This document shows positions 1 through 64,000 of a stretch of DNA of 64,000 nucleotides, in pieces; position 1 is the stretch's first letter; each line of letters opens with the position of its first letter. A program made the position numbers and the translations under genes. Under the pieces are notes generated by a model. It ran no database searches. It was not told the origin of the DNA and was given only the letters and a program-made list of their open reading frames with translations. The stretch lies in NCBI RefSeq assembly GCF_900100875.1, contig NZ_FNKQ01000001.1, positions 310,001 through 374,000 on the forward strand, written 5' to 3'. The DNA is from Halopelagius longus (lineage in GTDB: Archaea > Halobacteriota > Halobacteria > Halobacteriales > Haloferacaceae).

Positions 1-21
1 TTCGCGGTGCTCGCCCGCTAA
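1..21 (+). CDS. possible 3' end of an upstream gene
   Basis: The first 21 bases read as six codons (F-A-V-L-A-R) ending in TAA. A following gene starts 44 bases later on the same strand. This may be the tail of a gene that begins outside the window, but six codons cannot prove it. Confidence 0.25.
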   Translation, partial: FAVLAR

Positions 22-64
22 CCGACGAAAGTAAACGCGCTCTCGCCGTACTCCGAACGAGACG

Positions 65-565
65 ATGCCGCCATCGAACGGAGCGACCGAACGGCAGGAC
101 CGCTACGGACTCGACGACGTGAGCAACCCCGTCGCCGCCGCCCTCGGCAAGTTCGTCCCGCAGTCGGTCGTCCGCCGGTCGCTCTCGGTGACCGTCGAGA
201 CCGACCGCGAGGTGTACGCCCGCGGCGACCCGGTGGAACTGACCGTCGTAATCGAGAACTCGTTTCCCCTGCCCGTCGCCGTCGAGACGGAGACGCGACG
301 GCTCTGGGGGTGGACGGTCGACGGCGAACTCGAAGCCAGCGACGAACGGGTGTACCTCGGCGACGCCACCGGAACGCTCGCCTTCCGGGCGAGAGAGCGG
401 AAAGTCCTCACGCACACGTGGGACGGGCGGTTCAAGCGCGTCGGCGGGGATGGAGAACCGACCCGGTGGGTCGAAGCGGAACCGGGCGTCCACGAGGTCG
501 GTGCGTTCGTCGCCGTGCCCGGAACGCGACCGAGCGACAGCGTCGAGATACGGGTCGAAAAGTAA
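65..565 (+). CDS. conserved haloarchaeal protein, BsuPI-like beta-sandwich
   Basis: A 166-residue acidic cytoplasmic protein without signal peptide or membrane segment. From about residue 42 it has the pattern of intracellular proteinase inhibitor (BsuPI) and related immunoglobulin-like folds: LSVTVETDREVYARGDPVEL followed by VVIEN, then an aromatic stretch (RLWGW) and a later THTWDGRF, all typical of that domain. The inhibitor role is only a family resemblance and the true function is unknown. It ends 27 bases before the stop of the convergent ABC transporter ATPase gene and belongs to no obvious operon. Confidence 0.7.
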   Translation: MPPSNGATERQDRYGLDDVSNPVAAALGKFVPQSVVRRSLSVTVETDREVYARGDPVELTVVIENSFPLPVAVETETRRLWGWTVDGELEASDERVYLGDATGTLAFRARERKVLTHTWDGRFKRVGGDGEPTRWVEAEPGVHEVGAFVAVPGTRPSDSVEIRVEK

Positions 566-591
566 CGCGAACGGCTACCGCGAGGTGGCCG

Positions 592-1878
592 TCAGTCGGC
601 GGTTTCGCCGCCGCCCTCGCGGTGGAGGTGACACGCCGCGAGGTGGGGTCCGTCTCCGAACTCGGGGTCGACTTCGTACGCCGGCAGTTCCTTCGCGCAG
701 ATGGACTGCTCGGCGAACGACTCGACGAGTCGGTCCGCGGCGGTCTCCCACTCGTCTTCGAGAACCTCGTCGATGCTCGTCTCGACGATGCGTCCGGCCT
801 CGCCGCCGGGCGTCCCGTCGGGGAAGAACTCCGCGCGAAGGGACGCCTCGCCCTCGACTTCGAACGTCTTGCGCTCGACGGCGCGCATGAATCGACGCAC
901 GTCCTCCCACTCGCTCTTCGTCAGGTCGTACTCCGGGGGCGAGATGAGTTTCGGACACCGCGTGCGGAAGCGACATCCGGAGGGCGGGTCGATGGGCGAC
1001 GGCACGTCGCCTTCGAGGACGCCGCGTTGGCCCCGCGCCCGCGGGTCGGGCACCGGAATCGACTGGAGCAACGCGTCGGTGTAGGGGTGCTGGGGGTTCT
1101 CGAACAGTTCGTCCGTCTCGGCGAGTTCGACCAACTGACCGAGGTACATCACGGCCACGCGGTCGGAGATGTGGCGGATGACCGAGAGGTCGTGACTGAT
1201 GAACAGGTACGTCAGCCCGAACTCGTCCTGCAGTTCGCGCATCGTGTTCAGCACCTGCGCTTGGATGGAGGCGTCGAGCGCCGACGTGGGTTCGTCGCAG
1301 ACGATGAAGTCCGGGTTGACCGCGAGTGCGCGCGCGAGGTTGACACGCTGGCGTTGCCCGCCGGAGAACTGGTGGGGGTACCGGTTGTAGTGCTGGGGGT
1401 CGAGTCCGACCTTCTCCAACAGCATCCGGGCGCGTTCCTCGCGTTCGCCCTCGTACAGTCCGTGGGCCTTCATCGGTTCCTCGACGATGGGTCCGACCTT
1501 CATCCGCGGGTCGAGCGACGACTGCGGGTCCTGGAAGATCATCTGCATGTCCTTCCGCATCGACCGCAGTTCCTCGCCGCCGATTTCCGCGAGGTTCTTG
1601 CCCTTGAACAGGACGGACCCGTCGGTCGGTTCGAGCAGTCTGAGGATGGTCCGCGCGAGCGTCGATTTGCCGCACCCGGACTCGCCGACGAGTCCGACCG
1701 TCTCGCCCTTGGCGATGTCGAACGTCACGTCGTCTACGGCCTTGACCGTCTCCGTCTCGAAGAACGCGGAGAGCAGTCCCTCCCCCTGCGTGAAGTGTTT
1801 GGTCAGCCCGTCGATTTCGATGAGCGTTTCGCCGAATCCGACCGAGTCCGTCTCTTCTCTGGTTATTACTTCGCTCAT
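592..1878 (-). CDS. peptide/nickel-type ABC transporter ATP-binding protein (DppF/OppF type)
   Basis: This is the second ATPase of a PepT/Dpp-family importer and energises uptake from the cytoplasmic face. Visible motifs are Walker [10 protein letters not shown], signature FSGGQRQRV and Walker [11 protein letters not shown], followed by the oligopeptide C-terminal domain with [10 protein letters not shown]. Its 428 residues exceed the usual 320-350: about 95 acidic residues lie between the RCP cysteine and the later cysteines (ICAKE, AACHL) that normally follow closely. The start overlaps the preceding ATPase gene by four bases (ATGA), implying translational coupling. It is the last gene of a five-gene operon read leftwards. 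Substrate cannot be read from sequence. Confidence 0.93.
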
Positions 1879-2993
1879 TCGTCGTCACCTCTGGCTTCGA
1901 CGAGGCCGCCGCCGAACGCCTCCGTGGCCTCCGTCTCCAACGGTTCCGCGTCGTCGTAGCCGACGTTCTCGTACTTCACACAGGAGACCATGTGCCGCGC
2001 CTCGTCCGGGTCGCTCACGTCCTGATACTCTGGGCGGACCTCCGGGCAGACGGTTCGCGCGTCCGGACACCGCGTGTGGAAGCGGCACCCGGAGGGCGGG
2101 TTGATGGCCTCGGGCATCACGCCCTTGATGGGTTGAAGCTCCTCCACCGTCTGGTCCGGGCGGGGGATGGAGTCCAACAGCGCGTCCGTGTAGGGGTGTC
2201 GCGTCTTGTGGAACAGGTCGTCCACGTCGGCCTGTTCGATGATTTCGCCGAGGTACATCACGTTCACCCGGTCGCATATCTCCGCGACGACGCCCAAGTC
2301 GTGCGTCACCCAGATGAACGACGTGTTGTACTTCTCTCTGAGGTCGTCCACCAGGTCGATGATCTGGCCCTCGACGGTCACGTCGAGCGCCGTCGTCGGT
2401 TCGTCGGCGATGATGAGGTCGGGCTGACAGGACAGCGCCATCGCGATGAGGACGCGTTGGCGCATCCCGCCGGAGAACTGGTGGGGGTAGCTGTCGTACC
2501 GCTTCTCGGGTTCGGGGATGCCGACCTCCCGGAGCATGTCCACCGCGATCTCCTTGGCCTTCTTCTCGGAGACGCCGCGGTTTATCTCGATGAACTCGCG
2601 GAGCTGCGCGCCTACCTTGAACACGGGGTTCAGCGCCTCCATCGGGTCTTGGAAGATGATGGCTATCTCCTTGCCCCGAATCTGCTTGCGCATCTCCGCG
2701 TTCGAGAGCATCTCGGGGGAGCGCCGGAGTTCGCCGTCCGGCCCCTCCTCGATGTCGATTATCTTCTTTCCTTTGTACGTCACCGTCCCGCCGACGATTT
2801 CGCCGGGGTCCTCCACGAGTCGCATGATGGAACTCGTCGCGACGGACTTCCCGGCACCGGACTCGCCGACGAGGCCGATGAGTTCGCCTTCGTTCACCTC
2901 GAAGGAGATGCCGTCCACCGCGCGGACGGTCCCCTCCTCGGTGAAGAACTGGGTCTTCAGGTTCTCTACTTTGAGTAGTGGTTCTGCGCTCAT
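1875..2993 (-). CDS. peptide/nickel-type ABC transporter ATP-binding protein (DppD/OppD type)
   Basis: First ATPase of the importer, 372 residues, the usual length. It carries Walker [10 protein letters not shown], a Q-loop in [11 protein letters not shown], signature [15 protein letters not shown] and Walker [12 protein letters not shown], then the C-terminal oligo-HPY segment ([15 protein letters not shown]). It meets the permease gene stop at base 2993 and overlaps the next ATPase by four bases, so the pair should be made in step and form a heterodimer under the two permeases. Its closely spaced C-terminal cysteines contrast with the long insertion in its partner. Confidence 0.93.
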
Positions 2994-4054
2994 CAGTTGT
3001 TTATCCGTGGGTCGAGTGCGTCTCTCAGCCCGTCACCGATGAGGTTGAAGCCGATGACGGTGACGAGGATGGCGATGCCCGGCCAGATGCTGAACCACGG
3101 GTTCGGCAGCATGTACTGGCGCGAGTTCGAGAGCATCTGTCCCCACGACGGCGTCGGGGGCTGTGCGCCGTACCCGAGGAACGAGAGACCGGCGATGATG
3201 AGGATGTTCACGCCGATCTGCAACGTCGCCTGCACGAGCACGGGAGCGAAACTGTTCGGGATGACGTGTCGGAGGATGATGTTCCGGTCGCGGACGCCCG
3301 CCGCACGCGCCGCCTCGACGTAGTCCTCCTCGCGCACCGAGAGCACGCGAGAGCGGATGAGGCGGGCGAACGTCGGGATGGTCGCGATACCGACGCCGAC
3401 CATCGCGTAGATGAGGTTCACGCCGAACGCGGTCATGAACGCGATGACCAACACGAGGAACGGGATGGCGTACAGCGTCTCGGCGGTACGCATCAGCGCG
3501 TCGTCTATCCATCCGCCGTAGTAGCCGGCGACTGCGCCGACGAGCGTCCCCAGAACGAGCGCGAGGCCCGTCGAGACGATGCCGACGGTGATGGCGATGC
3601 GCGTCCCGTAGAACAGCCGAACGAGGATGTCGCGGCCGCGGTGGTCCGTTCCCAGCGGGTGCGCCCACGTCCCCGGCTGCTCGGGGTACAGCTGGTTCGT
3701 CAGTCCGACCGGCGGGCGGAGAATCTGCGCGTTGCCCGGGTCGACGGCCGGGTTGACCCAGAACGTCTCCGCCAGCACGTACTGGTGGACGCCCATGTTC
3801 GCGAACACCTGATAGTCGGCGAGATACTCGAAGAGCACGCCGTCGACGAACGCGATGGCGGCGATGACCGCCATCACCGCGATGATACACAACCCGGCCA
3901 GCGCCGTCGGGTCGCGTTTCACCTGCGAGAGCGTGTACCGCCACCCCACTCGCGCTTCGGGCTGTTCTTCGTCCTCTCCGGCGGGGGCGTCCGCGCCGGC
4001 GTCGGCACCGGCGTCCACGTCGGTTCGTGTCGTTGGTTGGTCGCTCATTGTCAC
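2993..4054 (-). CDS. ABC transporter permease (DppC/OppC type)
   Basis: A 353-residue binding-protein-dependent inner-membrane permease. The N-terminal 35 residues are an acidic Ala/Gly-rich tail, followed by a first membrane helix (LAGLCIIAVMAVIAAIAFV), a periplasm-facing loop and five further helices. The EAA loop that contacts the ATPases is visible as EAARAAGVRDRNIILRHVIPN near residue 240. It overlaps the other permease gene by four bases and abuts the DppD-type gene. A second ATG two codons downstream (MSDQ) is an equally good start. Confidence 0.93.
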   Translation of the reverse strand: MTMSDQPTTRTDVDAGADAGADAPAGEDEEQPEARVGWRYTLSQVKRDPTALAGLCIIAVMAVIAAIAFVDGVLFEYLADYQVFANMGVHQYVLAETFWVNPAVDPGNAQILRPPVGLTNQLYPEQPGTWAHPLGTDHRGRDILVRLFYGTRIAITVGIVSTGLALVLGTLVGAVAGYYGGWIDDALMRTAETLYAIPFLVLVIAFMTAFGVNLIYAMVGVGIATIPTFARLIRSRVLSVREEDYVEAARAAGVRDRNIILRHVIPNSFAPVLVQATLQIGVNILIIAGLSFLGYGAQPPTPSWGQMLSNSRQYMLPNPWFSIWPGIAILVTVIGFNLIGDGLRDALDPRINN

Positions 4055-5049
4055 TCACTCCCCTCGAAGGACACCCGCGGGTCGACGTACGCGTACGAGA
4101 GGTCGGTGATGATGACCCCGATGACGAACACGAGGCCGAACACGAGCGTCGTACCCATGACGAGCGGGTAGTCTTGGTTCTGAATCGCCGTGATGATGAG
4201 CCGACCCATCCCGTTGATGGAGAAGACGGTCTCGGTCAGCACGGCCCCGCCGAGCGCCGACGTGAGGTTGAGTCCCACGAGCGTGATGAGCGGGAGCTGT
4301 GCGTTTTTGAACGCGTGCTTCCGGACGATTTTCCGCTCGCTGACGCCGTAGGCGCGGGCGAGCTTCACGTACTCCTCGCCGAGCACTTCCAGCATCGAGG
4401 AGCGCTCGATGCGGGTGAACGCCGCCATCTGCAGCGTTCCCAGCGTTATCATCGGAAGGATGAGGTGGTGAATCGACGTGAGGATGACCTCGAACTGGTT
4501 CGACGCCCCGTCCACGCCGGCGGGTGACGCCCACGGTAAGACGAGGTTCGTCGACGGGAAGAGGTTCAACCAGAACGAGAAGACGATGATGAGCATCAGC
4601 CCGATCCAGAAGGAGGGCGTGCTCACGCCGAGCAGTGCCACGACTCGCGAGACGTGGTCGGTCGGCTTGTTCCGGCGCTTCGCGGAGACGATACCAAGCG
4701 GTACCGCCGTCACGAGCGCGAACGCGAAGCTCGAAAGCAGCAGGTACAGCGTTATCGGCAGTCGCTCGGCTATCTTCTGCGTCACCGGAACTTGGTAGTA
4801 GATGCTCGTGCCCAACTGCAGTTGCGCCACGTCGATGAGGTAGTTGAAGTACCGGACGTGGAGCGGTTGGTCGAGCCCGAACTTCGCCCGAATCGCCGCC
4901 GCCTGCTGTGCGCTCGGCGACGGTCCCAACATTATCGATACCGGGTCCCCGGGAATCGCGTCGGTGAGGAAGAACGTGATGGTAATCACGCCGATAACCA
5001 CCGGGATCGACTGGAGTAGTCGCCTGATCGCGTACCGAAGCCGTCCCAT
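4051..5049 (-). CDS. ABC transporter permease (DppB/OppB type)
   Basis: A 332-residue permease of the importer. The N-terminus MGRLRYAIRRLLQSIPVVIG is the classic DppB opening, followed by the large extracytoplasmic loop typical of this subunit (GPSPSAQQAAAIRAKFGLD) and five more helices; the EAA loop reads KLARAYGVSERKIVRKHAFK. It lies 95 bases downstream of the substrate-binding protein gene and overlaps the second permease by four bases. A short AT-rich gap before it may hold mRNA processing signals that let the binding protein be made in excess. Confidence 0.93.
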   Translation of the reverse strand: MGRLRYAIRRLLQSIPVVIGVITITFFLTDAIPGDPVSIMLGPSPSAQQAAAIRAKFGLDQPLHVRYFNYLIDVAQLQLGTSIYYQVPVTQKIAERLPITLYLLLSSFAFALVTAVPLGIVSAKRRNKPTDHVSRVVALLGVSTPSFWIGLMLIIVFSFWLNLFPSTNLVLPWASPAGVDGASNQFEVILTSIHHLILPMITLGTLQMAAFTRIERSSMLEVLGEEYVKLARAYGVSERKIVRKHAFKNAQLPLITLVGLNLTSALGGAVLTETVFSINGMGRLIITAIQNQDYPLVMGTTLVFGLVFVIGVIITDLSYAYVDPRVSFEGSE

Positions 5050-5144
5050 TATTGCACCACACGTTGTGAGGCGTTCATATCTCTAATCGCCGTTTTGCGG
5101 CCGTTTTGTACATAAATATGACGTAACCGCCTCCGTCTATCAGA

Positions 5145-6785
5145 TTATTTCTGGACGGAGACGTTGTTGTGGTCCGTCGACAGCGTGAACTGCAGGACCG
5201 GGTGGGATGCGAAGTCCTTGACATAGTCCTTCACACCGAAGCTGTTCTTGAGGTTGTACGCGGGCAGGTGCGCGCGGTCTTCGAGAACCGTGGTGGTTCC
5301 CTCGACGTAGAGCTGCTTGCGCTTCTTCTGGTCGTTCTCCTTGCGCGCTTGGACGAACTTCTCGGTGGCCGTCGCGCCCTTGTCGCTGCTGTCGTGGTAG
5401 TACGTCCCCTCGGTGACGCCGATGGTGTCGTCGGTCGCACCGAACAGGTAGTACGTGAACGCGTCCGGGTCGGGCGTGCCGGACCACCCGAGCGTGTAGA
5501 TGTTGTAGTCCGACTCCTTGCCGGTGACGTACTTCTCGGAGAACTTACCCCAGTCGAGACGCTGGACGGTGGCCTCCCATCCGGCCTCCTTCAGGCCGTT
5601 CGAGATGGAGATGCCTATCTGTTCGCGCATGTCGTCCGGCGGGACGATGATCTTGAACGAGTAGTCGTCCGGCACGCCGGCCTCGTCGAACAGTTCCTTC
5701 GTCTTGTCGACGTTCTTGTCGTGGGGGATCTGCTTCCACTCGTCGATGGGGAAGCCCCACTCCTCGGCGACGGCCTTCGGGTACGGACTGTACTGGCGGA
5801 CGCCGGTCGGTTCGACGTAGTTCGACACCGCCTGGTCCATGCTGAAGGCGTAGTCGACGCCCTCGCGGACGAGGGGGTCGGTCGTCGGACCTTCTTTGCA
5901 GTTGAACGCGGCGTAGTAGTACCCGATGCTGGGGACCTCGTTGATGTTCACGTCCCCCATGTTGCGGATGGTCGAGTACTGCTTCGGCGGAATACCCTTG
6001 ATGACGTCGTTCTCGCCGTTCTTGAGGGTCGTGACGCGCGTCGTCGACTCCTCGACGGGGACGAACTCGACTTCGTCGAGCTTCGGTTTGGGGTCGCCCC
6101 AGTAGTCCGGGTTCGCCTTGATGCGCACGAACTGGCCTTCCGACCACTCCTCGAACGTGAACGGGCCGGACCCGACGAGGTTGCCGCCGGTGTTGAACGC
6201 GTCTTTGTCCTCTTCGCGGACCGACTTCGGGACCACGTACCACGCGAGCGTGTTCGGGAACGGGGCGAAGGCGTACTTGAGGTCGAACTGAACGGTCTTC
6301 TCGTCCACCGCCTCGATGGTGTCGATCATGTTCAGTTCCGAGGCGTTCTCGGTCTGCTCTTTCACCGGAGCCTCGAACGAGTACTTGACGTCCTCGGCGG
6401 TGACGGTGTCGCCGTTGGAGAACGTCGCGTTCTCCTCGATCTCGACGACGTACCGCGTGCCCTCCTTGGACACTTCGGGCTCGCCGGTGGCGAGGACGGG
6501 GACCAGACCGGTACTCTCGTCGTAGGAGTACAGGCCTTCGACGATTCGGTCGACGACTTCGGTCGAGGGGACGTCGTTCAGGACGATGGGGTCGAACTCG
6601 ATGGGACTCTTCGTCTGCCCGATTTTGAGCTTGCTCGAAGAGCCACCCTCGGTTCCGTTGCCCGTGCCGGTACCGCTACCGCCCTGACCGGAACATCCCG
6701 CGATGCCGGCCAGGCCGACGCCACCGAGTCCCTGCAGGACGCGGCGACGGTTCATCTTGCTGTGGAAGGTTTTTTCGTCAGACAT
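5145..6785 (-). CDS. Tat-exported lipoprotein, ABC transporter substrate-binding protein family 5
   Basis: A 546-residue solute receptor that captures peptide or a similar substrate outside the cell. The N-terminus has a twin-arginine motif (NRRRVLQGLGGVGLAGI) running into a lipobox (AGIAGC), then a Gly/Ser/Thr-rich linker, so the mature protein is probably lipid-anchored after folded export. The SBP_bac_5 fold follows: IVEGLYSYDESTGLVPVLA, then FSNGDTVTAEDVKYSFE, GSGPF and GWSGTPDPDAF near the C-terminus. It is the first gene of the importer operon. A TATA-like element about 50 bases upstream suggests a short leader. Confidence 0.95.
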   Translation of the reverse strand: MSDEKTFHSKMNRRRVLQGLGGVGLAGIAGCSGQGGSGTGTGNGTEGGSSSKLKIGQTKSPIEFDPIVLNDVPSTEVVDRIVEGLYSYDESTGLVPVLATGEPEVSKEGTRYVVEIEENATFSNGDTVTAEDVKYSFEAPVKEQTENASELNMIDTIEAVDEKTVQFDLKYAFAPFPNTLAWYVVPKSVREEDKDAFNTGGNLVGSGPFTFEEWSEGQFVRIKANPDYWGDPKPKLDEVEFVPVEESTTRVTTLKNGENDVIKGIPPKQYSTIRNMGDVNINEVPSIGYYYAAFNCKEGPTTDPLVREGVDYAFSMDQAVSNYVEPTGVRQYSPYPKAVAEEWGFPIDEWKQIPHDKNVDKTKELFDEAGVPDDYSFKIIVPPDDMREQIGISISNGLKEAGWEATVQRLDWGKFSEKYVTGKESDYNIYTLGWSGTPDPDAFTYYLFGATDDTIGVTEGTYYHDSSDKGATATEKFVQARKENDQKKRKQLYVEGTTTVLEDRAHLPAYNLKNSFGVKDYVKDFASHPVLQFTLSTDHNNVSVQK

Positions 6786-7164
6786 TGACTTGGTACGCCC
6801 TTTGTTGAGGGATACCGTGATTCAATCTCCCGTTGGATAAATAACTGACGAATAGCTCTCGAATCAGGAAATAATTACGACTCAGCGCTTGTAGGCCGCA
6901 CAGAGTACATTTTTCATACCACATATGCTGGAACAAACATCCGAAACAACTATCCGACCGCCGATAATTTTTCGCGTCTGAGGTACGGTTTTCAGATATA
7001 GTTGGACGAACGTACTCCGTTTCACCAAATTAAGACACGATTGAGCGCTTCAGTACTCTTGTGAACGTTCGTTAACGTTACTCGGCGTAAATCAGCATCG
7101 AAGGTTAAGGTTGTGGCTGCCGCAATGAGACAGACCCAACACCCCGAGGGTCCACGGGGTAGAT
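6786..7164. promoter_or_regulatory. divergent AT-rich intergenic region between the ABC operon and trmY
   Basis: 379 bases with no coding sense, clearly more AT-rich than its surroundings. On the minus strand GTTATTTATCC (6835-6845) is a good TATA box for the ABC operon. On the plus strand AGGTTAAGG (7103-7111) could serve trmY, giving a leader of about 30 bases. The stretch at 7066-7081 (AACGTT-CG-TTAACGTT) is partly palindromic and may be a regulator site. Two further T-rich runs (near 6909 and 6967) have no assigned role. Confidence 0.5.
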
Positions 7165-7761
7165 ATGCGCCAGTTCCTCATCGCCGGACACGACGCGCCG
7201 ACGACGCCGGAGTTCTCGCTCGACGACATCGCCGGGGGTGCCGGCCGACTCGACGTCCTCTGTCGGTGCGTCAACTCCGCGTTCTTCCTGTCGCACGACA
7301 TCCGCGAGGCGGTGCGCGTCCACCTCGTCCTCGGCGACGAGTACACGGTCCGATTCGAGGGGTCGGAACTCCGCCGCCTGAATCCGGACGAACGGACGAC
7401 GGCGGCGTTGATTCGGAAGGCCTTGGAGCACCGCGACGAGGCCATCGGCCACATGGCCGCCGAGAGTTCCCCCGGTGTGAGCATCCGCCGGATGGGGTTC
7501 GAAGAGACGTTACGGGAGGCGGCGACGGACGCAACCGTCGTCCAACTTCACGAGGACGGCGACCCGGTGGTGGACGTCGAACCGCCCGAGCGCCCGCTTT
7601 TCGTCCTCTCGGACCACCACGACTTCACCGACGAGGAGGAGTCGCTCCTCGCGGAGGCGGCGGACGAACGCGTCCGCCTTGGGCCGCAACTCCTGCACGC
7701 GGACCACGCCATCACGGTGGCGCACAACTACCTCGACACCGAGGGATTCCAGCGGTACTGA
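7165..7761 (+). CDS. trmY: tRNA (pseudouridine(54)-N1)-methyltransferase TrmY
   Basis: TrmY methylates N1 of pseudouridine 54 in the T loop of archaeal tRNAs, using S-adenosylmethionine. The 198-residue product starts [20 protein letters not shown] and continues [20 protein letters not shown], which is the family hallmark; the SPOUT knot shows as [17 protein letters not shown] and the C-terminal [20 protein letters not shown]. Length is normal for the family. It sits directly upstream of a tRNA-Pro gene, which is suggestive but not evidence of a specific link. Confidence 0.93.
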
Positions 7762-7829
7762 CGCGTCCAGGCCCGGTTCGAAGGTGAATCACAACTGTTA
7801 AACGCGGCGCAGGACTCAAACAGACATGC

Positions 7830-7902
7830 GGGCCGGTGGGGTAGCTTGGTATCCTTCGGCCTTCGGGTGGCCGTAACCGCAGTTCGAATCTGCGCCGGCC
7901 CA
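7830..7902 (+). tRNA. tRNA-Pro, anticodon CGG
   Basis: A 73-base cloverleaf. Acceptor arms are GGGCCGG at 7830-7836 and CCGGCCC at 7895-7901 with discriminator A. The anticodon stem CGGCC/GGCCG encloses loop TTCGGGT, giving anticodon CGG. The T stem CGCAG/CTGCG encloses TTCGAAT. The D arm is GGGTAGCTTGGTATCCT. No intron is present and CCA is not encoded. It should read CCG codons and is a potential substrate for the m1-pseudouridine-54 and archaeosine enzymes encoded in this window. Confidence 0.95.
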
Positions 7903-7942
7903 CTTCTCCCGCATTCTCGCTCTTCGAGCGGTGTCTGTGGAA

Positions 7943-7986
7943 TCTGCGCCGTCGTCGCGAACGGAGCGACGGCCGTTTCGCGCAGA
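7943..7986 (+). other. nested inverted repeat between tRNA-Pro and the kinase gene
   Basis: TCTGCGC (7943-7949) pairs with GCGCAGA (7980-7986), and inside it GCCGTCG (7948-7954) pairs with CGACGGC (7967-7973). The structure ends three bases before a TATA-like GCTTTAGG (7989-7996) that lies about 27 bases ahead of the kinase start. It could end or process the tRNA transcript, or act as a site for a promoter-binding protein. Confidence 0.5.
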
Positions 7987-8020
7987 AGGCTTTAGGCTCG
8001 CTCAACCGATGTACGCATAG

Positions 8021-10723
8021 ATGCACTCCTCCACCGGGTCCGACACGGAACCGGACGCTCGTATCCGTCAGCAGGAGGTCGTCGCGGAACTCGGTCAGCA
8101 GGCCCTCGAAACTGACGACCTCGACCAGTTGATGCACGACGCGTCCGCCGCCGTCGCCGAGACGCTCGACAACGAGTACGCGAAGGTTCTCGAGTTGCTG
8201 CCCGGCGGCGACGAGGTGTTCCTCCGACAGGGCGTCGGGTGGCGCGAGGGACTCGTCGGGTCGGCGACGGTTCCGACCGACCGGGACTCGCAGGCGGGCT
8301 ACACGCTGCTTTCGGAAGCGCCCGTGGTGGTGGACGACCTTCGGACCGAGGAGCGGTTCTCCGGGCCCGAACTGCTCACGAGCCACGGCGTCGTCAGCGG
8401 TATCAGCGTCGTCATCGGGTCCGTCGCGGAGCCGTGGGGGGTGCTGGGAACGCACACGACGGCGGAACGCGAGTTCTCCCCACACGACGCCCACTTCGTC
8501 AAGAGCGTCGCGAACGTCCTCGCGTCGGCGATAGAGAACCAACAGACCAAGAGCGAACTGGAGGAGATTTACGGTCGCATCTCGGACGCGTTCTTCGCGT
8601 TAGACGAGGAGTGGCGGTTCACGTACGTCAACGAACAGGCGCACGAACTGATCAACCCCCACGGGCGGACGCTGCTCGGGGAGGACATCTGGGACGTGTT
8701 CCCCGCGGCGACCGAACGGAAGTTCAAGCCGGAGTACGAGCGAGCGATGTACGAACAGGAGACCGTCGCCTTCGAGGAGTACTACCCCGAACCGCTCGAC
8801 AGTTGGTTCGAGGTGCGCGCGTACCCCTCGGAGACCGGTCTGTCGGTGTACTTCCGGGATACGACCCACCGCAAGAAGCGCGAACGGGAACTCGAAGAGA
8901 CGGAGCGCAGGTTCGAGGCCATCTTCGAGGACCCGAACATCCTCGTCGGCCTCCTCGACACCGACGGGACGGTGTTGGACATCAACCGGACGGCGATGGA
9001 GTACATCGACGCCGACCTCGAGGAGGTGACCGGCGAACCGTTCTGGGAGACGCCGTGGTGGGGCGATGGAGACGAGGTGCAGGCCGACGTCAAAGAGTGG
9101 ACGGAACGGGCCGCGTCCGGCGAGTACGTGGACTTCGAGGCGGACCTCTCTCACCCGTCCGGAGAGCGGTACGCCATCAGCGGCGTCTTCAGACCCGTCA
9201 CGAACGACGACGGCGACGTCGTCTCGGTCATCGTCTCCGACCGCGACGTGACCGAACGCCGAGAGTACGAACGGCAACTCGAGGAGAGCGAGCGACGGTA
9301 CCGGACGCTCGCGGAGTCGTTCCCGAACGGCATCGTCACCATGTACGGCGACGACCTCCGCTACACGCTCGCGGAGGGTCGAGCCTTCGAGTACCTGCCC
9401 GTCTCGAAGGACGACTTGGAGGGCAGGACGCCGCGCGAAGTGTGGGGCGAGGAGGTGGGGTCCCAACTCGGCCCCGCACTGCGCGACGCTCTCGACGGGG
9501 AGGAGAGGGCCGTCGAAGTGTCGTACGTCGACCGCGAGTGGGTCGTCTACGCGGTACCGATCACCGACACGGACGGCAACGTCTTCGCCGGGATGACGAT
9601 GGCGCAGGATATCACCGATCGCAAGGAGTACGAGCGCAGACTCGCGGAGAGCGAGCGCCGGTACCGGACGCTCGCGGAGCACTTCCCGAACGGCGCCGTC
9701 GGCGTCTACGACCGCGACCTGCGGTACACGCTGACCGCGGGCCGTCTCCTGGGCGAGAAGCTCCCCACTTCGGACGTACTCGAAGGCCAGCGGATGCCGG
9801 ACGTCTTCCCCGAACACACCGTCGACGACCTCGAACCGCTGTTTCGGTCCGCCGTCGAGGAGGGCGAGACGGACAACACCACCACCGAGTTCGGCGGTCG
9901 AAACTGGCAGGTGTGGGTCACGCCCCTGCGGGACGTGGACGGCGACGTCTTCGCGGGGCTGAGTTTCACGCAGGACATCACCGAACAGGTCGAACGCGAA
10001 CGACAGTTAGAGGAGTTAATCGAGAAGTTAGAGGAGTCCAACGAGCGCTTAGAGCAGTTCGCGTACGCGGCGTCGCACGACCTCCAAGAGCCGTTGCGGA
10101 TGGTTTCGAGTTACCTCCGACTGCTCGAACGGCGCTACGAGGGCGCTCTCGACGAGGACGGCGAGGAGTTCCTCGAATACGCCGTCGACGGCGCGGACAG
10201 GATGCGAGAGATGATAGACGCCCTCCTCAAATACTCCCGCGTGGAGACGAAGGGCGACCCCTTAGAACCGATAGAGTTGGACGAGGTGCTCGACGACGTC
10301 TTCACGGATCTCCAGTTACACATCGAGGAGACGGGCGCGGACATCACGGCGGAGTCGCTCCCGCGGGTCGAGGGCGACGCCAACCAGTTGCGCCAACTCC
10401 TCCAGAACCTGCTGGACAACGCGCTCACGTACTCCGGCGAGGAGCCGCCCCGCGTGGAAATCACCACCCGACGGAGCGACGGGAAGTGGGTGATTTCGGT
10501 CAGCGACAACGGGGTCGGTATCGACCCGGAGGACACCGACACCATCTTCGAGGTGTTTCAGCGACTCCACGGACGGGAGGAACACCCCGGCACCGGAATC
10601 GGGTTGGCGCTCTGCGAGCGAATCGTCGAGCGACACGGCGGCGACATCTGGGTCGAGTCGGAACCCGGCGAGGGGTCGACGTTCTCCTTTACCCTCCCCG
10701 TGGCGGGTGAGAGCGATGAGTGA
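8021..10723 (+). CDS. multi-PAS sensor histidine kinase with N-terminal GAF domain
   Basis: A 900-residue soluble kinase with no membrane segment, so it should sense a cytoplasmic cue. Order seen: GAF domain (about 20-180, ending SAIENQQ), then four PAS domains, with near-repeated headers ESERRYRTLAESFPNGIV and ESERRYRTLAEHFPNGAV showing internal duplication of the last two. The HisKA domain has the phospho-accepting H in FAYAASHDLQEPLRM (about residue 684), and the ATPase domain has N (LLQNLLDNALTY), G1 (SDNGVGIDPED) and G2 (GTGIGLALCERI) boxes. The response regulator starts inside its stop region. The kinase core is nearly the same as that of the kinase at 21067-22602. A TATA-like box lies about 27 bases before the start. 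Confidence 0.93.
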   Translation: MHSSTGSDTEPDARIRQQEVVAELGQQALETDDLDQLMHDASAAVAETLDNEYAKVLELLPGGDEVFLRQGVGWREGLVGSATVPTDRDSQAGYTLLSEAPVVVDDLRTEERFSGPELLTSHGVVSGISVVIGSVAEPWGVLGTHTTAEREFSPHDAHFVKSVANVLASAIENQQTKSELEEIYGRISDAFFALDEEWRFTYVNEQAHELINPHGRTLLGEDIWDVFPAATERKFKPEYERAMYEQETVAFEEYYPEPLDSWFEVRAYPSETGLSVYFRDTTHRKKRERELEETERRFEAIFEDPNILVGLLDTDGTVLDINRTAMEYIDADLEEVTGEPFWETPWWGDGDEVQADVKEWTERAASGEYVDFEADLSHPSGERYAISGVFRPVTNDDGDVVSVIVSDRDVTERREYERQLEESERRYRTLAESFPNGIVTMYGDDLRYTLAEGRAFEYLPVSKDDLEGRTPREVWGEEVGSQLGPALRDALDGEERAVEVSYVDREWVVYAVPITDTDGNVFAGMTMAQDITDRKEYERRLAESERRYRTLAEHFPNGAVGVYDRDLRYTLTAGRLLGEKLPTSDVLEGQRMPDVFPEHTVDDLEPLFRSAVEEGETDNTTTEFGGRNWQVWVTPLRDVDGDVFAGLSFTQDITEQVERERQLEELIEKLEESNERLEQFAYAASHDLQEPLRMVSSYLRLLERRYEGALDEDGEEFLEYAVDGADRMREMIDALLKYSRVETKGDPLEPIELDEVLDDVFTDLQLHIEETGADITAESLPRVEGDANQLRQLLQNLLDNALTYSGEEPPRVEITTRRSDGKWVISVSDNGVGIDPEDTDTIFEVFQRLHGREEHPGTGIGLALCERIVERHGGDIWVESEPGEGSTFSFTLPVAGESDE

Positions 10724-11171
10724 CCGAACGGAGCGGAGCGACCCTGCGGAGATTCTGCTCGTGGAGGACAACCCCGGCGACGTGCGGTTGACGCAGGAGG
10801 CGTTCAAGGACGGTCGAATCCAGAACACGCTGCACGTCGTAACCGACGGCGTCGAAGCCCTCGATTTCCTCTATCGGCGCGGCGACTACGAGGACGCCCC
10901 CCGGCCGGACCTCGTGTTGCTCGATTTGAATCTCCCGCGGAAGAACGGCGACGCCGTCCTCGAAGAGATACGAAACGACGACGAACTCAGGCGCATCCCC
11001 GTCATCGTCCTCACGAGTTCGACGGCGCACGACGACATCGTCCAATCGTACGACCTCTGTGCGAACGCCTACCTCACGAAGCCGGTCGACCCCGACGAGT
11101 TCATCTCGACGATTCAGACGCTGGAGCGGTTCTGGCTCTCCGTCGTTCGGTTACCCTCCGACGAGGAGTGA
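10716..11171 (+). CDS. single-domain response regulator (Rcp1-like)
   Basis: A 151-residue receiver-only protein, the likely phosphotransfer partner of the kinase just upstream, whose gene it overlaps by eight bases (ATGAGTGA). Receiver landmarks: acidic pair in ILLVEDNPGDV, phospho-accepting aspartate in LVLLDLNLPRKNG, switch threonine/serine in VIVLTSSTAHDD and the conserved lysine in ANAYLTKPVD. This is the Rcp1 type found beside phytochrome-like and PAS kinases. It has no output domain, so it should work by protein contact. The start at 10716 was preferred over an in-frame ATG three codons earlier because of the overlap with the kinase stop. Confidence 0.92.
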   Translation: MSDRTERSDPAEILLVEDNPGDVRLTQEAFKDGRIQNTLHVVTDGVEALDFLYRRGDYEDAPRPDLVLLDLNLPRKNGDAVLEEIRNDDELRRIPVIVLTSSTAHDDIVQSYDLCANAYLTKPVDPDEFISTIQTLERFWLSVVRLPSDEE

Positions 11172-11246
11172 CGCGCCTCCGCTCGAAGCCGTCCGTCGTC
11201 CCCGTCGTCTGGGGAGGACCGCTCGACCGCCTGTGCCCCTCCGACC

Positions 11247-11945
11247 CTACCTGCGAGAGAGCCCGCACTCGGCGGAGAGGTCGTCGAACCCGTCGGCGGG
11301 GTCCACTCCGGCTTCGTGAACCGCCGCGAACACCGTCTCCAGCGCCGGGTGGTCGGCGTACGAGACGCGCCCTCTCTCCGGGTCGTACGCGACGAAGTCC
11401 GCGTCGTCGAGTTTCGGCAGGTGGACGTGGTGGAGTCGGAACTCGACGCGCCGGACGTCGTCGGCGTCCGGGTTCGTGTCCGCGTCGCCCGCCTCGCGGC
11501 GGAGTACCTCGCCCGCGAGGGCGGACCGAGACACCGTCGTCCCGTCGTCTCTGAGAACCGCGAGGGCGAGGCGACGACGCTCGTCCGAGAGAGCCGAGAG
11601 CGCCTCGTCCGCGCCGTCCCCGTCCGTTTCGAGCAGTTCCCGGAACCGTGGGTCGTCGAGGACCGGGTGCGTCGCCGTCTCCACGCACTCGTCGTCTCGA
11701 TCCCACTCGACGAGGCCCGCGTCCGAAAGCGCCGGGAGGTGGACGTGAACGAGTCCCGTCTCGGCGGCCGCCGCGTCCGGGACTCCACGCTCCGCGTCGG
11801 CGAGACGCGACGCCACCTCCCGCACCGGTAGCCGTTCCTCCGCGTCGAGAAGGATGCGAAGGGCGGCCCGCCGTCGCCCGTCGGCGATGCACTGCAGCGT
11901 CCGAGTACGCGAGTCGGCGTGCCGAGTCCCCCTCTTCGAGTTCAT
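11247..11945 (-). CDS. two-domain winged-helix protein (haloarchaeal HTH regulator)
   Basis: 232 residues built from two similar winged-helix units. The first runs from TLQCIADGRRRAALRILLDA to VHVHLPALSDAGLVEWD, the second from ALSDERRRLALAVLRDD to HHVHLPKLDDADFVAYD. The pattern LSDERRR....L and HLPKLDDA..V is that of the haloarchaeal DUF7344-like transcription regulators. Tandem duplication inside one chain suggests it binds DNA as a monomeric pseudo-dimer. Its target is unknown; the neighbouring signalling pair is convergent, so co-regulation is not implied. The start at MNSKRG was chosen over one eleven codons upstream because the extra residues are not conserved-looking. Confidence 0.8.
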   Translation of the reverse strand: MNSKRGTRHADSRTRTLQCIADGRRRAALRILLDAEERLPVREVASRLADAERGVPDAAAAETGLVHVHLPALSDAGLVEWDRDDECVETATHPVLDDPRFRELLETDGDGADEALSALSDERRRLALAVLRDDGTTVSRSALAGEVLRREAGDADTNPDADDVRRVEFRLHHVHLPKLDDADFVAYDPERGRVSYADHPALETVFAAVHEAGVDPADGFDDLSAECGLSRR

Positions 11946-12012
11946 GGCACTTGCTTCCGTAACGGACGACAAGTGCACCGCGCCTAAGCTTCTAGGAACG
12001 CCGAGGTACCTG

Positions 12013-13134
12013 TTAACAAGTATCTTTCCCGGCGAACATCAACCGCCAGTTCGTCCGGGCGTCGAGTTCGACGCCGCGCAGGACGTCCGTGTCGTCGCCT
12101 TCCAACGCCCGGGCGACGACGGCGGTCCGAGTCGAGACCCGAGAGAGCGGAAAGTGGTCGTCGGCGCGGAAGCCGAACCGGTCGAGGACGTCGTCGGGGA
12201 GCGTTCCGTCCCACGCGCCGATAAGGTCGGCGTCGCGGTGGTCGTCGATGGCCCGGTGGACGAGGCGGGACAACGCCGTCGCCTCCCGGCCCGCCGCGCA
12301 CGGAACCGCATCGACCAGTTTGGTGACCCGCGTTCCGTCCGACGTGCGGGTTCCGACGACGAGGCCGGCGACCGGGTCGCCGTCGCGCCGGGCGAGGTAG
12401 GAGGTGTACTCCCACTTCGGGTTCTCGTACCGCCACTGGTAGAAGCGTTCGTCGCGGACGACGTGTATCTCCTCGGGGGGGTCCGCGGCGTACAACGCCG
12501 CCAGTTCCGCGGCGGGCACCTCCTCGCGCCGCTCGACCGTCACCCGTCCGGTCTCCGCGGGGACGAGGCGGTCCCGGACGGCGAAGTACGCCCGCGCGAG
12601 TGCCGTCCCCGGAGCGGTCAGTCGGTTGAACGCGCTCTCGGTCTGCGTGAGGTTCGCCGGGTTCTGGACGCGGTAGTGCGTCGTCACGTCTCCCACCTCG
12701 ACCCATCCGAGTTTCGTGAACGCCCCCTTCGCGGTCGGATTGGGGAAGTTGAAGAACATCGCCGGGTCGCCCTCCTCGTAGTCGTCTATCGCGGCCTCGG
12801 TCATCCGCGTGAGCAGACCCCGCCGCCGGTGGTCGGGATGGACCATCGCGTCGGCGGGTTGTAGCGCCAACGCGGAGTCGCCGCCCACTCGGACCCGGAG
12901 AGCGAAGAACGGCGACGCGCCGACGATGTCTCCCTCAGATTCGGCGACGTACATCGGAATTCGGCCCGCGTAGGGGTTGTCCGCGTACTTCCAGCGGAAC
13001 CACTCCTCGCTCGTCGCGCCGAACACGGTGTCGTAGAGCGAAAGAAAGCCCTCTCTGTCTCCCGGCCGATACGGCCGGACGGCGTAGGCGTCCTCTCCGT
13101 CCGACTGTTTACTCCGCTTTCTCGATCTAGTCAT
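12013..13134 (-). CDS. GNAT family N-acetyltransferase
   Basis: A 373-residue protein. The acetyl-CoA-binding core is near the N-terminus: VRPYRPGDREGFLSLYDTVF, then QPADAMVHPDHRRRGLLTRM, in which the RRRG segment is the pyrophosphate-binding A motif. FNFPNPTAKGAFTKLGW follows. The C-terminal half (from about residue 190) is a second degenerate acyltransferase-like domain, as in Eis-type and haloarchaeal two-domain GNATs. Substrate unknown. The start MTRSRKRSKQ was taken because the in-frame extension of 91 codons upstream is arginine-rich non-coding-like sequence. A TATA-like GTTATCACG lies about 90 bases upstream. Confidence 0.82.
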   Translation of the reverse strand: MTRSRKRSKQSDGEDAYAVRPYRPGDREGFLSLYDTVFGATSEEWFRWKYADNPYAGRIPMYVAESEGDIVGASPFFALRVRVGGDSALALQPADAMVHPDHRRRGLLTRMTEAAIDDYEEGDPAMFFNFPNPTAKGAFTKLGWVEVGDVTTHYRVQNPANLTQTESAFNRLTAPGTALARAYFAVRDRLVPAETGRVTVERREEVPAAELAALYAADPPEEIHVVRDERFYQWRYENPKWEYTSYLARRDGDPVAGLVVGTRTSDGTRVTKLVDAVPCAAGREATALSRLVHRAIDDHRDADLIGAWDGTLPDDVLDRFGFRADDHFPLSRVSTRTAVVARALEGDDTDVLRGVELDARTNWRLMFAGKDTC

Positions 13135-13555
13135 GGTTGAAGATACTGCCGCCCGGTACACCCTCGAGGCCGGAACGGCCGTCGCTGTAGACGCCCGCCG
13201 CACGTCCACCTTGTTACCTGCGTGATAACTCGGTTCGCCGCCGTCTAATCGACCGTCTAATCGGTCGGTACGAGCGAATCTGGGGTATAGAAGCCTGAAA
13301 CACTCGTTAGTACGGATTTCACTGCCAAGCGAATTTCCGCTCGTCTCGGCGACACCGACGGTTCGCGACGCTCCGTCGAGTCTGCGAGATACGTCGAGAA
13401 GAATCACCCGTTCACTCCCGTGGACCCGCGTCCCCGACGGCGACGGAGTCGGTCCGCCGCCGTCGGGTCGAGCCCACTATGCCCCGTTTTCGGAGGTCAC
13501 CAACCTCCGTGATGCCGGTCGGTACGCGTTCCGACGGAGCCTCGTCGTCGCGTCG
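13135..13555. other. intergenic region with direct repeat and hairpins
   Basis: 421 bases without a convincing gene. It holds a tandem direct repeat of CCGTCTAATCGA (13241-13264), a 10-bp inverted repeat (CCCGACGGCG 13433-13442 with CGCCGTCGGG 13458-13467, loop 15) and a smaller hairpin GGAGGT-CACCA-ACCTCC near 13492-13508. The last two lie downstream of the surface-protein gene and may stop or stabilise its mRNA. The direct repeat is upstream of the GNAT gene promoter region. Confidence 0.45.
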
Positions 13556-15499
13556 TTAGCTACTCGTCGTCGTGTTGCCCGCTTCCGTGGCCGTGCCGTT
13601 CGTGGCAGTTCCGGTGACCGTCTCGTTTTCGGCCGTGGCGTTGGTGGCCGTGTCGTTCTCGGCCGTGGCGTTGGTGACCGTCTCGTTTTCTGCCGTGGCG
13701 TTGGCGGCCGTGTCGTTTTCGGCCGTGGCGTTGGTGGCCGTGTCGTTCTCGGCCGTGGCGTTGGCGGCCGTGTCGTTCTGAGCGGTGTCGTTACCGCCGC
13801 TCAGGTCGATGGGCAGCAGGTCGTCCGCGCTGGGAGTCTGTTGCTCCGCCTCCTCGAGGATGCTCCCGTCGCTGTCTTGGACGCCGACGATTTGGAACTC
13901 GGCCGCCTGCGTCTGGCCGCCGGCTCCCTGCGTCTGCGTGTCGGCCGTCTCGTTGCCGACGCCGCCTTCGGTCGTCGTCTCGTTAGTGACACCGGCACCC
14001 GTCTCGGTGGCCGTCTCGTTGCCGATGCCAGCTTCGGTGGTCGTCTCGTTAGCGGCACCGACGCCGCTCTCGGTGGTCGTCTCGTTCATCGCACCGGCGC
14101 CAGCTTCGGTGGTCGTCTCGTTAGCGGCACCGACGCCACCTTCCGTGGTGGTTTCGTTGGTCATGCCGGCACCGCCTTCGGTCGTCGTTTCGTTGGTGGC
14201 ACCGATGCCGCCTTCGGTCGTCGTCTCGTTGACGGCACCAGCGCCCGTCTCGGTGGCCGTCTCGTTGCCGACGCCAGCTTCGGTGGTCGTCTCGTTGACG
14301 GCACCGGCGCCCGTCTCGGTGGCCGTCTCGTTGGCCGCTCCGACGCCGCCTTCCGTCGTTTCGTTGGCGGCAGCCGCTTCCGTCGTCTGATTGTCGGTGC
14401 CGGTCTGATTACCGATTCCGCCTTCGGCCGCGGCGGTCTCGGGGTTGACCATCCCGACGAGGAACAGGTTGTACCGTTCGCCCGCCTCGAACTGGTAGCT
14501 GGCGGAGGCTATCGGGTCGGCGTCGCCCGTCTGGAGCACCTCGACCTGCGTGGTGCCGGTCTGGATGTCGGCGTAGTTGCTCGCTTCCTCGCTCTCTATC
14601 GCACCGCCGACGACGTAGCTGCCGGCGCGGACCTTCAGGACGCCGGCGTCGGGCGAGACGTTGACCGCGCGAACGAGCGCCGTGTCCGTGTTCTGGTCCT
14701 GTTCGTCCTCGGTCTGCTCGCCCTCGGGCTGGTCCTCGAAGACGAGCGCCTCGATGTTCTGGAGTCGGCCGGCGGCCGCGACGGTGTAGCTTTGACCGCC
14801 TTCCACGGTGACGCTCTCGTCGATGAGCGGCTCCGAGGACGGCGTCTGTGCCGCGCCGCCACCGGTTTCGGTGGCCGCACCGGCGCCAGTTTCGTTGGCC
14901 GCGCCGGCGCCAGTTTCGTTGGCCGTCTCGTTAGCGGCACCGACGCCACCTTCGGTGGTGGTTTCGTTCATCGCACCGGCGCCACCTTCGGTCGTCGTCT
15001 CGTTGGTGGCTCCGACGCCAGCTTCGGTGGTCGTCTCGTTAGCGGCACCAACGCCACCTTCCGTGGTGGTTTCGTTGGTCATGCCGGCACCGCCTTCGGT
15101 CGTCGTTTCGTTGGTGGCACCGATGCCGCCTTCGGTCGTCGTCTCGTTAGTCGCGCCTGCTCCGGCGGCCGTCTGGTTACCGCCTTCGCCGCCGTCCTGC
15201 GACGGATACACCTGAACTTGTACCTCGCCCGGCGAGAGGTCGAGATAGCCGGTGATGTTTCCGAACTGGACGCCTTGGGCGACCTGCTGGCCGTCGACGT
15301 AGATATCGACCGCGGGCGCGTCCGGCGACGCGTGGAGCGCGCGAACGAGCGCCGTGTCTTCGCTCGGCGGGAACGGACTGCTTCCGCTCTCCGTACCGCT
15401 CTCGCTCTGTTGTGCGTACCCCGCACCGGCACCGAACGCGAATACTGTACCTCCGACACCAAGTGTCTTCAATAGTGACCGTCTGGTTGTTCGGGACAT
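13556..15499 (-). CDS. Tat-secreted DUF4397 protein with N-glycosylation-sequon repeats
   Basis: A 647-residue exported protein. The N-terminus TTRRSLLKTLGVGGTVFAFG is a Tat signal without lipobox. Two DUF4397 beta-sandwich domains begin at DTALVRALHASPDAPAVDIY and DTALVRAVNVSPDAGVLKVR. Each is interrupted by a run of about 12-residue repeats of the form NETTTEGGVGAA, and the C-terminus is a third repeat alternating NDT, NAT and NET. I count about 40 N-X-T sequons, so it should be densely glycosylated. There is no C-terminal anchor or PGF-type sorting signal, so it may be released or held by other means. Strongly repetitive DNA makes repeat number prone to change. Confidence 0.85.
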   Translation of the reverse strand: MSRTTRRSLLKTLGVGGTVFAFGAGAGYAQQSESGTESGSSPFPPSEDTALVRALHASPDAPAVDIYVDGQQVAQGVQFGNITGYLDLSPGEVQVQVYPSQDGGEGGNQTAAGAGATNETTTEGGIGATNETTTEGGAGMTNETTTEGGVGAANETTTEAGVGATNETTTEGGAGAMNETTTEGGVGAANETANETGAGAANETGAGAATETGGGAAQTPSSEPLIDESVTVEGGQSYTVAAAGRLQNIEALVFEDQPEGEQTEDEQDQNTDTALVRAVNVSPDAGVLKVRAGSYVVGGAIESEEASNYADIQTGTTQVEVLQTGDADPIASASYQFEAGERYNLFLVGMVNPETAAAEGGIGNQTGTDNQTTEAAAANETTEGGVGAANETATETGAGAVNETTTEAGVGNETATETGAGAVNETTTEGGIGATNETTTEGGAGMTNETTTEGGVGAANETTTEAGAGAMNETTTESGVGAANETTTEAGIGNETATETGAGVTNETTTEGGVGNETADTQTQGAGGQTQAAEFQIVGVQDSDGSILEEAEQQTPSADDLLPIDLSGGNDTAQNDTAANATAENDTATNATAENDTAANATAENETVTNATAENDTATNATAENETVTGTATNGTATEAGNTTTSS

Positions 15500-15509
15500 A
15501 AGTTGTCGT

Positions 15510-15543
15510 GCAGACAGTTCTTACTCGTGTCTGCCTAAAATAC
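15510..15543 (-). promoter_or_regulatory. promoter with operator-like inverted repeat for the DUF4397 gene
   Basis: Reading on the minus strand, TATTTTAGG (about 15535-15543) is a TATA box. Directly downstream lies a 7-bp perfect inverted repeat, GCAGACA (15510-15516) and TGTCTGC (15528-15534), separated by 11 bases. It occupies the space between TATA and the expected transcription start about 13 bases before the ATG at 15499, the position where archaeal repressors usually bind. Confidence 0.55.
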
Positions 15544-15736
15544 GCGTTGGCGGATTGTTGAAGTGTGTTGCAATAAATACACTAACCTGATATGTATATT
15601 CGTAAATAGCAATAACTACCTTCCAGTGGATGGTAACTGTTTCTTACCGTTCTAATCGCAGGACGGCGGCGGTTCATTCCGAGTTAACGATCGTTCAGCA
15701 GAGGCGTTATACCCGTCCCGCGGCTAGGGACGGCAG

Positions 15737-16480
15737 ATGAACGAGGGACCTGAGTTCGACGTTACCGATGCCCACGAGGTCGTTTCGCACAGAGACGAAG
15801 TCGTGTCGTGGGTCACGGACCACGCGGGACAGATTGCGCGGCAACTCGCGTTGCTACAGGGCGGCGACTACGGGCAGTCCACCTTCAAGACCGACAAGGG
15901 GAAGTGGACGGTGAAGTACGAGGGCGGCGACCTGCAGTATCTCCGGTACGAGGGCCGGTCGGGCGGCGAAACGTACGTCGTCTCGACGAAACACCCGCCG
16001 GACCCCGAGGAACTCGCGCAAGCGATGACGGACTACGACGCGTTCGTGGCGGCGTACAACGACCACGTCGAATCCCTCGACGGCGTCTTAGACGGCGTAC
16101 CCGAGGAGTTCCCCGAGGCCGTCTCCACCGAGAGCATCGTCGCCGAACGGGACAGAATCGTCGGGCGCATCCGGGACGTCTCGGACGCCATCGCCTCGGA
16201 ACTCTACCGTTACGAGGGGAGCAACTACGGGTCGTTCTCGACGACGGTGTCGGGAACTCGGTGGGAACTGAAGTGGGAGGACGGCCGCGCGTCGTACCTC
16301 CGCGTCGGCGGCGAGGGCGGCATCTACCTCCTCTCGCAGTACGAACCGCCCTCCGCGCCGGACGTTCGCCGTCTCGCCGAGGAGTTCGCTGGGTTCGTCG
16401 AGGCGTACAACGACCACGTCGAGGAACTCGAATCCGACCTCGCGACGGTGAGTCTCGGCGAGGAGACGGCCGCGGACTGA
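15737..16480 (+). CDS. haloarchaeal protein with an internal tandem domain duplication
   Basis: A 247-residue acidic soluble protein of unknown function. It consists of two copies of one domain of about 90 residues. Copy 1 has YGQSTFKTDKGKWTVKYEGG, LQYLRYEG and FVAAYNDHVESL; copy 2 has YGSFSTTVSGTRWELKWEDG, ASYLRVGG and FVEAYNDHVEEL. Between them is a helical linker (about 120-150). The domain is a small beta-sheet with a W-x-(V/L)-K-(Y/W) core followed by a helix. No catalytic motif is obvious. It is divergent from the DUF4397 gene and shares its AT-rich upstream region. Confidence 0.75.
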   Translation: MNEGPEFDVTDAHEVVSHRDEVVSWVTDHAGQIARQLALLQGGDYGQSTFKTDKGKWTVKYEGGDLQYLRYEGRSGGETYVVSTKHPPDPEELAQAMTDYDAFVAAYNDHVESLDGVLDGVPEEFPEAVSTESIVAERDRIVGRIRDVSDAIASELYRYEGSNYGSFSTTVSGTRWELKWEDGRASYLRVGGEGGIYLLSQYEPPSAPDVRRLAEEFAGFVEAYNDHVEELESDLATVSLGEETAAD

Positions 16481-16659
16481 CTTCGCCGCGACCGTGGTAT
16501 GTTATTTCACCACGTGCGCCCGCGCAGAGTAGTCATTACCCGCTCCAGTCGCCGGTCACCACCCGCCGACGTACTGACTAGAGACAGTCACGTTCTTCCC
16601 TCTCGACATCACCGTCCATGGTAGGGCATCCTATAGTGGGATTTCCGGTCGTCGTCTAA

Positions 16660-18135
16660 ATGTGTGAAACAATGGCAGACAACGAACCGAGAACCGCACG
16701 AGAGGAGTGGGGGAGTCGATTCGGGTTCCTCATGGCGATGGTCGGCGCCATGGTCGGTGCCGGAAACATCTGGCGCATGCCGTTCACGACGGGCCAGAAC
16801 GGCGGCGGGGCGTTCCTTCTGGCGTACGTCCTGTTGCTGTTTCTCATCGCCGTGCCCGGGTTGATGGCCGAGACTGCACTCGGGCGGTACACGCAGAAGG
16901 GCGTCATCGGGTCGTTCAAACAGGTCGCGGGCGACAGCCGGTTTCGGGGCGTTTCGCTCGTCGTCGTCCTCGTGAACATCGCGTTGATGTCGTACTACGC
17001 GCCCATCATCGGGCAGGCGTTGTACTACGCCGCCCACTCTCTGCTCTTGACCTTCTTCCAACCGGGCTTCGACGCGACGGCGTTCTGGGAGTCGTTCGCC
17101 GGGTCGCCGCTACTGATGATAGGGATGCACACCGTGACGGTGGCGGCCATCGGCGTCGTCCTCCTGTTCGGCATCCGGCAGGGCATCGAACGCGTCGTGA
17201 AGTGGATGATTCCGTTCATGGTCGTCGCCCTCGTCGCCATCGCCATCCGCGGCGTCACCCTCGACGGCGGCATGCAGGGGCTGGCGTTCGCGTTCACGCC
17301 GAACTGGGAGTACCTCGTGCAGGGCGACACGTGGGTGGCCGCACTCGGACAGGCGCTGTTCTCGACCGGTCTCGGGTGGGGTATCGCCCTCACGTACGGG
17401 AGTTACCTCCGGAAGTACGACGACGTGCCCCTCGGGGCGGGCGTGTTCACCGCCGTCGGGAACACGAGCATCGGCCTCTTGGCCATCTTCGCCGTCTTCC
17501 CCGTCGTCTTCGCGTTCGGCCTCGAACCGACGGCGGGCGCGAACCTCATGTTCATCTCGCTCGTGCAGGTGTTCCCCGAACTCGTCGGCGGTCAAATCTG
17601 GGCGATGGCCTTCTTCCTCGGCTTCTTCTTCGCCACGTTCACCTCCGGCCTCGGCATCACCGAGGTGGGCGTGACGACGGTGGCCGAGGAGACGCGCTTG
17701 GACCGGCGCGGGGCCGTCGCGGCGGTTTCGTTCCTCGTCTGGCTTCTGGGCGTCCCCAGCGCCTACTCCTCGGAGTTCCTCGGCCAGATGGACTTCGTGT
17801 TCGGTAACTGGGGGCTCCCGCTGGCGACCCTCGCGATAATCGGCCTCGTCGGGTGGAAGTTCGGGGCCGAACGCATGCGCGTCCTCGAACTCAACCGCAA
17901 CTCGGACCTGTTCGTCGGGTCGTGGTGGAACGGCATCGTCAAGTACGTGATTCCGGTCGTGATGGTGTTCATCATGGCGTACGGCGCGGTGACGAGTCTC
18001 GGCACCGAGAACGAACTGCTCATGTTCGGCGGCATCGCGCTGATGCTCGCGTTGCTGGTCCTCAGCACGCTTCTGATGAAGTTCGTCGACAGCAGAACGG
18101 AGTCGGTCCCCAAAGCGACCGACGGAGGGAACTGA
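16660..18135 (+). CDS. sodium-dependent transporter, SNF/NSS family
   Basis: A 491-residue secondary transporter that would use the sodium gradient to import an amino acid or similar solute. The first helix has the signature WGSRFGFLMAMVGAMVGAGNIWRMPF with the unwound GAGN region that binds sodium and substrate, followed by GGGAFLLAYVLLLF. About 11-12 membrane helices follow. Start at 16660 is favoured because CCTATAG (about 16630-16636) lies 27 bases ahead, implying a leaderless mRNA; an ATG four codons later is possible. It is followed after two bases by a small membrane subunit, as in MetP-MetS type systems. Confidence 0.92.
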   Translation: MCETMADNEPRTAREEWGSRFGFLMAMVGAMVGAGNIWRMPFTTGQNGGGAFLLAYVLLLFLIAVPGLMAETALGRYTQKGVIGSFKQVAGDSRFRGVSLVVVLVNIALMSYYAPIIGQALYYAAHSLLLTFFQPGFDATAFWESFAGSPLLMIGMHTVTVAAIGVVLLFGIRQGIERVVKWMIPFMVVALVAIAIRGVTLDGGMQGLAFAFTPNWEYLVQGDTWVAALGQALFSTGLGWGIALTYGSYLRKYDDVPLGAGVFTAVGNTSIGLLAIFAVFPVVFAFGLEPTAGANLMFISLVQVFPELVGGQIWAMAFFLGFFFATFTSGLGITEVGVTTVAEETRLDRRGAVAAVSFLVWLLGVPSAYSSEFLGQMDFVFGNWGLPLATLAIIGLVGWKFGAERMRVLELNRNSDLFVGSWWNGIVKYVIPVVMVFIMAYGAVTSLGTENELLMFGGIALMLALLVLSTLLMKFVDSRTESVPKATDGGN

Positions 18136-18137
18136 CC

Positions 18138-18455
18138 ATGGCGCTCACGACAGTCACCTGGACGGTCATGCTCGCATCGATAGCGGTGCTGATGGGCACC
18201 GCCAGCGTCGCACTCGTCAAGTCGCTCCGGGACGAAGACAGGAAGCTCGAACTGCTGAAGAAGCAGGACCGCATCGACACGTACTCGCCGCGCGGACTGG
18301 CGGAGTTACGGTCGTGGATTCGGGCGAACCCCGACGACCCCCTCAGGGACGAGGCGGTGCGGCGGCACAACGAGTGCGTGGACGCCCTTCGGAGCGTCGA
18401 CGAACCGTTCTACGACTGGGACGAGGCGGAGGTCGAATCGCTCGAGAAACTATGA
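18138..18455 (+). CDS. small membrane subunit of the sodium transporter (MetS-like)
   Basis: A 105-residue protein with one N-terminal membrane helix (WTVMLASIAVLMGTASVALV) followed by a charged cytoplasmic tail with RSWIRANPDDPLRDEAVRRH. It starts two bases after the transporter stop. In bacteria a small partner, MetS, is needed for methionine/alanine uptake by the related MetP; the position and single-helix layout match that role, although the sequence here is longer than bacterial MetS. Its last codon overlaps the start of the proline racemase remnant by four bases (ATGA). Confidence 0.75.
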   Translation: MALTTVTWTVMLASIAVLMGTASVALVKSLRDEDRKLELLKKQDRIDTYSPRGLAELRSWIRANPDDPLRDEAVRRHNECVDALRSVDEPFYDWDEAEVESLEKL

Positions 18456-18664
18456 CTTCGGACGCACGATTCGAGACGGTCGATACGCACACCGGCGGGG
18501 AACCGACGCGCCTCGTCGCGGGTGGACTCGACCGGGCGGCGTTCGAGGGCGGAAGCGTCGCCGAGCAACGTGACGCCTTCGCCGAGACGCACGACGAGGT
18601 GCGCGAACATCTCCAGAAGGCGGAGGCGAAGTTTTTGAACCCCGGCGCGGAGAGCCTCCCGTAG
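18452..18664 (+). pseudogene. N-terminal remnant of a proline racemase / hydroxyproline epimerase
   Basis: Seventy codons beginning FETVDTHTGGEPTRLVAGG, the hallmark opening of the proline racemase family, and continuing with GGSVAEQRDAFAETHDEVRE as family members do. After about residue 53 the match stops and the frame ends; the full family length is about 310-340 residues, and both catalytic cysteines, including the one in the MCGHGT-type motif, are missing. It is fused by an ATGA overlap to the transporter subunit gene, so it was probably an operon partner for proline or hydroxyproline use that later lost most of its sequence. It could also survive as a small protein of new function. Confidence 0.75.
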
Positions 18665-18713
18665 CGAGCGTCGTCGGGGGGACCGTTTTCACGCCGCCGG
18701 ACGAACGCCCGGT

Positions 18714-19103
18714 ATGGACGTCGAAGCGATAGACCACGCGAACCTTCACATCCCCGAGGACGGCGTCGAGGCGGCGGTGGCGTTCTACCGCGACGGGTTG
18801 GGCCTCGACGTGGAGAACCTCGACCTGTTCGAGTCGGGCGAGAAACCGTTCTTCTCGGTCCGCCTCGCCCCGACCCACGTCGTCCACGTCCAACCGGACC
18901 CGGAGTTCGAGCCTCCGAGTGGGGCGAACTTCGACCACCTCGCGCTGACCGTCTCTACGGACTTCGAGTCGCTGAAAGCCGAACTCGACGCGGCGGGCAT
19001 CGAGGTGGACCGCGAACTCGAACCGTTGGGCGCGACGGGAACGAACCCCGCCGTCTACGTGACTGACCCCTTCGGCTACACGCTCGAACTGAAAGTCGAT
19101 TGA
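18714..19103 (+). CDS. VOC superfamily (glyoxalase/bleomycin-resistance fold) protein
   Basis: 129 residues, one full vicinal-oxygen-chelate domain of two beta-alpha-beta modules: IDHANLHIPEDGVEAAVAFY with metal-binding histidine, FDHLALTVSTDFES with a second histidine, and the C-terminal VYVTDPFGYTLELKV with the glutamate ligand. This fits a metal-dependent lyase, isomerase or dioxygenase, but the substrate is not readable. A TATA-like GTTTTCAC about 27 bases upstream gives it its own leaderless promoter, so it is not read with the racemase remnant. Confidence 0.88.
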   Translation: MDVEAIDHANLHIPEDGVEAAVAFYRDGLGLDVENLDLFESGEKPFFSVRLAPTHVVHVQPDPEFEPPSGANFDHLALTVSTDFESLKAELDAAGIEVDRELEPLGATGTNPAVYVTDPFGYTLELKVD

Positions 19104-19161
19104 CAGACGCGAGCCGTTCCGAACGCTTTTTCGTCGGCCATCCGATTGAGATACCCAACTC

Positions 19162-20442
19162 ATGGCACCATCTCTCCCCGCCTCGCCGCGGAGCGCGGGT
19201 GCGGCGTTGGCCGTCTTCGGCGTCCTCATCCTCGTTCTGACGCTGGGCGTCAGCGCCGCCCTCGCGCCGGAGGTCGGGTCGGCGTCCGCCGGTAACGGAA
19301 CGCAACAGACGCTCGTCGGGTCGCAAGGCGGCGGGCCGGGACTGCACGAGAAAGGCTCGGTCTACCTGCTGGAAGGAAAAGAGACGGCGTGGCGGGCCGA
19401 CGGCACGGACAGTTACTTCGACGTGACGATGCTCGACAACGGGAGCGTCCTCGCGGGGTTCATGGACTCCGGGTACGAGGAGTGCGGCCCCTACGAGTCC
19501 CCCTGCACGCACACCGGGTTCCGCGTCATCGACCCGCACGCGAACGACTCCAGCGCCGAACCCGAAGTCGTCTACGAGTACTCCTTCCCGGTGCGGACGC
19601 GCGTGAACAGCGAAGTCCACGACGTGGAACTGCTCCCCTCCGGAGAGTTCCTCGTGACGGACATGGAGTACGAGCGCATCTTCACCGTGAAGAACGGCGA
19701 AATCACGTGGCAGTGGAACGCGAGTTCGCAGTACGACGCCCCCGAGGACCCGACGAGGACCGACTGGCTCCACATCAACGACGTGGACGCCATCGGCGAG
19801 GACCGCTACCTCGTCTCCGTTCGTAACGCCCACCAACTCGTCGTCGTCGAACGCGGCGAGGGCGTCGTCGAGGTGATAAACAAAGACGAGGACGGAGACG
19901 GGAAGGGCGACCCGACGCTCCTGCGCCAACAGCACAACCCCCAGTGGCTCGGTAACGGGTCCGTACTGGTCGCCGACAGCCACAACGACCGCATCGTCGA
20001 ACTCCACCGCAACGCGGAGACGGGCGAGTGGGAGGAGGCGTGGGCGCTCTACGGGGCGGAGGGCGTCCCGTTCAGTTGGCCGCGCGACGCCGACCGCCTC
20101 TCGAACGGCAACACCCTCGTCACCGACTCGCTCAACCAGCGCATCGTCGAGGTGAACGAGTCGGGGGAGGTGGTCTGGAGCTACAAGACGCCGCAGGTCC
20201 CCTACGAGGCGGAACGACTCCCCGAGGGTGAAACCGTCGGCGGCGTCTCCTACGCCGATAGCAACGACGGCGACGTGGGCGACGGGCAGATTCCGGTGCT
20301 GTCGTTCCTCCTGATGGTCGCCCAGACCGGCCTGCAGGTGCCGTTCTGGTTCAACGAACTCCACGTCGCCGTCTCCCTCATCTCCATCTTTTCGGTCCTC
20401 GGGGGCGGCGCTCTCGTCGTCTGGGGAACCGTCCGCGACTGA
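19162..20442 (+). CDS. arylsulfotransferase-like membrane-anchored beta-propeller protein
   Basis: 426 residues. An N-terminal helix (GAALAVFGVLILVLTLGVSA) and a C-terminal helix (LHVAVSLISIFSVLGGGALV) flank a large outside-facing propeller. Repeated elements such as HDVELLPSGEFLVTD, WLHINDVDAIGEDRYLVSVR, GSVLVADSHNDRIVE and SNGNTLVTDSLNQRIVEV resemble the ASST (arylsulfate sulfotransferase) and NHL-type blades. HDVE and HINDVD are the positions of conserved histidines in ASST-like proteins. Enzyme activity is uncertain; many haloarchaeal members are annotated only by fold. It stands alone, with no linked partner. Confidence 0.8.
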   Translation: MAPSLPASPRSAGAALAVFGVLILVLTLGVSAALAPEVGSASAGNGTQQTLVGSQGGGPGLHEKGSVYLLEGKETAWRADGTDSYFDVTMLDNGSVLAGFMDSGYEECGPYESPCTHTGFRVIDPHANDSSAEPEVVYEYSFPVRTRVNSEVHDVELLPSGEFLVTDMEYERIFTVKNGEITWQWNASSQYDAPEDPTRTDWLHINDVDAIGEDRYLVSVRNAHQLVVVERGEGVVEVINKDEDGDGKGDPTLLRQQHNPQWLGNGSVLVADSHNDRIVELHRNAETGEWEEAWALYGAEGVPFSWPRDADRLSNGNTLVTDSLNQRIVEVNESGEVVWSYKTPQVPYEAERLPEGETVGGVSYADSNDGDVGDGQIPVLSFLLMVAQTGLQVPFWFNELHVAVSLISIFSVLGGGALVVWGTVRD

Positions 20443-20492
20443 GGCGGCGGCGACCACGCGCTTTTTTGCACTCGCCGCTCCGAGGCGGAGCC

Positions 20493-21053
20493 ATGACCGA
20501 CGACCCAGACGAGTTGGCGTGGGAGACGACGGACTCCGCGGTGGACTACTCCTGTCCGGGGTTCGACGTTCGCCGCGACGAAGTGGTGCTGCCCGACGGG
20601 ACGGAGACGGACTTCCACTACGTGTCGGAACCGCCCGCGGTGGTCGTTTTACCCTTCACGCCCGACGGCGACGTGGTCGTCATAGAGGAGTGGCGGCAGG
20701 CCGTCGGCCGCGTCAGTCGCGGCCTCCCGGCGGGGACCGTAGAGGAGGACGACGACGACGTGACCGTCGCCGCGCGGCGAGAACTGGCCGAGGAGACGGG
20801 GTACGAGGCGGGCGCGGTCGAACGCCTCTGCACGGTCGAACCCGCAAACGGCCTGCTGGACAGCGTCCACCACTTCTTCGTCGCGTGCGACTGCGAACCG
20901 ACCGCAGAACAGGAACTCGACTTCAACGAGAGCATCCGCGTCACCGTCGAGAACTACGACGACCTCCTCGCGGCGGCCTTGGACGGCGAACTCCGCGACG
21001 GCCGCGCCGTCGTCGGCCTCACCCGGCACGAACTGGCCGACCGGTCGGGCTGA
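20493..21053 (+). CDS. NUDIX hydrolase (ADP-ribose pyrophosphatase-like)
   Basis: A 186-residue protein that should cleave nucleoside diphosphates linked to another group. The Nudix box is complete: G-L-P-A-G then ARRELAEETGY, with the metal-binding REXXEE pattern. The upstream PFTPDGDVVVIEEWRQAVGR resembles the substrate arm of ADP-ribose pyrophosphatases. The ATG at 20493 was chosen because a T-run TATA (CTTTTTTG, 20461-20468) lies about 27 bases before it; an ATG nine codons upstream would leave no room for the promoter. Confidence 0.9.
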   Translation: MTDDPDELAWETTDSAVDYSCPGFDVRRDEVVLPDGTETDFHYVSEPPAVVVLPFTPDGDVVVIEEWRQAVGRVSRGLPAGTVEEDDDDVTVAARRELAEETGYEAGAVERLCTVEPANGLLDSVHHFFVACDCEPTAEQELDFNESIRVTVENYDDLLAAALDGELRDGRAVVGLTRHELADRSG

Positions 21054-21066
21054 GTCGGCCGGACTC

Positions 21067-22602
21067 TCAGTCGCCGTCGGACGCCGCCGGGAGCGTCACC
21101 GAGAACGTCGTCCCGCCGTCGGAGCCGGGCTCTACCCAGATGTCGCCGCCGTGCCGTTCGACGATACGCTTGCAGAGCGCCAGCCCGATACCCGTTCCGC
21201 CGCCCTCCTCGCGGGTGTGGAGGCTCTGGAACACCTCGAAGATGCGGTCCGTGTCGTCGGGGTCGATGCCGACCCCGTTGTCGCTGAGCGATATCGTCCA
21301 CTCGTCGTCGTTCCGTTCGGCGGTGATTTCCACGCGCGGCGAGTCCCCGGCCGTGTAGGTGAGCGCGTTGTCCAACAGGTTCTGGAACAACTGCCGCAGT
21401 TGGTTTTCGTCGCCCCGAACGCGGGGTAGCTCCTCGGACTCGATTCGGGCGTCCGTCTCCTCGATTTTCACCGTGAGGTCGGTCCGGACGTCCGCGAGCA
21501 CGTCGTTCAAATCCGTCGGCTCGAAGGGGTCGCCCCGCGTGTCCACCCGCGAGTACTCCAACAACCCGTCTATCATCTCGCGCATGCGGTCGGCACCGTC
21601 GACGGCGTATTCGAGGAACTCCTCGCCGTCCTCGTCGAGGGCGCCCTCGTAGCGCTTTTCGAGCAACCGGAGGTAGCTCGTGACCATCCGCAAGGGTTCC
21701 TGTAAGTCGTGCGACGCCGCGTAGGCGAACTGCTCTAAGCGCTCGTTGGACTCCTCTAACTTCTCGACTAACTCCTCTAACTGCCGTTCGCGTTCGCGGA
21801 GGGTCCGTTCGACCTCCTTTCGCTCCGAGATGTCCCGAAACAGCCCGACGAAGTAGCGCTCCCCGTCGAAGATGAAGTCGTTGAACGAGATGCCGAGCGG
21901 TACCTCGTGACCGTCTTTGTGTTGTCCCGGGAGTTCCACGTACTGCCAGTTGATATTCTTCTCGCCGGTTTCGAGATATCGGCTGATTCCCTCGAGGTGG
22001 TTTTCGCGGAGACGCTCGGGGATGATACTCAGTTTGCTCTGCCCGACGAGCTCCTCGGACGAGTAGCCGAGAATCTTTTCGACCGCCGGGTTCGCGTACT
22101 GAATTCGGCTCGTCGTGTCGAGGACGGTGATCCCGTCGGAGAGCGAGTCCGCGAGGGCGATGAACGCCTTCGCGGCGGTTTCCTCGTCGTGCTCGGGGTT
22201 CAGCTGCGGACTGTCCGCCTCACGGTCCGACTGCGGAGAGAACAGACCGACGACCGCGTCCTCCTCGGGAAGCGCCGTGAGTTGCGCTTTGCAGACGAGG
22301 ATATCGCCGTCTGCGGTTTCGAGCGGAAGTACCGAGTTGACGGGCTCGCTTGCACCGAACTCGCGTCCGAACAGCGATTCGAGCGGCGACGGAACGGTCG
22401 CGAGGTAGTCCGTAATCGGGGTCCCGAGAAGTTCGTCCCGACTGTAACCGGAAAACGCCACGAACGCGTCGTTGACGGCGCCGATGTCTCCGTTCGGAGT
22501 GAGTTGGACGAATCCGAACTCCGCTCGGGTCAGAAGCGAGAGGACGCCGGAGAGCGGGACGAGCTCTCCGTCTGACCTCGGCGGGTCGTTTGGAGTGGAC
22601 AC
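21067..22602 (-). CDS. PAS-domain sensor histidine kinase
   Basis: 511 residues, no membrane helices. An N-terminal PAS domain (LTRAEFGFVQLTPNGDIGAV) is followed by a second one (ISVLDT-like start SDGITVLDTTSRIQYANPAV, with the PAC signature YFVGLFRDISERKEVER). HisKA carries FAYAASHDLQEPLRMVTSYL and the ATPase domain has LFQNLLDNALTY, LSDNGVGIDPDD and GTGIGLALCKRI. No response regulator is adjacent, so it is an orphan. Its kinase core resembles that of the kinase at 8021-10723 even at DNA level, including rare TTA leucine codons, suggesting recent duplication or gene conversion. Confidence 0.93.
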   Translation of the reverse strand: MSTPNDPPRSDGELVPLSGVLSLLTRAEFGFVQLTPNGDIGAVNDAFVAFSGYSRDELLGTPITDYLATVPSPLESLFGREFGASEPVNSVLPLETADGDILVCKAQLTALPEEDAVVGLFSPQSDREADSPQLNPEHDEETAAKAFIALADSLSDGITVLDTTSRIQYANPAVEKILGYSSEELVGQSKLSIIPERLRENHLEGISRYLETGEKNINWQYVELPGQHKDGHEVPLGISFNDFIFDGERYFVGLFRDISERKEVERTLRERERQLEELVEKLEESNERLEQFAYAASHDLQEPLRMVTSYLRLLEKRYEGALDEDGEEFLEYAVDGADRMREMIDGLLEYSRVDTRGDPFEPTDLNDVLADVRTDLTVKIEETDARIESEELPRVRGDENQLRQLFQNLLDNALTYTAGDSPRVEITAERNDDEWTISLSDNGVGIDPDDTDRIFEVFQSLHTREEGGGTGIGLALCKRIVERHGGDIWVEPGSDGGTTFSVTLPAASDGD

Positions 22603-22710
22603 AGAGCCACTAACAACGAGACCAAGATAAGCCCTCTCTTACTCGCCCGAAGAAAGCGGGTCACCGTCGCGAAAACGAACCATTTTGACAGATGAGAACG
22701 AAGATAGGGT

Positions 22711-23532
22711 GTGTCCTCGGAATCTTCCACGGAGACCCCGGAATCCGGCCTCGACGGCGACTCGGGCCCGACCGACCCGTCGGGCAGTCCGATTCGCGCC
22801 GTCCTCGTCGCCCTCCTCATGTCCGGTGTCGGAATCGGCCTCGGTTTGGTTCTCGTCGTCGCAGGCGTACTCGGTCTGAACGTTCTCGGCGTCGAGATAA
22901 CTCCGTTGGTGGAAATCGTCCTCTCGTTGACCCTCGCCACCGGCGTCGGATTCGGCGGCGTCGCCGCGGCGTACCTCAAGTATCGAGGGTACGGCTGGTC
23001 GTGGGTCGGCGTCCGCGTCCCGACGTTCCGCGACTTGGTGTTCGTCGCCGTCGGATTCCTCGGCGCGTTCGGCCTCGCCATCTCCGCCTCGTACGTCGTG
23101 ACGACGCTCGGCGTTCAGACGGCGCAAAATCAGGCGGCACAGACCGGCTTCGAGAACCCCGAGGTGCTGTTGCTCCTCATCCCCGCGGCGATACTCATCA
23201 TCGGCCCCGGCGAGGAGCTTTTGTTCCGCGGCGTCGTCCAACGCCGCCTCCGGGAGGTGTTCTCCCCGTTCATCGCCATCCCCTTCGCGAGCCTCATCTT
23301 CGCGGCGATACACTACACCTCTCTCATCGGCGCGCCATCGGCGCGACTCGTCACCATCAGCGTCCTCGTGCTTCCGACCCTCGTCTTCGGGACGGTGTAC
23401 GAACTGACGGACAACATCGTCGTCCCCGCGTTGACCCACGGCATCTACAACGCGACGCTGTTTTCGATTCTCTACCTCGGCATCAAGTTCTCCGACTCCA
23501 TGCCGCAGAGCGGCCTCCTCGTGCCGTTCTGA
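22711..23532 (+). CDS. CPBP family intramembrane glutamic protease
   Basis: 273 residues with eight or so membrane helices. The catalytic motifs of the CPBP/Rce1-like (ABI) family are present: GPGEELLFRGVVQRRLRE (EExxxR) and a later FAAIHYTS and ALTHGIYNAT, each with a histidine facing the glutamates. In eukaryotes Rce1 trims prenylated proteins; the haloarchaeal targets are unknown. The start is a GTG, supported by a TATA-like ATTTTGAC about 27 bases upstream. It is divergent from the kinase gene. Confidence 0.87.
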   Translation: MSSESSTETPESGLDGDSGPTDPSGSPIRAVLVALLMSGVGIGLGLVLVVAGVLGLNVLGVEITPLVEIVLSLTLATGVGFGGVAAAYLKYRGYGWSWVGVRVPTFRDLVFVAVGFLGAFGLAISASYVVTTLGVQTAQNQAAQTGFENPEVLLLLIPAAILIIGPGEELLFRGVVQRRLREVFSPFIAIPFASLIFAAIHYTSLIGAPSARLVTISVLVLPTLVFGTVYELTDNIVVPALTHGIYNATLFSILYLGIKFSDSMPQSGLLVPF

Positions 23533-23608
23533 CCGCTCGTCCTCGGTTTCCGCGCGGACGGTCGTTCACCCGTACCGTTTTTCCTCGCCGGTGCGTACCG
23601 CTTCCGAC

Positions 23609-24265
23609 GTGAGTTCGCCACCCATCGCCGTCGTCCGCAACGAGGTGCACTCGGAGTACGAGTACCACTGCGACGCCCTCTCGGGGAACTTCCCCGACGC
23701 CCGCGAGGTGGAGTTTCCGGCCGGCGAACGCCCCGACTTGGACCGCGTCGCCGGACTCGTCCTCACGGGGAGCACCGCGGGCGTCTACGAACGCGACGAC
23801 CGGCCGTGGATAGACGACGAACGGCGATTGGTCGAGGCGGCGGTCGAACGCGAGATTCCGACGCTCGGCGTCTGCTTCGGCCACCAACTCGTAAACCGCG
23901 CCCTCGGCGGAACGGTCGAGAACGTCGGCACCACGGCCCGGTTGGTCGAAGCCGAGTTCGCCGACGACCCGCTTTTCGAGGGCGTCTCGCCGGTCGTCCC
24001 CGTCGCCCACGCCGACGTCGTCACCGACACCGGCGACGAGATGGAGGTTATCGCCTCGGCGGACTACTACCGCGCGTTCGGCACGCGACACCGCGACGCG
24101 CCGCTTTGGACCGTCCAGTTCCACCCCGAGTTCACCCCCGAACTCCGCGGCCGGTTGGCGAACGACTTCGGGTGGGACGAGTCGGGCCTGCGGTTCGAGG
24201 ACGCGAACGGCGCCCGACTCTTCGAGAACTTTCGGTCGATAGTCGAGGCGTCGGCGGACTCGTAG
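23609..24265 (+). CDS. type 1 glutamine amidotransferase (GuaA-glutaminase-like)
   Basis: 218 residues, a stand-alone class I glutaminase domain. It has the nucleophile elbow [15 protein letters not shown] with the catalytic cysteine, and the His-Glu pair in [10 protein letters not shown]. These match GMP-synthase-type amidotransferases, but the GTP/ATP pyrophosphatase partner is not nearby, and many such proteins have other roles. The GTG at 23609 is favoured over the in-frame GTG at 23591 because GTTTTTCC (about 23577-23584) lies 27 bases before it. Confidence 0.85.
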
Positions 24266-24273
24266 CGCAATCA

Positions 24274-24418
24274 CGCCGTGCCGGCCGAACGCAACCCTTC
24301 GGTCGGCAGTCACGCCGGGCCGACCGAACGCAACCCTTAGCAACGCGCCGGGCCGACCGAACGCAACCCTTAGCAACGCGCCGGGCCGACCGAACGCAAC
24401 CCTTAGCAACGCGCCGGG
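24274..24418 (+). repeat. tandem 33-bp promoter-like repeat upstream of tgtA
   Basis: Three exact copies of a 33-base unit (24313-24345, 24346-24378, 24379-24411) are followed by a partial copy and preceded by one degenerate copy (24274-24312). Each unit contains CGAACGCAACCCTTAG. In the last copy the AACCCTTAG box is about 26-34 bases ahead of the tgtA ATG, the right place for a TATA element of a leaderless haloarchaeal transcript. The array therefore looks like a multiplied promoter element with a spacing close to three helical turns. There are no unique spacers, so it is not a CRISPR. Confidence 0.75.
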
Positions 24419-24431
24419 GAAATCCCACTCC

Positions 24432-25922
24432 ATGCGCGACCACTTCGAGATACGCGACGGGGACGTCGCCGGTCGAATCGGCGAACTCACCGTCCCCCGC
24501 GCGGGGGTGACGGTCGAGACGCCGGCGTTACTGCCCGTCGTCAACCCCAACATCGTCACGGTCTCTCCCGCCCGACTCGAATCGGAGTTCGGCGCGGAGA
24601 TTCTCATCACCAACTCCTACATCATCAAGACGAACGAGCACCTGCGCGAGGAGGCCTTAGACGTCGGTCTCCACGAGATGCTCGACTTCGACGGCGCGAT
24701 AATGACCGACTCGGGGTCGTTCCAACTCGCGGAGTACGGCGACATCGACGTGACGACCAAGCAGATTCTGCAGTTCCAACGCGACATCGGGACGGACATC
24801 GCCACGCCGGTGGACATCCCGACGCCCCCGGACGTGTCGAGAGAGCAGGCGGAACGCGAACTCGACGTGACGGAGGAGGCCCTCCGCGACGCCGAGGACG
24901 CCGAGACGGGCGAGATGCTCGTCAACGCGCCCGTGCAGGGTTCGACGTACCCCGACCTGCGCGAACGCGGGGGTCGGACCGCCGACGCGACGGACCTGGA
25001 CGTGTTCCCCGTCGGCGCGGTGGTTCCGCTGATGAACGCCTACCGCTACGACGACATGGTGGACGCCGTCGCCGCCGCGAAACGCGGACTCGGCGCGGAC
25101 GCGCCGGTGCACCTGTTCGGCGCGGGCCACCCGATGATGTTCGCCCTCGCCGTCGCTCTCGGCTGTGACCTGTTCGATTCGGCCGCCTACGCCCTCTACG
25201 CCCGCGACGGCCGCTATCTCACCGTCCACGGCACCGAACACCTCGGGGAACTCGACTACTTCCCCTGTTCCTGCGCCGTCTGTTCGGCGTACTCGCCGGA
25301 GGAACTCCGCGAGACGGAGGGCGAGGAACGGGAGCGACTGCTGGCGGAACACAACCTGCACGTCTCCTTCGCGGAGATTCGCCGCGTCAAGCAGGCGATT
25401 CGCGCGGGCGAACTCCTCGAACTCGTGGAGGAACGCGCCCGGTCGCACCCCGCGATGCTCGACGGCTACCGCGCCCTCTTGGACCACGCCGACCAACTCG
25501 AACGCGAGGACCCCGCCTCGAAGGGGTCGTTCTTCTATCTCTCCTCGGAGAGCGCTCGGCGTCCCGAAGTCCTCCGCCACCACCGACGCCTCGAACGCCT
25601 CGAAGCGGAGGGGCGAATCCTCCTCACGCAGGGCGGGAAAGCCTCGGGCGACCGGTTCGACGCCTCCTGGCGCGTCGTCCCGCCGTTCGGGCCGTTCCCG
25701 CGCGCCCTCTCGGAGACGTACCCGCTCACCGCCGAGGTGCCGGAGCGAACCGACCCCGCAGCGTACGAGATGGCCGCCGAGGGCGTCGCGCGCCTCGCGG
25801 AGTCGCACCCGGACACGGAGTTCGTCCTCGCGCACGACGGGTGGCCCGAGACGGCCCTCTCGAAAGTTCCGGACTCGGTGACGGCGGAACTGCTCGGACG
25901 CGTGCCGTCGGACGACGACTGA
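24432..25922 (+). CDS. tgtA: tRNA-guanine(15) transglycosylase, archaeosine-specific (TgtA)
   Basis: TgtA swaps guanine 15 of tRNA for 7-cyano-7-deazaguanine (preQ0), the first committed step of archaeosine synthesis. The 496-residue chain has the TIM-barrel core with catalytic aspartate in [14 protein letters not shown], the VDIPTPPD and [14 protein letters not shown] segments, the second aspartate in [20 protein letters not shown] and the zinc site starting CSCAVCSAY. The C-terminal domain (from about 340) is present but there is no PUA domain within this chain; the PUA is found in ArcS. Start is fixed by the promoter-like repeat about 27 bases before. Its partners arcS and raSEA are in the same window. 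Confidence 0.95.
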
Positions 25923-25938
25923 GGGCCGAACCGCCGCC

Positions 25939-26916
25939 TCAGACCAGAAGCGCCGGGCCGCCGGTGAGGACGTAGCCGAGTCCGACGAACGCGAGTCCGC
26001 CGAACCGGTGGAGCGCGACGTACCACTCCTCGGGTTCGACCGACCGGGTGTTCCTGAAGCCGATGAGTTCGAACTGCTTGTTGAACTCTATCACCTCTCG
26101 CGGTGCCACGAGGAACGGAGCGCCGAGGGCGGCGAGAACGACGCCGTAGCCGACCGCTTGCGCGGGCATCGGTCCGAGCGAGTTGCCGACGACGGAGGCG
26201 ACGCCGAGCAGTATCGCGGGGCCGACGGCGGCGGCGACGGCCCGCCCGCGCGAGACGCCGCGCACCCGCCGGGCCACTCCCGCGAAGACGTACGCGGACC
26301 ACGCGAGGGCGGCGAGGGAGAGGGCGGTGAGCGGTTCGCTCCCGAACCCGACGAGAATCGACCGGACGGCGGCGGCGACGCCGTCGAGCGTTCCGGGGAA
26401 CGCGAACGTCCGGGCGGCGCGTTCGACGAGGTACGGGCGGGCGGCCGCGGGGAGGAGGAACGGGACGAACCCCCACCCCGTCCCCGCGAGAACGTCCCGG
26501 AACGACCCCGACGCCTTCGACGCGCCGGTGAGTGCCCAGAGGACGGCCGCGGCGACGGGCCACGAGAACGCGACGGCGAGGCCGAAGGGGACGACGAGGC
26601 CCGACGCCGTACTCGCGGCGCGCGCTCCGAGGCTCTTCTGGACGGTTCGCGGTTCGTCGCACGCGGACGGCGTCCCGTTGAGAATCTCGCTCTCGAAGTC
26701 GTTGCCGTCGCAGAACACGTCCGCGGGCCGTTCGGGGTTATCGACCGTCACGGTGCCGGAGACGTGCGCCTCGAAGACGGGGACGGTGGCGGAGACGCTC
26801 CACCCCACGAGGACGGCGACGGCGAAGACGACGACTGCGGCCAGCGCCGGGTTGGCAGGGTCGTCCGCGCGGAACGGGAGGAACAGTCGGATCAACGGGT
26901 CGGGGAGGGCGGACAT
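25939..26916 (-). CDS. haloarchaeal membrane protein, Yip1-like layout
   Basis: 325 residues with a first membrane helix (LAAVVVFAVAVLVGWSVSA), a short extracellular loop containing two cysteines (DVFCDGND and SACDEP), then five or six further helices. GTGWGFVPFLLPAA resembles the central motif of Yip1-family proteins. The C-terminal 55 residues (EFNKQFELIGFRN onward) return to the membrane once more. Function unknown. A TATA-like GATATTTCG about 27 bases upstream gives it its own promoter. It is convergent with tgtA. Confidence 0.7.
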   Translation of the reverse strand: MSALPDPLIRLFLPFRADDPANPALAAVVVFAVAVLVGWSVSATVPVFEAHVSGTVTVDNPERPADVFCDGNDFESEILNGTPSACDEPRTVQKSLGARAASTASGLVVPFGLAVAFSWPVAAAVLWALTGASKASGSFRDVLAGTGWGFVPFLLPAAARPYLVERAARTFAFPGTLDGVAAAVRSILVGFGSEPLTALSLAALAWSAYVFAGVARRVRGVSRGRAVAAAVGPAILLGVASVVGNSLGPMPAQAVGYGVVLAALGAPFLVAPREVIEFNKQFELIGFRNTRSVEPEEWYVALHRFGGLAFVGLGYVLTGGPALLV

Positions 26917-26943
26917 CGCCCGACCGTTTCGCGGTACGAAATA

Positions 26944-27438
26944 TCAGTCTTTCTTACTTTCTCCCGCGCCGTCCGCCGGGTCCGCGCCCCGCATTCTGGC
27001 CGTGTAGTCCCAGGCGTGCAGTCGTTCGGGGGTGACGCGGATGCGCACCTCCTCGCGGTCGTTCGAGAGCAACCGCCCGGCGAGTTCGCTTTCGGTGCCG
27101 CCGAGGTACCGTTCCAGCAACGACCGGAGCAGCGCCTTCCCCTCGTCGGGTTCGACGGTCGCCGTCCCCCGCCCGCGGACGCCGCGGTACGGCGGGTCGT
27201 TCTCGGACACCTCGAACGCCACCTCGGGGTCGTTCCGGAGGTACCGAACCACGTCCGCGTCCGCACCGGTCGCACAGCGCAGTTCGGGCGTTCCGTCGGG
27301 GTCGTCGCTCCACTCGTACCAGAGCGACAGCATCCACGGGTGGCCCTCGGGCGTCCGACAGGAGATTCGGACCGGAACCGTCGCCTCGCGGAGGTACTCG
27401 GCCGCCTCGGACTTAGACCACGGGCCGGTCAGGTTCAC
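26944..27438 (-). CDS. pyridoxamine 5'-phosphate oxidase-family protein (FMN-binding split barrel)
   Basis: 164 residues. The split-barrel core is seen as ATVPVRISCRTPEGHPWMLSLWYEW and RCATGADADVVRYLRNDPEVAFEVSENDPPYRGVRGRGTATVEPD in order, which is the arrangement of F420/FMN-binding PNPOx-like proteins. Cofactor and substrate are not known. The start is a GTG (VNLTGPWSKSE) because a TTTTTT run (27464-27469) lies about 28 bases upstream and the sequence before that is not coding-like. It is divergent from arcS with about 90 bases between. Confidence 0.8.
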   Translation of the reverse strand: MNLTGPWSKSEAAEYLREATVPVRISCRTPEGHPWMLSLWYEWSDDPDGTPELRCATGADADVVRYLRNDPEVAFEVSENDPPYRGVRGRGTATVEPDEGKALLRSLLERYLGGTESELAGRLLSNDREEVRIRVTPERLHAWDYTARMRGADPADGAGESKKD

Positions 27439-27531
27439 GGCCGTCGGTACGGGCGGGATGCGGAAAAAACCGCGAGGTGCCGGTCGTCGGAGAAAGGAAG
27501 ATAGTTCACCCTCCGCGGCCGACTCCGACCC

Positions 27532-29334
27532 ATGACCGAGTATTTCGAGGTTCACTCGCGGGACGGGGCCGCCCGCATCGGCGAACTTCGCCTGTCGGAC
27601 CCCGTCACGACGCCCGCCCTCGTAGACGTTTCCGAACCGCGTTCGGAAGCCCGCGAGACGCAGTCTCGCGAAGGGTACGTCGAGGACGCGGGTAGTCTCT
27701 GGGCCAAAGAACGGGAGGTTCCCGAGGGGTCCGAGGACGTTCTCACCGTCCTCCCCCACCGGGCGTTCCCGGCCGGGACGGACGAACGGGTCCAGGAGTC
27801 GTTCGCCGTCGAGTATCCCGACGTGGACTACCCGCACGCCGCCGTCGTCACCGCCGAGACGGCCGACGACTACGGCGCGGACGCGTACATCGTCGCCGAC
27901 GCGCAGGGGTTCGTCGGCCACGCCGCCGCCTTCGAAGAGGAGATTCGCGCCGTGAAGGAGGCGACGCCCGCCGACACCGCTCTCTACCTCTCCGGCGTCG
28001 CCACCCCGCGGAACGCCGCGACGCTGATTTACGCCGGCGTGGACCTCCTCGATTCGAAACTCGCCCGCGTGAAGGGACGGGAGGGGTTCTATCTCACCAG
28101 CGAGAACGAGTACTTCCTCGAGGACTTGGACGAACTCCCCTGCTCCTGTTCGGCGTGTCGGACGCCCCGAGAGGAGTTCACGCGCGCCGACTGCGCCGAA
28201 CACAACGTCAACGCCCTCCGGACGGAACTGGCGACGGTTCGCCGCCGCGTCCGCGACGGCCGCCTCCGCGACTACGTCGAGGGGCAGGCGCGCCACGACC
28301 AGTGGCTCACGGCGGCGTTCCGCGAGTTCGACCAGCAGTACGGCTACCTCGAAGAGCGGACGCCGCTCATCCGCAACGCCGAACTTTCAGCGGCCACCTC
28401 GGACACCATCCGCCGCGTCGAGATTCAGCGGTTCGCCGAACGGGTGACGACGCGGTACAGGAACCGCTTCCGGAACCCCCTCGTGTTGGTCCCCTGTTCG
28501 GCGAAGAAGCCCTACAGCGAGTCCCAGAGTCACGGCCAGTTCCACGACGCCGTGCAGTTCCGCGGCCACCTCGCCTCGATGACCTCTCCCATCGGCGTCG
28601 TCCCGCAGGAACTCGAACTCACCTACCCCGCCCAGCACTACGATTCGGTGGTGACCGGCCGGTGGTCCGAGGACGAAAAGCAGTTCGTCGCGACGGTTCT
28701 GCGGCGATACCTCGAACGCAACGACTACCCGCGGGTCATCGCGCACGTCCCCGACCACGGCTACCGCGACATCTGCGAACGCGTCGAAGCGGCGGTCGAC
28801 GTGCCGTTCGAGTACACCGTCGAGGACCACCCGACGGCGACCGAGTCCATCTCGAACCTGATGTCCGCCCTCGACGGCGAACTGAAGTACTCGAAACGGG
28901 AGCGAGAACACAACACCGTCAAAGCCCTCGCGGACTACCAGTTCGGGCCGGGCGCGGGCGACGACCTGTTCGCCGACGCGGACGTGTCGATGACGAGTCG
29001 CTACCCCAAACTGCAGGTTCGAGACGGCGAGGGCGAACAGCTCGCGACGATGGTGCCGCAGTACGGCGTCCTCTCCTTTACGCTCCGCGGCGCGCGGACG
29101 TGGGTGGAGTCGGACGCGCCGACCAAGCGCGTCGAGATAGACAACTTCGCGCCGCACGGAAGCGTCCTCGCGCCGGGCGTCGTGGACGCGGACGACGACA
29201 TCCGCGTCGGCGACGAAGTCGTCGTCGAGGGGCCGAAGGCGTTCGCCGTCGGCCGCGCGGAGATGTTCGGCCGCGAGATGGCGGAAAGCACCCGCGGCGT
29301 CGCCGTCCAGATTCGCCACGTCGAAGAGAGGTAG
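27532..29334 (+). CDS. arcS: archaeosine synthase subunit alpha (ArcS)
   Basis: ArcS adds lysine to the preQ0 nitrile in tRNA; with RaSEA the adduct is split to leave archaeosine. The 600-residue chain has a Tgt-like N-terminal domain that lacks the catalytic aspartates, a zinc-type CSCSACRTP segment, and the ArcS hallmark VLVPCSAKKPYSESQSHGQF near residue 325. The last 80 residues (ADVSMTSRYPKLQVRDGEGE onward) form the PUA tRNA-binding domain. It lies 1.6 kb from tgtA on the same strand with two unrelated minus-strand genes between. A weak TATA lies about 27 bases upstream. Confidence 0.93.
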   Translation: MTEYFEVHSRDGAARIGELRLSDPVTTPALVDVSEPRSEARETQSREGYVEDAGSLWAKEREVPEGSEDVLTVLPHRAFPAGTDERVQESFAVEYPDVDYPHAAVVTAETADDYGADAYIVADAQGFVGHAAAFEEEIRAVKEATPADTALYLSGVATPRNAATLIYAGVDLLDSKLARVKGREGFYLTSENEYFLEDLDELPCSCSACRTPREEFTRADCAEHNVNALRTELATVRRRVRDGRLRDYVEGQARHDQWLTAAFREFDQQYGYLEERTPLIRNAELSAATSDTIRRVEIQRFAERVTTRYRNRFRNPLVLVPCSAKKPYSESQSHGQFHDAVQFRGHLASMTSPIGVVPQELELTYPAQHYDSVVTGRWSEDEKQFVATVLRRYLERNDYPRVIAHVPDHGYRDICERVEAAVDVPFEYTVEDHPTATESISNLMSALDGELKYSKREREHNTVKALADYQFGPGAGDDLFADADVSMTSRYPKLQVRDGEGEQLATMVPQYGVLSFTLRGARTWVESDAPTKRVEIDNFAPHGSVLAPGVVDADDDIRVGDEVVVEGPKAFAVGRAEMFGREMAESTRGVAVQIRHVEER

Positions 29335-29447
29335 CCCGCGCGCCGCCTTCACGTTGAGAACGCTGACGGCACTCGGACCGACTCTCGGGCTGTCAGCCGG
29401 CTTACGAGACGAGAAAGGCTTTACCGAATCTACTCGTCGGCCCGAGC

Positions 29448-29918
29448 ATGGGTACTCTCCGTTCTCCCGTCTCCGTCTCCGCCTCCGGGAGGTGGTCTGC
29501 GTACGCGGGTCTCTACACGTTCGCCTTCGCGACGGCGACGGCGTTGCTCCTCGACCAGATACTGTCGCTGTTCGCGGCGATCGTCGGCATCCCCACGGAA
29601 CTGTGGGCGGCCACGTTCGCGACTCCGACGCTCGTCGTCGGGCCGGTCGTCTGGTGGGTCGTCGTCGAACGCCGCGAGTCGTACGCGTACCGCTTCGGGG
29701 GCGCGTTCGGGCTACTCACCGCTCTGCTCACGGGACTCGTCTGGACGCTCCGGTTCGTGAGCGTCTGGGGGGTCGAGATGGTGACGGTCGGCTACGTCCC
29801 TCTCCTCGTCGCCGTTCTATTCGGCGTCGCCGCCGTCGCGGGCACCCTCGCGGGAGTTCCCCTGATGTACGCTCGGCGTCGGTCGAACGCCGGCCCGCCG
29901 GACGAAAGCGACCCGTAG
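29448..29918 (+). CDS. small four-helix membrane protein
   Basis: 156 residues with four hydrophobic segments: AYAGLYTFAFATATALLLDQ, TPTLVVGPVVWWVVVE, GGAFGLLTALLTGLVWTLRF and VGYVPLLVAVLFGVAAVAGT. The C-terminus is polar with an acidic end. No family motif is recognised. GCTTTACC about 27 bases upstream of the ATG supports leaderless expression. It converges with the propeller protein gene that follows. Confidence 0.7.
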   Translation: MGTLRSPVSVSASGRWSAYAGLYTFAFATATALLLDQILSLFAAIVGIPTELWAATFATPTLVVGPVVWWVVVERRESYAYRFGGAFGLLTALLTGLVWTLRFVSVWGVEMVTVGYVPLLVAVLFGVAAVAGTLAGVPLMYARRRSNAGPPDESDP

Positions 29919-29954
29919 TCGCGAGTCCGTCGTTCGGAGGCGGGTCCTCGCGCG

Positions 29955-31301
29955 CTACGTCCGACTCCCGCGACGCCGAACGACGCCTCCGTCTCCGACG
30001 ACGACGGCCGCAGACGCCTCGACGGCCGCCCCGCGCATCGACGCCGACGTCGGCGCGTCGCGTCGGTCCCACTCGCCCGCCCGCACCCGTTCGTACACCG
30101 ACCCGTCGTCCGCGCAGGAAACCGCAAGTACCTCCGACGCGGCAACAGCGGTGAGCGTCCTCTCTCCCGCGCGTTCGGGCGTCCACGTCGTCCCGTCGTT
30201 CCGGTGTACCACGCCGTCGTCGGCGGCGACGAGGCACGTCCGGGGTCCGGTCGCCGCCGCGTCCGCGAGCGTTCCGTCCGCCCCGACGGGACCGACCGAC
30301 TCGAACGTCCGCCCGCCGTCTTCCGTCCGGTACGCGCCGTCGTTCGTGTCGCAGACGTAGCCTACCTCGTCGTCGCGGAGGACGACGCCCGCGATGCTCG
30401 ACCCGCTACCGGGCTTCACCGGGTCGTCCCACGAGAGTTCTCCCTCCCGGTAGCGCCCCCGGCGGATTCGCCCGGACCCGTCGGCGAGGAGGACCGTCTC
30501 GACGCCGGATTCGCCCGCCGCGGCGACGGCCGCCACGTTCGACGTGTCGCCGTCCGGCGCGGAGTAATCGACGTGCCGGCCGGTTTCGGGGTCGATACGA
30601 CCGACCGCGCCGCCGTCGCCCGCGACCCAGACGCCGCCGTCGGTGACGGCATCGACGCCGCGAAGCGCGTTGCCTCCCGCGCCGGGGCCGTCCGAGAGGA
30701 CGACGCGCCAGTCGTCCCCGCCGGACCCGGCGACGACGACGCCCCCGGACCCGACGGCGTAGGCGTCCCCGCCCGCTATCGCGGCGTCGAACAGCGTTTC
30801 GTCCGTCGGGGAGTCGACGGCGGTCCACTCGGGGCCCGAGGTGGACGGTTCCGGGGACTCCGGGTCGGCCGACTCGGCCGGTTCGGCGCGGTCGGCGCGG
30901 TCGGCCGGTTCGGATTCGTCGGAACTCGCGGTTTCCGTCGTCCTCGCGACTTCGGCCGTCGGTCGTTCCGCCGTCGGTTGTTCGGTCGCCGACTGGCCTG
31001 CCGTCGCCTTCGCCTCCGCCCCGCCGTTCGTCCCCGTCGCTCCCCCCGCGCCTCTCCCAGTCGGGCGTGCGTCCGTCTCGTCCGACGCCTCCGCCTCTGC
31101 CTCCGGTTCCGCCGAGTATCGGAGGTACTGCACGACCAACGGGACGAGGTACGCCGCGATGGCGACGACGGCGAACAGGCGGTGGAGGGTGGTCAGCGTC
31201 CCGAACGCCGTGAGGGCGACGGTCGCGAGGGCGTGGACCCACGTCTTCGTGTACTGCCGGTAGAACGTGACGAAGTCGTCGCCGCCCTCGTGACGGGTCA
31301 T
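29955..31301 (-). CDS. membrane-anchored YCF48/BNR-type beta-propeller protein
   Basis: 448 residues. Near the N-terminus are one or two membrane helices (HALATVALTAFGTLTTLHRLFAVVAIAAYLVPL). A low-complexity Ala/Glu/Ser/Thr linker of about 80 residues follows (EPAEAEA-like, with AEPAESADPESPEPS), then a propeller of six or seven blades with recurring GGDAYAVGSGGVVVAGSGGD, GGVWVAGDGGAVGRIDPETG and YVCDTNDGAYRTEDGGRTF. This pattern is shared with YCF48 photosystem assembly factors and BNR repeats, but no photosystem exists here, so a scaffold role is the safest guess. Confidence 0.75.
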   Translation of the reverse strand: MTRHEGGDDFVTFYRQYTKTWVHALATVALTAFGTLTTLHRLFAVVAIAAYLVPLVVQYLRYSAEPEAEAEASDETDARPTGRGAGGATGTNGGAEAKATAGQSATEQPTAERPTAEVARTTETASSDESEPADRADRAEPAESADPESPEPSTSGPEWTAVDSPTDETLFDAAIAGGDAYAVGSGGVVVAGSGGDDWRVVLSDGPGAGGNALRGVDAVTDGGVWVAGDGGAVGRIDPETGRHVDYSAPDGDTSNVAAVAAAGESGVETVLLADGSGRIRRGRYREGELSWDDPVKPGSGSSIAGVVLRDDEVGYVCDTNDGAYRTEDGGRTFESVGPVGADGTLADAAATGPRTCLVAADDGVVHRNDGTTWTPERAGERTLTAVAASEVLAVSCADDGSVYERVRAGEWDRRDAPTSASMRGAAVEASAAVVVGDGGVVRRRGSRT

Positions 31302-31390
31302 CGTTCGGTCTTCTCCCTCGACGCGCTTGAGGGCTTTCGCCGGTCGCCGAGATGCGAACGTTCAGTTGCGTCGCCGCACACACCGGACGT

Positions 31391-31432
31391 ATGCGAGCGA
31401 ACGACACGAACGGTCGAGGTGGCTCCCGGTGA
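31391..31432 (+). CDS. micro-ORF overlapping the hyuA start (GTGA)
   Basis: Fourteen codons including stop: MRANDTNGRGGSR. The TGA overlaps the GTG start of hyuA, and the GAGGTGG stretch inside the micro-ORF is a Shine-Dalgarno-like element for hyuA. A TATA element is weak. If read, it would deliver ribosomes to hyuA by termination-reinitiation. The same layout occurs at four other genes in this window. Confidence 0.4.
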   Translation: MRANDTNGRGGSR

Positions 31433-33471
31433 CGGAGGAGACGCGCGTCGGCGTCGACGTCGGCGGGACGTTCACCGACGTGGTCACCGTCCGCGACGGG
31501 CGGTTGGGCGTCAGGAAGGTCCCCTCCACGCCCGACGCGCCGGAACGCGGCGTCTCGAACGGACTGGACGCCGCCCGCGACGAGGAGGGCGTCGACGCGT
31601 CCGACATCGGCTTCTTCGGCCACGGGACGACGGTGGCGACGAACGCCGTCCTCGAAGGCGAGTGGGCCGACACCGCCCTCGTGACGACGGCGGGGTTCCG
31701 CGACGCCCTCGAAATCGGTCGGCAGAACCGACCGGACATCTACGACTTTCAGGTGGAGAAACCGGACCCGGTGGTCGAACGCGACGGGCGATACGAGGTG
31801 CGCGGCCGGGTGGACGAACGCGGCGAGGAGTTGGAACCGCTGAACGAGGACGACGCGCGCGCCGTCGCCGCCGAACTGCGCGAGTCGGGCGTCGAGAGCG
31901 TCGCCGTCTCCCTCCTGTTTCCCTTCGAGAACGACGCCCACGAGCGTCGCGTCCGCGAGATTCTCCGGGAGGAGGGCGTCGACGCGTCCGTCTCCCTGTC
32001 GTCTTCGGTCCTCCCCGAGATTCGGGAGTACGAGCGCACGCTGACGACGGCGCTGAACGCCGCCCTCAAGCCGGTGATGGACCGCTACATCGGCAACCTC
32101 TCCGCGGATATCCGCGAGGCGGGCGTCTCCGCGCCCCTGAAGATAATGCAGTCGAACGGCGGCATCATCACCGCCGAGGCGGCGCGGGAACGCCCGGTGA
32201 ACACGCTCCTCTCCGGCCCGGCGGCGGGCGTGCAGGGCGCGACGCACGTCGCGACGGAGTGCGGGTTCGAGGACGTGGTGACGATGGACATGGGCGGCAC
32301 CTCCTGCGACGTCTCCCTGGTCACCGGCGGCGACCCCCTCGTGACGACGGAGACGGACGTCGGCGACTACCCCGTCTCCGTCCCGACGGTGGACGTCCAC
32401 ACCGTCGGCGCGGGCGGCGGGTCCATCGCGTGGGTGGACGCCGGCGGCGCACTCCGCGTCGGCCCGCGTTCGGCGGGCGCAGACCCCGGCCCCATCTGCT
32501 ACGGGCGGGGCGGCACCGACCCCACCATCACGGACGCGCACCTCCTCCTCGGGCGCATCGACCCCGAGGCGTTCCTCGCGGACGACCTCTCGGGGGCGCG
32601 TTCGGCGGTCGAGTCGGCGTTCGAGTCGCTGGCCGAGGAGACGGGGACGACGCCCGAGGCGGCGGCGCAGGGCGTCCTCGACGTTGCGAACGCGAACATG
32701 GAACGGGCGCTCCGGGTCGTCAGCGTCGAACGCGGCTACGACCCCCGCGAGTTCGCCATCGTCGCGTTCGGCGGGGCGGGACCCCTCCACGCGACGGAAC
32801 TCGCGGACGCCCTCGACGTGCCGCGCGTCGTCGTCCCCCGGACGGCGGGCGTCCTCTCGGCGCTCGGACTCCTCATCAGCGACGTGCTCTACGATTACAG
32901 CACCTCCCGCGTCCGCCCCTTCTCGGACGTCGACCCCCGCGACGTTCGCGACGCGTTCGCGGAGTTCGTCGAAGACGGCCGCGAACGACTGGAGAGCGAG
33001 GGGTTCGCCGGCGAGACGGCGCGGTTCGAGGCGTCCGTGGACCTGCGGTACGCCGGGCAGTCCTTCGAACTCTCGGTTCCGGTGGACCCCGAGTTCGACG
33101 CCGACTCCCTCGCGGACGCCCGCGAACGGTTCCACGAGGCGCACGAACGGCGCTACGGGCACGCCTATCCGGAGGAACCGGTCGAACTCGTCACGCTGCG
33201 ACTCCGCGCGCGCGGACTCGTCTCGCCGCCGGACCTCGACCCCGAGGCGCGGGAGGGGTCGGTGGCGGACGCGGTGAGCGAGACGCGCCGCGTCGTCCTC
33301 GACGGCGAGGCGTTCGACGCCCGCGTGTACGACCGGACGCGACTCCCGACGGACGCCGCCTTCGAGGGGCCGGCCGTCGTCGAGGGCGAGGAGAGTACGA
33401 CCGTCGTCCACCCCGACCAGACCGTGCGGGTCGACGAGGCGGCCAACCTCGTCGTGGAGGTGGGCGAGTGA
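31429..33471 (+). CDS. hyuA: hydantoinase/oxoprolinase family subunit A (HyuA)
   Basis: The ATP-dependent A subunit of N-methylhydantoinase/5-oxoprolinase-like enzymes, which open hydantoin or pyroglutamate rings with ATP hydrolysis. The 680-residue chain begins RVGVDVGGTFTDVVTVRDG, the ASKHA phosphate-binding motif, and continues GFFGHGTTVATNAVLEG, MDMGGTSCDVSLV and GGSIAWVDAGGALRVGPRSA. Length is normal. The GTG start overlaps a preceding micro-ORF, and the stop overlaps the hyuB GTG by four bases. Substrate (hydantoin, pyroglutamate or another lactam) cannot be told from sequence. Confidence 0.9.
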   Translation: MTEETRVGVDVGGTFTDVVTVRDGRLGVRKVPSTPDAPERGVSNGLDAARDEEGVDASDIGFFGHGTTVATNAVLEGEWADTALVTTAGFRDALEIGRQNRPDIYDFQVEKPDPVVERDGRYEVRGRVDERGEELEPLNEDDARAVAAELRESGVESVAVSLLFPFENDAHERRVREILREEGVDASVSLSSSVLPEIREYERTLTTALNAALKPVMDRYIGNLSADIREAGVSAPLKIMQSNGGIITAEAARERPVNTLLSGPAAGVQGATHVATECGFEDVVTMDMGGTSCDVSLVTGGDPLVTTETDVGDYPVSVPTVDVHTVGAGGGSIAWVDAGGALRVGPRSAGADPGPICYGRGGTDPTITDAHLLLGRIDPEAFLADDLSGARSAVESAFESLAEETGTTPEAAAQGVLDVANANMERALRVVSVERGYDPREFAIVAFGGAGPLHATELADALDVPRVVVPRTAGVLSALGLLISDVLYDYSTSRVRPFSDVDPRDVRDAFAEFVEDGRERLESEGFAGETARFEASVDLRYAGQSFELSVPVDPEFDADSLADARERFHEAHERRYGHAYPEEPVELVTLRLRARGLVSPPDLDPEAREGSVADAVSETRRVVLDGEAFDARVYDRTRLPTDAAFEGPAVVEGEESTTVVHPDQTVRVDEAANLVVEVGE

Positions 33472-35207
33472 GCGACGAATCGTCTCCCTCTCGTTCCGAC
33501 GGCGTCGACCCGGTGACGCTGGAAGTCGTCCGCAACGCCTGCGAGGCCATCGCCGAGGAGATGAACGCGAACCTCGTGCGGACGGGCTACTCGCCGAACA
33601 TCAAGGAACGCCGCGACTGTTCGACCGCCCTGTTCGACGCCGACGGCGAGATGATAGCGCAGGCGGAGACGATGCCCGTCCACCTCGGCGCGATGCCCTT
33701 TTCGGTCCGGGCGGCGGTGGACCGCTTCCCGCCCGAGACGTTGGAACCGGGCGACGCCGTCCTCCTGAACGACCCGTTCCGCGGCGGGGCGCACCTCCCC
33801 GATTTGACGCTGGTCTCGCCGGTGTTCCGCGGCGGGGAGGTTATCGCGTACGCGGCCAACCGCGCGCACCACGCCGACATCGGCGGCGCGCGGGCCGGAA
33901 GCGTCGCCGCCGACTCCACGGAGATATACCAAGAGGGCCTCCGCATCCCGCCGGTGAAGTTCGTCGAGGCGGGCGAGACGAACGAGGACGTACTGGAACT
34001 GATTCTGGCGAACGTGCGAACGCCGGAGGAACGGCGCGGCGACCTGCGGGCCCAAGAGGCGGCGAACGCCACCGGCCGACGGCGGTTTTCCGACCTCGCG
34101 GCGGAACGCGGCGACGAACTCCACGCGGCGTTGGAGGCCGTCAAGGACTACTCCGAACGGCGGATGCGGGCGGAGATAGCCGAGTTGCCCGACGGCACCT
34201 ACGAGTTCGCCGACGTACTGGACGACGACGGGCGGGGCAACGAGGACCTGCCCGTCGAGGTGGCCGTCACCGTCGACGGCGACGAGGTTGTCGTGGACTT
34301 CGAGGGAACCGCGCCGCAGACGGAAGGGCCGGTCAACGCCGTCTTCGCCGTCACCGCGTCGGCGACGTACTACGCCGTGCGGTGCGTGACGGACCCCGAC
34401 ATCCCGCCGAATCACGGCTGTTACCGCCCGGTGACCATCGACGCGCCGGAGGGGACCATCGTGAACCCGACGCCGCCCGCGGCCGTCGTCGGCGGTAACT
34501 TGGAGACGAGTCAGCGGGTGACGGACGCCGTCCTCGGCGCGTTCGGAAGCGTCGTCCCCGACCGGGTCGTCGCCGGGTCCCAGGGGACGATGAACAACGT
34601 CACCTTCGGCGGGACGGACCCTCGCGACGGGACGCCGTACGCGTTCTACGAGACGCAGGGCGGCGGGTTCGGGGGCCGTGCCGGAAGCGACGGGTTGGAC
34701 GCCGTCCACGTCCACATGTCGAACACGATGAACACGCCCGCGGAGGTGTTGGAGACGGCGTATCCGCTCCGAGTCGAACGGTACGAACTCCGCCCCGACT
34801 CCGGCGGCGCGGGGGAGTTCCGCGGCGGATTGGGCCTCCGGCGCGACATCCGCGTCCGCGACCACGAAGCGACGTTCAGTTTGCTGGCGGACCGACGGAC
34901 GCACGCGCCGTACGGACTCGACGGCGGCGAGGACGGCGCGTCCGGACTGGACGCCCTCGTGGACGACGACGGCGAGATTGTAGAGCGACTCCCCGGCAAG
35001 ACCACCCGAACCCTCCCGCCCGGAAGCGTCGTCAGCATCCGAACGCCGGGGGCGGGCGGGTACGGCGCGCCCGAAGACCGGGACCCGGCGGCCCTCGCCG
35101 CGGACCTCCGCCTCGGGAACGTGACGGAGGCGGCGGCGCGGGCGAGGTACGGCGACGCCCTCGTCGACGACGCGGTGGACACGTTCGCGGACGAATCAGA
35201 CGGGTAA
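33468..35207 (+). CDS. hyuB: hydantoinase/oxoprolinase family subunit B (HyuB)
   Basis: The partner of the A subunit, 579 residues. It opens DPVTLEVVRNACEAIAEEMN and has SPNIKERRDCSTALFDADGE, AMPFSVRAA, NDPFRGGAHLPDLTLVSPVF and the late GGGFGGRAGSDGLDAVHVHM, all typical of HyuB. It starts on a GTG overlapping the hyuA stop (GTGA), so the two are translationally coupled and should form a heteromeric enzyme in the cytoplasm. The pair stands without a transporter, racemase or carbamoylase nearby. Confidence 0.9.
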   Translation: MSDESSPSRSDGVDPVTLEVVRNACEAIAEEMNANLVRTGYSPNIKERRDCSTALFDADGEMIAQAETMPVHLGAMPFSVRAAVDRFPPETLEPGDAVLLNDPFRGGAHLPDLTLVSPVFRGGEVIAYAANRAHHADIGGARAGSVAADSTEIYQEGLRIPPVKFVEAGETNEDVLELILANVRTPEERRGDLRAQEAANATGRRRFSDLAAERGDELHAALEAVKDYSERRMRAEIAELPDGTYEFADVLDDDGRGNEDLPVEVAVTVDGDEVVVDFEGTAPQTEGPVNAVFAVTASATYYAVRCVTDPDIPPNHGCYRPVTIDAPEGTIVNPTPPAAVVGGNLETSQRVTDAVLGAFGSVVPDRVVAGSQGTMNNVTFGGTDPRDGTPYAFYETQGGGFGGRAGSDGLDAVHVHMSNTMNTPAEVLETAYPLRVERYELRPDSGGAGEFRGGLGLRRDIRVRDHEATFSLLADRRTHAPYGLDGGEDGASGLDALVDDDGEIVERLPGKTTRTLPPGSVVSIRTPGAGGYGAPEDRDPAALAADLRLGNVTEAAARARYGDALVDDAVDTFADESDG

Positions 35208-35320
35208 CGCCCGATTAAGCCGAGTCCGCGGACCTAAACCGGCCGTTCTTCTCCGCGATTTCGTTGCTTTTCCTTGAACAGTCACAACATTCAATACCAA
35301 CAGACTACCAGCCTGACACG

Positions 35321-35602
35321 ATGAGCCACCGTTCCGACGCGACCGCAGACCTCCTGGAGGAACTTCCGGACGGAGACGCCCTCGATTGGACCGCCGTTCG
35401 GAGCCTCCTGACTGCGAACGCCGAAACCACGCGGGCCCTCGAGGCGTACTTCGTCCGCGCGCAGTACCGCGACGACGACTCGTCCGACCTCTCGCCCGCG
35501 AAAGAGCACATTCGCGAGGCCATCGACCGCCACGAGTCCATCGTCGAAAACCTCGAACTCGCTCTCGCCGCCGCCGACGAACGCGAACGACTCGACGAGT
35601 GA
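35321..35602 (+). CDS. small conserved-looking haloarchaeal protein
   Basis: 93 residues, acidic and mostly helical, with TADLLEELPDGDALDWTAVR, TTRALEAYFVRAQYRDDDS and HIREAIDRHESIVENLELAL. No cysteines and no membrane segment. Function unknown. The start at MSHRSD was chosen over one 19 codons upstream because the upstream residues are derived from AT-rich promoter sequence. Confidence 0.6.
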   Translation: MSHRSDATADLLEELPDGDALDWTAVRSLLTANAETTRALEAYFVRAQYRDDDSSDLSPAKEHIREAIDRHESIVENLELALAAADERERLDE

Positions 35603-35730
35603 CCTAGGGTCGCCGCCCCGTCCCCCTCGCCCCGGTCGGATTTTATACTCTTTTTCAAGGGTTTAACTCCCGTTCATGACACTCAGATAAACAAGGCCTA
35701 TTTATCCCCGGCCGAAGATTGTTCGCTCGT

Positions 35731-36027
35731 ATGAAGCTGGCGGTCCCTACGGATTTCGATATCTTGGATGCCCTTTCCGACGGACGACGGAACACCGCCG
35801 TCAACCTCTCTTACGTGCTCGATAAAAATCGGTCGTACATCAACACCCGTCTCCCCATCCTCGCGGACTACGAACTGGTGGAGCGTGTTGGTCCCGCGCC
35901 GAACTCCGGGCTCTACGAGATCACCGAGAAGGGGCGAGTCGTTGTCGAACTGCGCGACAAGTACCGAACCGACGGCGTCGACTTCGACGAACTCGTCGCG
36001 GAACGACTCGCAGAGCGAACCGAGTAA
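35731..36027 (+). CDS. small winged-helix DNA-binding protein (PhiH1/PadR-like)
   Basis: 98 residues, a single winged helix: DFDILDALSDGRRNTAVNLS, then the recognition helix NRSYINTRLPILADYELVER and the wing GLYEITEKGRVVVELRDKY. This is the form of the small haloarchaeal PhiH1-type repressors. A strong TATA box (CTATTTATCC, 35698-35707) lies about 27 bases ahead of the ATG, giving leaderless expression. The target is unknown; nothing adjacent forms an obvious regulon. Confidence 0.8.
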   Translation: MKLAVPTDFDILDALSDGRRNTAVNLSYVLDKNRSYINTRLPILADYELVERVGPAPNSGLYEITEKGRVVVELRDKYRTDGVDFDELVAERLAERTE

Positions 36028-36240
36028 CCCTTCTGCGGGGCGGGCGGGTGCGCCCGCGAACGACTCACTGCCAGCTTCACCCCCTTTCATCAACGCCGTC
36101 CTACCGTCAGTATGCACCGGTCGTGCTACGGACCGTCCGCGGGCGGCGTCCCCGTTTTTAGACTGTGTGGCGGCGGTACCGTCTTCCAACTCTCTCCGCC
36201 GTCCCGCGACTTTTTCATCCGGCGGGCCGAGTACCCGCGT

Positions 36241-36642
36241 ATGGTTGAGGACTCCGAGCGAGAACTCTCTCTGGGCGTTCCCCAGCAGATACTCGACTCG
36301 CTCCCCGAAGACGGGGGTAACGCCGAGGCCGACATGAAGCGAGCGGTCGGCGGCCTCGAATCCCGGCTGAACCGACTCCTCGTGGAGGCCGAAAGCGACG
36401 CGCAGGCGGCGGGTCACGTCGTCGATTTCGTCGAACACCTCGAAGACCGGATGGAGACGTACGACGAGTTCGTCCCCGAACTCCGCGCGTGGGGGCAGTC
36501 GCCCATCTACGCCATCGCGTGGCGCAACCTGCAGGCCGACCTCATCATGCAGATACACGAACACGAGTGGTTGGCCGACCACATCGACCGGGAACGGAAT
36601 TACCGCCTCGTCGAGGACGGCATCCGGTTCGGCAAGCGCTGA
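36241..36642 (+). CDS. conserved haloarchaeal protein, helical
   Basis: 133 residues, acidic and helical. Blocks include LGVPQQILDSLPEDGGNAEA, DMKRAVGGLESRLNRLLVEA and SPIYAIAWRNLQADLIMQIH. Function unknown. TATA (CTTTTTCAT, 36209-36217) at the correct leaderless distance fixes the start at 36241 rather than the upstream ATG at 36112. The 213 bases before it include the GC-rich hairpin GCGGGCG-type sequence near 36040. Confidence 0.65.
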   Translation: MVEDSERELSLGVPQQILDSLPEDGGNAEADMKRAVGGLESRLNRLLVEAESDAQAAGHVVDFVEHLEDRMETYDEFVPELRAWGQSPIYAIAWRNLQADLIMQIHEHEWLADHIDRERNYRLVEDGIRFGKR

Positions 36643-36711
36643 CGGCGAGACTGCGCGACGGCGGGACGGTACGGCGCGCACCTTTTTGCCCGGCGAGACG
36701 CATCGAGACGT

Positions 36712-36990
36712 ATGGACGTACAGCTACGGTTCTTCGCCACGTTCCGCGAGGCCGTCGGTTCGAAGACCATCGAACGCGAGTACGCCGAGGACGCCACCGT
36801 CGGCGACGTCCTCCGCGCCCTCGAAGACGAGTTCGACGGTCTGTCGGGCCAACTGCTCGAAGACGGGCACGTCCGTTCGCAGGTGAACGTGCTCCGGAAC
36901 GGACGGGACGTCGAGTACCAAGACGGGGCGGAGACGCGATTCGAGTCGGGCGACACGCTCAGCGTGTTCCCGCCCGTCGCGGGGGGATAG
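36712..36990 (+). CDS. samp3: ubiquitin-like small archaeal modifier protein, SAMP3/MoaD type
   Basis: A 92-residue beta-grasp protein ending in the diglycine FPPVAGG needed for adenylation, thiocarboxylation and attachment to lysines. The start MDVQLRFFATFREAVGSKTI and the segment VNVLRNGRDVEY match the MoaD/SAMP family; of the Haloferax SAMPs, SAMP3 is the best fit by length and opening. Depending on partner, it could tag proteins or act as sulfur donor for molybdopterin/tungstopterin. Two short genes follow without a gap, and an AOR-type enzyme needing a pterin cofactor lies 2 kb downstream. A TATA-like CCTTTTTGC sits 27 bases upstream. Confidence 0.85.
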   Translation: MDVQLRFFATFREAVGSKTIEREYAEDATVGDVLRALEDEFDGLSGQLLEDGHVRSQVNVLRNGRDVEYQDGAETRFESGDTLSVFPPVAGG

Positions 36991-36992
36991 CC

Positions 36993-37268
36993 GTGTCCGA
37001 CGACGCGGCGACGGCCACGCGCGAGAAGTCCTTCCGCGGCATCTCGAAGCGACTCGCCAGACACTACCTCGGAAACTTGGGCGGCAAAGAGGTAGACGAA
37101 GACACCGTCGTCGCCGACGACTGGCGGGCGACGCTCGATTCCGGGAAGGTGTCCGTCGGGCCGACGATGTCGCTGACGGAGGTGACGGTGTCGTTCGAGG
37201 GCGACCCCGAGGTGCTGGACGGACTCGTCGAACGCTTCTCGCAGAAGGCCATGCGCGCCGGGGGCTAA
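36993..37268 (+). CDS. conserved haloarchaeal protein in the SAMP3 operon
   Basis: 91 residues starting on a GTG two bases after the SAMP3 stop. Core text: FRGISKRLARHYLGNLGGKE, VVADDWRATLDSGKVSVGPT, LTEVTVSFEGDPEVLDGLVE. It looks like a small alpha/beta fold and has a lysine-rich N-terminal third that could accept SAMP tags, though that is guesswork. Tight spacing makes a function linked to SAMP3 likely. No family recognised. Confidence 0.7.
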   Translation: MSDDAATATREKSFRGISKRLARHYLGNLGGKEVDEDTVVADDWRATLDSGKVSVGPTMSLTEVTVSFEGDPEVLDGLVERFSQKAMRAGG

Positions 37269-37269
37269 C

Positions 37270-37656
37270 GTGGACGAAGACGCCGTAGACGACGCCGAAC
37301 TCCCCCTCGACGGCGACGTACTCGTCCTCGCGGGGGCGAAAGCCAGCGTCGCACCCGACAGACTCCCGGAACTCGTCCGCCGGGCGCAACGATTCCTCGC
37401 GTCCAGACTCGACGAGTACGAACGCACCTACGAGACCGTCGAGGACGACGGCGAACGCGCCGTCTTCCTCGTCCCGACGGGCTTTTGGGACGAGGTGGGG
37501 TCGGAACTCGGCCTCGAATCGCGCGAGGCCGACGCCCTCAGGCGGGCGCACGGCCAGCAACTCCGGCGCATCGGGTCGAAGGCGGACCGCAGAGAGGAGT
37601 TCGTCACCGCCCTCGAAATCCGGGAAGCCCTCGTCGTCGGCCGCGACTCCGCCTGA
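37270..37656 (+). CDS. conserved haloarchaeal protein in the SAMP3 operon
   Basis: 128 residues, acidic, GTG start one base after the preceding stop. Blocks include LVLAGAKASVAPDRLPELVR, RAQRFLASRLDEYERTYETV and FLVPTGFWDEVGSELGLESR. No cysteines in metal-binding arrangement and no membrane segment. It is the third gene of a compact unit with SAMP3, but its role is unknown. Confidence 0.68.
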   Translation: MDEDAVDDAELPLDGDVLVLAGAKASVAPDRLPELVRRAQRFLASRLDEYERTYETVEDDGERAVFLVPTGFWDEVGSELGLESREADALRRAHGQQLRRIGSKADRREEFVTALEIREALVVGRDSA

Positions 37657-37762
37657 CCGGCGGTCCTCGAACCGGCGATAATCCGCCGACTGCGCCGGGG
37701 AAAACCCGTCCGGACTTTCGAAACGATACCTGTTTGTGTGGGCGAGGGCGAATCCACAGTTC

Positions 37763-38497
37763 ATGAACCTCCGCGTCCCCCCCGAGGTCCGACGCGGCGT
37801 CCGCGACGCGACGCCCGTCGCTCTCGGACTCGTCCCGTTCGGCCTCGTCTCGGGCGTCGCCGCCGTCGAGGCCGGACTCTCCTTCGCGCAGGCGATGGGG
37901 CTGTCCGTCCTCGTGTACGCGGGTACCTCGCAGTTGGCGGCTATCGACCTGTTGGGTCGGAACGCCGAACTCGCCGTCGTCGTCCTCACGGCGGTGGTCA
38001 TCAACCTCCGGATGACGATGTACTCCGCCTCCATCGCGCCGTACTTCCGGTCGTTCAGCGCCCGGTGGAAGGCGCTCTGTTCGTACGTGCTGACGGACCA
38101 AGCGTACGCCCTCGCCATCGCCCGGTACGCGGAGGAGCAACTCGACCCCGCCGCGCGCCGGCGGTACTTCCTCAGCGCGGGCTTTTTCATCTGGTTCGTC
38201 TGGCAGGTCTGCACCGTCGCGGGCGTCCTCCTCGGGACGGGCGTCCCCGCCTCGTGGGGGTTGGAGTTCGCCGTCCCCCTCGTCTTTCTCGGCCTCCTCG
38301 TCCCCGTCGTCTCGAACGCGCCGGCCGTCTCCGCGGCGGTCGTCGGCGGGTCCGTCGCCGTCGTCGGCGAGGCCCTCGCCGTCCCGTTCAACCTCGGCCT
38401 GATGGCCGGGGCCGTCGCGGGCGTCCTCGCGGGCGTCGCCACCGAGGAACTCACCGGTGAGGTGCCGGAGGCGGGCCCCGAGGAGGTGGAGGGCTGA
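37763..38497 (+). CDS. azlC: AzlC family branched-chain amino acid exporter subunit
   Basis: 244 residues with five or more membrane helices, including the family hallmarks FGLVSGVAAVEAGLSFAQAM, LVYAGTSQLAAIDLLG and VVINLRMTMYSASIAPYFRS. AzlC acts with the small AzlD to export branched-chain amino acids or analogues. The stop (TGA) overlaps the ATG of azlD by one base. The start at MNLRVPPEV was preferred over an ATG nine codons earlier. Confidence 0.92.
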   Translation: MNLRVPPEVRRGVRDATPVALGLVPFGLVSGVAAVEAGLSFAQAMGLSVLVYAGTSQLAAIDLLGRNAELAVVVLTAVVINLRMTMYSASIAPYFRSFSARWKALCSYVLTDQAYALAIARYAEEQLDPAARRRYFLSAGFFIWFVWQVCTVAGVLLGTGVPASWGLEFAVPLVFLGLLVPVVSNAPAVSAAVVGGSVAVVGEALAVPFNLGLMAGAVAGVLAGVATEELTGEVPEAGPEEVEG

Positions 38498-38835
38498 TGG
38501 CGACCGACTACGGACCGCTCCCCGTCTGGGCCGTCATCGTCGCCGCCGGCGTCGCCACGTTCGCCATCCGGGGGTCGTTCGTCTACCTGTTCGGTCGCAT
38601 CGACGAGGTGCCGGCGTCCGTCACGCGCGCACTCCGGTACGTCCCGCCCGCGGTGTTCGCCGCCCTCGTCGCGCCCTCGTTGATCGTCGTCGAGGGGTCC
38701 GTCGCCGTCGGCCCCGGCAACGAACGCCTCCTCGCGGGCGTCGTCGCCGCCGCCGTGACGTGGTACGCCGACAGCCTACTGGTCACCATCTCCGTCGGCA
38801 TGGTGACGCTGTGGCTCCTGCGTTTCGTGGTCTGA
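38497..38835 (+). CDS. azlD: AzlD family small exporter subunit
   Basis: 112 residues with four hydrophobic helices: VWAVIVAAGVATFAIRGSFV, ALRYVPPAVFAALVAPSLIV, LLAGVVAAAVTWYADSLLVT and VGMVTLWLLRFVV. The pattern RGSFVYLFGR and YVPPAVFAAL is typical of AzlD. It overlaps azlC and should form the two-component transporter with it. It is convergent with the AOR gene. Confidence 0.92.
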   Translation: MATDYGPLPVWAVIVAAGVATFAIRGSFVYLFGRIDEVPASVTRALRYVPPAVFAALVAPSLIVVEGSVAVGPGNERLLAGVVAAAVTWYADSLLVTISVGMVTLWLLRFVV

Positions 38836-38954
38836 GAGGCGCGAAAACGGAATCCGAAAACGTGGTGCGGGCGGTCCGACGCCGCCCGCGGGCGCGTCAG
38901 GTCGGGGTGGTCAGTCGTTGGCGGCGACGATTTCCGCCGCCACGGTCGGTGCGT

Positions 38955-40940
38955 TCAGTCGTCCGCGGGCGTCGCGCCGCCACCGCCGCGGGAGACGCCG
39001 GTTCCGGGCCCGACGTCGATGCCGAGTTCGTCGAGGCGTTCGTCGGGGACGACGCCGTCGACCCATCCGCGGCGCTCGTAGTACTCCTCTTTCATCTGGT
39101 CGAGTTCGCACAGTTCGCCCTCGGTGGCTCCCTGTCCGGGCATGGCGTTGTCGCCCTCGACGAACCGGTTCGGCAGGGAGTCGTCGGACCCGTCGAAGCC
39201 CGCGAGGTTGTTGTAGTACCGCTCCAGCGTGTAGATGCGGTCGCCCGCCTCCATCAGTTCGTCCTCCGTCAGGTCGCGGCCGGTCATGCCGTTGTACTGG
39301 GCGACGTACTCCTCGATACCCTCCGCGAAGGCGTTGAACTTGCAGATGTCGAAGCTGTCGGAGATGGCGTGCATGTCCTGGAACAGGGCGCACAGTTCGC
39401 CCTTCCCCTCCCACTCGTAGGGGTCCACCTTCTCGGGGATGCCGAGAATCTCCGCCGACGGCGTGTACCCGCGCAGGTGGCACGCGCCGCGGTTCGAGGT
39501 GGCGTACCCGATTCCCATCCCCTTCATGCAGCGGGGGTCGTAGGCGGGAATCGTCTGGCCCTTGACGGCCAGCGAGTTGTCCTCGGCGTCGCGTTCGTCG
39601 GCGATGCGCTTTGCACCTTTCGCGAGTAGGTCGCCGAGTTCCGTCTCGCGGTGGGCGATATCCTCCAAGACGTCCATCATGTGGTCTGCGTCGCCCCACT
39701 CGATGCCAGAGTGTGACTCCGTCCCACTAGCAGACGGGCGTAGCCCGTCGACCTCGTCTAAGTCGTCGAGTTTGCCCTCCTCGGTCATCTCCATCGCCAT
39801 GGCGATCATGTTGCCCGCCTCGATGGTGTCGAGACCGAGGTCGTTGCACATGTCAATCATGACCGCAATCTTGTCGCGGTCGTCGTTCATCGAGTTCGGG
39901 CCGAGGGCGTACGCCGACTCGTACTCGTAGGACTCGCCGCGGACGTTCAGTTCCTCGCCCTTGCGTTCGATGGTGACCTCCGTCTCCTTCTTACAGGCGA
40001 CGGGACAGGAGTGACACGTCGGCTCGTCCACGAGGATGTTCTCGCGGACGTTCTCGCCCGAGACGTTCTCCGGGTCCACGTTCACGTCGTCGGGCATCGC
40101 CTCCGCCTCGCTGTGCCCGGAGGTGAACTTCCCGTTGCGCACCGGGAGGCCGTCCATCTCCTCGGTCAGGTTCATCAGGACGTTCGTCCCGTACATCGAG
40201 AGGCCGCCCTCGTTCGGCGCGGTCACGTCGGACTCCGTGATGAGCTGCATCGCCTGCTGGTAGCCCTCGGTGAACGTCTCCGCGTCCGCGGGCTTGGGCA
40301 TCTTCGTGCCCGACTTGATGACGATGGCCTTGAGGTTCTTCGACCCCATGACGCATCCCGTGCCGCCGCGACCGGACGCCCGGTCGTCCTCGTTGAGGAT
40401 GGCGGCGTAGCGGACCTGATTCTCGCCGCCGGGACCGATGGCCATGAGGCTCATGTTCTTGCCGTACGACCCCTCGTGCTCCTCTTCGAGGGTGTCCCGC
40501 GTCTCGTGGACGCCCTTCCCCCACAGGTGGGAGGCGTCCCGGAGTTCGACTTCGCCGTCCTCGACGACGGCGTAGACGGGTTCGTCGGACTGCCCCTCGA
40601 AGAGCAAGCCGTCGAATCCGGACCACTTGAGGCGCGCGCCGGACCACCCGCCGTGGTGGGAGTCCGTCACCGTCCCCGTCAGCGGCGACTTGGTACACAC
40701 CGCGATCCGACCGCTCATCGGGGCCTGCGTCCCCGTCAGCGGACCGTTCATGAACGCGAGGAGGTTCTCCGGCCCCAACGGGTCAACCTCCGGCCCCTTG
40801 TCGAAGACGTACTTGACGCCGAGTCCGCGGGCGCCGATGTACTTCTTGGCGTCCTCGTCGTCTACCCCCTCGTACCGCACCTCGCCCGACGAGAGGTCCA
40901 CCCGAGCGACGTGGTCTTGGAATCCGCCTAATTCTGTCAT
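38955..40940 (-). CDS. aor: aldehyde ferredoxin oxidoreductase (tungsten/pterin enzyme)
   Basis: 661 residues; oxidises aldehydes to carboxylates with ferredoxin as acceptor, using a bis-pterin tungsten or molybdenum cofactor and one iron-sulfur cluster. The N-terminal domain has RVDLSSGEVRYEGV, KYIGARGLGVKYVFDKGPEV and MSGRIAVCTKSPLTGTVTDS; cluster cysteines appear in PTCHSCPVACKK and the later TSNRGACHLRG. An in-frame insertion of about 13 residues (LRPSASGTESHSG) with a perfect inverted repeat lies near 39700-39750. It is downstream of a MoaD-type SAMP3 gene but on the other strand. A TATA-like GTACTTAACC is about 25 bases upstream of the ATG. Confidence 0.93.
   Translation of the reverse strand: MTELGGFQDHVARVDLSSGEVRYEGVDDEDAKKYIGARGLGVKYVFDKGPEVDPLGPENLLAFMNGPLTGTQAPMSGRIAVCTKSPLTGTVTDSHHGGWSGARLKWSGFDGLLFEGQSDEPVYAVVEDGEVELRDASHLWGKGVHETRDTLEEEHEGSYGKNMSLMAIGPGGENQVRYAAILNEDDRASGRGGTGCVMGSKNLKAIVIKSGTKMPKPADAETFTEGYQQAMQLITESDVTAPNEGGLSMYGTNVLMNLTEEMDGLPVRNGKFTSGHSEAEAMPDDVNVDPENVSGENVRENILVDEPTCHSCPVACKKETEVTIERKGEELNVRGESYEYESAYALGPNSMNDDRDKIAVMIDMCNDLGLDTIEAGNMIAMAMEMTEEGKLDDLDEVDGLRPSASGTESHSGIEWGDADHMMDVLEDIAHRETELGDLLAKGAKRIADERDAEDNSLAVKGQTIPAYDPRCMKGMGIGYATSNRGACHLRGYTPSAEILGIPEKVDPYEWEGKGELCALFQDMHAISDSFDICKFNAFAEGIEEYVAQYNGMTGRDLTEDELMEAGDRIYTLERYYNNLAGFDGSDDSLPNRFVEGDNAMPGQGATEGELCELDQMKEEYYERRGWVDGVVPDERLDELGIDVGPGTGVSRGGGGATPADD
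39707..39749 (-). repeat. palindromic in-frame insertion inside the AOR gene
   Basis: The plus strand has GCCAGAGTGTGACTCC followed by a 7-bp stem (GACGGGC 39733-39739, loop GTA, GCCCGTC 39743-39749). In protein it gives the Ser-rich LRPSASGTESHSG, which interrupts an acidic, otherwise AOR-like stretch (DLDEVDG ... IEWGDADHM). The same start GCCAGA plus 3-base-loop hairpin occurs in purC at 47191-47230. Confidence 0.55.
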
Positions 40941-41120
40941 GGTCGTTCGTGGTTAAGTACGCCCCGTACCCTGTTAGTCGTTACCACGAGAGAGTAACCG
41001 CGAGCAGTTACGTCCGTCACGTCGTCCGGTTTCGCCGGGGAGAGCGGCGCGGACTCCCCCCGGCTTGCGGCGGCGACGCAGACGAAGCGGATTTACGGAC
41101 TCGTCGGGTACGAGAGCGTA

Positions 41121-42197
41121 ATGAGTAAGCCGAGCCCCGAAGTGTACGAGCGGGGGAAGGGCATGGACGCCCACAATCAGGTGATGCGCGAGATCCGGTC
41201 GCAGAAGGACGAGACCTACGACCCGCACGAACCGACGCGCGTCTGGATAGACGAGGACAACACGCCGGACGGCGTCAAGCAGTCGCTCACTATCATCCTC
41301 AACACCGGCGGCTGTCGCTGGGCGCGCGCCGGCGGGTGTACGATGTGCGGGTACGTCGCCGAGTCCGTCGAGGGCGGCAGCGTCGCCCACGAGGCGCTGA
41401 TGGACCAGATTCAGGTCTGTCTCGACCACGAGGAGGAGAACGCCGAGGAACCCTCCGAACTCGTCAAGATATACACGTCGGGCTCGTTCCTCGACGAACG
41501 CGAAGTCGGCGCGGAGACGCGCGCGGCCATCGGCGAGACGTTCGCCGACCGGGAGCGCATCGTCGTCGAGTCGCTCCCGGACTTCGTGGAACGGGAGAAA
41601 CTCGAAGACTTCACCGGCGTCGGCTTGGAGACGGACGTGGCCGTCGGCTTGGAGACGGCGACGGACCGCGTGCGCCACGACTGCGTGAACAAGTACTTCG
41701 ACTTCGCCGACTTCGAGGACGCCTGCGCGGAGGCCGCAGAGGCGGGCGCGGGCGTGAAGGCGTACCTGCTGATGAAGCCGCCGTTCCTCACCGAGTCGGA
41801 GGCGCTCGAGGACATGAAGTCCTCCGTCCGGCGGTGCGCCGAGGTGGAGAACTGCCACACCGTCTCGATGAACCCGACGAACGTCCAGCGTTACACGATG
41901 GTGGACGAACTCTACTTCAACGGCGGCTACCGCCCGCCGTGGCTCTGGTCGGTCGCCGACGTGCTCGAATCGACCGCCGACGTGGACGCCATCGTCGTCT
42001 CCGACCCCGTCGGACACGGTTCGGACCGCGGCCCGCACAACTGCGGCGACTGCGACGACTTGGTGCAGAAGGCCATCAAGGACTTCGACCTGCGGCAGGA
42101 TCCCTCGGTGTTCGAGCAGGTGTCCTGCGACTGCGAGGGGACGTGGGAAGTCGTCTTAGCGGAGGAGACCAGTTACTCGATGCCGCTGACGCGGTGA
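41121..42197 (+). CDS. raSEA: archaeosine synthase subunit beta, radical SAM protein RaSEA
   Basis: 358 residues. RaSEA is the radical-SAM partner of ArcS: it cleaves the lysine-preQ0 adduct in tRNA to give archaeosine. The cluster-binding region is GCRWARAGGCTMCGY (C-X7-C-X2-C), close in spacing to Elp3/MiaB-like members. VKIYTSGSFLDEREVG, VGLETATDRVRHDCVNKYFD and a C-terminal cysteine pair (HNCGDCDDL ... SCDCEGTW) complete the pattern. GGATTTACGG about 27 bases upstream marks a leaderless promoter. It is about 12 kb from arcS on the same strand but not in the same operon. Confidence 0.93.
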   Translation: MSKPSPEVYERGKGMDAHNQVMREIRSQKDETYDPHEPTRVWIDEDNTPDGVKQSLTIILNTGGCRWARAGGCTMCGYVAESVEGGSVAHEALMDQIQVCLDHEEENAEEPSELVKIYTSGSFLDEREVGAETRAAIGETFADRERIVVESLPDFVEREKLEDFTGVGLETDVAVGLETATDRVRHDCVNKYFDFADFEDACAEAAEAGAGVKAYLLMKPPFLTESEALEDMKSSVRRCAEVENCHTVSMNPTNVQRYTMVDELYFNGGYRPPWLWSVADVLESTADVDAIVVSDPVGHGSDRGPHNCGDCDDLVQKAIKDFDLRQDPSVFEQVSCDCEGTWEVVLAEETSYSMPLTR

Positions 42198-42340
42198 GTT
42201 AAGCAGCTTCAAACTCGGGTAGGCGTCCGCTACCGTCCGCGAAGGCGGCGCGTAGTCTTGTTCTCCCCCGTCCTCGCCCTCGACAGAGTGCGACGCTTCC
42301 GCGCACGGTTCCCCGCGAGGGCGTCGCCCGCCCCAAAACG

Positions 42341-42451
42341 ATGTACACGTACAACACGGTCTACTACGAAGACGGTTGGCTGGAAATCTCCGCAGAAGAA
42401 AACGCCGACGCGTGGATAGCCACCAGTTCGCCGAGCGAAGTCGTCCCCTGA
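42341..42451 (+). CDS. 36-residue haloarchaeal small protein
   Basis: MYTYNTVYYEDGWLEISAEE then NADAWIATSSPSEVVP. Codon use is coding-like (G/C third positions) and the peptide is acidic, amphipathic and aromatic-rich. I recall similar short proteins in other haloarchaea but cannot verify this. No membrane segment. It sits between raSEA and purQ, ending 32 bases before the convergent purQ stop. Confidence 0.65.
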   Translation: MYTYNTVYYEDGWLEISAEENADAWIATSSPSEVVP

Positions 42452-42483
42452 GACGACCGAACAGAGCCTCTCGAACTCCCCGA

Positions 42484-43167
42484 TTACGCGCCCTCGAACC
42501 CCGAGAGGACGCCCTGACCGTCGGTGCTGTCCCCGAGGTCGGGGAGACAGGCGCGTTCGGGGTGCGGCATCAGGACGGCGACGGTGTCGCGTTCGCCGAG
42601 GATGCCCGCGACGTTGCCGCGAGAACCGTTCGGGTTCGACTCCTCGGTGACGTTCCCGTCGGCGTCGCAGTACCGAAAGAGGACGCGGTCGGCCGCTTCT
42701 AGTTCCTCGTAGCGTTCGTCGCTTATCTCGAATCGACCCTCGCCGTGGGCGATGGGCAGTGCGATCACGTCGCCCTCCTCGTACGCCGCGGTCCACGGCG
42801 TGTCGGCGTTCTCGACGCGGAGGTGGACGCGTTCGCACTGGAAGCGCGCGCTCTCGTTCGTCGTGAACGCGCCGTCGGTGAGGCCCGACTCCGAGCCTAT
42901 CTGCGCGCCGTTGCAGACGCCGAGGACGGGGACGCCCCGTTCGGCGGCCTCCCGAACCTCGCTCATGACGGGCGACCGCGCCGCCATCGCGCCGGCGCGG
43001 AGGTAGTCGCCGTAGGAGAACCCCCCGGGGAGGACGACCCCCGTCACGTCGTCCGGGAGGCCGTCCTCGTGCCACACGCGTTCGGCGTCGATTCCGAGGT
43101 GCGAGAGCGCCCGTACGGCGTCTCTGTCGCAGTTCGACCCGCCGAACTGGACGACGGCGACCGTCAT
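42484..43167 (-). CDS. purQ: phosphoribosylformylglycinamidine synthase subunit PurQ
   Basis: The glutaminase subunit of FGAM synthase (step four of purine synthesis), handing ammonia to PurL with PurS. 227 residues: AVVQFGGSNCDRDAVRALSH at the start, PGGFSYGDYLRAGAMA, catalytic cysteine in VLGVCNGAQIGSESGL and the His-Glu pair in LMPHPERACL. It starts in the ATGA overlap of a 19-residue micro-ORF that carries a perfect GGAGGTGA Shine-Dalgarno 8 bases upstream. purS lies upstream on the same strand; purL is not in this window. Confidence 0.95.
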   Translation of the reverse strand: MTVAVVQFGGSNCDRDAVRALSHLGIDAERVWHEDGLPDDVTGVVLPGGFSYGDYLRAGAMAARSPVMSEVREAAERGVPVLGVCNGAQIGSESGLTDGAFTTNESARFQCERVHLRVENADTPWTAAYEEGDVIALPIAHGEGRFEISDERYEELEAADRVLFRYCDADGNVTEESNPNGSRGNVAGILGERDTVAVLMPHPERACLPDLGDSTDGQGVLSGFEGA

Positions 43168-43244
43168 CTGGAGTCACCTCCGTGTGACGCCTCGACGGTC
43201 GGCGTCGAGAAGGTGACCGTCATCGGGAGACGCCTCCGTGCGTC
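43153..43244 (-). repeat. tandem duplication of the purQ translation-start region
   Basis: 43153-43188 and 43209-43244 align without gaps over 36 bases with 29 identities, offset 56. Each copy contains CACGGAGG, a TCC triplet, then ATGACGGTC. The downstream copy starts purQ; the upstream copy starts a 19-codon micro-ORF in another frame. This suggests a small tandem duplication of the purQ initiation site. Confidence 0.75.
43164..43223 (-). CDS. micro-ORF 2 before purQ (19 residues)
   Basis: MTVTFSTPTVEASHGGDSR. It starts at an ATG preceded by GGAGG (CACGGAGGCGTCTCCCG) and ends with TGA overlapping the purQ ATG. The Gly-Gly codons near the end are the Shine-Dalgarno of purQ. Expected role, if translated, is reinitiation coupling. 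Confidence 0.45.
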   Translation of the reverse strand: MTVTFSTPTVEASHGGDSR

Positions 43245-43261
43245 GTCAATCTACGGAACAT
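43220..43261 (-). CDS. micro-ORF 1 between purS and purQ (13 residues)
   Basis: MFRRLTTHGGVSR, starting directly after the purS TAG (TAGATG) and ending in an ATGA overlap with micro-ORF 2. Together with micro-ORF 2 it fills the entire 94-base purS-purQ gap with reading frames. Both end in HGG-x-SR, as expected from the duplicated start region. Confidence 0.4.
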   Translation of the reverse strand: MFRRLTTHGGVSR

Positions 43262-43513
43262 CTACGCTTCCGCCACCTCGACGTCGTAGTCGTGGATGGT
43301 CGGGTTCGCGAGGAGTCGTTGCGCCATCTCGTCGGCGCGGTCCTCGGCCTCGTCCGCCGAGGGAGCGTCTAAGTCCACCTCGAACTGGTCCGCCGAGCGA
43401 AGCGTCTCCAACTCGAAACCGAGGCGTTCGAGCGCTCGCTTCGTCGTCTCGGCCTCCGGGTCGAGGACGCCGCGCTTCAGGCGAACCGTCACCGTCGCGG
43501 TGTAGGTCGTCAT
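43262..43513 (-). CDS. purS: phosphoribosylformylglycinamidine synthase subunit PurS
   Basis: 83 residues; small structural subunit of FGAM synthase that bridges PurL and PurQ. MTTYTATVTVRLKRGVLDPE and TKRALERLGFELETLRSADQ are the family pattern, ending HDYDVEVAEA. Start at 43513 fits a leaderless mRNA: CTTTTGCC (about 43531-43538) lies about 20-27 bases upstream; an in-frame ATG at 43534 would overlap that TATA. It is followed by two micro-ORFs and purQ. Confidence 0.93.
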   Translation of the reverse strand: MTTYTATVTVRLKRGVLDPEAETTKRALERLGFELETLRSADQFEVDLDAPSADEAEDRADEMAQRLLANPTIHDYDVEVAEA

Positions 43514-43711
43514 CGTGTTGGGGTGCGCGGTCATGGGCAAAAGACGTTTTGGACTGCCTCCGATATGCACGAACGTGGGTATCGATGCCGCGGCGAGCGG
43601 CGTCCGTCGGCGACCCGGGCGGACGGGAGAGACGGCCGCTTCGCGGCCACGACGGCCGAGAGACGACCGAAGATGGACACCCTTTTGCGTTCGGACACCC
43701 TCGAACCGCCG

Positions 43712-43750
43712 ATGACTCCGTTCGAAAGCAGCTGGAGGTGGGACCGATGA
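43712..43750 (+). CDS. micro-ORF overlapping the purU start (12 residues)
   Basis: MTPFESSWRWDR, ending in TGA that overlaps the purU ATG (ATGA). A TATA-like CCCTTTTGCG lies 24-33 bases before its ATG, so the micro-ORF itself would be the leaderless first cistron, with the GGAGGTG Shine-Dalgarno of purU inside it. Two tryptophan codons in a short leader recall attenuator peptides, but there is no further evidence for that. Confidence 0.5.
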   Translation: MTPFESSWRWDR

Positions 43751-44754
43751 CAGACCTGACCGAGATTACCGTCATCGGAGGAGACAAGACTGGACTCATC
43801 GCGAACGTCACCACCCTGCTGTTCGAGCGCGGAATCAACGTCGAGGACTTGGACCAAGCGGTCCGCGACGGCATCTTCCGGATGACGCTCCACGCGGACA
43901 CCTCCGAGATGGTCTGCACCGAGGAGACGCTCCGGGACGCGCTGTCGGAACTCGGCGACGAACTCGGCGTGGACGTGCAGGTCCGCTTCCCGTCGGACCG
44001 CGAGACGCAGCAGATCGCCGTGCTCACGACCAAGGAGTCGCACTGTCTGGAGGCGCTGTTCGAGGCGTGGACGAACGACGAACTCGGCGCGGACATCTCC
44101 GTCGTCATCGGGAACCGCGACTCCCTCGAACCGCTGGCTTCGCAGTACGACGTGCCGTTCCACGACATCGGCGACGAGAAGGGGTCGCCCGACGAGGACG
44201 AACTGCTCGAACTGCTCGAGCAGTACGACGTCGACCTCATCGTCCTCGCGCGCTACATGCGCATCCTCAGCCCGAACGTCGTGTTCCGCTACGAGGACCG
44301 CATCATTAACATCCATCCCTCCCTGCTGCCGGCGTTCCCCGGCGCGGCCGCCTACCGGCAGGCCAAAGAGGAGGGCGTCCGCATCGCGGGCGTCACCGCC
44401 CACTACGTGACGACGGACTTGGACCAAGGTCCCATCATCACCCAACGGGCGTTCGACGTGCCGGACGACGCCAGCGTCGAGGAGATAAAGGAACTCGGCC
44501 AACCGCTCGAAGCCGACGCGCTCCTCGAAGCGGTCCAACTCCACCTCGACGGCGCCGTCAGCGTCCACCGCGGACGGACCAGCGTTCGCGAGGACGCAGA
44601 CGAGTCCGAGTACCAACTCGGAATGACGAAGCAGGCCCGCGAGGCGAACCCGGACCGGCCCGTCGACGGCCTCGGCGACGCACTCGCCGACGCGCCCGAG
44701 TCGGCGGACGAGGACGACGAGGCGGAAGCGACTCCGGAACCCTCCGACGACTGA
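43747..44754 (+). CDS. purU: formyltetrahydrofolate deformylase PurU
   Basis: Hydrolyses 10-formyl-THF to formate and THF, feeding formate to purine synthesis and balancing one-carbon pools. 335 residues: an N-terminal ACT domain (ITVIGGDKTGLIANVTTLLF) and a formyltransferase-fold hydrolase domain with RYMRILSPNVVFRYEDRIIN, INIHPSLLPAFPGA and YVTTDLDQGPIITQR, which supplies the Asn-His-Asp triad. A second domain-like stretch (LTTKESHCLEALFEAW) is the usual PurU linker-barrel. The C-terminus has an acidic halophilic tail of about 50 residues. Start is in the ATGA overlap of a 12-residue micro-ORF. Confidence 0.93.
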   Translation: MTDLTEITVIGGDKTGLIANVTTLLFERGINVEDLDQAVRDGIFRMTLHADTSEMVCTEETLRDALSELGDELGVDVQVRFPSDRETQQIAVLTTKESHCLEALFEAWTNDELGADISVVIGNRDSLEPLASQYDVPFHDIGDEKGSPDEDELLELLEQYDVDLIVLARYMRILSPNVVFRYEDRIINIHPSLLPAFPGAAAYRQAKEEGVRIAGVTAHYVTTDLDQGPIITQRAFDVPDDASVEEIKELGQPLEADALLEAVQLHLDGAVSVHRGRTSVREDADESEYQLGMTKQAREANPDRPVDGLGDALADAPESADEDDEAEATPEPSDD

Positions 44755-44791
44755 CCCCTCCGACGACTGACGACCGACGCCCCGAACCGCT

Positions 44792-46024
44792 TCAGGGGCC
44801 GAAGCGGTCGAACCCGCCCCGCCACTCTTCTACCGTCTCGCCGCTTCGACTCCCGAAGTAGAGCGCGCCGTCCGCCAGCGACGGCGCGCACGTCACCGTC
44901 CGCGCTATCGACCGACGCCAGCGCTCCGTTCCGTCGAACCCGACTTCGTAGACCGTTCCCTCCCGCGTGACGCCGTAGATACCGTCGTCGGCCGCGACGG
45001 GCGCGTAGTGGCGTTCGTCGGCGGGGCCGGCCGTCCACGCCGTCTCCCCCGTCGCGGGGTCGAACGCGCGAAGCGGCGCGTTCCACCCGCCGACGAGGAC
45101 GAGTCCGTCCGCGAGGACGGGTTGCTCGTACCGGAGGTGCTCGCCGTCCGTCGTCCGGTTCCGCGTCCACTCCACGCTCCCGTCGGCCATCGAGACGGCC
45201 GAGAGGACGCCCTCCTCGTCCACCGAGAAGCACCGACGCTCGCCCACCGCCGCAGGGTCGTAGGTGGAGGCCACGTCGGCCTCCCACCGGACGCTCCCGC
45301 CTTCGGCGTCGAGACAGAACAGGCCGCCGCCGTTCCCGTCGTACCCGTTCGAGACGACGACGCCGTCCGCCGTGGCCGAACACGTCTGGGCGGCGGGCAT
45401 CTCCTCCTCGGTCCGCCACAGACGCTCGCCGGTGGCGGCGTCGAGTGCGAGGAAGCGACGGCCGCCGACGTAGACGCGCCCGTCGCGGACGGCGGGCGAG
45501 ACGTGCGGGAAGCCGTATCCGCTCCGGTAGTACCAGTTCACCGCGCCCGTCTCCGCGTCGACGGCGCGAGTCCCGTTCGTGTCCTCGACGACGACGGCGT
45601 TACCGACGACGGTCGGTACCCCCACGTCCGGTTCGGTGCCGAACCGCCACCGCTCGGCCCCGCTTTTGTCCACCGCGACGACGCCCGAGAACGGGTCGTC
45701 TCCGTCCTCGCCGCGTTCGAACCACCGGCGGACGACGAACAGGAAGAAATCGGGGCCGACGACGACCTGTCGCTCGGGAAAGTGATTCGCCCCGTGGAGA
45801 CGCGTCAGTCGGGCGTCGGCGTCGGGTCCCGGTCCGTCGGCGGACGCCGTTCGGCGGGCGTCGTGCCCCAGCGTCGGCCACGGGCCGGAGTCGCCGGACG
45901 GGTCCGCATCTCGTCGGTGCGTTCGCGGGAGGTACTGCGCTCTGAGTCCGGTACACCCGGCGGTTCCGAGCGTCGCGGCGGAACCGAGGGCGGCGAGGAC
46001 GCATCTGCGGGTTGGAGGGCGCAC
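44792..46024 (-). CDS. Tat-exported lipoprotein with PQQ-type beta-propeller
   Basis: 410 residues. GTG start, VRPPTRRCVLAALGSAATLG with twin arginines and a lipobox (TAGC), so it should be lipid-anchored on the outer face. The propeller has repeated W-type blades: GVVAVDKSGAERWRFGTEPD, RTVDAETGAVNWYYRSG-like, FLALDAATGERLWRTEEEMP, FCLDAEGGSVRWEADVAST and RAFDPATGETAWTAGPADER. These are the docking motifs of PQQ-like repeat proteins without proven PQQ binding; several haloarchaeal members are scaffold proteins. CTTTAAGT about 27 bases upstream is a TATA element. Confidence 0.88.
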   Translation of the reverse strand: MRPPTRRCVLAALGSAATLGTAGCTGLRAQYLPRTHRRDADPSGDSGPWPTLGHDARRTASADGPGPDADARLTRLHGANHFPERQVVVGPDFFLFVVRRWFERGEDGDDPFSGVVAVDKSGAERWRFGTEPDVGVPTVVGNAVVVEDTNGTRAVDAETGAVNWYYRSGYGFPHVSPAVRDGRVYVGGRRFLALDAATGERLWRTEEEMPAAQTCSATADGVVVSNGYDGNGGGLFCLDAEGGSVRWEADVASTYDPAAVGERRCFSVDEEGVLSAVSMADGSVEWTRNRTTDGEHLRYEQPVLADGLVLVGGWNAPLRAFDPATGETAWTAGPADERHYAPVAADDGIYGVTREGTVYEVGFDGTERWRRSIARTVTCAPSLADGALYFGSRSGETVEEWRGGFDRFGP

Positions 46025-46073
46025 GCTAAAACGCTCGAAAAACCGACTTAAAGGTCTTCTGTCACGTCACCGC

Positions 46074-46119
46074 AACGCTTCGCGTTTCGGTTGGCAGACG
46101 AGACGCTTCGCGTCTCGTC
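46074..46119 (+). repeat. pair of TTC-loop hairpins between the PQQ gene and a small membrane gene
   Basis: AACGC-TTC-GCGTT (46074-46086) and a perfect 10-bp stem GACGAGACGC-TTC-GCGTCTCGTC (46097-46119) lie in tandem. Both have the 3-base TTC loop seen in the purC hairpin (47212-47230). They sit in the divergent gap between two genes and could affect both promoters. Confidence 0.55.
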
Positions 46120-46164
46120 GACGTCGCCGCCACGCATTTGCCGAGTCTCGTGCTACTGTCCGCC

Positions 46165-46374
46165 GTGGATTCCGGACTCCGCCGCCTCGCGTACGTCCTC
46201 TACGGCGGATGGGCGTTCGCCACCGCGGTTCTCGTCGCCGCCCGCGTCGGGTTCGCCCCCCGACTCGACGTGTTGTCGTGGGCGGCCCTCGCCGGCGCGG
46301 GGATACTCACCGTCGTCGGCGCCGCCGGCCTCGGCGAACGGGCGGTTCGGGTCGTCCTCTCGTGGTTGGAGTAG
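46165..46374 (+). CDS. small two-helix membrane protein
   Basis: 69 residues from a GTG start (VDSGLRRLAYVLYGGWAFAT), with two membrane helices (LAYVLYGGWAFATAVLVAAR and LSWAALAGAGILTVVGAAGL). The stop is directly against the convergent purC stop. A longer GTG-start version nine codons upstream is possible. No family recognised. Its upstream region is the hairpin pair at 46074-46119. Confidence 0.6.
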   Translation: MDSGLRRLAYVLYGGWAFATAVLVAARVGFAPRLDVLSWAALAGAGILTVVGAAGLGERAVRVVLSWLE

Positions 46375-47442
46375 TCAGAGGTTCCGGACGCGTTCGACGG
46401 CCGCCTCGACGTCGGGCGCGTCGAACCACTCCGCGCCGGTGTAGGCGTTCGTCCCCGCGGCGTACATCTCCGCCACCGCGTCGAGGACATTCTCTGGAAG
46501 CGGTTCCGGGTCGCGTTCGCAGAGGCTCCGCCAGTCGGCGACGCCCTCGGCGTCCGCGCGGGACTTCGCCTCCGAGACGGCCTCGACCCACTCGGGGTCG
46601 GCGCGTTTGTAGTACTGCCTGACGACTTCCTTCGACACCTCTTGGCCCTCGTAGGAGAAGCGGTTCTCGTCGAACGTGCCGACCACGTCGGCGACTTTGA
46701 CCGTGCCATCGTGGTAGAGACACTCGATTTTCCCGTCCTCGTGGACGAACCCGCCGCGTTCCGCGCGGCCGTTGAGGACGTGGTTGACGGCGAGCGCCAA
46801 CTCTTCGAGGCGGCCGATATCGACGGCACCGGCGATTTCGTCGGCCTCCTCGCGGTCCAGATAGCGGTCCCGTTCCTCGTACTTCGTGGAGAACTCGACG
46901 ACCGGTTCGGGGAGGTCGACCGCCTCGTCGGGCCACTCCTCGACGTCGAGGCCGTACTCCGCCGGAGACCCCCGCGTTCGGAGACTCGACCCCACCGGGA
47001 CGGTGTTGCGGAAGACGATTTCGAGCGGAATCAGGTAGTTCTCGCCCGCCGCCTCGTGGTAAGCGTCGTAGTCGTACGTCCCGTCGCCCACGTACGGCAG
47101 GTCCGGCACCTGCGTCAGTTCGATGGCCATCTCCGTCGGCGGTTCACGACACTCCGCGAGTTCCTTCACCTCGCCGTCCTCGACGACGTCGCCAGACGAC
47201 GTCTGGCGGGCCGTAGAGCTTCGCTCTACGACGCCGAGGTAGTGCGTCGGGACGTGGTTCACGTCGAGGAGTTCGAAGTTGTGCGCGCCCATCGTACAGA
47301 GGGAAGCGCCCTTCCCCGGGATGTGGTCGGGCATCTCCCCCCAGTCGAACACGGAGTACTGGTCGGTGAAGACGAACCGCCCCCGTCCGAGTTCGTCGGC
47401 CGTCGGCGACTCCTCGACTCGGAACTCCTTCACGCTGGTCAT
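46375..47442 (-). CDS. purC: phosphoribosylaminoimidazole-succinocarboxamide synthase PurC
   Basis: Joins CAIR and aspartate with ATP (step eight of purine synthesis). 355 residues: [93 protein letters not shown] and the ATP-binding [20 protein letters not shown]. Near residue 74 an in-frame Ser/Arg-rich block ([13 protein letters not shown]) interrupts GVVEDGEV-like sequence; the DNA there is two perfect palindromes. The ATG overlaps a 7-codon micro-ORF (ATGA). It is convergent with a small membrane-protein gene. Confidence 0.95.
47188..47232 (-). repeat. palindromic in-frame insertion inside purC
   Basis: About 45 bases. GCCAGAC-GAC-GTCTGGC (47191-47207) and CGTAGAGC-TTC-GCTCTACG (47212-47230) are perfect hairpins with 3-base loops. 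Flanks GTCGTAGAG and GTCGTCGAG look like a short target duplication. The reading frame stays open, adding about 15 residues to PurC in a surface-loop-like position. Confidence 0.65.
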
Positions 47443-47462
47443 GTGCCTCCGTGGCCACCCAT
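47439..47462 (-). CDS. micro-ORF overlapping the purC start (7 residues)
   Basis: [31 protein letters not shown] ending in an ATGA overlap with purC. CACGGAGG is the Shine-Dalgarno-type core also seen at purQ. A TATA-like GGTTACTT lies 29 bases before the purC ATG, which would place transcription start inside the micro-ORF, so it may not be read at all. Confidence 0.3.
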
Positions 47463-47592
47463 CGCACAAGTAACCTTCCACTTCCGTGCCCACCGACCCC
47501 GTTAATGGGGCATTTCATATGCACGTTCGTGGTTATAGGCGTACTAACCGGATCGGCGCGACACTTTTCATCTAGGACTTACTACGGGTAGT

Positions 47593-48369
47593 ATGGACGA
47601 CGAGTTAGCCAGCGTGGCGGACGCGCTGGCCACCGCCGAGAGCGCAACTGCGATGACGGGGGCCGGGGTCAGCACGGCGTCGGGTATCCCCTCCTTCCGC
47701 GGCGAGGACGGCATCTGGAACACCGACTTCGACCCGGACGACTTCAGCAGCGACCGATTCCGAGACGACCCCGACGGCTTCTGGCGCGACCGCCTCGACT
47801 TACACGAGCGGATGTTCGCCGCCGACCCGGAACCGAACCCGGCCCACGACGCCCTCGTCCGACTCGAAGAGATGGGCGTCGTAGACGCCGTGGTGACGCA
47901 GAACACCGACGGCCTCCACGAGGAGGCGGGCTCCGGCCGCCTCATCGAACTCCACGGCAACGCCTCCCGCGCCGCCTGCGTGGAGTGCGACGCGACGGTG
48001 CCCGCCGAGGAGGCGTTCGAGGCGGTCCGCGGGGGCGAGACGCCGCGGTGTCCCGCCTGCGAGGGCCTCATGAAGCCCGACGTGGTGCTGTTCGGCGAGG
48101 AACTGCCGTACCACCCGTTCGACGCCGCGCGCCGGATGGCCCGCGAGGGCGACCTGTTCCTCGCCGTCGGGTCGTCTCTGACCGTCGACCCCGCCGCGTC
48201 GCTTCCGGAGGAGGCGTCGCGGTTCGGCGGCGAACTCGCCGTCGTCAATCTGGAGGAGACGGAGAAGGACCGAGTCGCCCACCACGTCGTCCGCGAGGAC
48301 GCGACGGAGGCGCTTCCGGCACTCGTCGAGATGGTCGAGGCGCGACTGGCCGCGAAGCAGTCCGTCTGA
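47593..48369 (+). CDS. NAD-dependent protein deacylase, sirtuin (Sir2)
   Basis: 258 residues. Removes acyl groups from lysines using NAD. Motifs are complete: AMTGAGVSTASGIPSFRGED, QNTDGLHEEAGSGRLIELHG with the catalytic histidine, the zinc site CVECDATV with CPACEG, and DLFLAVGSSLTVDPAASLPE. Likely cytoplasmic; substrates could include acetyl-CoA synthetase or chromatin protein Alba, but that is not readable here. CACTTTTCAT about 27 bases upstream is its TATA box. Confidence 0.95.
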   Translation: MDDELASVADALATAESATAMTGAGVSTASGIPSFRGEDGIWNTDFDPDDFSSDRFRDDPDGFWRDRLDLHERMFAADPEPNPAHDALVRLEEMGVVDAVVTQNTDGLHEEAGSGRLIELHGNASRAACVECDATVPAEEAFEAVRGGETPRCPACEGLMKPDVVLFGEELPYHPFDAARRMAREGDLFLAVGSSLTVDPAASLPEEASRFGGELAVVNLEETEKDRVAHHVVREDATEALPALVEMVEARLAAKQSV

Positions 48370-48432
48370 ACGGGCGGTCCGCGGACGGGACTGATAGACA
48401 CGACTATTACGCGGACGGACCCTTTCGGCGCG

Positions 48433-48600
48433 ATGAACGAACCGAGCCGATTCTACTCGACGCCGTTTCTCCTCACGTTGGTCGTCGTCCTCCTCTGTGT
48501 GGACGTGTTGGCCGAGACGCACGGCGCGCCCGCCTTCTCGTTTTACCCTTCCGCCGTTGTCCTCGTCCTCGTCGTCCCTCGGGCGCTAGTTCGAGAGTGA
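48433..48600 (+). CDS. 55-residue hydrophobic membrane peptide
   Basis: MNEPSRFYSTPFLLTLVVVL then a Val-rich helix, a short polar stretch (AETHGAPAFSFY) and a second helix (PSAVVLVLVVPRALVRE). Two membrane segments, positive C-terminus. CTATTAC about 27 bases upstream fits a leaderless promoter. It is convergent with the DUF5518-like gene. No known family. Confidence 0.55.
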   Translation: MNEPSRFYSTPFLLTLVVVLLCVDVLAETHGAPAFSFYPSAVVLVLVVPRALVRE

Positions 48601-48644
48601 CGGTACGGAGAGGAGAGCGAGGGCACTGAGGAGAGACGGGACAG

Positions 48645-49127
48645 TTACTCGCGCGGCCGGACGGTCGCTTCGGCGTCGCCGCCGTCCATCTCCTCGCGCA
48701 CGTAGACGCCGAGATAGCCGCCGAGGGCCGAAAGTCCCGCCGAAAGTAACAGCGTCGCGCCGACGACGAACAGGAGGAGAGTAAAGAACACGAGCGCTCC
48801 GGCGACGGCGTTCTCCACGACGGTGAGAAAGCCCAACGCGCCGAGGACGAGGGTGAGAACCGCCACGAGAGGGACGGCCGCGAGTGCGCCGGAGACGGCA
48901 CCGACCTTCGCGCCCTCCTCGCGGGTGCCGTAGTGGAGGTAGCCCGCGACTCCCCCGCCGAGGACCGGCGAGAACGGCACGAACGACGCGACGATACTCA
49001 CGAGTGCGCCGAGGAGCGCGCTGACCCAGAAACTCGTCCCGTCGTCGGACCGGTCCCGACGACCCGACGGACGCGGCCCACCGTCCACGTCCGACCAGTC
49101 GGTCTCTATCGTGGGTTCCGTTTTCAT
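48645..49127 (-). CDS. DUF5518-like haloarchaeal membrane protein
   Basis: 160 residues with an acidic N-terminal tail (MKTEPTIETDWSDVDG) and four helices: FWVSALLGALVSIVASFVPF, GAVSGALAAVPLVAVLTLVL, GFLTVVENAVAGALVFFTLL and VGATLLLSAGLSALGGYLGV. Glycine-rich GGGVAGYLHYGTREEGAKVG between the first two helices is the DUF5518 signature. Function unknown. GATTATTACC at about -27 is the likely TATA. Confidence 0.75.
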   Translation of the reverse strand: MKTEPTIETDWSDVDGGPRPSGRRDRSDDGTSFWVSALLGALVSIVASFVPFSPVLGGGVAGYLHYGTREEGAKVGAVSGALAAVPLVAVLTLVLGALGFLTVVENAVAGALVFFTLLLFVVGATLLLSAGLSALGGYLGVYVREEMDGGDAEATVRPRE

Positions 49128-49306
49128 ACCCCACAGTACGCGCGCCGCGGTAATAATCGCTCTCACGAGGGTCGCGCCGCGCGCCCGCCGTACGCCGTTC
49201 GGCATCGGCGGGTCGGCCCAGAGTCGCCGCCTACCGCGCCGCCGTCCGTCGGTCACCCCCGCCGCGACCGCCTCACTTTTGTGTCTGCCGGTTGTGGAGT
49301 CGTAGC

Positions 49307-50701
49307 ATGACCGACGCGCCGGCGACGGACTCGGACGACCAGTTCGACTTCGAGCACACGCCCGAGACGGACCAGTCGTTCGAGAACGCGTTGGCGAAGG
49401 CGCGAGACGGCGACAGACTCACCGTCGCCGACGGCATCGAACTGATGACGACGGGGACGGACGTTTCCGGCATCGACCCGGTTCGGAAGGAGAAGGTGCT
49501 CGAAGCCGCGGACCGCCGCCGGGCGGAGATGGTCGGCGACGACGTGACGTTCGTCGCGAACCTGAACAACAACGTCACGACGGCGTGCAACACGGGCTGT
49601 CTGTTCTGCAACTTCAAGAACACCGCCCACCAGTTCGAGTCCGACTACGAGGGCGAGCACACAGGGTTCACGAAGACGCCCGCCGAGTCCCGCGAAATCG
49701 TCGAAGACGCCCTCGAAACGGGCATCTACGAGGTCACCTCCGTCTCCGGCCTCCACCCCGCGTTCGTCCTGAACGAGGAACACCGCGAGATTCTGGAGCG
49801 CTACGACGACCCCTACGCCGAGGTGGACTACAAACCGCCCGAAGCGTACGATACGGACCCCGGCACGTACGTCGAACAGATGCGCGCGATGTCCGTCGGC
49901 GGCGCGCACCTCCACTCGATGACGCCCGAGGAGGCGTACCACGCGCGGCGCGGCACCGACTGGTCCTACGAGGACGTCTACCGCGAACTGAAGGCGGCCG
50001 GTCTCTCCTCGGCGCCCGGCACCGCGGCGGAGATTCTCGTCCCCGAGGTGCGCGAGGTCATCTGTCCGGGGAAGATAGGCACCGACGAGTGGGTCGAAGG
50101 CATGGAAGGGGCCGTCGCCGCCGGACTCGACGTGACGGCCACCATCATGTACGGCCACGTCGAGAACGAGGCCCACCGCGTCATGCACCTGAAGGTGATT
50201 CGGGACCTGCAGGACCGCACCGGCGGCATCACGGAGTTCGTCCCCCTCTCCTTCGTCCACCAGAACACCCCGCTCTACGACCGTGGACTCGTCACCGGCG
50301 GCGCGTCGGACGACGAGGACGAACTGATGATAGCCGTCTCCCGCCTGTTCCTCGACAACGTCGAGAACATCCAGTCGTCGTGGGTGAAGTTCGGGAACGC
50401 GAAGTCGCTGAAACTGCTGAACTGCGGCGCGAACGACTTCATGGGCACCATCCTCTCGGAGGAGATTACCAAGCGCGCGGGCGGCGGATACGGCGAGTAC
50501 CGGTCGTTCGACGACTACGTGGAGATGGTATCGGCCATCGGCCGCCCGCCGGTCGAACGCTCGACCGATTACAGGGAACGCCGCCGCATCGACCCGGACG
50601 ACGGCCCGCACGGCCCGATGCTCGGCCCCCGCGCCGACGGGACGCCGATGCTCTCGGGTCGCACCGAGGGGACCGGTTCGACGGCCCGCGCGGACGACTG
50701 A
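49307..50701 (+). CDS. cofH: 7,8-didemethyl-8-hydroxy-5-deazariboflavin synthase subunit 2 (CofH)
   Basis: 464 residues. With CofG it builds the deazaflavin ring of coenzyme F420 from a tyrosine and a ribityl-uracil intermediate. Radical-SAM cysteines are in TACNTGCLFCNFKNTAHQFE, and the C-terminal MoaA-like barrel has GGAHLHSMTPEEAYHARRGT, VCPGKIGTDEW-like VICPGKIGTDEWVEG and CGANDFMGTILSEEITKRAG. CTTTTGTG at about -27 fixes the ATG at 49307. Two membrane-hydrolase paralogues and cofG lie downstream, but cofG is on the other strand. Confidence 0.95.
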   Translation: MTDAPATDSDDQFDFEHTPETDQSFENALAKARDGDRLTVADGIELMTTGTDVSGIDPVRKEKVLEAADRRRAEMVGDDVTFVANLNNNVTTACNTGCLFCNFKNTAHQFESDYEGEHTGFTKTPAESREIVEDALETGIYEVTSVSGLHPAFVLNEEHREILERYDDPYAEVDYKPPEAYDTDPGTYVEQMRAMSVGGAHLHSMTPEEAYHARRGTDWSYEDVYRELKAAGLSSAPGTAAEILVPEVREVICPGKIGTDEWVEGMEGAVAAGLDVTATIMYGHVENEAHRVMHLKVIRDLQDRTGGITEFVPLSFVHQNTPLYDRGLVTGGASDDEDELMIAVSRLFLDNVENIQSSWVKFGNAKSLKLLNCGANDFMGTILSEEITKRAGGGYGEYRSFDDYVEMVSAIGRPPVERSTDYRERRRIDPDDGPHGPMLGPRADGTPMLSGRTEGTGSTARADD

Positions 50702-50713
50702 GGCCGACCCGTG

Positions 50714-51259
50714 ATGGTGACGACGCACGCCGCGGCGGGACTCCTTCTGGCGGTTCCGGTGGCGACGGCGGCCCCGGAACTGGCCGCCCCGGCCGCCTCG
50801 GGCGCACTCGTCGGGGGCGTCCTCCCCGACGTGGATCTGTTCGTCGGCGTCCACCGCCGGACGCTCCACTTCCCGGTGTACTACACGCTCTGTGGCGTCC
50901 TCGCCGCTATCGTCGCCTCCGCCGCGCCGACGCCGCTTTGGGTCGCTCTCGCCCTCTGTCTACTGTCTGCGGGCCTCCACTCGATTTCGGACTGGTTCGG
51001 CGCTGGCGAGGAACTCCGCCCGTGGGAGCGAACGTCGCCGCGGGCCGTCTACGTCCACCCCCTCCGACGGTGGCTTCGCCCGAAGTACGTCGTCCGCTAC
51101 GACGGGGCGCCGGAGGATTTCCTCCTGACCGTCGTCCTCGCCGCCCCCGCCGCCTACGTCTTCGACGGCGGCGTCAGAGTCCTCGTCGTCGCCGGCGTCC
51201 TCCTCGCTCTCGTCTACACGGCGTTCAGGAAGCGCGTGCCCGACGTGCTCGGAATCTGA
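50714..51259 (+). CDS. DUF457/YdjM-type membrane metal-dependent hydrolase
   Basis: 181 residues. MVTTHAAAGLLLAVPVATAA and GGVLPDVDLFVGVHRRTLHF contain the histidine and aspartates expected for the metal site, and LHSISDWFGAGEELRPWER is the third. Five helices. It is the first of two tandem paralogues; the second (51371-51982) matches in order and spacing. Start by ATG three bases after a GTG; it follows cofH by 12 bases and may be co-transcribed. Confidence 0.82.
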   Translation: MVTTHAAAGLLLAVPVATAAPELAAPAASGALVGGVLPDVDLFVGVHRRTLHFPVYYTLCGVLAAIVASAAPTPLWVALALCLLSAGLHSISDWFGAGEELRPWERTSPRAVYVHPLRRWLRPKYVVRYDGAPEDFLLTVVLAAPAAYVFDGGVRVLVVAGVLLALVYTAFRKRVPDVLGI

Positions 51260-51329
51260 CCGGCGGGCGGTCCCCGACGAACGCTGTCGCGCAAGAGATA
51301 TACGTCGGTAGCGGTTGATTCGCTGTGAG

Positions 51330-51374
51330 ATGAGTACCGAGAGGCATCGCGCGGGTTCGGGTGGTCGCGGATGA
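51330..51374 (+). CDS. micro-ORF overlapping the second DUF457-like gene
   Basis: MSTERHRAGSGGRG, 14 residues, with TGA overlapping the ATG of the next gene (ATGA). GAGATATACG (51295-51304) lies 26-35 bases ahead and is a TATA-like element, so the micro-ORF could begin at the transcript's 5' end. Confidence 0.4.
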   Translation: MSTERHRAGSGGRG

Positions 51375-51982
51375 TGGCGATGACGCACGTCGCCGTCGGC
51401 CTCGCCCTCGCCGCGCCCGTCGCCCTCGTCGCGCCGGACCTCGCGCCCGCCGCCTTAGCCGGGTCGCTCGCGGGGGGCGTGTTTCCGGACCTCGACATGG
51501 TCGTCGGCGAACACAGACGGACGCTCCACGTCGCGGAGGCGTACGCGCTCTCGGCGGTCGTCTGTCTCGCCCTCGCGGCCGTCGTCCCGTCGGCGCTTTC
51601 GACCGCGGCGGCGGCGTTCTTCGTCGCCGCGACGCTCCACCCGATATTCGACTTGGCGGGCGGCAGTACGGAGGCGCGCCCGTGGGAGGCGGCGACGAAC
51701 CGCGGCGTCTACCTCCGGTCCGCGGGCGGGTGGGTCGCGCCGCGTCGCTGGATTCGCTACGACGGCGCGCCGGCGGATTTCGCGCTCGCAGTCGTCCTCG
51801 CGGTACCGGGCCTCGTCCTCTACGGACCGACCGTGCGCGCGGGAACGGTCGCACTCCTCGTCGTCGGCGCACTCTACACGCTGGCGCGAAAGCGCATCCC
51901 GCAACTGTCCGGCCGGGTCGAACTCCCCGTGCCGCCGGTTCTGACCGCCGTCGTGACCGTCGTCTCGTTCTTCCGTCGCTGA
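51371..51982 (+). CDS. second DUF457/YdjM-type membrane hydrolase paralogue
   Basis: 203 residues. Same layout as the protein encoded just upstream: MTHVAVGLALAAPVALVAPD, GGVFPDLDMVVGEHRRTLHV and LHPIFDLAGGSTEARPWEAA, then RRWIRYDGAPADFALAVVLA. The two are tandem duplicates, with this one a little longer at the C-terminus. Two further in-frame ATGs follow the first within nine bases, so the exact start is uncertain. Confidence 0.82.
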   Translation: MMAMTHVAVGLALAAPVALVAPDLAPAALAGSLAGGVFPDLDMVVGEHRRTLHVAEAYALSAVVCLALAAVVPSALSTAAAAFFVAATLHPIFDLAGGSTEARPWEAATNRGVYLRSAGGWVAPRRWIRYDGAPADFALAVVLAVPGLVLYGPTVRAGTVALLVVGALYTLARKRIPQLSGRVELPVPPVLTAVVTVVSFFRR

Positions 51983-52008
51983 CGCGCAAAACCCGGTATC
52001 TTCGCCGC

Positions 52009-52110
52009 TTAGCCGCCGCGCCGGCGGTCGGTGACCGACTGGCGGCGCACCTCGTGAATCGGGGTCGAACCGGGGACTGCGACGGCCCACGGCGCGTCTA
52101 TCTCACACAT
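52009..52110 (-). CDS. possible 33-residue ORF between the hydrolase and cofG
   Basis: MCEIDAPWAVAVPGSTPIHE then VRRQSVTDRRRGG. It has coding-like composition and a weak TATA-like CCGTCTAT at about -27, but no other support. The 252-base gap 51983-52234 holds nothing else that I can name. Confidence 0.25.
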   Translation of the reverse strand: MCEIDAPWAVAVPGSTPIHEVRRQSVTDRRRGG

Positions 52111-52234
52111 ACGGTACCCTTCGCGGGCGGCGGATAGACGGTCGTCGGTGGTTCTCGCGCCCCGAGAACGCGGGTACCGGACCGACGGACGCCCGCCGTC
52201 AGTCGTCCGCGACGGCCCAGCGTCGCCGTCGCGG

Positions 52235-53392
52235 TCAGTCGTCCGCACCGACCGCGAGCGGACCGTCCCGGCGCGCGACGCCGCGGTAGCGTTCGCCGTG
52301 CACGTCGTCCGCCCCGATGGCGTCCCGCACCGCCGGCGAAAGCCACTCGCCGGGCGCGGGGCGGCCGTCGAAGTCCTCGCGTCGGTGGGCCTCGGGCAGG
52401 TAGCGGTCGTAGACGGGCAGGCGTTCGTACAGGGGGACGCCCGCCCCGTCGGCGATGTCGCGGAGTTCCCGCAGGGCGGGCCACTCGTAGTCGGGGTTGA
52501 TGTAGTCGTCCGTCACGGGCGAGACGCCGCCCAAGTCGTCGACGCCGCAGTCGAGGAGTTCGCGCGTCGGCGAGAGGTTCGGCGGCACCTGCACCGACAC
52601 CTCCTCGGGGAGGGCGACGCGCGCCATGGCGACGACGCGGCGCATCGTCTCCACCGACGGTTTCTCGAAGTCGGAGCGTTCGTTCGGGACGACGTTCTGG
52701 ACGATGACCTCCTGTACGTGGCCGTACCGTTCGTGGAGTTCGCGAATCGCGAGCAGACTTTCGGCCCTGTCGCGCCACGTCTCGCCGATGCCGACGAGGA
52801 TGCCCGTGGTGAACGGGACGCCGACTTCGCCCGCGGCCTCGATGGTGTTGAGTCGCTGGCCGGGCGTCTTCCGGCGCGTCCCCGAGTGCGCCCGCACGTC
52901 CGCCGTCGTCTCTAACATCACGCCCATGCTGGCGTTGACCGGCGCGAGCGATTCGAACTCCGCCGCCGTCAGGTCGCCGGGGTTGCTGTGGGCCAGCAGT
53001 CCCTCCGCCATCGCCATCTCGCAGACGTCGCGCAGGTAGTCCAGAATGTCGTCGTACCCCCACTCCGCTAACTGGGCGTGTACCTCCTCGTAGCGTTCGT
53101 CGGGCTCGTCGCCGAACGTGAAAAGCGCCTCCGTGCACCCGGCGTCCGCGCCGACGCGCAGTCGCCGCCGCACCTCCTCCGGCGAGAGCAACGACGCCTC
53201 GCCCGGCACGTCGTAGTAGGTGCAGTACGTGCAGGTGTAGCGACAGGCCGTCGTCAACGGCAGGAAGATGTTCCGAGAGAACGTCAACTCCGGCGCCGCA
53301 TCGACGTCCGCGGGCGAGGCGTCGAGGAGTCGTTCGACGTCGCCCTCCGCCACGTCGACGGACACGTCGTACTCGTCGATGCCGGGGAACAT
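52235..53392 (-). CDS. cofG: 7,8-didemethyl-8-hydroxy-5-deazariboflavin synthase subunit 1 (CofG)
   Basis: 385 residues. Partner of CofH in F420 ring formation. Radical-SAM cysteines are in RNIFLPLTTACRYTCTYCTY, followed by YYDVPGEASLLSPEEVRRRL, the AMAEGLLAHSNPGDLTAAEF loop and VPPNLSPTRELLDCGVDDLG near the C-terminus. Start MFPGIDEYDVSV at 53392 because a TATA-like CTTTTGTG lies about 27 bases upstream and a longer in-frame N-terminus of 73 codons is arginine-rich and non-coding. An inverted repeat just upstream of the TATA may bind a regulator. Confidence 0.95.
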   Translation of the reverse strand: MFPGIDEYDVSVDVAEGDVERLLDASPADVDAAPELTFSRNIFLPLTTACRYTCTYCTYYDVPGEASLLSPEEVRRRLRVGADAGCTEALFTFGDEPDERYEEVHAQLAEWGYDDILDYLRDVCEMAMAEGLLAHSNPGDLTAAEFESLAPVNASMGVMLETTADVRAHSGTRRKTPGQRLNTIEAAGEVGVPFTTGILVGIGETWRDRAESLLAIRELHERYGHVQEVIVQNVVPNERSDFEKPSVETMRRVVAMARVALPEEVSVQVPPNLSPTRELLDCGVDDLGGVSPVTDDYINPDYEWPALRELRDIADGAGVPLYERLPVYDRYLPEAHRREDFDGRPAPGEWLSPAVRDAIGADDVHGERYRGVARRDGPLAVGADD

Positions 53393-53425
53393 GCGTTCGG
53401 GTGCGTCCCGAGGGCACAAAAGGGT

Positions 53426-53459
53426 GTACACTCCCCGCAGGGGGGAAACGGGGGTGTAC
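53426..53459 (-). promoter_or_regulatory. inverted repeat upstream of the cofG promoter
   Basis: GTACACTCCCCG (53426-53437) pairs with CGGGGGTGTAC (53449-53459): eleven base pairs with one bulged T, loop 11. It lies directly upstream of the cofG TATA element (about 53417-53424), the usual place for an activator or BRE-overlapping site. Confidence 0.45.
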
Positions 53460-53670
53460 GACCGTCGGGCGCCGCCGCGGGACGGGGAGACGCGGCGACG
53501 CCCCCGTCGAAAGGACGGACGGCGGGAGATCCGCCCGCGAAGACAGGGGATGGGGCAACGCGCGACAGTACGGTTCAACCGGTGTGCCGGAACAGCCGAC
53601 GTGCCGCGCACACTGACGATTCGACTCTACCCATATGTCTTTACTGGCAGATTATTTAGGAAACGAGGGG

Positions 53671-54420
53671 TTACGGCTCCCGAACGACGCCGACGCGCCC
53701 CCCGGAGACGTCGAGTTCGAACCCCGCCTCGCGCAACCACCGCTTCGACTCCCCGCCGCCGTGGAGCAACACCTCCGCGAGGTCCGACGGTTCGTCCACG
53801 TCGGTGGAGAGGCGCATCGAATCGAGGACGCCGACGGACGCACCCGCCTCCCCGGCGATGCGGCGGTGGTCGCGGTAGGACGCGCCGTGGTAATCGACGC
53901 GGAATCCCGGGTGGCGGACGACGAGTGCGTTCGTCCCGCCGCCGCGTCCGGGCGCGATAACCACGTCGCCTTCGGCGTCCGCGAGTCGCCGCACGGCCTC
54001 CGGCGTGGCGAGTGCGAGGTCCGCCATCGCCACCGCCACCTCCCCGTCGCGGGCCACGTCCGCAAAGGCGACGGGTTCGTCGTCTCCGCGTTCGAGTTCG
54101 CCTTCGCTCCCGTCTCCGTTATCGCTTTCGCCGCCCTCGCTTCCATCGCCTCCGTCGTCCTCCGACGCGTCCGAACCGCCGAGGCGCGCGAGGACGCCGT
54201 TGACCGCGGGCGTCAGCGCTCTGTCGTCCACGACGACCGGAGCGTCGGAAACCGCGACGGGTTCGGTCGCCAACACGACCGGGTCGTGTCCCGCGCCTTC
54301 GACGGCGTCGAGAACGTCGCGCAGCATCGCCCGAGAGAACGCTCGTCGCTCCGACTCGCCCAGTCGCCCCGCGAGGCGACTCTTCGGGTCGCGGTCGGTG
54401 TACGGGACGACGACGCGCAT
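53671..54420 (-). CDS. cofC: 2-phospho-L-lactate guanylyltransferase CofC
   Basis: 249 residues. Activates 2-phospholactate with GTP to make the dinucleotide precursor of the F420 side chain. [20 protein letters not shown] is the nucleotidyltransferase start, [20 protein letters not shown] the core and [20 protein letters not shown] the C-terminal part. A block of about 35 acidic residues ([20 protein letters not shown] and more) is inserted near residue 85, in a loop. CTTTTTTATCG about 27 bases upstream is a TATA box. It is 279 bases upstream in the map of cofG, both on the minus strand. Confidence 0.93.
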
Positions 54421-54470
54421 GGGTAGTACGTTCGAGCGAGCGTCGATAAAAAAGTGCGTTGGAGCGGGCG

Positions 54471-55265
54471 TTAGCCCAATTTGTCGTAGCTGTCCTGTTG
54501 GGACCGCCAGTAGAGGAATCCACCGGCGAACAGGGCGACGACGAGTACGCCGCCGACGGCGTACATCGCGAGCTGTTTCGTCTGGCTCGACTGCTGTGCG
54601 TTCTCGGCTTTCGTCTGGGCTTCGCTCGCGAGTTTCGTCGCGAGGTCGAAGTTACCGTTCTCGTAGGCGTCCACCGCGTTGGAGAACTGCTGTTCGGCCT
54701 CCTTCGTGTTCGCGCCCGATGCGCTCTGGATGGCCGACTGCGCCTCGTCGAGTGCGGCGCGCGCGTCGTTGCTCTCCTGCGTGAAGTGGTGGGTGGACCA
54801 CGTGCCGATCTCGTTGGAGGACCCGCCGGAGCGAGTCTGCGTCAGTTCCATCGCGGTGAACTCCTGTGCGGGGTCGTAGCTGTACGACTCCACCTCGGGG
54901 ACGGTGCCGGTGACGGTCACCTCGACTTCGCTCGTCCCGTCGGCCGCGGAGACGTCCGCGCCGCTGAAGTTCTGACCGTCGAACTCGTCCTGTCCGACCT
55001 TCGCGCCGGTCTGGTCGTAGTAGACGACGGTCCACGTCACGTCCGTCAGTTCCGTAGAGCCCGCGAGCGTCCACGATTCCAACTGCGGGTTCTTGTACAG
55101 TTCGTCGAGCGTCACCGTCGCGGTGACCTGTTGACCGACTTCGCTCTCGGCGGGGACGTCGTCGTTCCCGACGGAGACGGCGGCCGCTGGAACGGCCACC
55201 AGAGAGAGGGCGAGCAGACAGGCCAGCGCGAGCTTAAAACAGCGATTCAAGCTCGTCTTCGTCAT
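54471..55265 (-). CDS. exported membrane-anchored protein overlapping cetZ1
   Basis: 264 residues. Signal peptide [20 protein letters not shown], then about 130 residues of beta-rich outer domain ([40 protein letters not shown]), a helical Ala/Gln-rich region like a coiled coil or TPR-type stretch ([40 protein letters not shown]) and a C-terminal helix ([20 protein letters not shown]) with a short cytoplasmic tail. The gene starts 32 bases inside the end of cetZ1, so expression is coupled to it. It may be a membrane partner for CetZ1; no family was recognised. Confidence 0.78.
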
Positions 55266-56418
55266 CGTTGATGAGATTTTGCAAGTTGTCGTTACTCTCC
55301 TCTCGGATCTCGTCGATGTTGTCCTGCGCCTCGATGGCGACCTGCTGGAGTTCCTTGATGCGCGGCACGTTCGTGACGCCCGAAAGCAGGATGACGGACG
55401 CGACTTTCCCGGCCCCGCGGATGGGGTAGTCGCCGCCGCGGACTTCCATGCTCCCGGTCTGCTCCTCGATCCACTTCCGCCCGCGCTCTATACCTTTCCG
55501 GTTGAGATGCTCCGGCGGGCCGGCCATCACCAGAAGGGCGCGTTCGGTGCCCTCTATCTCGCAGGGGAGCGTGAGGCGTCCGAGCGCCGCCTTCCGCACG
55601 AGCGACGTGATTCGGTTGGTCGTGTGGGCGGTGTCGAGATTCGTGTCCTCTTCGCCGCCGGTGAGTCGAGAGAGCAGTCCCCCGCCGGAACCGCCCTCAC
55701 TCTCGACGCTCTCGGAGGCGTAGCCGACGGTGGAGACGCCACCGCCGGCGAGCGTGTTGATAATCTCGGAGGAGTCGACGACGCTCTCTGCGACTTCGCC
55801 CCCCTGTTCGACCTCTCCGGCCCCGAACAGGACGCCGAAGCGGTTGACTATCTCCTCGTTAATCTCGTCGTACCCACCCTGTACGGACTCCCCGGTCTTC
55901 CGCCACGCGTCGTTGTCGAACACCATGAGGTTGTCCACCTCACGGACGAACGTCTGGAACGACCGCGCGGCGTTGAGGGTGTAGATACCCCCTTCGTCGC
56001 TGCCCGGCAGGATGCCGAGGCCGTACACGGGTTCGGTGTAGATTCGTTTCAGGTGTTTCGCTAATACGGGCGCACCGCCGCTCCCGGTACCGCCTCCGAG
56101 TCCGGAGACGACCAAGAACGCGTCCACTTCGTGGACGGGGATCGAGTCGATGGCACCTTGAACTTCGTCGATGTCTTCCTCGGCGATTTCGGCGCCGAGT
56201 TCGTTGTCGGCACCGACACCGTGGCCCTTCACGCGCGACTGCCCGATGAGCACGCGTTGGTCCTGCGGAATATGTTCGAGTCCCATCAAGTCTGCCTTCG
56301 CCGAATTGACTGCGACGGCCGCGCGGACGATGCCCGACCCTTGCCGCTTGTCGTATTCGACGAATTTATCGACTACTTTTCCCCCAGCCTGCCCGAATCC
56401 GATCATTGCGAGCTTCAT
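55234..56418 (-). CDS. cetZ1: CetZ1 tubulin-like cell-shape protein
   Basis: 394 residues. CetZ proteins polymerise with GTP and control haloarchaeal cell shape and motility. The chain starts MKLAMIGFGQAGGKVVDKFV, has the tubulin/FtsZ signature SGLGGGTGSGGAPVLAKHLK, KRIYTEPVYGLGILPGSDEG and the T7 loop TFVREVDNLMVFDNDAWRKT, and ends with the acidic tail [14 protein letters not shown]. This composition is characteristic of CetZ1. A TATA-like TTGAATATAT (56441-56450, minus sense ATATATTC) gives a leaderless or very short leader. An outward AT-rich TATA block is also found near 56592. It overlaps the next gene by 32 bases. Confidence 0.95.
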   Translation of the reverse strand: MKLAMIGFGQAGGKVVDKFVEYDKRQGSGIVRAAVAVNSAKADLMGLEHIPQDQRVLIGQSRVKGHGVGADNELGAEIAEEDIDEVQGAIDSIPVHEVDAFLVVSGLGGGTGSGGAPVLAKHLKRIYTEPVYGLGILPGSDEGGIYTLNAARSFQTFVREVDNLMVFDNDAWRKTGESVQGGYDEINEEIVNRFGVLFGAGEVEQGGEVAESVVDSSEIINTLAGGGVSTVGYASESVESEGGSGGGLLSRLTGGEEDTNLDTAHTTNRITSLVRKAALGRLTLPCEIEGTERALLVMAGPPEHLNRKGIERGRKWIEEQTGSMEVRGGDYPIRGAGKVASVILLSGVTNVPRIKELQQVAIEAQDNIDEIREESNDNLQNLINDDEDELESLF

Positions 56419-56644
56419 CGTTTCTCCGGTCCCCTCGCCATTGAATATATGCCAGCACCAACGTAGACATAAGCCTTGTGATGCCGGAATGTCGATTCAG
56501 GGGAATATAACGGGGTAAATCGCCGGACGTAACCGGGCTGTTAACGAGTCGTTACACCGACGGATAGGCGTCCTTCGAGGTGGAAGGTATGAATTTATAT
56601 ATAACTCTTTCGGCCGTTCGGGCGGGAATTCCCTCCGTCGGCCG
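56419..56644. promoter_or_regulatory. AT-rich region upstream of cetZ1
   Basis: 226 bases. It holds the cetZ1 TATA (about 56441-56452) and a second long A/T run, TTTATATATAACTC (about 56592-56606), which is a good TATA box on either strand and has no gene in leaderless range. It may drive a separate short transcript or a second, long-leader cetZ1 mRNA. Confidence 0.5.
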
Positions 56645-57538
56645 TCAGGTTCCCTGCCGGTAGAGGTACGCGCGGACTGTCGTCAGGTCGTCACTATCGA
56701 CGCCGAACGCGCCGACGTCGTTGTCGTCGGTCGTGTTGTCGAACTGAAGCGATCGGTACTGGTCGGACCCCATGGGGAACCCCGGAATCGCCCCGCCGAC
56801 GGCGAGGCCGATTCGCGCGAGCGGCATCGGAACCGGAACGACGGTCGTAGACCGGCCCTCGGACTTGTGGATGAGTTTCGCTATCTCCGCGAGGGTGAGT
56901 TTCTCCGGGCCGGCGACCTCGTAGATCCGCCCGGCGTGTTCCTCCTGTTCGGCCGCGTCCGCCAGCATCGGCGCGAAGTCGCCGACCCAGAGCGGTTGGA
57001 ACCGCGTCTCGCCGCCGCCCGGAAGCGGACTCACGTACGGCGGAGCCAGCAGTTTCGTAAAGGAGAGGAACTCGCCGCCCTCGCCGAAGACGACGGAGGG
57101 GCGGAAGACGGTGTAATCGAGGTCGGAGTCGGTCACTATCTCTTCGGCCCGGCCCTTCGCGCGGATGTACGCCGTCGGGCCGTCGGGGTCCGCGCCCAAC
57201 GCGCTCAGGTGGACGTAGCGCCCTACGTCGTTGTTCTCCGCGGCGCGGACGACGTTCTCGGTCCCCTGTCGGTGGACTTTGTCGTGCATCTCGTTGCCCC
57301 CCTTCGGCTTGAACAACGGCGAGAGCGCGACGAGGTTGAACACGGCGTCCATCCCCTCGAAGGCGCCTTTGATGGAGTCGTACGCCGTCACGTTCCCCAT
57401 CGCGTTGTTCACCTTCGCCGGCAAGTCGTCGCCGCCGGGACTCCGCGAGAGGGCTGTCACTTCGTGCCCGCGTTCGACCAGTTCGCGACAGAGGTGGCTC
57501 CCGATGAATCCGGTTCCGCCCACGACGAGAACGTTCAT
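56645..57538 (-). CDS. atypical SDR/NmrA-type NAD(P)-binding protein (NDUFA9-like)
   Basis: 297 residues. Rossmann start MNVLVVGGTGFIGSHLCREL with TGXXGXXG-type nucleotide loop, AMGNVTAYDSIKGAFEGMDA, VFNLVALSPLFKPKG and HLSALGADPDGPTAYIRAKG with a YxxxK-like AYIRAK. This resembles the complex I NDUFA9-like and epimerase-related SDRs. The C-terminus lacks a membrane anchor. Function unknown; substrate not readable. TACATTTACC at about -27 is its TATA. Confidence 0.85.
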   Translation of the reverse strand: MNVLVVGGTGFIGSHLCRELVERGHEVTALSRSPGGDDLPAKVNNAMGNVTAYDSIKGAFEGMDAVFNLVALSPLFKPKGGNEMHDKVHRQGTENVVRAAENNDVGRYVHLSALGADPDGPTAYIRAKGRAEEIVTDSDLDYTVFRPSVVFGEGGEFLSFTKLLAPPYVSPLPGGGETRFQPLWVGDFAPMLADAAEQEEHAGRIYEVAGPEKLTLAEIAKLIHKSEGRSTTVVPVPMPLARIGLAVGGAIPGFPMGSDQYRSLQFDNTTDDNDVGAFGVDSDDLTTVRAYLYRQGT

Positions 57539-57703
57539 GGCGTCTACGTCGGCTTCTGAACAGGTAAATGTACTTCCCGTCCCCCGGTTTCGCGGTCGTT
57601 CCGCGGCCGTCCTACCGCCGTCTGGCGACCTGCCGGTGGCGCGACGGGCGTCCGACGTCCGAATCCCGCGCGCTTTTACTCCCTCCGCGTTCCACGTCGG
57701 AGT

Positions 57704-58312
57704 ATGCTCATCACGCTCGAAGGACTCGACGGAAGCGGGAAGACGACCGCGTGGGAGGCGTTACACGACGCCTATCCCGACGCGGTGTTCACCCGCGAAC
57801 CGACGGAGTCGTGGTACGGCGACGCCGTCTATCGGTCGATGTCCGACGAGGACGCGGACCCGCTGGCCGAGTTGTTCCTGTTCACCGCCGACCACGCCGA
57901 CCACCTCTCGCGGGTGATTCGCCCGGCGTTGGAGGCGGGGAAACTCGTCGTCTCGGACCGCTACTCCGACTCGCGGTTCGCCTATCAGGCGGCCACGCTC
58001 TCGGAGACGGACCTGACGCGACCGCTGGAGTACGTGCAGGGCATCCACGCGGCGTTCTCCCGCCCGCCGGACGCGACCATCTATCTCGACGTGGACCCCG
58101 AGACGGCCGCCGCCCGCGCGGGGGCGACGAACAAGTTCGAGCGAGCGGAGTACCTCGCGGCGGTGCGGGACAACTACGAGGAACTCATCGAGGCGAACCC
58201 CGAACGGTTCGTCCGCATCGACGCGACTGAACCGCCGGAGGACGTCGTCGAGATGGTCGAACGGAGCGTCGAGCGACTCCTGCGGGAACGCGAACGGCGC
58301 GACGGGGCGTAA
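57704..58312 (+). CDS. tmk: dTMP kinase (thymidylate kinase)
   Basis: 202 residues. Phosphorylates dTMP to d[23 protein letters not shown] contains the P-loop, FTREPTESW the base/LID contact, and [20 protein letters not shown] the DRY motif with [14 protein letters not shown]-like [20 protein letters not shown] in the LID region. Length matches archaeal enzymes. CTTTTACT at about -27 marks the promoter. Confidence 0.93.
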
Positions 58313-58316
58313 CCGA

Positions 58317-58637
58317 CTACTGCGTCTCCGGCAGGTCGTACTCCTCGGGCGGCGGCACGTACAGGGTGTCGATTGCGAATCCGAGAGCCAGCGGCATCCC
58401 GACGGACGCGCCGAGCAACGCCGGGACGCCGAGGTTCAACCCGGCCCCGATGGGGAGGACGCCGAAGAACAGGAGCGTCGAGACGACGAGGACGACGGGG
58501 ATGAGAAGCAGCGAGTAGACGACGTACCCCCACTGGGTCTTCAGCCGGATGCGGAAGAACCGGGTTAACACCGCCGCCAGAAGCGTGTGACCGACGAGGA
58601 CCGCCCCGAACAGCACGAGGTTGACGACCGAGACCAT
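58317..58637 (-). CDS. small three-helix membrane protein
   Basis: 106 residues with three hydrophobic helices: VNLVLFGAVLVGHTLLAAVL, WGYVVYSLLLIPVVLVVSTL and LLGASVGMPLALGFAIDTLY. C-terminal tail PPPEEYDLPETQ. Convergent with tmk, whose stop lies four bases away. A T-rich TATA-like GTGTAAAG about 27 bases upstream suggests its own promoter. Function unknown. Confidence 0.7.
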   Translation of the reverse strand: MVSVVNLVLFGAVLVGHTLLAAVLTRFFRIRLKTQWGYVVYSLLLIPVVLVVSTLLFFGVLPIGAGLNLGVPALLGASVGMPLALGFAIDTLYVPPPEEYDLPETQ

Positions 58638-58741
58638 ACGCCGCGTACGTCGGCGGCGAACTTTACACCCTCGGCTTTCGGGACGGGGTTCGACTCCTGC
58701 AATCGCGGAACTTTATCAGGAGTCGCGGCGAGAACTCGGTC

Positions 58742-59788
58742 ATGCACCGACTCGTCGGAGAGCGCTCCCTCGAAGAGACGTGGCTCACCGAGGTCGACGC
58801 CCGCGCCGCCTTCCGAGACATGGTGCGAGCGCGTCGGTTCGACGACCGCGCCCTCGCCCTCCAGCGACGCGGGTGGATGAGCGGGTACCCGCCGTTCCGC
58901 GGGCAGGAGGCGTCGCAGGTCGGCGCGGCCCACGCGCTTCGGGAGGACGACTGGCTGTTCCCCACCTACCGTTCGAACGCCCTCCAACTGGCCCGCGGCG
59001 TTCCGATGAGCGACATCCTCCTGTTCCGTCGCGGCCGCGCGGAGTACCACTCGGACCACGATATCCCCGTCTTCCCGCAGGCGGTGCCCATCGCCACGCA
59101 GATACCGCTTGCGACGGGCGCGGGGATGGCCGCGAACTACCGGGAGGAGGAGTACGCGGTCCTCGTCTGCTTCGGCGACGGCGCGACGAGCGAAGGCGAC
59201 TTCCACGAGGGGCTGAACTTCGCGGGCGTCTTCGACGCGCCGGTCGTCTTCTTCTGCGAGAACAACGACTGGGCCATCTCGATGCCGCGGGAGAGACAGA
59301 CGGCGAGCGACTCCATCGCGGCCAAAGCGGAGGCGTACGGCTTCGAGGGCGTGCAGGTGGACGGCAACGACCCCCTCGCGGTGCGGGAGACGGTCACCGA
59401 CGCCCTCGCGTCGGCGCGGGACGGCGACCCGGTTCTCGTGGAGAGTCTCACCTACCGGCGGGGGCCGCACACGACGGCGGACGACCCGAGCGTCTACCGC
59501 GACGACGAACCGGACTTACCGGAGTGGCGGACGCGCGACCCCCTCGAACGGTACGAGGAGTTCCTCCGCGGGGAGGGCGTGATAGACGACGCGTTCGTCG
59601 AGACGGTCCGCGAGGAGACGGAGGCGGAACTGAAAGCCGCCGTCGAGGAGGCGGAATCCGTCGAACCGGCGGACCCCGACGACGTGTTCGACCACGCCTA
59701 CGGGTCGCTCCCGCCGGATATCGAACGCCAGCGAGCGTCGATGCGGGACCGCCTCTCGCGACACGACCCGAACGAACTCGACCGCTGA
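58742..59788 (+). CDS. thiamine-diphosphate-dependent 2-oxo acid dehydrogenase E1 alpha subunit
   Basis: 348 residues. TPP motif is GDGATSEGDFHEGLNFAGVF through CENNDWAISMPRERQT, with GDG then NN at the usual distance; DDWLFPTYRSNALQLARGVP and RRGRAEYHSDHDIPVFPQAV also fit. It would catalyse decarboxylation of pyruvate or a branched 2-oxo acid together with an E1 beta. No E1 beta, E2 or E3 gene is adjacent, which is unusual. CTTTATC at about -27 is the TATA box. Confidence 0.88.
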   Translation: MHRLVGERSLEETWLTEVDARAAFRDMVRARRFDDRALALQRRGWMSGYPPFRGQEASQVGAAHALREDDWLFPTYRSNALQLARGVPMSDILLFRRGRAEYHSDHDIPVFPQAVPIATQIPLATGAGMAANYREEEYAVLVCFGDGATSEGDFHEGLNFAGVFDAPVVFFCENNDWAISMPRERQTASDSIAAKAEAYGFEGVQVDGNDPLAVRETVTDALASARDGDPVLVESLTYRRGPHTTADDPSVYRDDEPDLPEWRTRDPLERYEEFLRGEGVIDDAFVETVREETEAELKAAVEEAESVEPADPDDVFDHAYGSLPPDIERQRASMRDRLSRHDPNELDR

Positions 59789-59797
59789 CTCCCCGCG

Positions 59798-60031
59798 TCA
59801 GTCGTCCATCGAGATGTACGTCTTCGTGTCCGTCACGCCCTCTAGCCCCTGAACGCCGCTGGAGGCGGTCTTCAACACCTCGTACACCTCGTCGGACTCA
59901 ACCTCCGCGATGATGTCGTAGTCGCCCGCGACGATGTGCGCCTCCGTGACTGTCGAGAGCTTTCGGATGGGGTCGAGCAGTCGTTCCGACTCGCCCGCGG
60001 CGGTTTTCACCATGATGAAGGCGTGTACCAT
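59798..60031 (-). CDS. stand-alone Lrp/AsnC ligand-binding (RAM) domain protein
   Basis: 77 residues. MVHAFIMVKTAAGESERLLD, then VTEAHIVAGDYDIIAEVESD and GVTDTKTYISMDD at the end are a complete RAM domain without DNA-binding part. Such proteins may bind amino acids and couple to other proteins. It is divergent from the TrkA gene and similar to the RAM protein after TrkA, giving a sandwich layout. ACGCTTTGAG is at about -27. Confidence 0.85.
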   Translation of the reverse strand: MVHAFIMVKTAAGESERLLDPIRKLSTVTEAHIVAGDYDIIAEVESDEVYEVLKTASSGVQGLEGVTDTKTYISMDD

Positions 60032-60117
60032 GACACACACATGCACGCATCGGCTCAAAGCGTTTGTGCCGCCGTCCGGGGTAAGGTTATTCATCTCACG
60101 CGGCGTACGTCCCTACT

Positions 60118-60801
60118 ATGCGGTTCGTTATCATTGGTGCCGGACGTGTCGGTCTTCGAACGGCCCGGGTTCTCAAAGGGGAGGGACACGAGGTGGCCCT
60201 CGTCGAACTGGACCGGGACCGAATCGACCGGGCCCGCGGCGCCGGGTTCGAAGTGGTGGAGGGCGACGGCGCCCGCGAGGAGGTTCTCGAAGAGGCGGGT
60301 ATCGCCGACTCCGACGCGCTCGGCGGCCTCACGGGCGATTTGAACGTGAACTTCGCCGCCTGTTCCATCGCCAAACACTACGGGCTCCGGACGGTCCTCC
60401 GGGTGGACGAGGACTACCGCGAGGAGGTGTACCAGAAGTACGCAAACGAGGTAGACGAGGTGGTGTACCCCGAACGCCTCGGCGCTATCGGGGCGAAGAA
60501 CGCCCTCCTCGGCGGGTCCGTCCGCGCCATCGCCGACATCGCACAGCACCTGCAGGTCGTCCTCATGACCGTCTCCGAGGAGTCGCCGATGCGGGGGTAC
60601 ACCATAGACGAGGTGGCCCTGCCCGCGAGCTCGCGCATCCTCGCGTTCGGGAAGGCGGACGAACCGATGGGACTGCCGATGCCGGACCACTCGCTGGAGA
60701 CGGGCGACAGAATCGCGGTTCTCGCGGACTTCTCGGTGTTAGACGAGGTTCGCCAACTCGTCGTCGGCGAGGAACTGTCGCGGGCCACGGGAGGTGCCTG
60801 A
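60118..60801 (+). CDS. TrkA-type potassium channel/transporter regulatory protein
   Basis: 227 residues. N-terminal TrkA-N (RCK) domain MRFVIIGAGRVGLRTARVLK with GXGXXG loop and acidic strand end (LVELDRDRIDRARG), then a TrkA-C domain (GYTIDEVALPASSRILAFGK). It binds nucleotides such as NAD(H) or ATP and gates a Trk/Ktr pore. No pore gene is in this window. It is followed by a RAM protein one base later (same strand) and flanked by another RAM gene divergently, so amino-acid sensing and K+ uptake may be linked. Confidence 0.9.
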   Translation: MRFVIIGAGRVGLRTARVLKGEGHEVALVELDRDRIDRARGAGFEVVEGDGAREEVLEEAGIADSDALGGLTGDLNVNFAACSIAKHYGLRTVLRVDEDYREEVYQKYANEVDEVVYPERLGAIGAKNALLGGSVRAIADIAQHLQVVLMTVSEESPMRGYTIDEVALPASSRILAFGKADEPMGLPMPDHSLETGDRIAVLADFSVLDEVRQLVVGEELSRATGGA

Positions 60802-60802
60802 G

Positions 60803-61033
60803 ATGGTCACCTCCTACGTCATGGTGAAGGCCTCGACCGGTGACGTAGACCGCCTCCGCGAGGAGATGCTGTCGCTGGACGAAGGCGTCCGGAGCGTCAG
60901 TATCGTCGCCGGCGACGTGGACTTCGTCGTCAAAACCGAGGTGGACTCCCCCGGCGAGGTGAAAGAGATCGCCGCGGGCATCCACGGCGTCGACGGCATC
61001 GAGGACACGCAGACGTACATGGCGATGGACTGA
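60803..61033 (+). CDS. stand-alone Lrp/AsnC ligand-binding (RAM) domain protein
   Basis: 76 residues, MVTSYVMVKASTGDVDRLRE, SVSIVAGDVDFVVKTEVDSP and GIEDTQTYMAMD. Starts one base after the TrkA stop, so it is in an operon with it. It resembles the divergent RAM protein at 59798-60031 (MVHAFIMVKTAAG..., TKTYISMDD). Together these may form a hetero-oligomer or independent sensors. Confidence 0.85.
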   Translation: MVTSYVMVKASTGDVDRLREEMLSLDEGVRSVSIVAGDVDFVVKTEVDSPGEVKEIAAGIHGVDGIEDTQTYMAMD

Positions 61034-61080
61034 CTCCCCCGAACCGTCTCCGCGGCCGCCGAAAATCGGAGTTTCGCCTC

Positions 61081-61584
61081 TCAGAGGGGCGTCCCGCCGT
61101 CCGCACCCGCCGCTTCGCTCGCGCGGTCGATGAGGCTCGACACCGGGTCGGTGTACTCGTAGCCGGGGATGACGCCCTGCACGTACGTTCCCTCGACGTA
61201 GTCGATGACCGCACCGGCGTCGTCCGCGCCGCGGCGTTCGTTCACGTCGGCGAACGACGTTTCGACCACCGCCTCCTCCCCGTCCCGGCGCACGTCCACG
61301 GACAGGTCGCGTTCGGCTTTCGTCACGCCGCCGATGTCCTCCGCCCGGAGCGCGAACGTCTCGTACCACCCGTCTTCGACGACTTCGGCCACGTCGTCCT
61401 CGACGACGGCGTCCAGCATGGGGACGCGAACCTCGACTTCGAACGTTATCTCCGCACCGTCCTCGGAGACGCGAACCGTCCCGTCGAACGCCGTCGCGGT
61501 CGATTCGAACGTCCGGTCGTCTACCTGCTCGAAGGAGCCGTGGTCGTCGAACGCTCGCCGAACGCGTCCGGATACGTCGCTCAT
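61081..61584 (-). CDS. DUF5813-like conserved haloarchaeal protein
   Basis: 167 residues, acidic, soluble. RAFDDHGSFEQVDDRTFEST, EITFEVEVRVPMLDAVVEDD, VEDGWYETFALRAEDIGGVT and YVEGTYVQGVIPGYEYTDPV match what I recall of the DUF5813 group, found only in haloarchaea. Function unknown. The start at 61584 is supported by a TATA element inside a hairpin at 61605-61618 (GGGGC-TTTT-GCCCC in minus sense). Confidence 0.72.
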   Translation of the reverse strand: MSDVSGRVRRAFDDHGSFEQVDDRTFESTATAFDGTVRVSEDGAEITFEVEVRVPMLDAVVEDDVAEVVEDGWYETFALRAEDIGGVTKAERDLSVDVRRDGEEAVVETSFADVNERRGADDAGAVIDYVEGTYVQGVIPGYEYTDPVSSLIDRASEAAGADGGTPL

Positions 61585-61740
61585 GGTCCTCTAAAGGGAA
61601 CGACGGGGCAAAAGCCCCTCGTGTCGGACGCGGCTCGGACGGATCTCTCATCGCGACGACGTATCTCGTTAGATACATCAGGGCGAGTGAACGACTCGGT
61701 CTCGTGCGGCACTTTTATGTGTCTCCCATCCATTTGACCA
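61585..61740. promoter_or_regulatory. promoter region with palindromic TATA and outward TATA
   Basis: GGGGC-AAAA-GCCCC (61605-61618) encloses the TATA of the DUF5813-like gene in a perfect 5-bp palindrome. A second TATA-like CTTTTATGT (about 61712-61720) points right and has its expected start at about 61741, where a strong hairpin begins. Confidence 0.5.
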
Positions 61741-61840
61741 AGTGACGCTTCGCTTTGGAGGGCCGAAGCGTCAGCGGGGACCAATTCAGGGCGGCAGCGG
61801 TCCGCCGGGCTGCTCCCGGCGGGCCGCTACCTTTTCCCAT
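61741..61840 (+). ncRNA. candidate structured RNA (two strong hairpins behind a TATA box)
   Basis: TGACGCTTCG (61743-61752) pairs with CGAAGCGTCA (61764-61773), loop 11. AGCGGTCCGCCGGG (61796-61809) pairs with CCCGGCGGGCCGCT (61815-61828), loop CTGCT, in which one pair is T-G, good on the plus-strand RNA but a mismatch on the minus strand. A TATA element lies 27 bases before the first hairpin, and T-runs (ACCTTTTCCC, about 61829-61838) follow the second. No ORF fits. It does not match SRP RNA, RNase P RNA or tRNA by inspection. Confidence 0.4.
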
Positions 61841-61844
61841 TCTG

Positions 61845-61982
61845 CTACACCGCCAGCCACCGCGCCGCTTCTGGCGACGCGTTCGTCCGTTCGACGCGTA
61901 GCGGCGTCTCCGCCGGTTCGTCGGGGTCCGTCGCGTCCAACGGCTTTCGTACGAGTACCGTTCGTCCACCGAGAGGAGTCAC
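61845..61982 (-). pseudogene. possible short coding fragment or decayed gene
   Basis: From a GTG at 61982 reads VTPLGGRTVLVRKPLDATDP, DEPAETPLRVERTNASPEAA and RWLAV, then TAG. Composition is haloarchaeal-coding-like, but there is no recognised family. It starts 17 bases after the stop of another coding-like piece (62000-62203), as in an operon. Confidence 0.3.
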
Positions 61983-61999
61983 CGCCGACCGTCCGACCC

Positions 62000-62203
62000 T
62001 CAGTCGTCGCTCTGCGCCGCCTCCGCCGACGAACCGCCGTCCGGCCCCTGTGCCCCGTCGACTTCGCCTGTCACGTCGCTCTCTCCGTCGTCGGCGTCCA
62101 CCGTCAGATCGACGAGCAACAGGTGGACGTACTTCCTGAAGTAGCTCTTCCGAACGAACGCGGAAGGACGCCTGTCGTTCTCGTGTGGTACTCCGACGAC
62201 TAT
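62000..62203 (-). pseudogene. possible 5'-truncated coding fragment
   Basis: An open minus-strand frame without a usable start codon reads RRPSAFVRKSYFRKYVHLLL, VDLTVDADDGESDVTGEVDG and ends GGSSAEAAQSDD then TGA. Its acidic C-terminal tail is typical of haloarchaeal proteins. It may be a gene remnant cut by deletion. No family is recognised. Confidence 0.35.
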
Positions 62204-62228
62204 CTGCGGTGATAACCGGGCCGGAACG

Positions 62229-62414
62229 TCACGCGAATTCGGTGACCGTCCCGACGACGAGAACGACCGCCGCCAACAGCGCGCCGAGACTGCCGGCGAC
62301 GTACAACGGAATCGAGGAGAGAACGCCGACAGCGCCGCCGCAGAGGAGACTCATGCCCATCACGCCGAGCTGGTAGTCGTACCGGGTCGGCCCCACGAGC
62401 GGTCGTACGGACAT
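62229..62414 (-). CDS. small two-helix membrane protein
   Basis: 61 residues, MSVRPLVGPTRYDYQLGVMG, with two helices (LGVMGMSLLCGGAVGVLSSI and VAGSLGALLAAVVLVVGTV). Upstream minus-strand sequence CTTATTCG at about -27 to -34 and AT-rich GTAATTACACG before the ATG support a promoter. Seems intact although the surroundings look decayed. Unknown function. Confidence 0.6.
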   Translation of the reverse strand: MSVRPLVGPTRYDYQLGVMGMSLLCGGAVGVLSSIPLYVAGSLGALLAAVVLVVGTVTEFA

Positions 62415-62481
62415 CGTGTAATTACATCTAATTAGGAACCCACGAATAAGTTTGGGCTCGTTCGCACATCGGGGACGGTTT

Positions 62482-62727
62482 TCACTCGCTGAGACAGTCG
62501 GCGTCCATCCGGCGAGAGCGGCCGCCCGTCACCCGATTTTCCGCCTTCGCCGCCGCCTCGTACTCCTCGAGGGCGTCGAGCGACGCCTCCTCGACGAGTT
62601 CCGCAAGCGCGTGGTCGTCCACCTGGTCTACGTCCACCACCGGCCCGTCGGGTCGAAGTCGAATCCCTCGTCGGGGCTCTCGAAACCCTGTCCGTCGGAG
62701 TACCAGTGGCCGGCGTGCGGTCTTCAT
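62482..62727 (-). pseudogene. coding fragment that appears frameshifted
   Basis: From an ATG at 62727 the first part reads Arg-rich and unlike protein, but one base over the same DNA reads PHAGHWYSDGQGFESPDEGF followed by DFDPTG, acidic and aromatic like a real haloarchaeal protein. From about 62655 the ATG frame becomes protein-like: VVDVDQVDDHALAELVEEAS, LDALEEYEAAAKAENRV and ends DADCLSE with TGA. Two compensating small indels, or sequence errors, would join these. A TATA-like CAGTATAGGG precedes the ATG. Confidence 0.35.
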
Positions 62728-63003
62728 CCCCCTATACTGGCGCGAGACGGGGATAACCCCGTCGGAGAAACGGTGCGTTACCGAACGTTCGAGCCCTCGC
62801 TTCGGATATCCTCGCTTCGACGTTGACCACCTGCGGCGCGCCCGTCTCCGTCGCCCCCGATACGGACGCGTCGAACTCACCGCGCTTCGGATATCCCGGT
62901 GTACGCCGTCTCTTGGTCCGAGATACGATTTGCCTTATTAATTGACAGCCTAGGTGGCGTAAGCGGCGAATAATTAGGTCACTTCCGGGGAGGAGCGTTA
63001 ACA
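62728..63003. other. intergenic region with small hairpins and repeats
   Basis: 276 bases without a gene. GACGGGG-ATAA-CCCCGTC (62746-62763) is a perfect 7-bp hairpin. CGCTTCGGATATCC occurs twice (near 62808 and 62883). The last part is AT-rich (TTATTAATTG, near 62935) and could hold the promoter of the ATP-grasp gene, with GGAGG just before it as a Shine-Dalgarno. Confidence 0.45.
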
Positions 63004-64000
63004 ATGAACGAGTCAGAGTTCGCCGGGGGAGGGGCCGCAGTCGTTCCCGCGATAAGCGTCGCCAGCAGCGTCGCTTGCCTTCGGTCCCTCGGTCGCCGCG
63101 GGGTCCGAACGCTCGCGGTGTCGGAGAAGGCGACGCCGCCGGCATTCGCCTCGAAGTACTGCGACGAACGCGCCAGCGTCCCCGACCCGGAAGAGAACCT
63201 CGACTCGTACGGAGACGCGCTGGTGGCCCTCGCCGAACGGCCCGACGTGCGGACCGTCGTCCCGTTCAGGGAGGCCGACGTGTACGCACTCGCGCGGAAC
63301 CGCGATACGCTCGGAGAGCACGTCGGGACGCCGTGGCCGACGATGGAGACGCTACGCAAGGTCCAAGACAGGGTGAAACTGTTCGAGGAGGCGGCGGCGG
63401 CGGGCGTCGGCTACCCCGAGACGGCGACGCTCGACGAGTGGGTCGATTGGGACCGCGAGACCATCGTCAAATCGCGGTACACCGTTTTAGCACCCGAGTA
63501 CGTCGAGGAGAGGTCCGAAAGCGGGGTGTCGGACGCCTCGACGGTGTACCTCGCGCCCGGCGAGGAACCGAACCGTTCGGAGATACGCGCCGAGATGGGC
63601 CACGTCCCCATCGTTCAGGAGTACGTCCCCCAGTCCGACGAGTACGGCTTCTTCGCCATCTACGACTGCGGCGAACCGATGGCGACGTTCCAACACCGTC
63701 AGCGACGGGGGTGGAAGTACGCCGGCGGGCCGAGCGCGTACCGGGAGTCGGTTCGGATTCCGGAACTCGAAGCGGCCGGGCGAAATCTGCTGAATCGACT
63801 CGACTGGCACGGGGTCGCGATGGTGGAGTTCCTCCGCGACGAACGGACCGGCGAGTTCGAACTCATGGAGGTGAACCCCCGATTTTGGTCGTCGCTCCCC
63901 TTCACCGTCCAAGCGGGCGTCGATTTCCCGTACCTCTACTGGCTACAGGCGACCGACCGCTCGCGCTTCGCGGAGGCGGCGTCCGAAGCGACCTACACCG
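63004..64000 (+). CDS. ATP-grasp domain carboxylate-amine ligase-like protein, cut by the window end
   Basis: The frame is open from the ATG at 63004 to the last base, 332 codons seen. The N-terminal pre-ATP domain has AISVASSVACLRSLGRRGVR and KATPPAFASKYCDERASVPD. The ATP-grasp core includes ETLRKVQDRVKLFEEAAAAG, VPIVQEYVPQSDEYGFFAIY and FELMEVNPRFWSSLPFTVQA, where ExNPRFW supplies the metal-binding Glu and Asn. The product probably ligates a carboxylate to an amine or thiol with ATP; glycan- or cell-surface-linked homologues are known in haloarchaea. GGAGGAGCG just upstream is a possible Shine-Dalgarno. Confidence 0.82.
   Translation, partial: MNESEFAGGGAAVVPAISVASSVACLRSLGRRGVRTLAVSEKATPPAFASKYCDERASVPDPEENLDSYGDALVALAERPDVRTVVPFREADVYALARNRDTLGEHVGTPWPTMETLRKVQDRVKLFEEAAAAGVGYPETATLDEWVDWDRETIVKSRYTVLAPEYVEERSESGVSDASTVYLAPGEEPNRSEIRAEMGHVPIVQEYVPQSDEYGFFAIYDCGEPMATFQHRQRRGWKYAGGPSAYRESVRIPELEAAGRNLLNRLDWHGVAMVEFLRDERTGEFELMEVNPRFWSSLPFTVQAGVDFPYLYWLQATDRSRFAEAASEATYT

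Follow-up and report, generated by a model that had tools for sequence, protein, structure and literature searches.

The question raised by this locus is how an exported protein comes to carry long runs of repeats inside its folded domains, and what such repeats might do. The gene lies in a window of 64,000 nucleotides from Halopelagius longus, the whole stretch of DNA that was analysed (contig NZ_FNKQ01000001.1, positions 310,001 to 374,000). A single ORF of 647 amino acids occupies positions 13556..15499 on the reverse strand, in the place and frame given by the original prediction, and all features of the gene described below lie on that strand. The protein is of the tandem DUF4397 type and contains three arrays of N-glycosylation sequons. 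DUF4397 (PF14344) was matched in three stretches of the protein at 109.1 bits, against a cut-off of 30.6, and was the sole Pfam family found (to E 0.01). NCBIfam supplied a name for neither the window protein nor its ortholog in the congener.

Export of the protein was evaluated from its termini. The N-terminus, MSRTTRRSLLKTLGVGGTVFAFGAGAGYAQ, contains what we take to be a twin-arginine (Tat) motif and was read from sequence and composition as a Tat-type signal peptide at aa 1-30 (TRRSLLK...AGAGYAQ; 15410..15499), which is kept in the congener ortholog. There are no cysteines anywhere in the 647 residues; consequently the protein has no lipobox and a lipoprotein anchor is ruled out. An archaeosortase anchor was likewise rejected, as the C-terminus, inspected by eye, is not of the PGF type. 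Upstream of the gene, alignment with the congener revealed an identical element, CGCCAACGCGTATTTTA (15536..15552), that is possibly a promoter of the BRE/TATA type. Close upstream of the start codon there is also an inverted repeat, GCAGACA-N11-TGTCTGC (window 15510-15534), part of which is kept in the congener. Judged by their Pfam content, the neighbouring genes (a GNAT acetyltransferase, an SNF-family transporter, an arylsulfotransferase-like protein, a DUF7344 protein and a PAS histidine kinase) yielded no functional partner.

The position of the arrays relative to the fold was determined using profile matches and AlphaFold. DUF4397 is marked by a motif of the HASPDAPxVDxYVDG type, with R, H, P, D, A, P, Y and G columns invariant over 40 sequences, and the window protein conforms to it. 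A DUF4397 profile run against the genome itself matched the protein over profile positions 1-58, then 51-118, then 1-85, which means that one domain is split and that the second is incomplete where array 2 begins. In a first AlphaFold model, based on 40 aligned sequences, domain 1 was folded confidently on either side of array 1, with strands 1-5 at aa 50-99 (15203..15352; HMM 1-58; block means 92-95) and strands 6-8 at aa 226-256 (14732..14824; HMM 51-118; block means 86-95). Array 1 itself had block pLDDT values of 30-43 and fell below 50 at aa 106-211. Domain 2 was folded confidently up to aa 348, its strands 1-7 covering aa 273-348 (14456..14683; HMM 1-85; pLDDT above 90).

In the same model aa 363-368 (block pLDDT 73) appeared to complete domain 2, with array 2 merely following it. 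This reading was rejected because the alignment was out of register and because a profile of strand 8 and a second model both placed the strand at aa 534-543 (13871..13900), beyond array 2. The profile drew on other DUF4397 loci, which supplied 43 distinct segments; of the 25 printed, two resemble strand 5 more than strand 8. Its best site in the window protein was EFQIVGVQDS at aa 534, which scored 11.2 bits while the next site scored 2.9. The best site in the congener ortholog was AFRIVGVQDS at aa 435, with 14.1 bits followed by -0.7. The second model, calculated from a clean alignment with segments trimmed to end at strand 8, contained a strand at aa 536-541 with a block pLDDT of 90; as the trimming favours the aa 534-543 register, the profile is the more independent test of the two. 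Eight strands are accordingly predicted for each domain, strand 8 of domain 2 lying past array 2. Profile breaks, the strand 8 profile and AlphaFold agree with the earlier claim that both DUF4397 domains are interrupted by 12-residue repeats, domain 1 between strands 5 and 6 and domain 2 between strands 7 and 8. Provided that strands adjoining in the sequence run antiparallel, as they do in a simple sandwich, the two loops would be located at the same pole of the fold, and the domains are predicted by the models to close around the arrays.

A total of 41 N-X-S/T sequons were counted in the protein, comprising 24 NET, 5 NDT, 5 NAT, 3 NQT and one each of NIT, NGT, NTT and NVS; 40 of them are N-X-T, which matches the figure of about 40 given in the original prediction. 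In 10000 composition shuffles 10.0 ± 2.7 sequons were expected and the maximum was 21, an excess to be read with the proviso that sequons inside repeats are not independent events. The arrays hold 39 of the 46 asparagines, every one in N-X-T, while two of the other seven are in sequons. Pooled over both species, 54 of 54 array asparagines were in N-X-T, and three of 11 outside the arrays were in sequons. Repeat and sequon analysis delimited array 1 to aa 106-217 (14849..15184; 10 sequons, mostly 12-mers NETTTEGGxGAx) and array 2 to aa 360-531 (13907..14422; 15 sequons, 10- to 12-mers), both being built from the 12-mer and shorter variants of it. The C-terminal tail, aa 568-647 (13559..13798), contributes 14 sequons, and the third, shorter repeat that had been described at the C-terminus corresponds to NxTxx 5-mers at aa 570-629 within it.

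At the DNA level the repeats had been described as nearly identical. This is true of blocks: a 161-nt block is shared with 7 mismatches between array 1 (14988..15148, from aa 118) and array 2 (14070..14230, from aa 424), and one mismatch was read off the printed units over its first 108 nt. It does not apply to single units, as the mean nucleotide identity among 11 units, picked for an intact core, was 79%. The block sharing fits a copying of blocks between two arrays of one gene. Unit periods of 12, 11, 10, 8, 5 and 4 residues occur in the gene, all of which are whole codons and hence multiples of 3 nt. Since repeat sequence is prone to assembly error, the exact repeat number is to be taken with care. 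A contrast between synonymous and non-synonymous changes in core and spacer was dropped as evidence, because the pattern by which units were picked itself fixes the core.

Comparison within the genus was possible for two species, this one included. The ortholog (L069:9264-10826, 521 aa) occupies a collinear position with flanking DNA that is mostly 78-86% identical, and carries all three arrays in the same places, shorter and with 16 sequons in the protein. With boundaries set by hand, the arrays are 112, 172 and 80 aa long in the window species against 88, 111 and 52 aa in the congener. Identity outside the arrays was 79% for the signal and first half, 70% for the middle and 74% for strand 8 and the linker, as compared to 49% in array 1 (38 gap columns), 61% in array 2 (61 gap columns) and 62% in the tail (30 gap columns). 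Most gaps of the alignment thus fall within the arrays. The claim that the arrays expand and contract is thus borne out between the two species only. Array 1 of the congener is made up mostly of DETTTE and retains 2 sequons; three of its four ET[TA]-anchored units start with D, and it came up independently as a DET cluster. As array 1 sequons have mostly been lost in the sister species, not every array is kept as a glycan carrier.

Of 170 genomes of the family, 94 contain DUF4397. A search with the first 107 residues of the protein gave a best E of 1.6e-49 within the genus; beyond it the matches were ordinary DUF4397 ones, the best at E 7.2e-18. Sequon density was scanned in two sets of ORFs with DUF4397-like motifs, one of 57 (among them three overlapping copies of the window gene) and one of 82, and those above the threshold of at least 4 sequons per 60 residues were inspected. 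Outside the genus these were proteins of Halohasta litorea (L043/L111), Halostagnicola sp. A56 (L138) and Haloterrigena salina (L112), together with one of Halorussus ruber with sites scattered and in the tail (L157), two with sites just behind a lipobox (L053 and L067) and two bacterial proteins with scattered sites (L093 and L158). Inserts were located mostly by reading alignments, automatic detection having given three rows, one of them antisense. A sequon-rich insert in the loop between strands 5 and 6 was clear in L111 and L138; the one in L112 is shorter and holds two sites, the tail carrying more. A rebuilt DUF4397 profile breaks at 55/54 in domain 1 of the window protein and at 52/53 in domain 2 of L138, that is, in the same loop. 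L111, L138 and, in part, L112 come nearest in architecture to the window protein, having two DUF4397 domains and a sequon-rich strand 5-6 insert, and L138 and L112 share a sequon-rich C-terminal tail with it as well. They differ in that the insert is confined to the second domain and in having at most 8 sequons per protein, whereas in the window protein neither domain is left whole, inserts with 10 and 15 sequons occupying a different loop in each, in addition to a tail of 14. Among the relatives inspected, splitting of both DUF4397 domains was seen in this genus only. Many of the DUF4397 loci from outside the haloarchaea (L086-L090, L099, L105, L113 and others) belong to halophilic or alkaliphilic Bacilli, namely Salipaludibacillus, Halobacillus and Alkalicoccus, a pattern that might reflect either exchange with haloarchaea or selection in a shared habitat.

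A possible role for the domains was sought by structure comparison. The DUF4397 pair matched the PepT2 ectodomain with Z 16.8 and an rmsd of 2.9 over 182 residues of both domains at 14% identity, HGSNAT with Z about 10.7, and two AlgF domains with Z 9.6 and 9.2. Domain 2 alone, with strand 8 placed past array 2, gave Z 11.6 for HGSNAT and 10.8 for AlgF. Matches below about Z 8 (transthyretin, cytolysin domains, a lyase) indicate a common arrangement only. The tandem beta-sandwich fold is accordingly like that of the PepT1/PepT2 ectodomains (5a9d, 5a9i) and AlgF (6czt, 6d10). At 14-21% identity this is a likeness of fold with no sequence-level relationship found, phmmer having returned no sequence relatives in the PDB to E 1, and function is not transferable from it; fold likeness alone shows no function. 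AlgF is reported to resemble PepT2, to mediate protein-protein contacts and to bind none of the mannuronic acid oligomers tested (PMC10641220), PepT ectodomains to bind trypsin (PMC4597091), and DUF4397 is placed in AlgF by a table note of a published study. By analogy, this suggests that DUF4397 pairs could be protein-binding adaptors.

The prerequisites of an N-glycoprotein made by AglB are present in the window protein: an export signal, sequons, and AglB in the genome (966 bits; the enzyme itself has 14 sequons and no NET-run tail). In Haloferax volcanii, AglB-dependent N-glycans are described on exported proteins that include a Tat (SPI) substrate, HVO_1945, with 4 sites, and HVO_2160 with 19 confirmed sites (PMC8241124). 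The window protein is like the latter in being an exported haloarchaeal protein with many potential AglB sites, HVO_2160 being heavily glycosylated by AglB (PMC8241124); it differs in that its sites are predicted only, are about twice as many and are packed in repeats. The amino-acid tandem repeats of Borgs, which are often disordered and over-represented among extracellular proteins (PMC9879509), offer another parallel, from which the present arrays are set apart by their haloarchaeal genome, a gene position conserved in two species and a composition specific to sequons. Among the matches listed in searches of titles and abstracts for sequon-rich, tandem-repeat and mucin-like archaeal proteins, there was no publication on sequon arrays in archaeal proteins.

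Taken together, we regard it as probable, at roughly 60%, that the gene encodes an exported DUF4397 adaptor whose loops and tail have become multi-site N-glycan carriers, for which we infer glycosylation, an adaptor role and a brush function. Visible in the sequence itself are the export-type signal, the two domains, the array positions, the sequon excess, the sharing of blocks between arrays and the divergence from the sister species, while the sandwich fold of both domains is predicted from models. The tandem DUF4397 protein would be exported by Tat and its two beta-sandwiches, arranged as in the PepT2 ectodomain and AlgF, would fold into the adaptor. Acidic, threonine-rich arrays of low complexity would protrude from one hairpin loop per domain and also form the C-terminal tail, serving as N-glycan acceptors for AglB at up to about 40 sites. 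The outcome would be a binding module, either secreted or loosely attached to the surface, that is surrounded by a hydrated, negatively charged glycan brush. The arrays may lengthen and homogenise by whole-codon recombination, including block copying between arrays 1 and 2, and sequons may arise from, or decay to, linkers of the DETTTE/EETTTE type, GAC and AAC being one base change apart. The original prediction of a glycan scaffold thus gains indirect support from AglB in the genome, from the confinement of array asparagines to N-X-T and from the Haloferax volcanii precedent, and is weakened by the loss of most array 1 sequons in the sister species.

Tandem NETTTE pairs were confined to this genus, both in the family set (2 of 170 genomes) and in the class set that overlaps with it (2 of 194). 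The window genome has 13 such pairs, 10 in the 647-aa gene and 3 in L007:1528-1941 (reverse strand; at about 498.8-499.2 kb of contig C1 and so beyond the window). The latter encodes a small Tat-type lipoprotein ending in E/NETTTEGGALG repeats, and shares the repeat unit with the window protein though the gene is unrelated. With a looser pattern, a triplet of NET, clusters were detected in 259 of the 391 haloarchaeal genomes, representing 68 of 86 genera, while a reversed control, read by eye, was non-zero in 6 rows; sequon clusters are thus widespread in haloarchaea. In a common subset of 194 genomes NET clusters were present in 126 (hand count), DET in 103 and NEA in 9, using patterns that are not frame-aware and some matches of which are non-coding.

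These data bear on an explanation that we consider distinctly less likely, yet the strongest of the alternatives, namely that acidic, threonine-rich linkers, either neutral or of purely physicochemical use, make up the arrays and were expanded by slippage and recombination, the sequons being an unused or incidental by-product of a NET founder unit. The DETTTE units in array 1 of the sister species agree with it, as do L007, in which EETTTE units precede NETTTE and whose congener ortholog (L184) is without a NETTTE array, and the T/E-rich strand 5-6 inserts with one sequon each in L047, L053 and L067. An acidic, threonine-rich linker as the base element would likewise account for DET clusters being nearly as widespread as those of NET. 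A by-product is harder to reconcile with 54 of 54 array asparagines in N-X-T over two species while X varies over arrays and tail, with the scarcity of NEA clusters, or with NET clusters that are at least as frequent as DET even though asparagine is the rarer residue (aspartate was 3.3 times commoner in nine window genes). Even so, since array 1 of the congener has lost sequons and DET linkers are widespread, some of the repeat expansion may have to do with an acidic, threonine-rich linker and not with glycans.

The best ORFs of 30 NET-cluster loci were also inspected. Six (L207, L208, L210, L211, L216 and L217) are small Tat-type lipoproteins that terminate in NET runs, their lipobox being recognised with a simple pattern. 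Four are AglB (L192, L193, L199 and L214), with Pfam AglB domains above cut-offs and NCBIfam scores of 312-394 bits that remain below the whole-protein cut-off of 450 because the ORFs are cut by the locus ends. In these four genomes the C-terminal region of AglB is rich in NET, so that sequons are clustered on the glycosylating enzyme itself. At least two of the 30 loci (L188 and L190) appear intracellular or out of frame. The DUF4397 motif was in none of the 30 loci, and the general NET-cluster trait is therefore not tied to this domain. Like the window protein, these lipoproteins and AglB enzymes are exported or membrane proteins with N-E-T sequons in tandem or in clusters, but their arrays form stalks or C-terminal tails of other unit sequences and are not inserted in folded domains. 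Haloarchaeal genomes also contain long arrays of NETEEPPA/DETEEPPA 8-mers (L203 and L213; genomes G240, G279 and G291), whose units switch between N and D in the manner of the window family.

Less probable still is a phase- or antigen-variable surface protein, in which the glycans shown at the surface would vary among cells of one population through fast changes in repeat number, which might serve against viruses or in mating. Near-identical, recombinable blocks and array lengths that differ between sister species would suit such a protein, and Haloferax species are reported to differ in S-layer glycoproteins and glycans, with a proposed effect on virus sensitivity and mating (PMC5867893). Gain or loss of whole-codon units keeps the reading frame, so the gene cannot be switched off in this manner; ON/OFF phase variation is therefore rejected, and of the original prediction of a phase- or length-variable protein the length variation is supported, between the sister species. 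Furthermore, no TRF array lies between 15151 and 24312, and hence none upstream of the gene, and the drift of units to 79% identity argues against very rapid homogenisation. Elsewhere in the window, TRF reported a 33-bp unit repeated 3.2 times at 100% identity (24313-24418).

It is very improbable that array 2 folds into a rigid ladder instead of a flexible brush, as a beta-solenoid or beta-meander of regular 12-residue rungs with one glycan per turn. In favour of a ladder, strands recur every 11-12 residues through array 2 in the second model (block pLDDT about 62-74) and, more weakly, in the first (about 55-60). Against it, array 1 is predicted structureless although made of the same units, AlphaFold2 tends to invent beta-solenoids for near-perfect repeats, and bulky glycans are absent from the model; the pattern is likely an artefact of the near-perfect repeats.

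The reading of a glycan-carrying adaptor touches on how archaea build densely glycosylated surfaces, for which it provides a testable model: N-glycan sites are seemingly added in bulk through repeat growth in the loops of conserved domains, and the sister species show both gain and decay of sequons. The placement of DUF4397 by fold beside the PepT ectodomains and AlgF gives a first concrete hypothesis, protein binding, for a domain of unknown function. Site occupancy on a repeat protein with 40 sites would in turn bear on how AglB handles dense sequons and Tat-exported, possibly pre-folded substrates. More tentatively, and somewhat against the odds, haloarchaea may repeatedly have evolved an N-glycan-based archaeal counterpart of mucins, in which NET units derive from acidic, threonine-rich linkers by single-codon changes, spread as arrays inside a gene and perhaps from one gene to another, and are accommodated in certain loops of exported, folded domains. 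If so, the window protein would be an extreme case, with both of its folded domains opened and about 40 glycan sites displayed.

Follow-up and report, generated by a model that had tools for sequence, protein, structure and literature searches.

A predicted leaderless micro-cistron at the start of purU and its conservation across haloarchaea

The purU locus and its leader

The window (the whole stretch of Halopelagius longus DNA that was analysed, 64,000 nucleotides) carries a purU gene whose 335-amino-acid product contains the domains PF00551 and PF13740, scores 245.8 bits against NF004684, above the cut-off of 223, and falls below the cut-off of TIGR00655. Beside it, purQ- and purS-like ORFs, recognised by eye, are arranged divergently (42484-43570 of the window, minus strand). 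A reading of this DNA made from the sequence alone had claimed that a 12-codon ORF overlaps the purU start and contains the purU Shine-Dalgarno (SD) motif, and the coordinates, the ATGA and the GGAGGTG all proved correct (Table 1). The ORF reads ATG ACT CCG TTC GAA AGC AGC TGG AGG TGG GAC CGA TGA, and the SD within it is strong and well spaced from the purU start. Positions -12, -9 and -6 relative to that start are among the most conserved of the leader in aligned purU relatives. The frame of the micro-ORF is open upstream as far as 43523, so that the length of the ORF is in itself no evidence and comparison is required.

Table 1. Positions of the features discussed, at purU and at two other genes.
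Feature	Coordinates	Strand	Remarks
TATA-like core, TTTT in ACCCTTTTGCG (TATA-like CCCTTTTGCG)	43683-43686	+	micro-ORF ATG follows 26-29 nt downstream
Weak BRE-like CGAAGATGGAC	just upstream of the 43683-43686 core	+	aligned relatives
Predicted leaderless micro-ORF (fore-cistron)	43712-43750	+	12 codons plus TGA; peptide MTPFESSWRWDR, then stop
SD GGAGGTG for purU, within the micro-ORF, read there as W-R-W	43734-43740	+	sequence and leader conservation
ATGA overlap of micro-ORF stop (TGA) with purU start (ATG)	43747-43750	+	NTGA in 171/194 loci, TGATG in 1/194
purU, formyltetrahydrofolate deformylase-like (ACT + formyl transferase), second cistron	43747-44754	+	profile matches
cetZ (tubulin-like)	55234-56418	-	same window as purU
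cetZ micro-ORF, MARGPEKR then stop; its end and the cetZ start (56418) share ATGA	56415-56441	-	18/23 relatives
Micro-cistron of HTH-domain regulator	L271:12732-12772 (G000:C1:732731 onward)		length changes in steps of three

The same reading held that the TATA-like element is spaced for transcription starting at the micro-ORF ATG and not at purU. The spacing is consistent with this: the TTTT lies about 28 nt before the ATG, and 87 of 94 representatives are alike, with a promoter core 24-33 nt upstream of theirs. When the relatives are aligned on the micro-ORF ATG, a T-rich peak appears between -30 and -27, and in front of it, between -42 and -35, the columns are rich in purines. The BRE/TATA consensus is nCGAAACGAAnCnTTTTT; Babski et al. 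(PMC4983044) quote CGAAA as the haloarchaeal BRE and TTWT as the TATA motif, and these columns agree with both. Longer micro-ORFs (20 to 41 nt) go with a larger distance between promoter and purU (48 to 68 nt), while that between promoter and micro-ORF stays at 27-31. The promoter matrix was trained near the micro-ORF start, which makes this spacing partly circular though the scan covered 110 nt, and a T/A scan that involved no training agrees with it. Since the promoter keeps its distance from the start of the micro-ORF, transcription most likely begins there, and probably no more than about 2 nt separate the mRNA 5' end from the start codon.

Conservation of the layout and variability of the peptide

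The sequence-only reading had proposed a comparison of purU upstream regions across haloarchaea, with missing conservation as the result that would count against it. Such regions were gathered from several families of haloarchaea and brought into one orientation, and 194 non-identical loci were left once duplicates had been removed. The micro-ORF was found to be conserved: in 172 of these loci an ATG micro-ORF, starting 17-56 nt upstream of purU, ends exactly at the purU start. The single TGATG among these overlaps is an alternative that is also of the reinitiation type. ATGs located 20-55 nt upstream of purU fall into the coupling frame and the other two frames in the proportion 187:13:5, and after clustering at 60% identity in the proportion 64:5:3 (binomial p about 1e-22, a value that ignores deeper relatedness). 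The main start distances are 20, 23, 26, 29, 32, 35, 38, 41 and 50 nt, so that changes occur almost only in threes, and in five Haloprofundus-type genomes a GTG replaces the ATG at the same place. Exceptions are few. In L043 and L168 the micro-ORF stops slightly inside purU, as read from the sequences, because the second purU codon has changed, and the micro-ORF is absent from second purU paralogues and from L217, L202 and L204. The second paralogues L140, L147, L148 and L150 are more diverged and have neither a micro-cistron nor a clear promoter at that spacing. Conservation of the frame across the class, length steps of three and a promoter spacing that tracks the micro-ORF start together confirm, at the level of sequence comparison, that the micro-ORF is real and above chance.

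In two lineages the ORF that begins at the corresponding ATG does not stop at purU, and continues in frame into it. These are group g5 (L171-L174) and the Halobacterium-like group g31 (L207-L213), where the fused ORFs (MDTADRPNPRRW-DTEIVVVG; MPTPNGSPEVAPLRTDLTEITVVG) give the purU product an N-terminal extension, and in L207 and L208 GGAGGTGG, containing the SD, is retained as coding sequence. Such fusions indicate that the ATG acts there as a translation start. It could be argued that the micro-ORF ATG is conserved solely as an initiator element for transcription and not as a start codon, given that it sits where transcription should begin. We consider this highly improbable, as it leaves unexplained why the frame is tied to that of purU and why the stop overlaps the purU start, and also the GTG substitution and the in-frame fusions.

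The product of the micro-ORF, in contrast to its layout, is not conserved. The peptides differ widely, examples besides that of H. longus being MFSFEQLEVTV, MNHDAVRRWVS, MNRSSLERRWLR and MSRSKRPARWWP, and the SD is read in differing frames by different lineages. In 41 close pairs, each independent of the others, the first, second and third codon positions show 33, 21 and 27 changes, and there are 48 non-synonymous codon changes versus 15 synonymous ones. Nucleotide variation is 11% in the micro-ORF versus 23% in the upstream flank. Because the micro-ORF thus varies about half as much as the flank and shows no codon bias, some constraint may act on it at the level of the RNA rather than of translation.

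The two Trp codons of the H. longus micro-ORF had led the sequence-only reading to call ribosome-stalling control conceivable, and an attenuator-like leader with Trp- or peptide-dependent stalling would indeed make use of them. This idea did not survive the comparison of relatives. Trp is absent from 36 of the 94 representatives, whole lineages such as Haloferax (MFSFEQLEVTV) reading the SD as E-V and hence lacking it, and 54 of 69 Trp codons fall exactly on the SD read as TGG (position -8); Trp codons therefore appear to be by-products of TGGAGGTGG. The 94 representatives show no conserved enrichment of regulatory codons, and neither a terminator/antiterminator structure nor a terminator hairpin was found at the purU leader. 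Together with the divergence of the peptides and the excess of non-synonymous changes, this leaves a stalling leader with almost no credence in our assessment. As neither peptide nor Trp is conserved, amino-acid sensing is not supported and the micro-ORF product is probably irrelevant.

Other signals that could act on the leader were sought as well. The purU leader gave no Rfam match to a riboswitch or other known RNA, and no bacterial-type promoter or terminator was seen at the locus. The segment that was folded does somewhat better than its shuffles (z -2.37). Over 81 relatives the pairing probability of the SD is 0.77 versus 0.73 in codon-shuffled controls, and masking of the SD by structure was rejected on account of this small excess. 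The SD region is able to pair with a part of the purU coding sequence that lies some 64-75 nt further downstream (43734-43830), a weak tendency across relatives.

Genes with the same architecture

The generality of the layout was examined in 800 kb of the H. longus genome and 400 kb from each of two relatives. In the 800 kb there are eleven ORF pairs in which a short ORF behind a TATA-like site overlaps the next ORF by an exact NTGA, and the layout is conserved in orthologues from the two relatives for purU, for cetZ and for the gene of an HTH-domain regulator, with one case in the control frame. Starts of the cetZ micro-ORF lie 17, 20 or 23 nt upstream of the gene where it is kept, and the five other relatives have a cetZ leader that lacks it. 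At the HTH gene the frame counts are 17:2:4 and the peptides are very variable. In most HTH-gene relatives that lack the micro-ORF, the start of the gene itself lies 28-29 nt behind the promoter, and these are apparently directly leaderless, as if the rule were that a start codon is kept at the mRNA 5' end. A pantoate-kinase-like gene of H. longus also has a TATA, the short ORF MLSPDALRGRGP and a GTGA overlap (L243:7105, minus strand; G000:C1:167105); this candidate was set aside when the layout was not conserved in the relatives found.

A possible route to purU translation

Of the protein-coding transcripts of Haloferax volcanii, 72% are leaderless (PMC4983044). In work on a 5'-UTR of this organism, mutation or replacement of the SD gave none of the effects that its use would predict, and the SD was not used for de novo initiation (PMC3986360). 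Translation across ATGA overlaps, on the other hand, was strictly coupled in nine H. volcanii gene pairs, with a variable contribution of the SD (Huber et al. 2019, PMC6728339). On these properties taken together, purU is most likely reached through initiation at the 5' end, translation of a short stretch, termination and then reinitiation. With this in mind, we consider it likely that the micro-ORF is a leaderless micro-cistron which brings terminating ribosomes to purU, where they reinitiate with the help of the SD, and this is the best explanation of the data. According to this model, the purU mRNA would begin at or a few nt from 43712 and a ribosome would start on the 5'-terminal AUG, requiring neither leader nor SD. 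Twelve codons would then be translated, their amino acids being unimportant, and the ribosome would terminate at the UGA, which shares bases with the purU AUG. Held by the SD within the micro-ORF, the terminating subunit would reinitiate at purU. The micro-ORF would thus serve as a ribosome-delivery device on which purU depends, the purU SD being presumed unable to recruit ribosomes de novo. That the mRNA begins with a micro-cistron and that purU is reached by coupling had been proposed from the sequence alone, and the comparison of relatives lends this strong support. The role given to the SD is uncertain, since it was dispensable for reinitiation in the H. volcanii pairs tested (PMC6728339).

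Two other views of the locus concern the relation between the micro-ORF and purU. The strong SD at good spacing, in front of which the frame is open anyway, would also fit translation of purU through its own SD, independently of the micro-ORF start codon. We regard this as very unlikely, considering the conserved frame and overlap, the length changes in threes, a promoter that tracks the start of the micro-ORF and not that of purU, and the failure to find SD-driven initiation in an H. volcanii 5'-UTR (PMC3986360). A repressive or regulated uORF could also be envisaged, in which translation of the micro-ORF limits purU and the efficiency of reinitiation is regulated, for example by initiation-factor or purine/folate state. 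Reinitiation is generally below 100%, conservation throughout the class on a single metabolic gene suggests that more than initiation is involved, and the purS/purQ-like ORFs are divergent neighbours. Yet codon content and peptide are not conserved, the leader offers neither an Rfam match nor a terminator and little excess structure around the SD, and the layout is common to cetZ and the HTH gene, which share no common pathway with purU; regulation of this kind is accordingly unlikely.

Delivery of ribosomes by the micro-cistron would have precedents, and a 2025 review mentions short ORFs for which it has been proposed that they hand ribosomes on to the gene behind them (PMC12548453). The closest known kind are the leaderless 'coupled' small ORFs of mycobacteria (Shell et al. 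2015, PMC4633059). There too a short ORF ends with a TGA in an RTGA overlap and its peptide is unconserved, with initiation and linkage conserved, and the ORF starts with a 5'-terminal RTG, as is predicted for purU. Those ORFs are bacterial, were demonstrated by transcription start mapping and ribosome profiling and were illustrated by one orthologue pair between two species, whereas the purU micro-ORF is archaeal, is described in silico only from 194 haloarchaeal loci and has a strong SD inside. Overlapping H. volcanii pairs (PMC6728339) share with purU the ATGA overlap and the SD inside the upstream ORF; their upstream cistrons are ordinary genes, and that of purU is an ORF of 6-18 codons with no conserved product. 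At purU the stop/start overlap (RTGA; 1- or 4-nt type) is present as in both kinds of coupled ORF, the SD within the upstream ORF is a feature of archaeal termination-reinitiation pairs, and the architecture is conserved more than the peptide, as in the mycobacterial kind. For every feature that can be tested in sequence, the purU micro-ORF would therefore fit the mycobacterial and archaeal kinds. A synthetic leaderless bicistronic design for Corynebacterium (Liu et al. 2023, PMC10367133) similarly places an SD-containing fore-cistron behind a leaderless promoter and requires the start codon and the SD of the fore-cistron for full strength; it is engineered and bacterial, whereas the purU layout is natural. 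The uORFs reported for H. volcanii (Babski et al. 2016, PMC4983044) are also short ORFs upstream of genes. They were reported only for leaders of 150-250 nt and peptides of 15-31 aa, so that the haloarchaeal micro-ORFs fall outside that search. Among papers free of subscription, and in their main texts, we found no archaeal description of such a leaderless micro-cistron.

Only four intergenic 8-nt GGAGGTGA motifs are well placed before a gene in H. volcanii (PMC3986360). Haloferax purU has the exact GGAGGTGA before its start and may therefore be one of these four genes. One may speculate, with a confidence that falls somewhat short of even, on a general haloarchaeal device: genes with an SD 'leader' would be the second cistrons of leaderless micro-operons, SDs in 5'-UTRs would work only after a micro-ORF has delivered the ribosome, and the class, of which purU, cetZ and the HTH regulator would be three members, might make up perhaps 1% of genes. 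If true, this would reconcile the existence of strong SDs with the failure of SDs in de novo ribosome recruitment.

If confirmed, the purU micro-cistron would be a natural archaeal leaderless bicistronic element of which the layout, and not the product, is conserved class-wide. It would help to explain strong SD motifs near some first genes where the SD is unused for de novo initiation, and would define micro-ORFs of 6-18 codons that are absent from annotations and escape current searches for small proteins. Archaeal reinitiation could readily be studied with it, and it could serve as a part in the design of expression constructs for haloarchaea.
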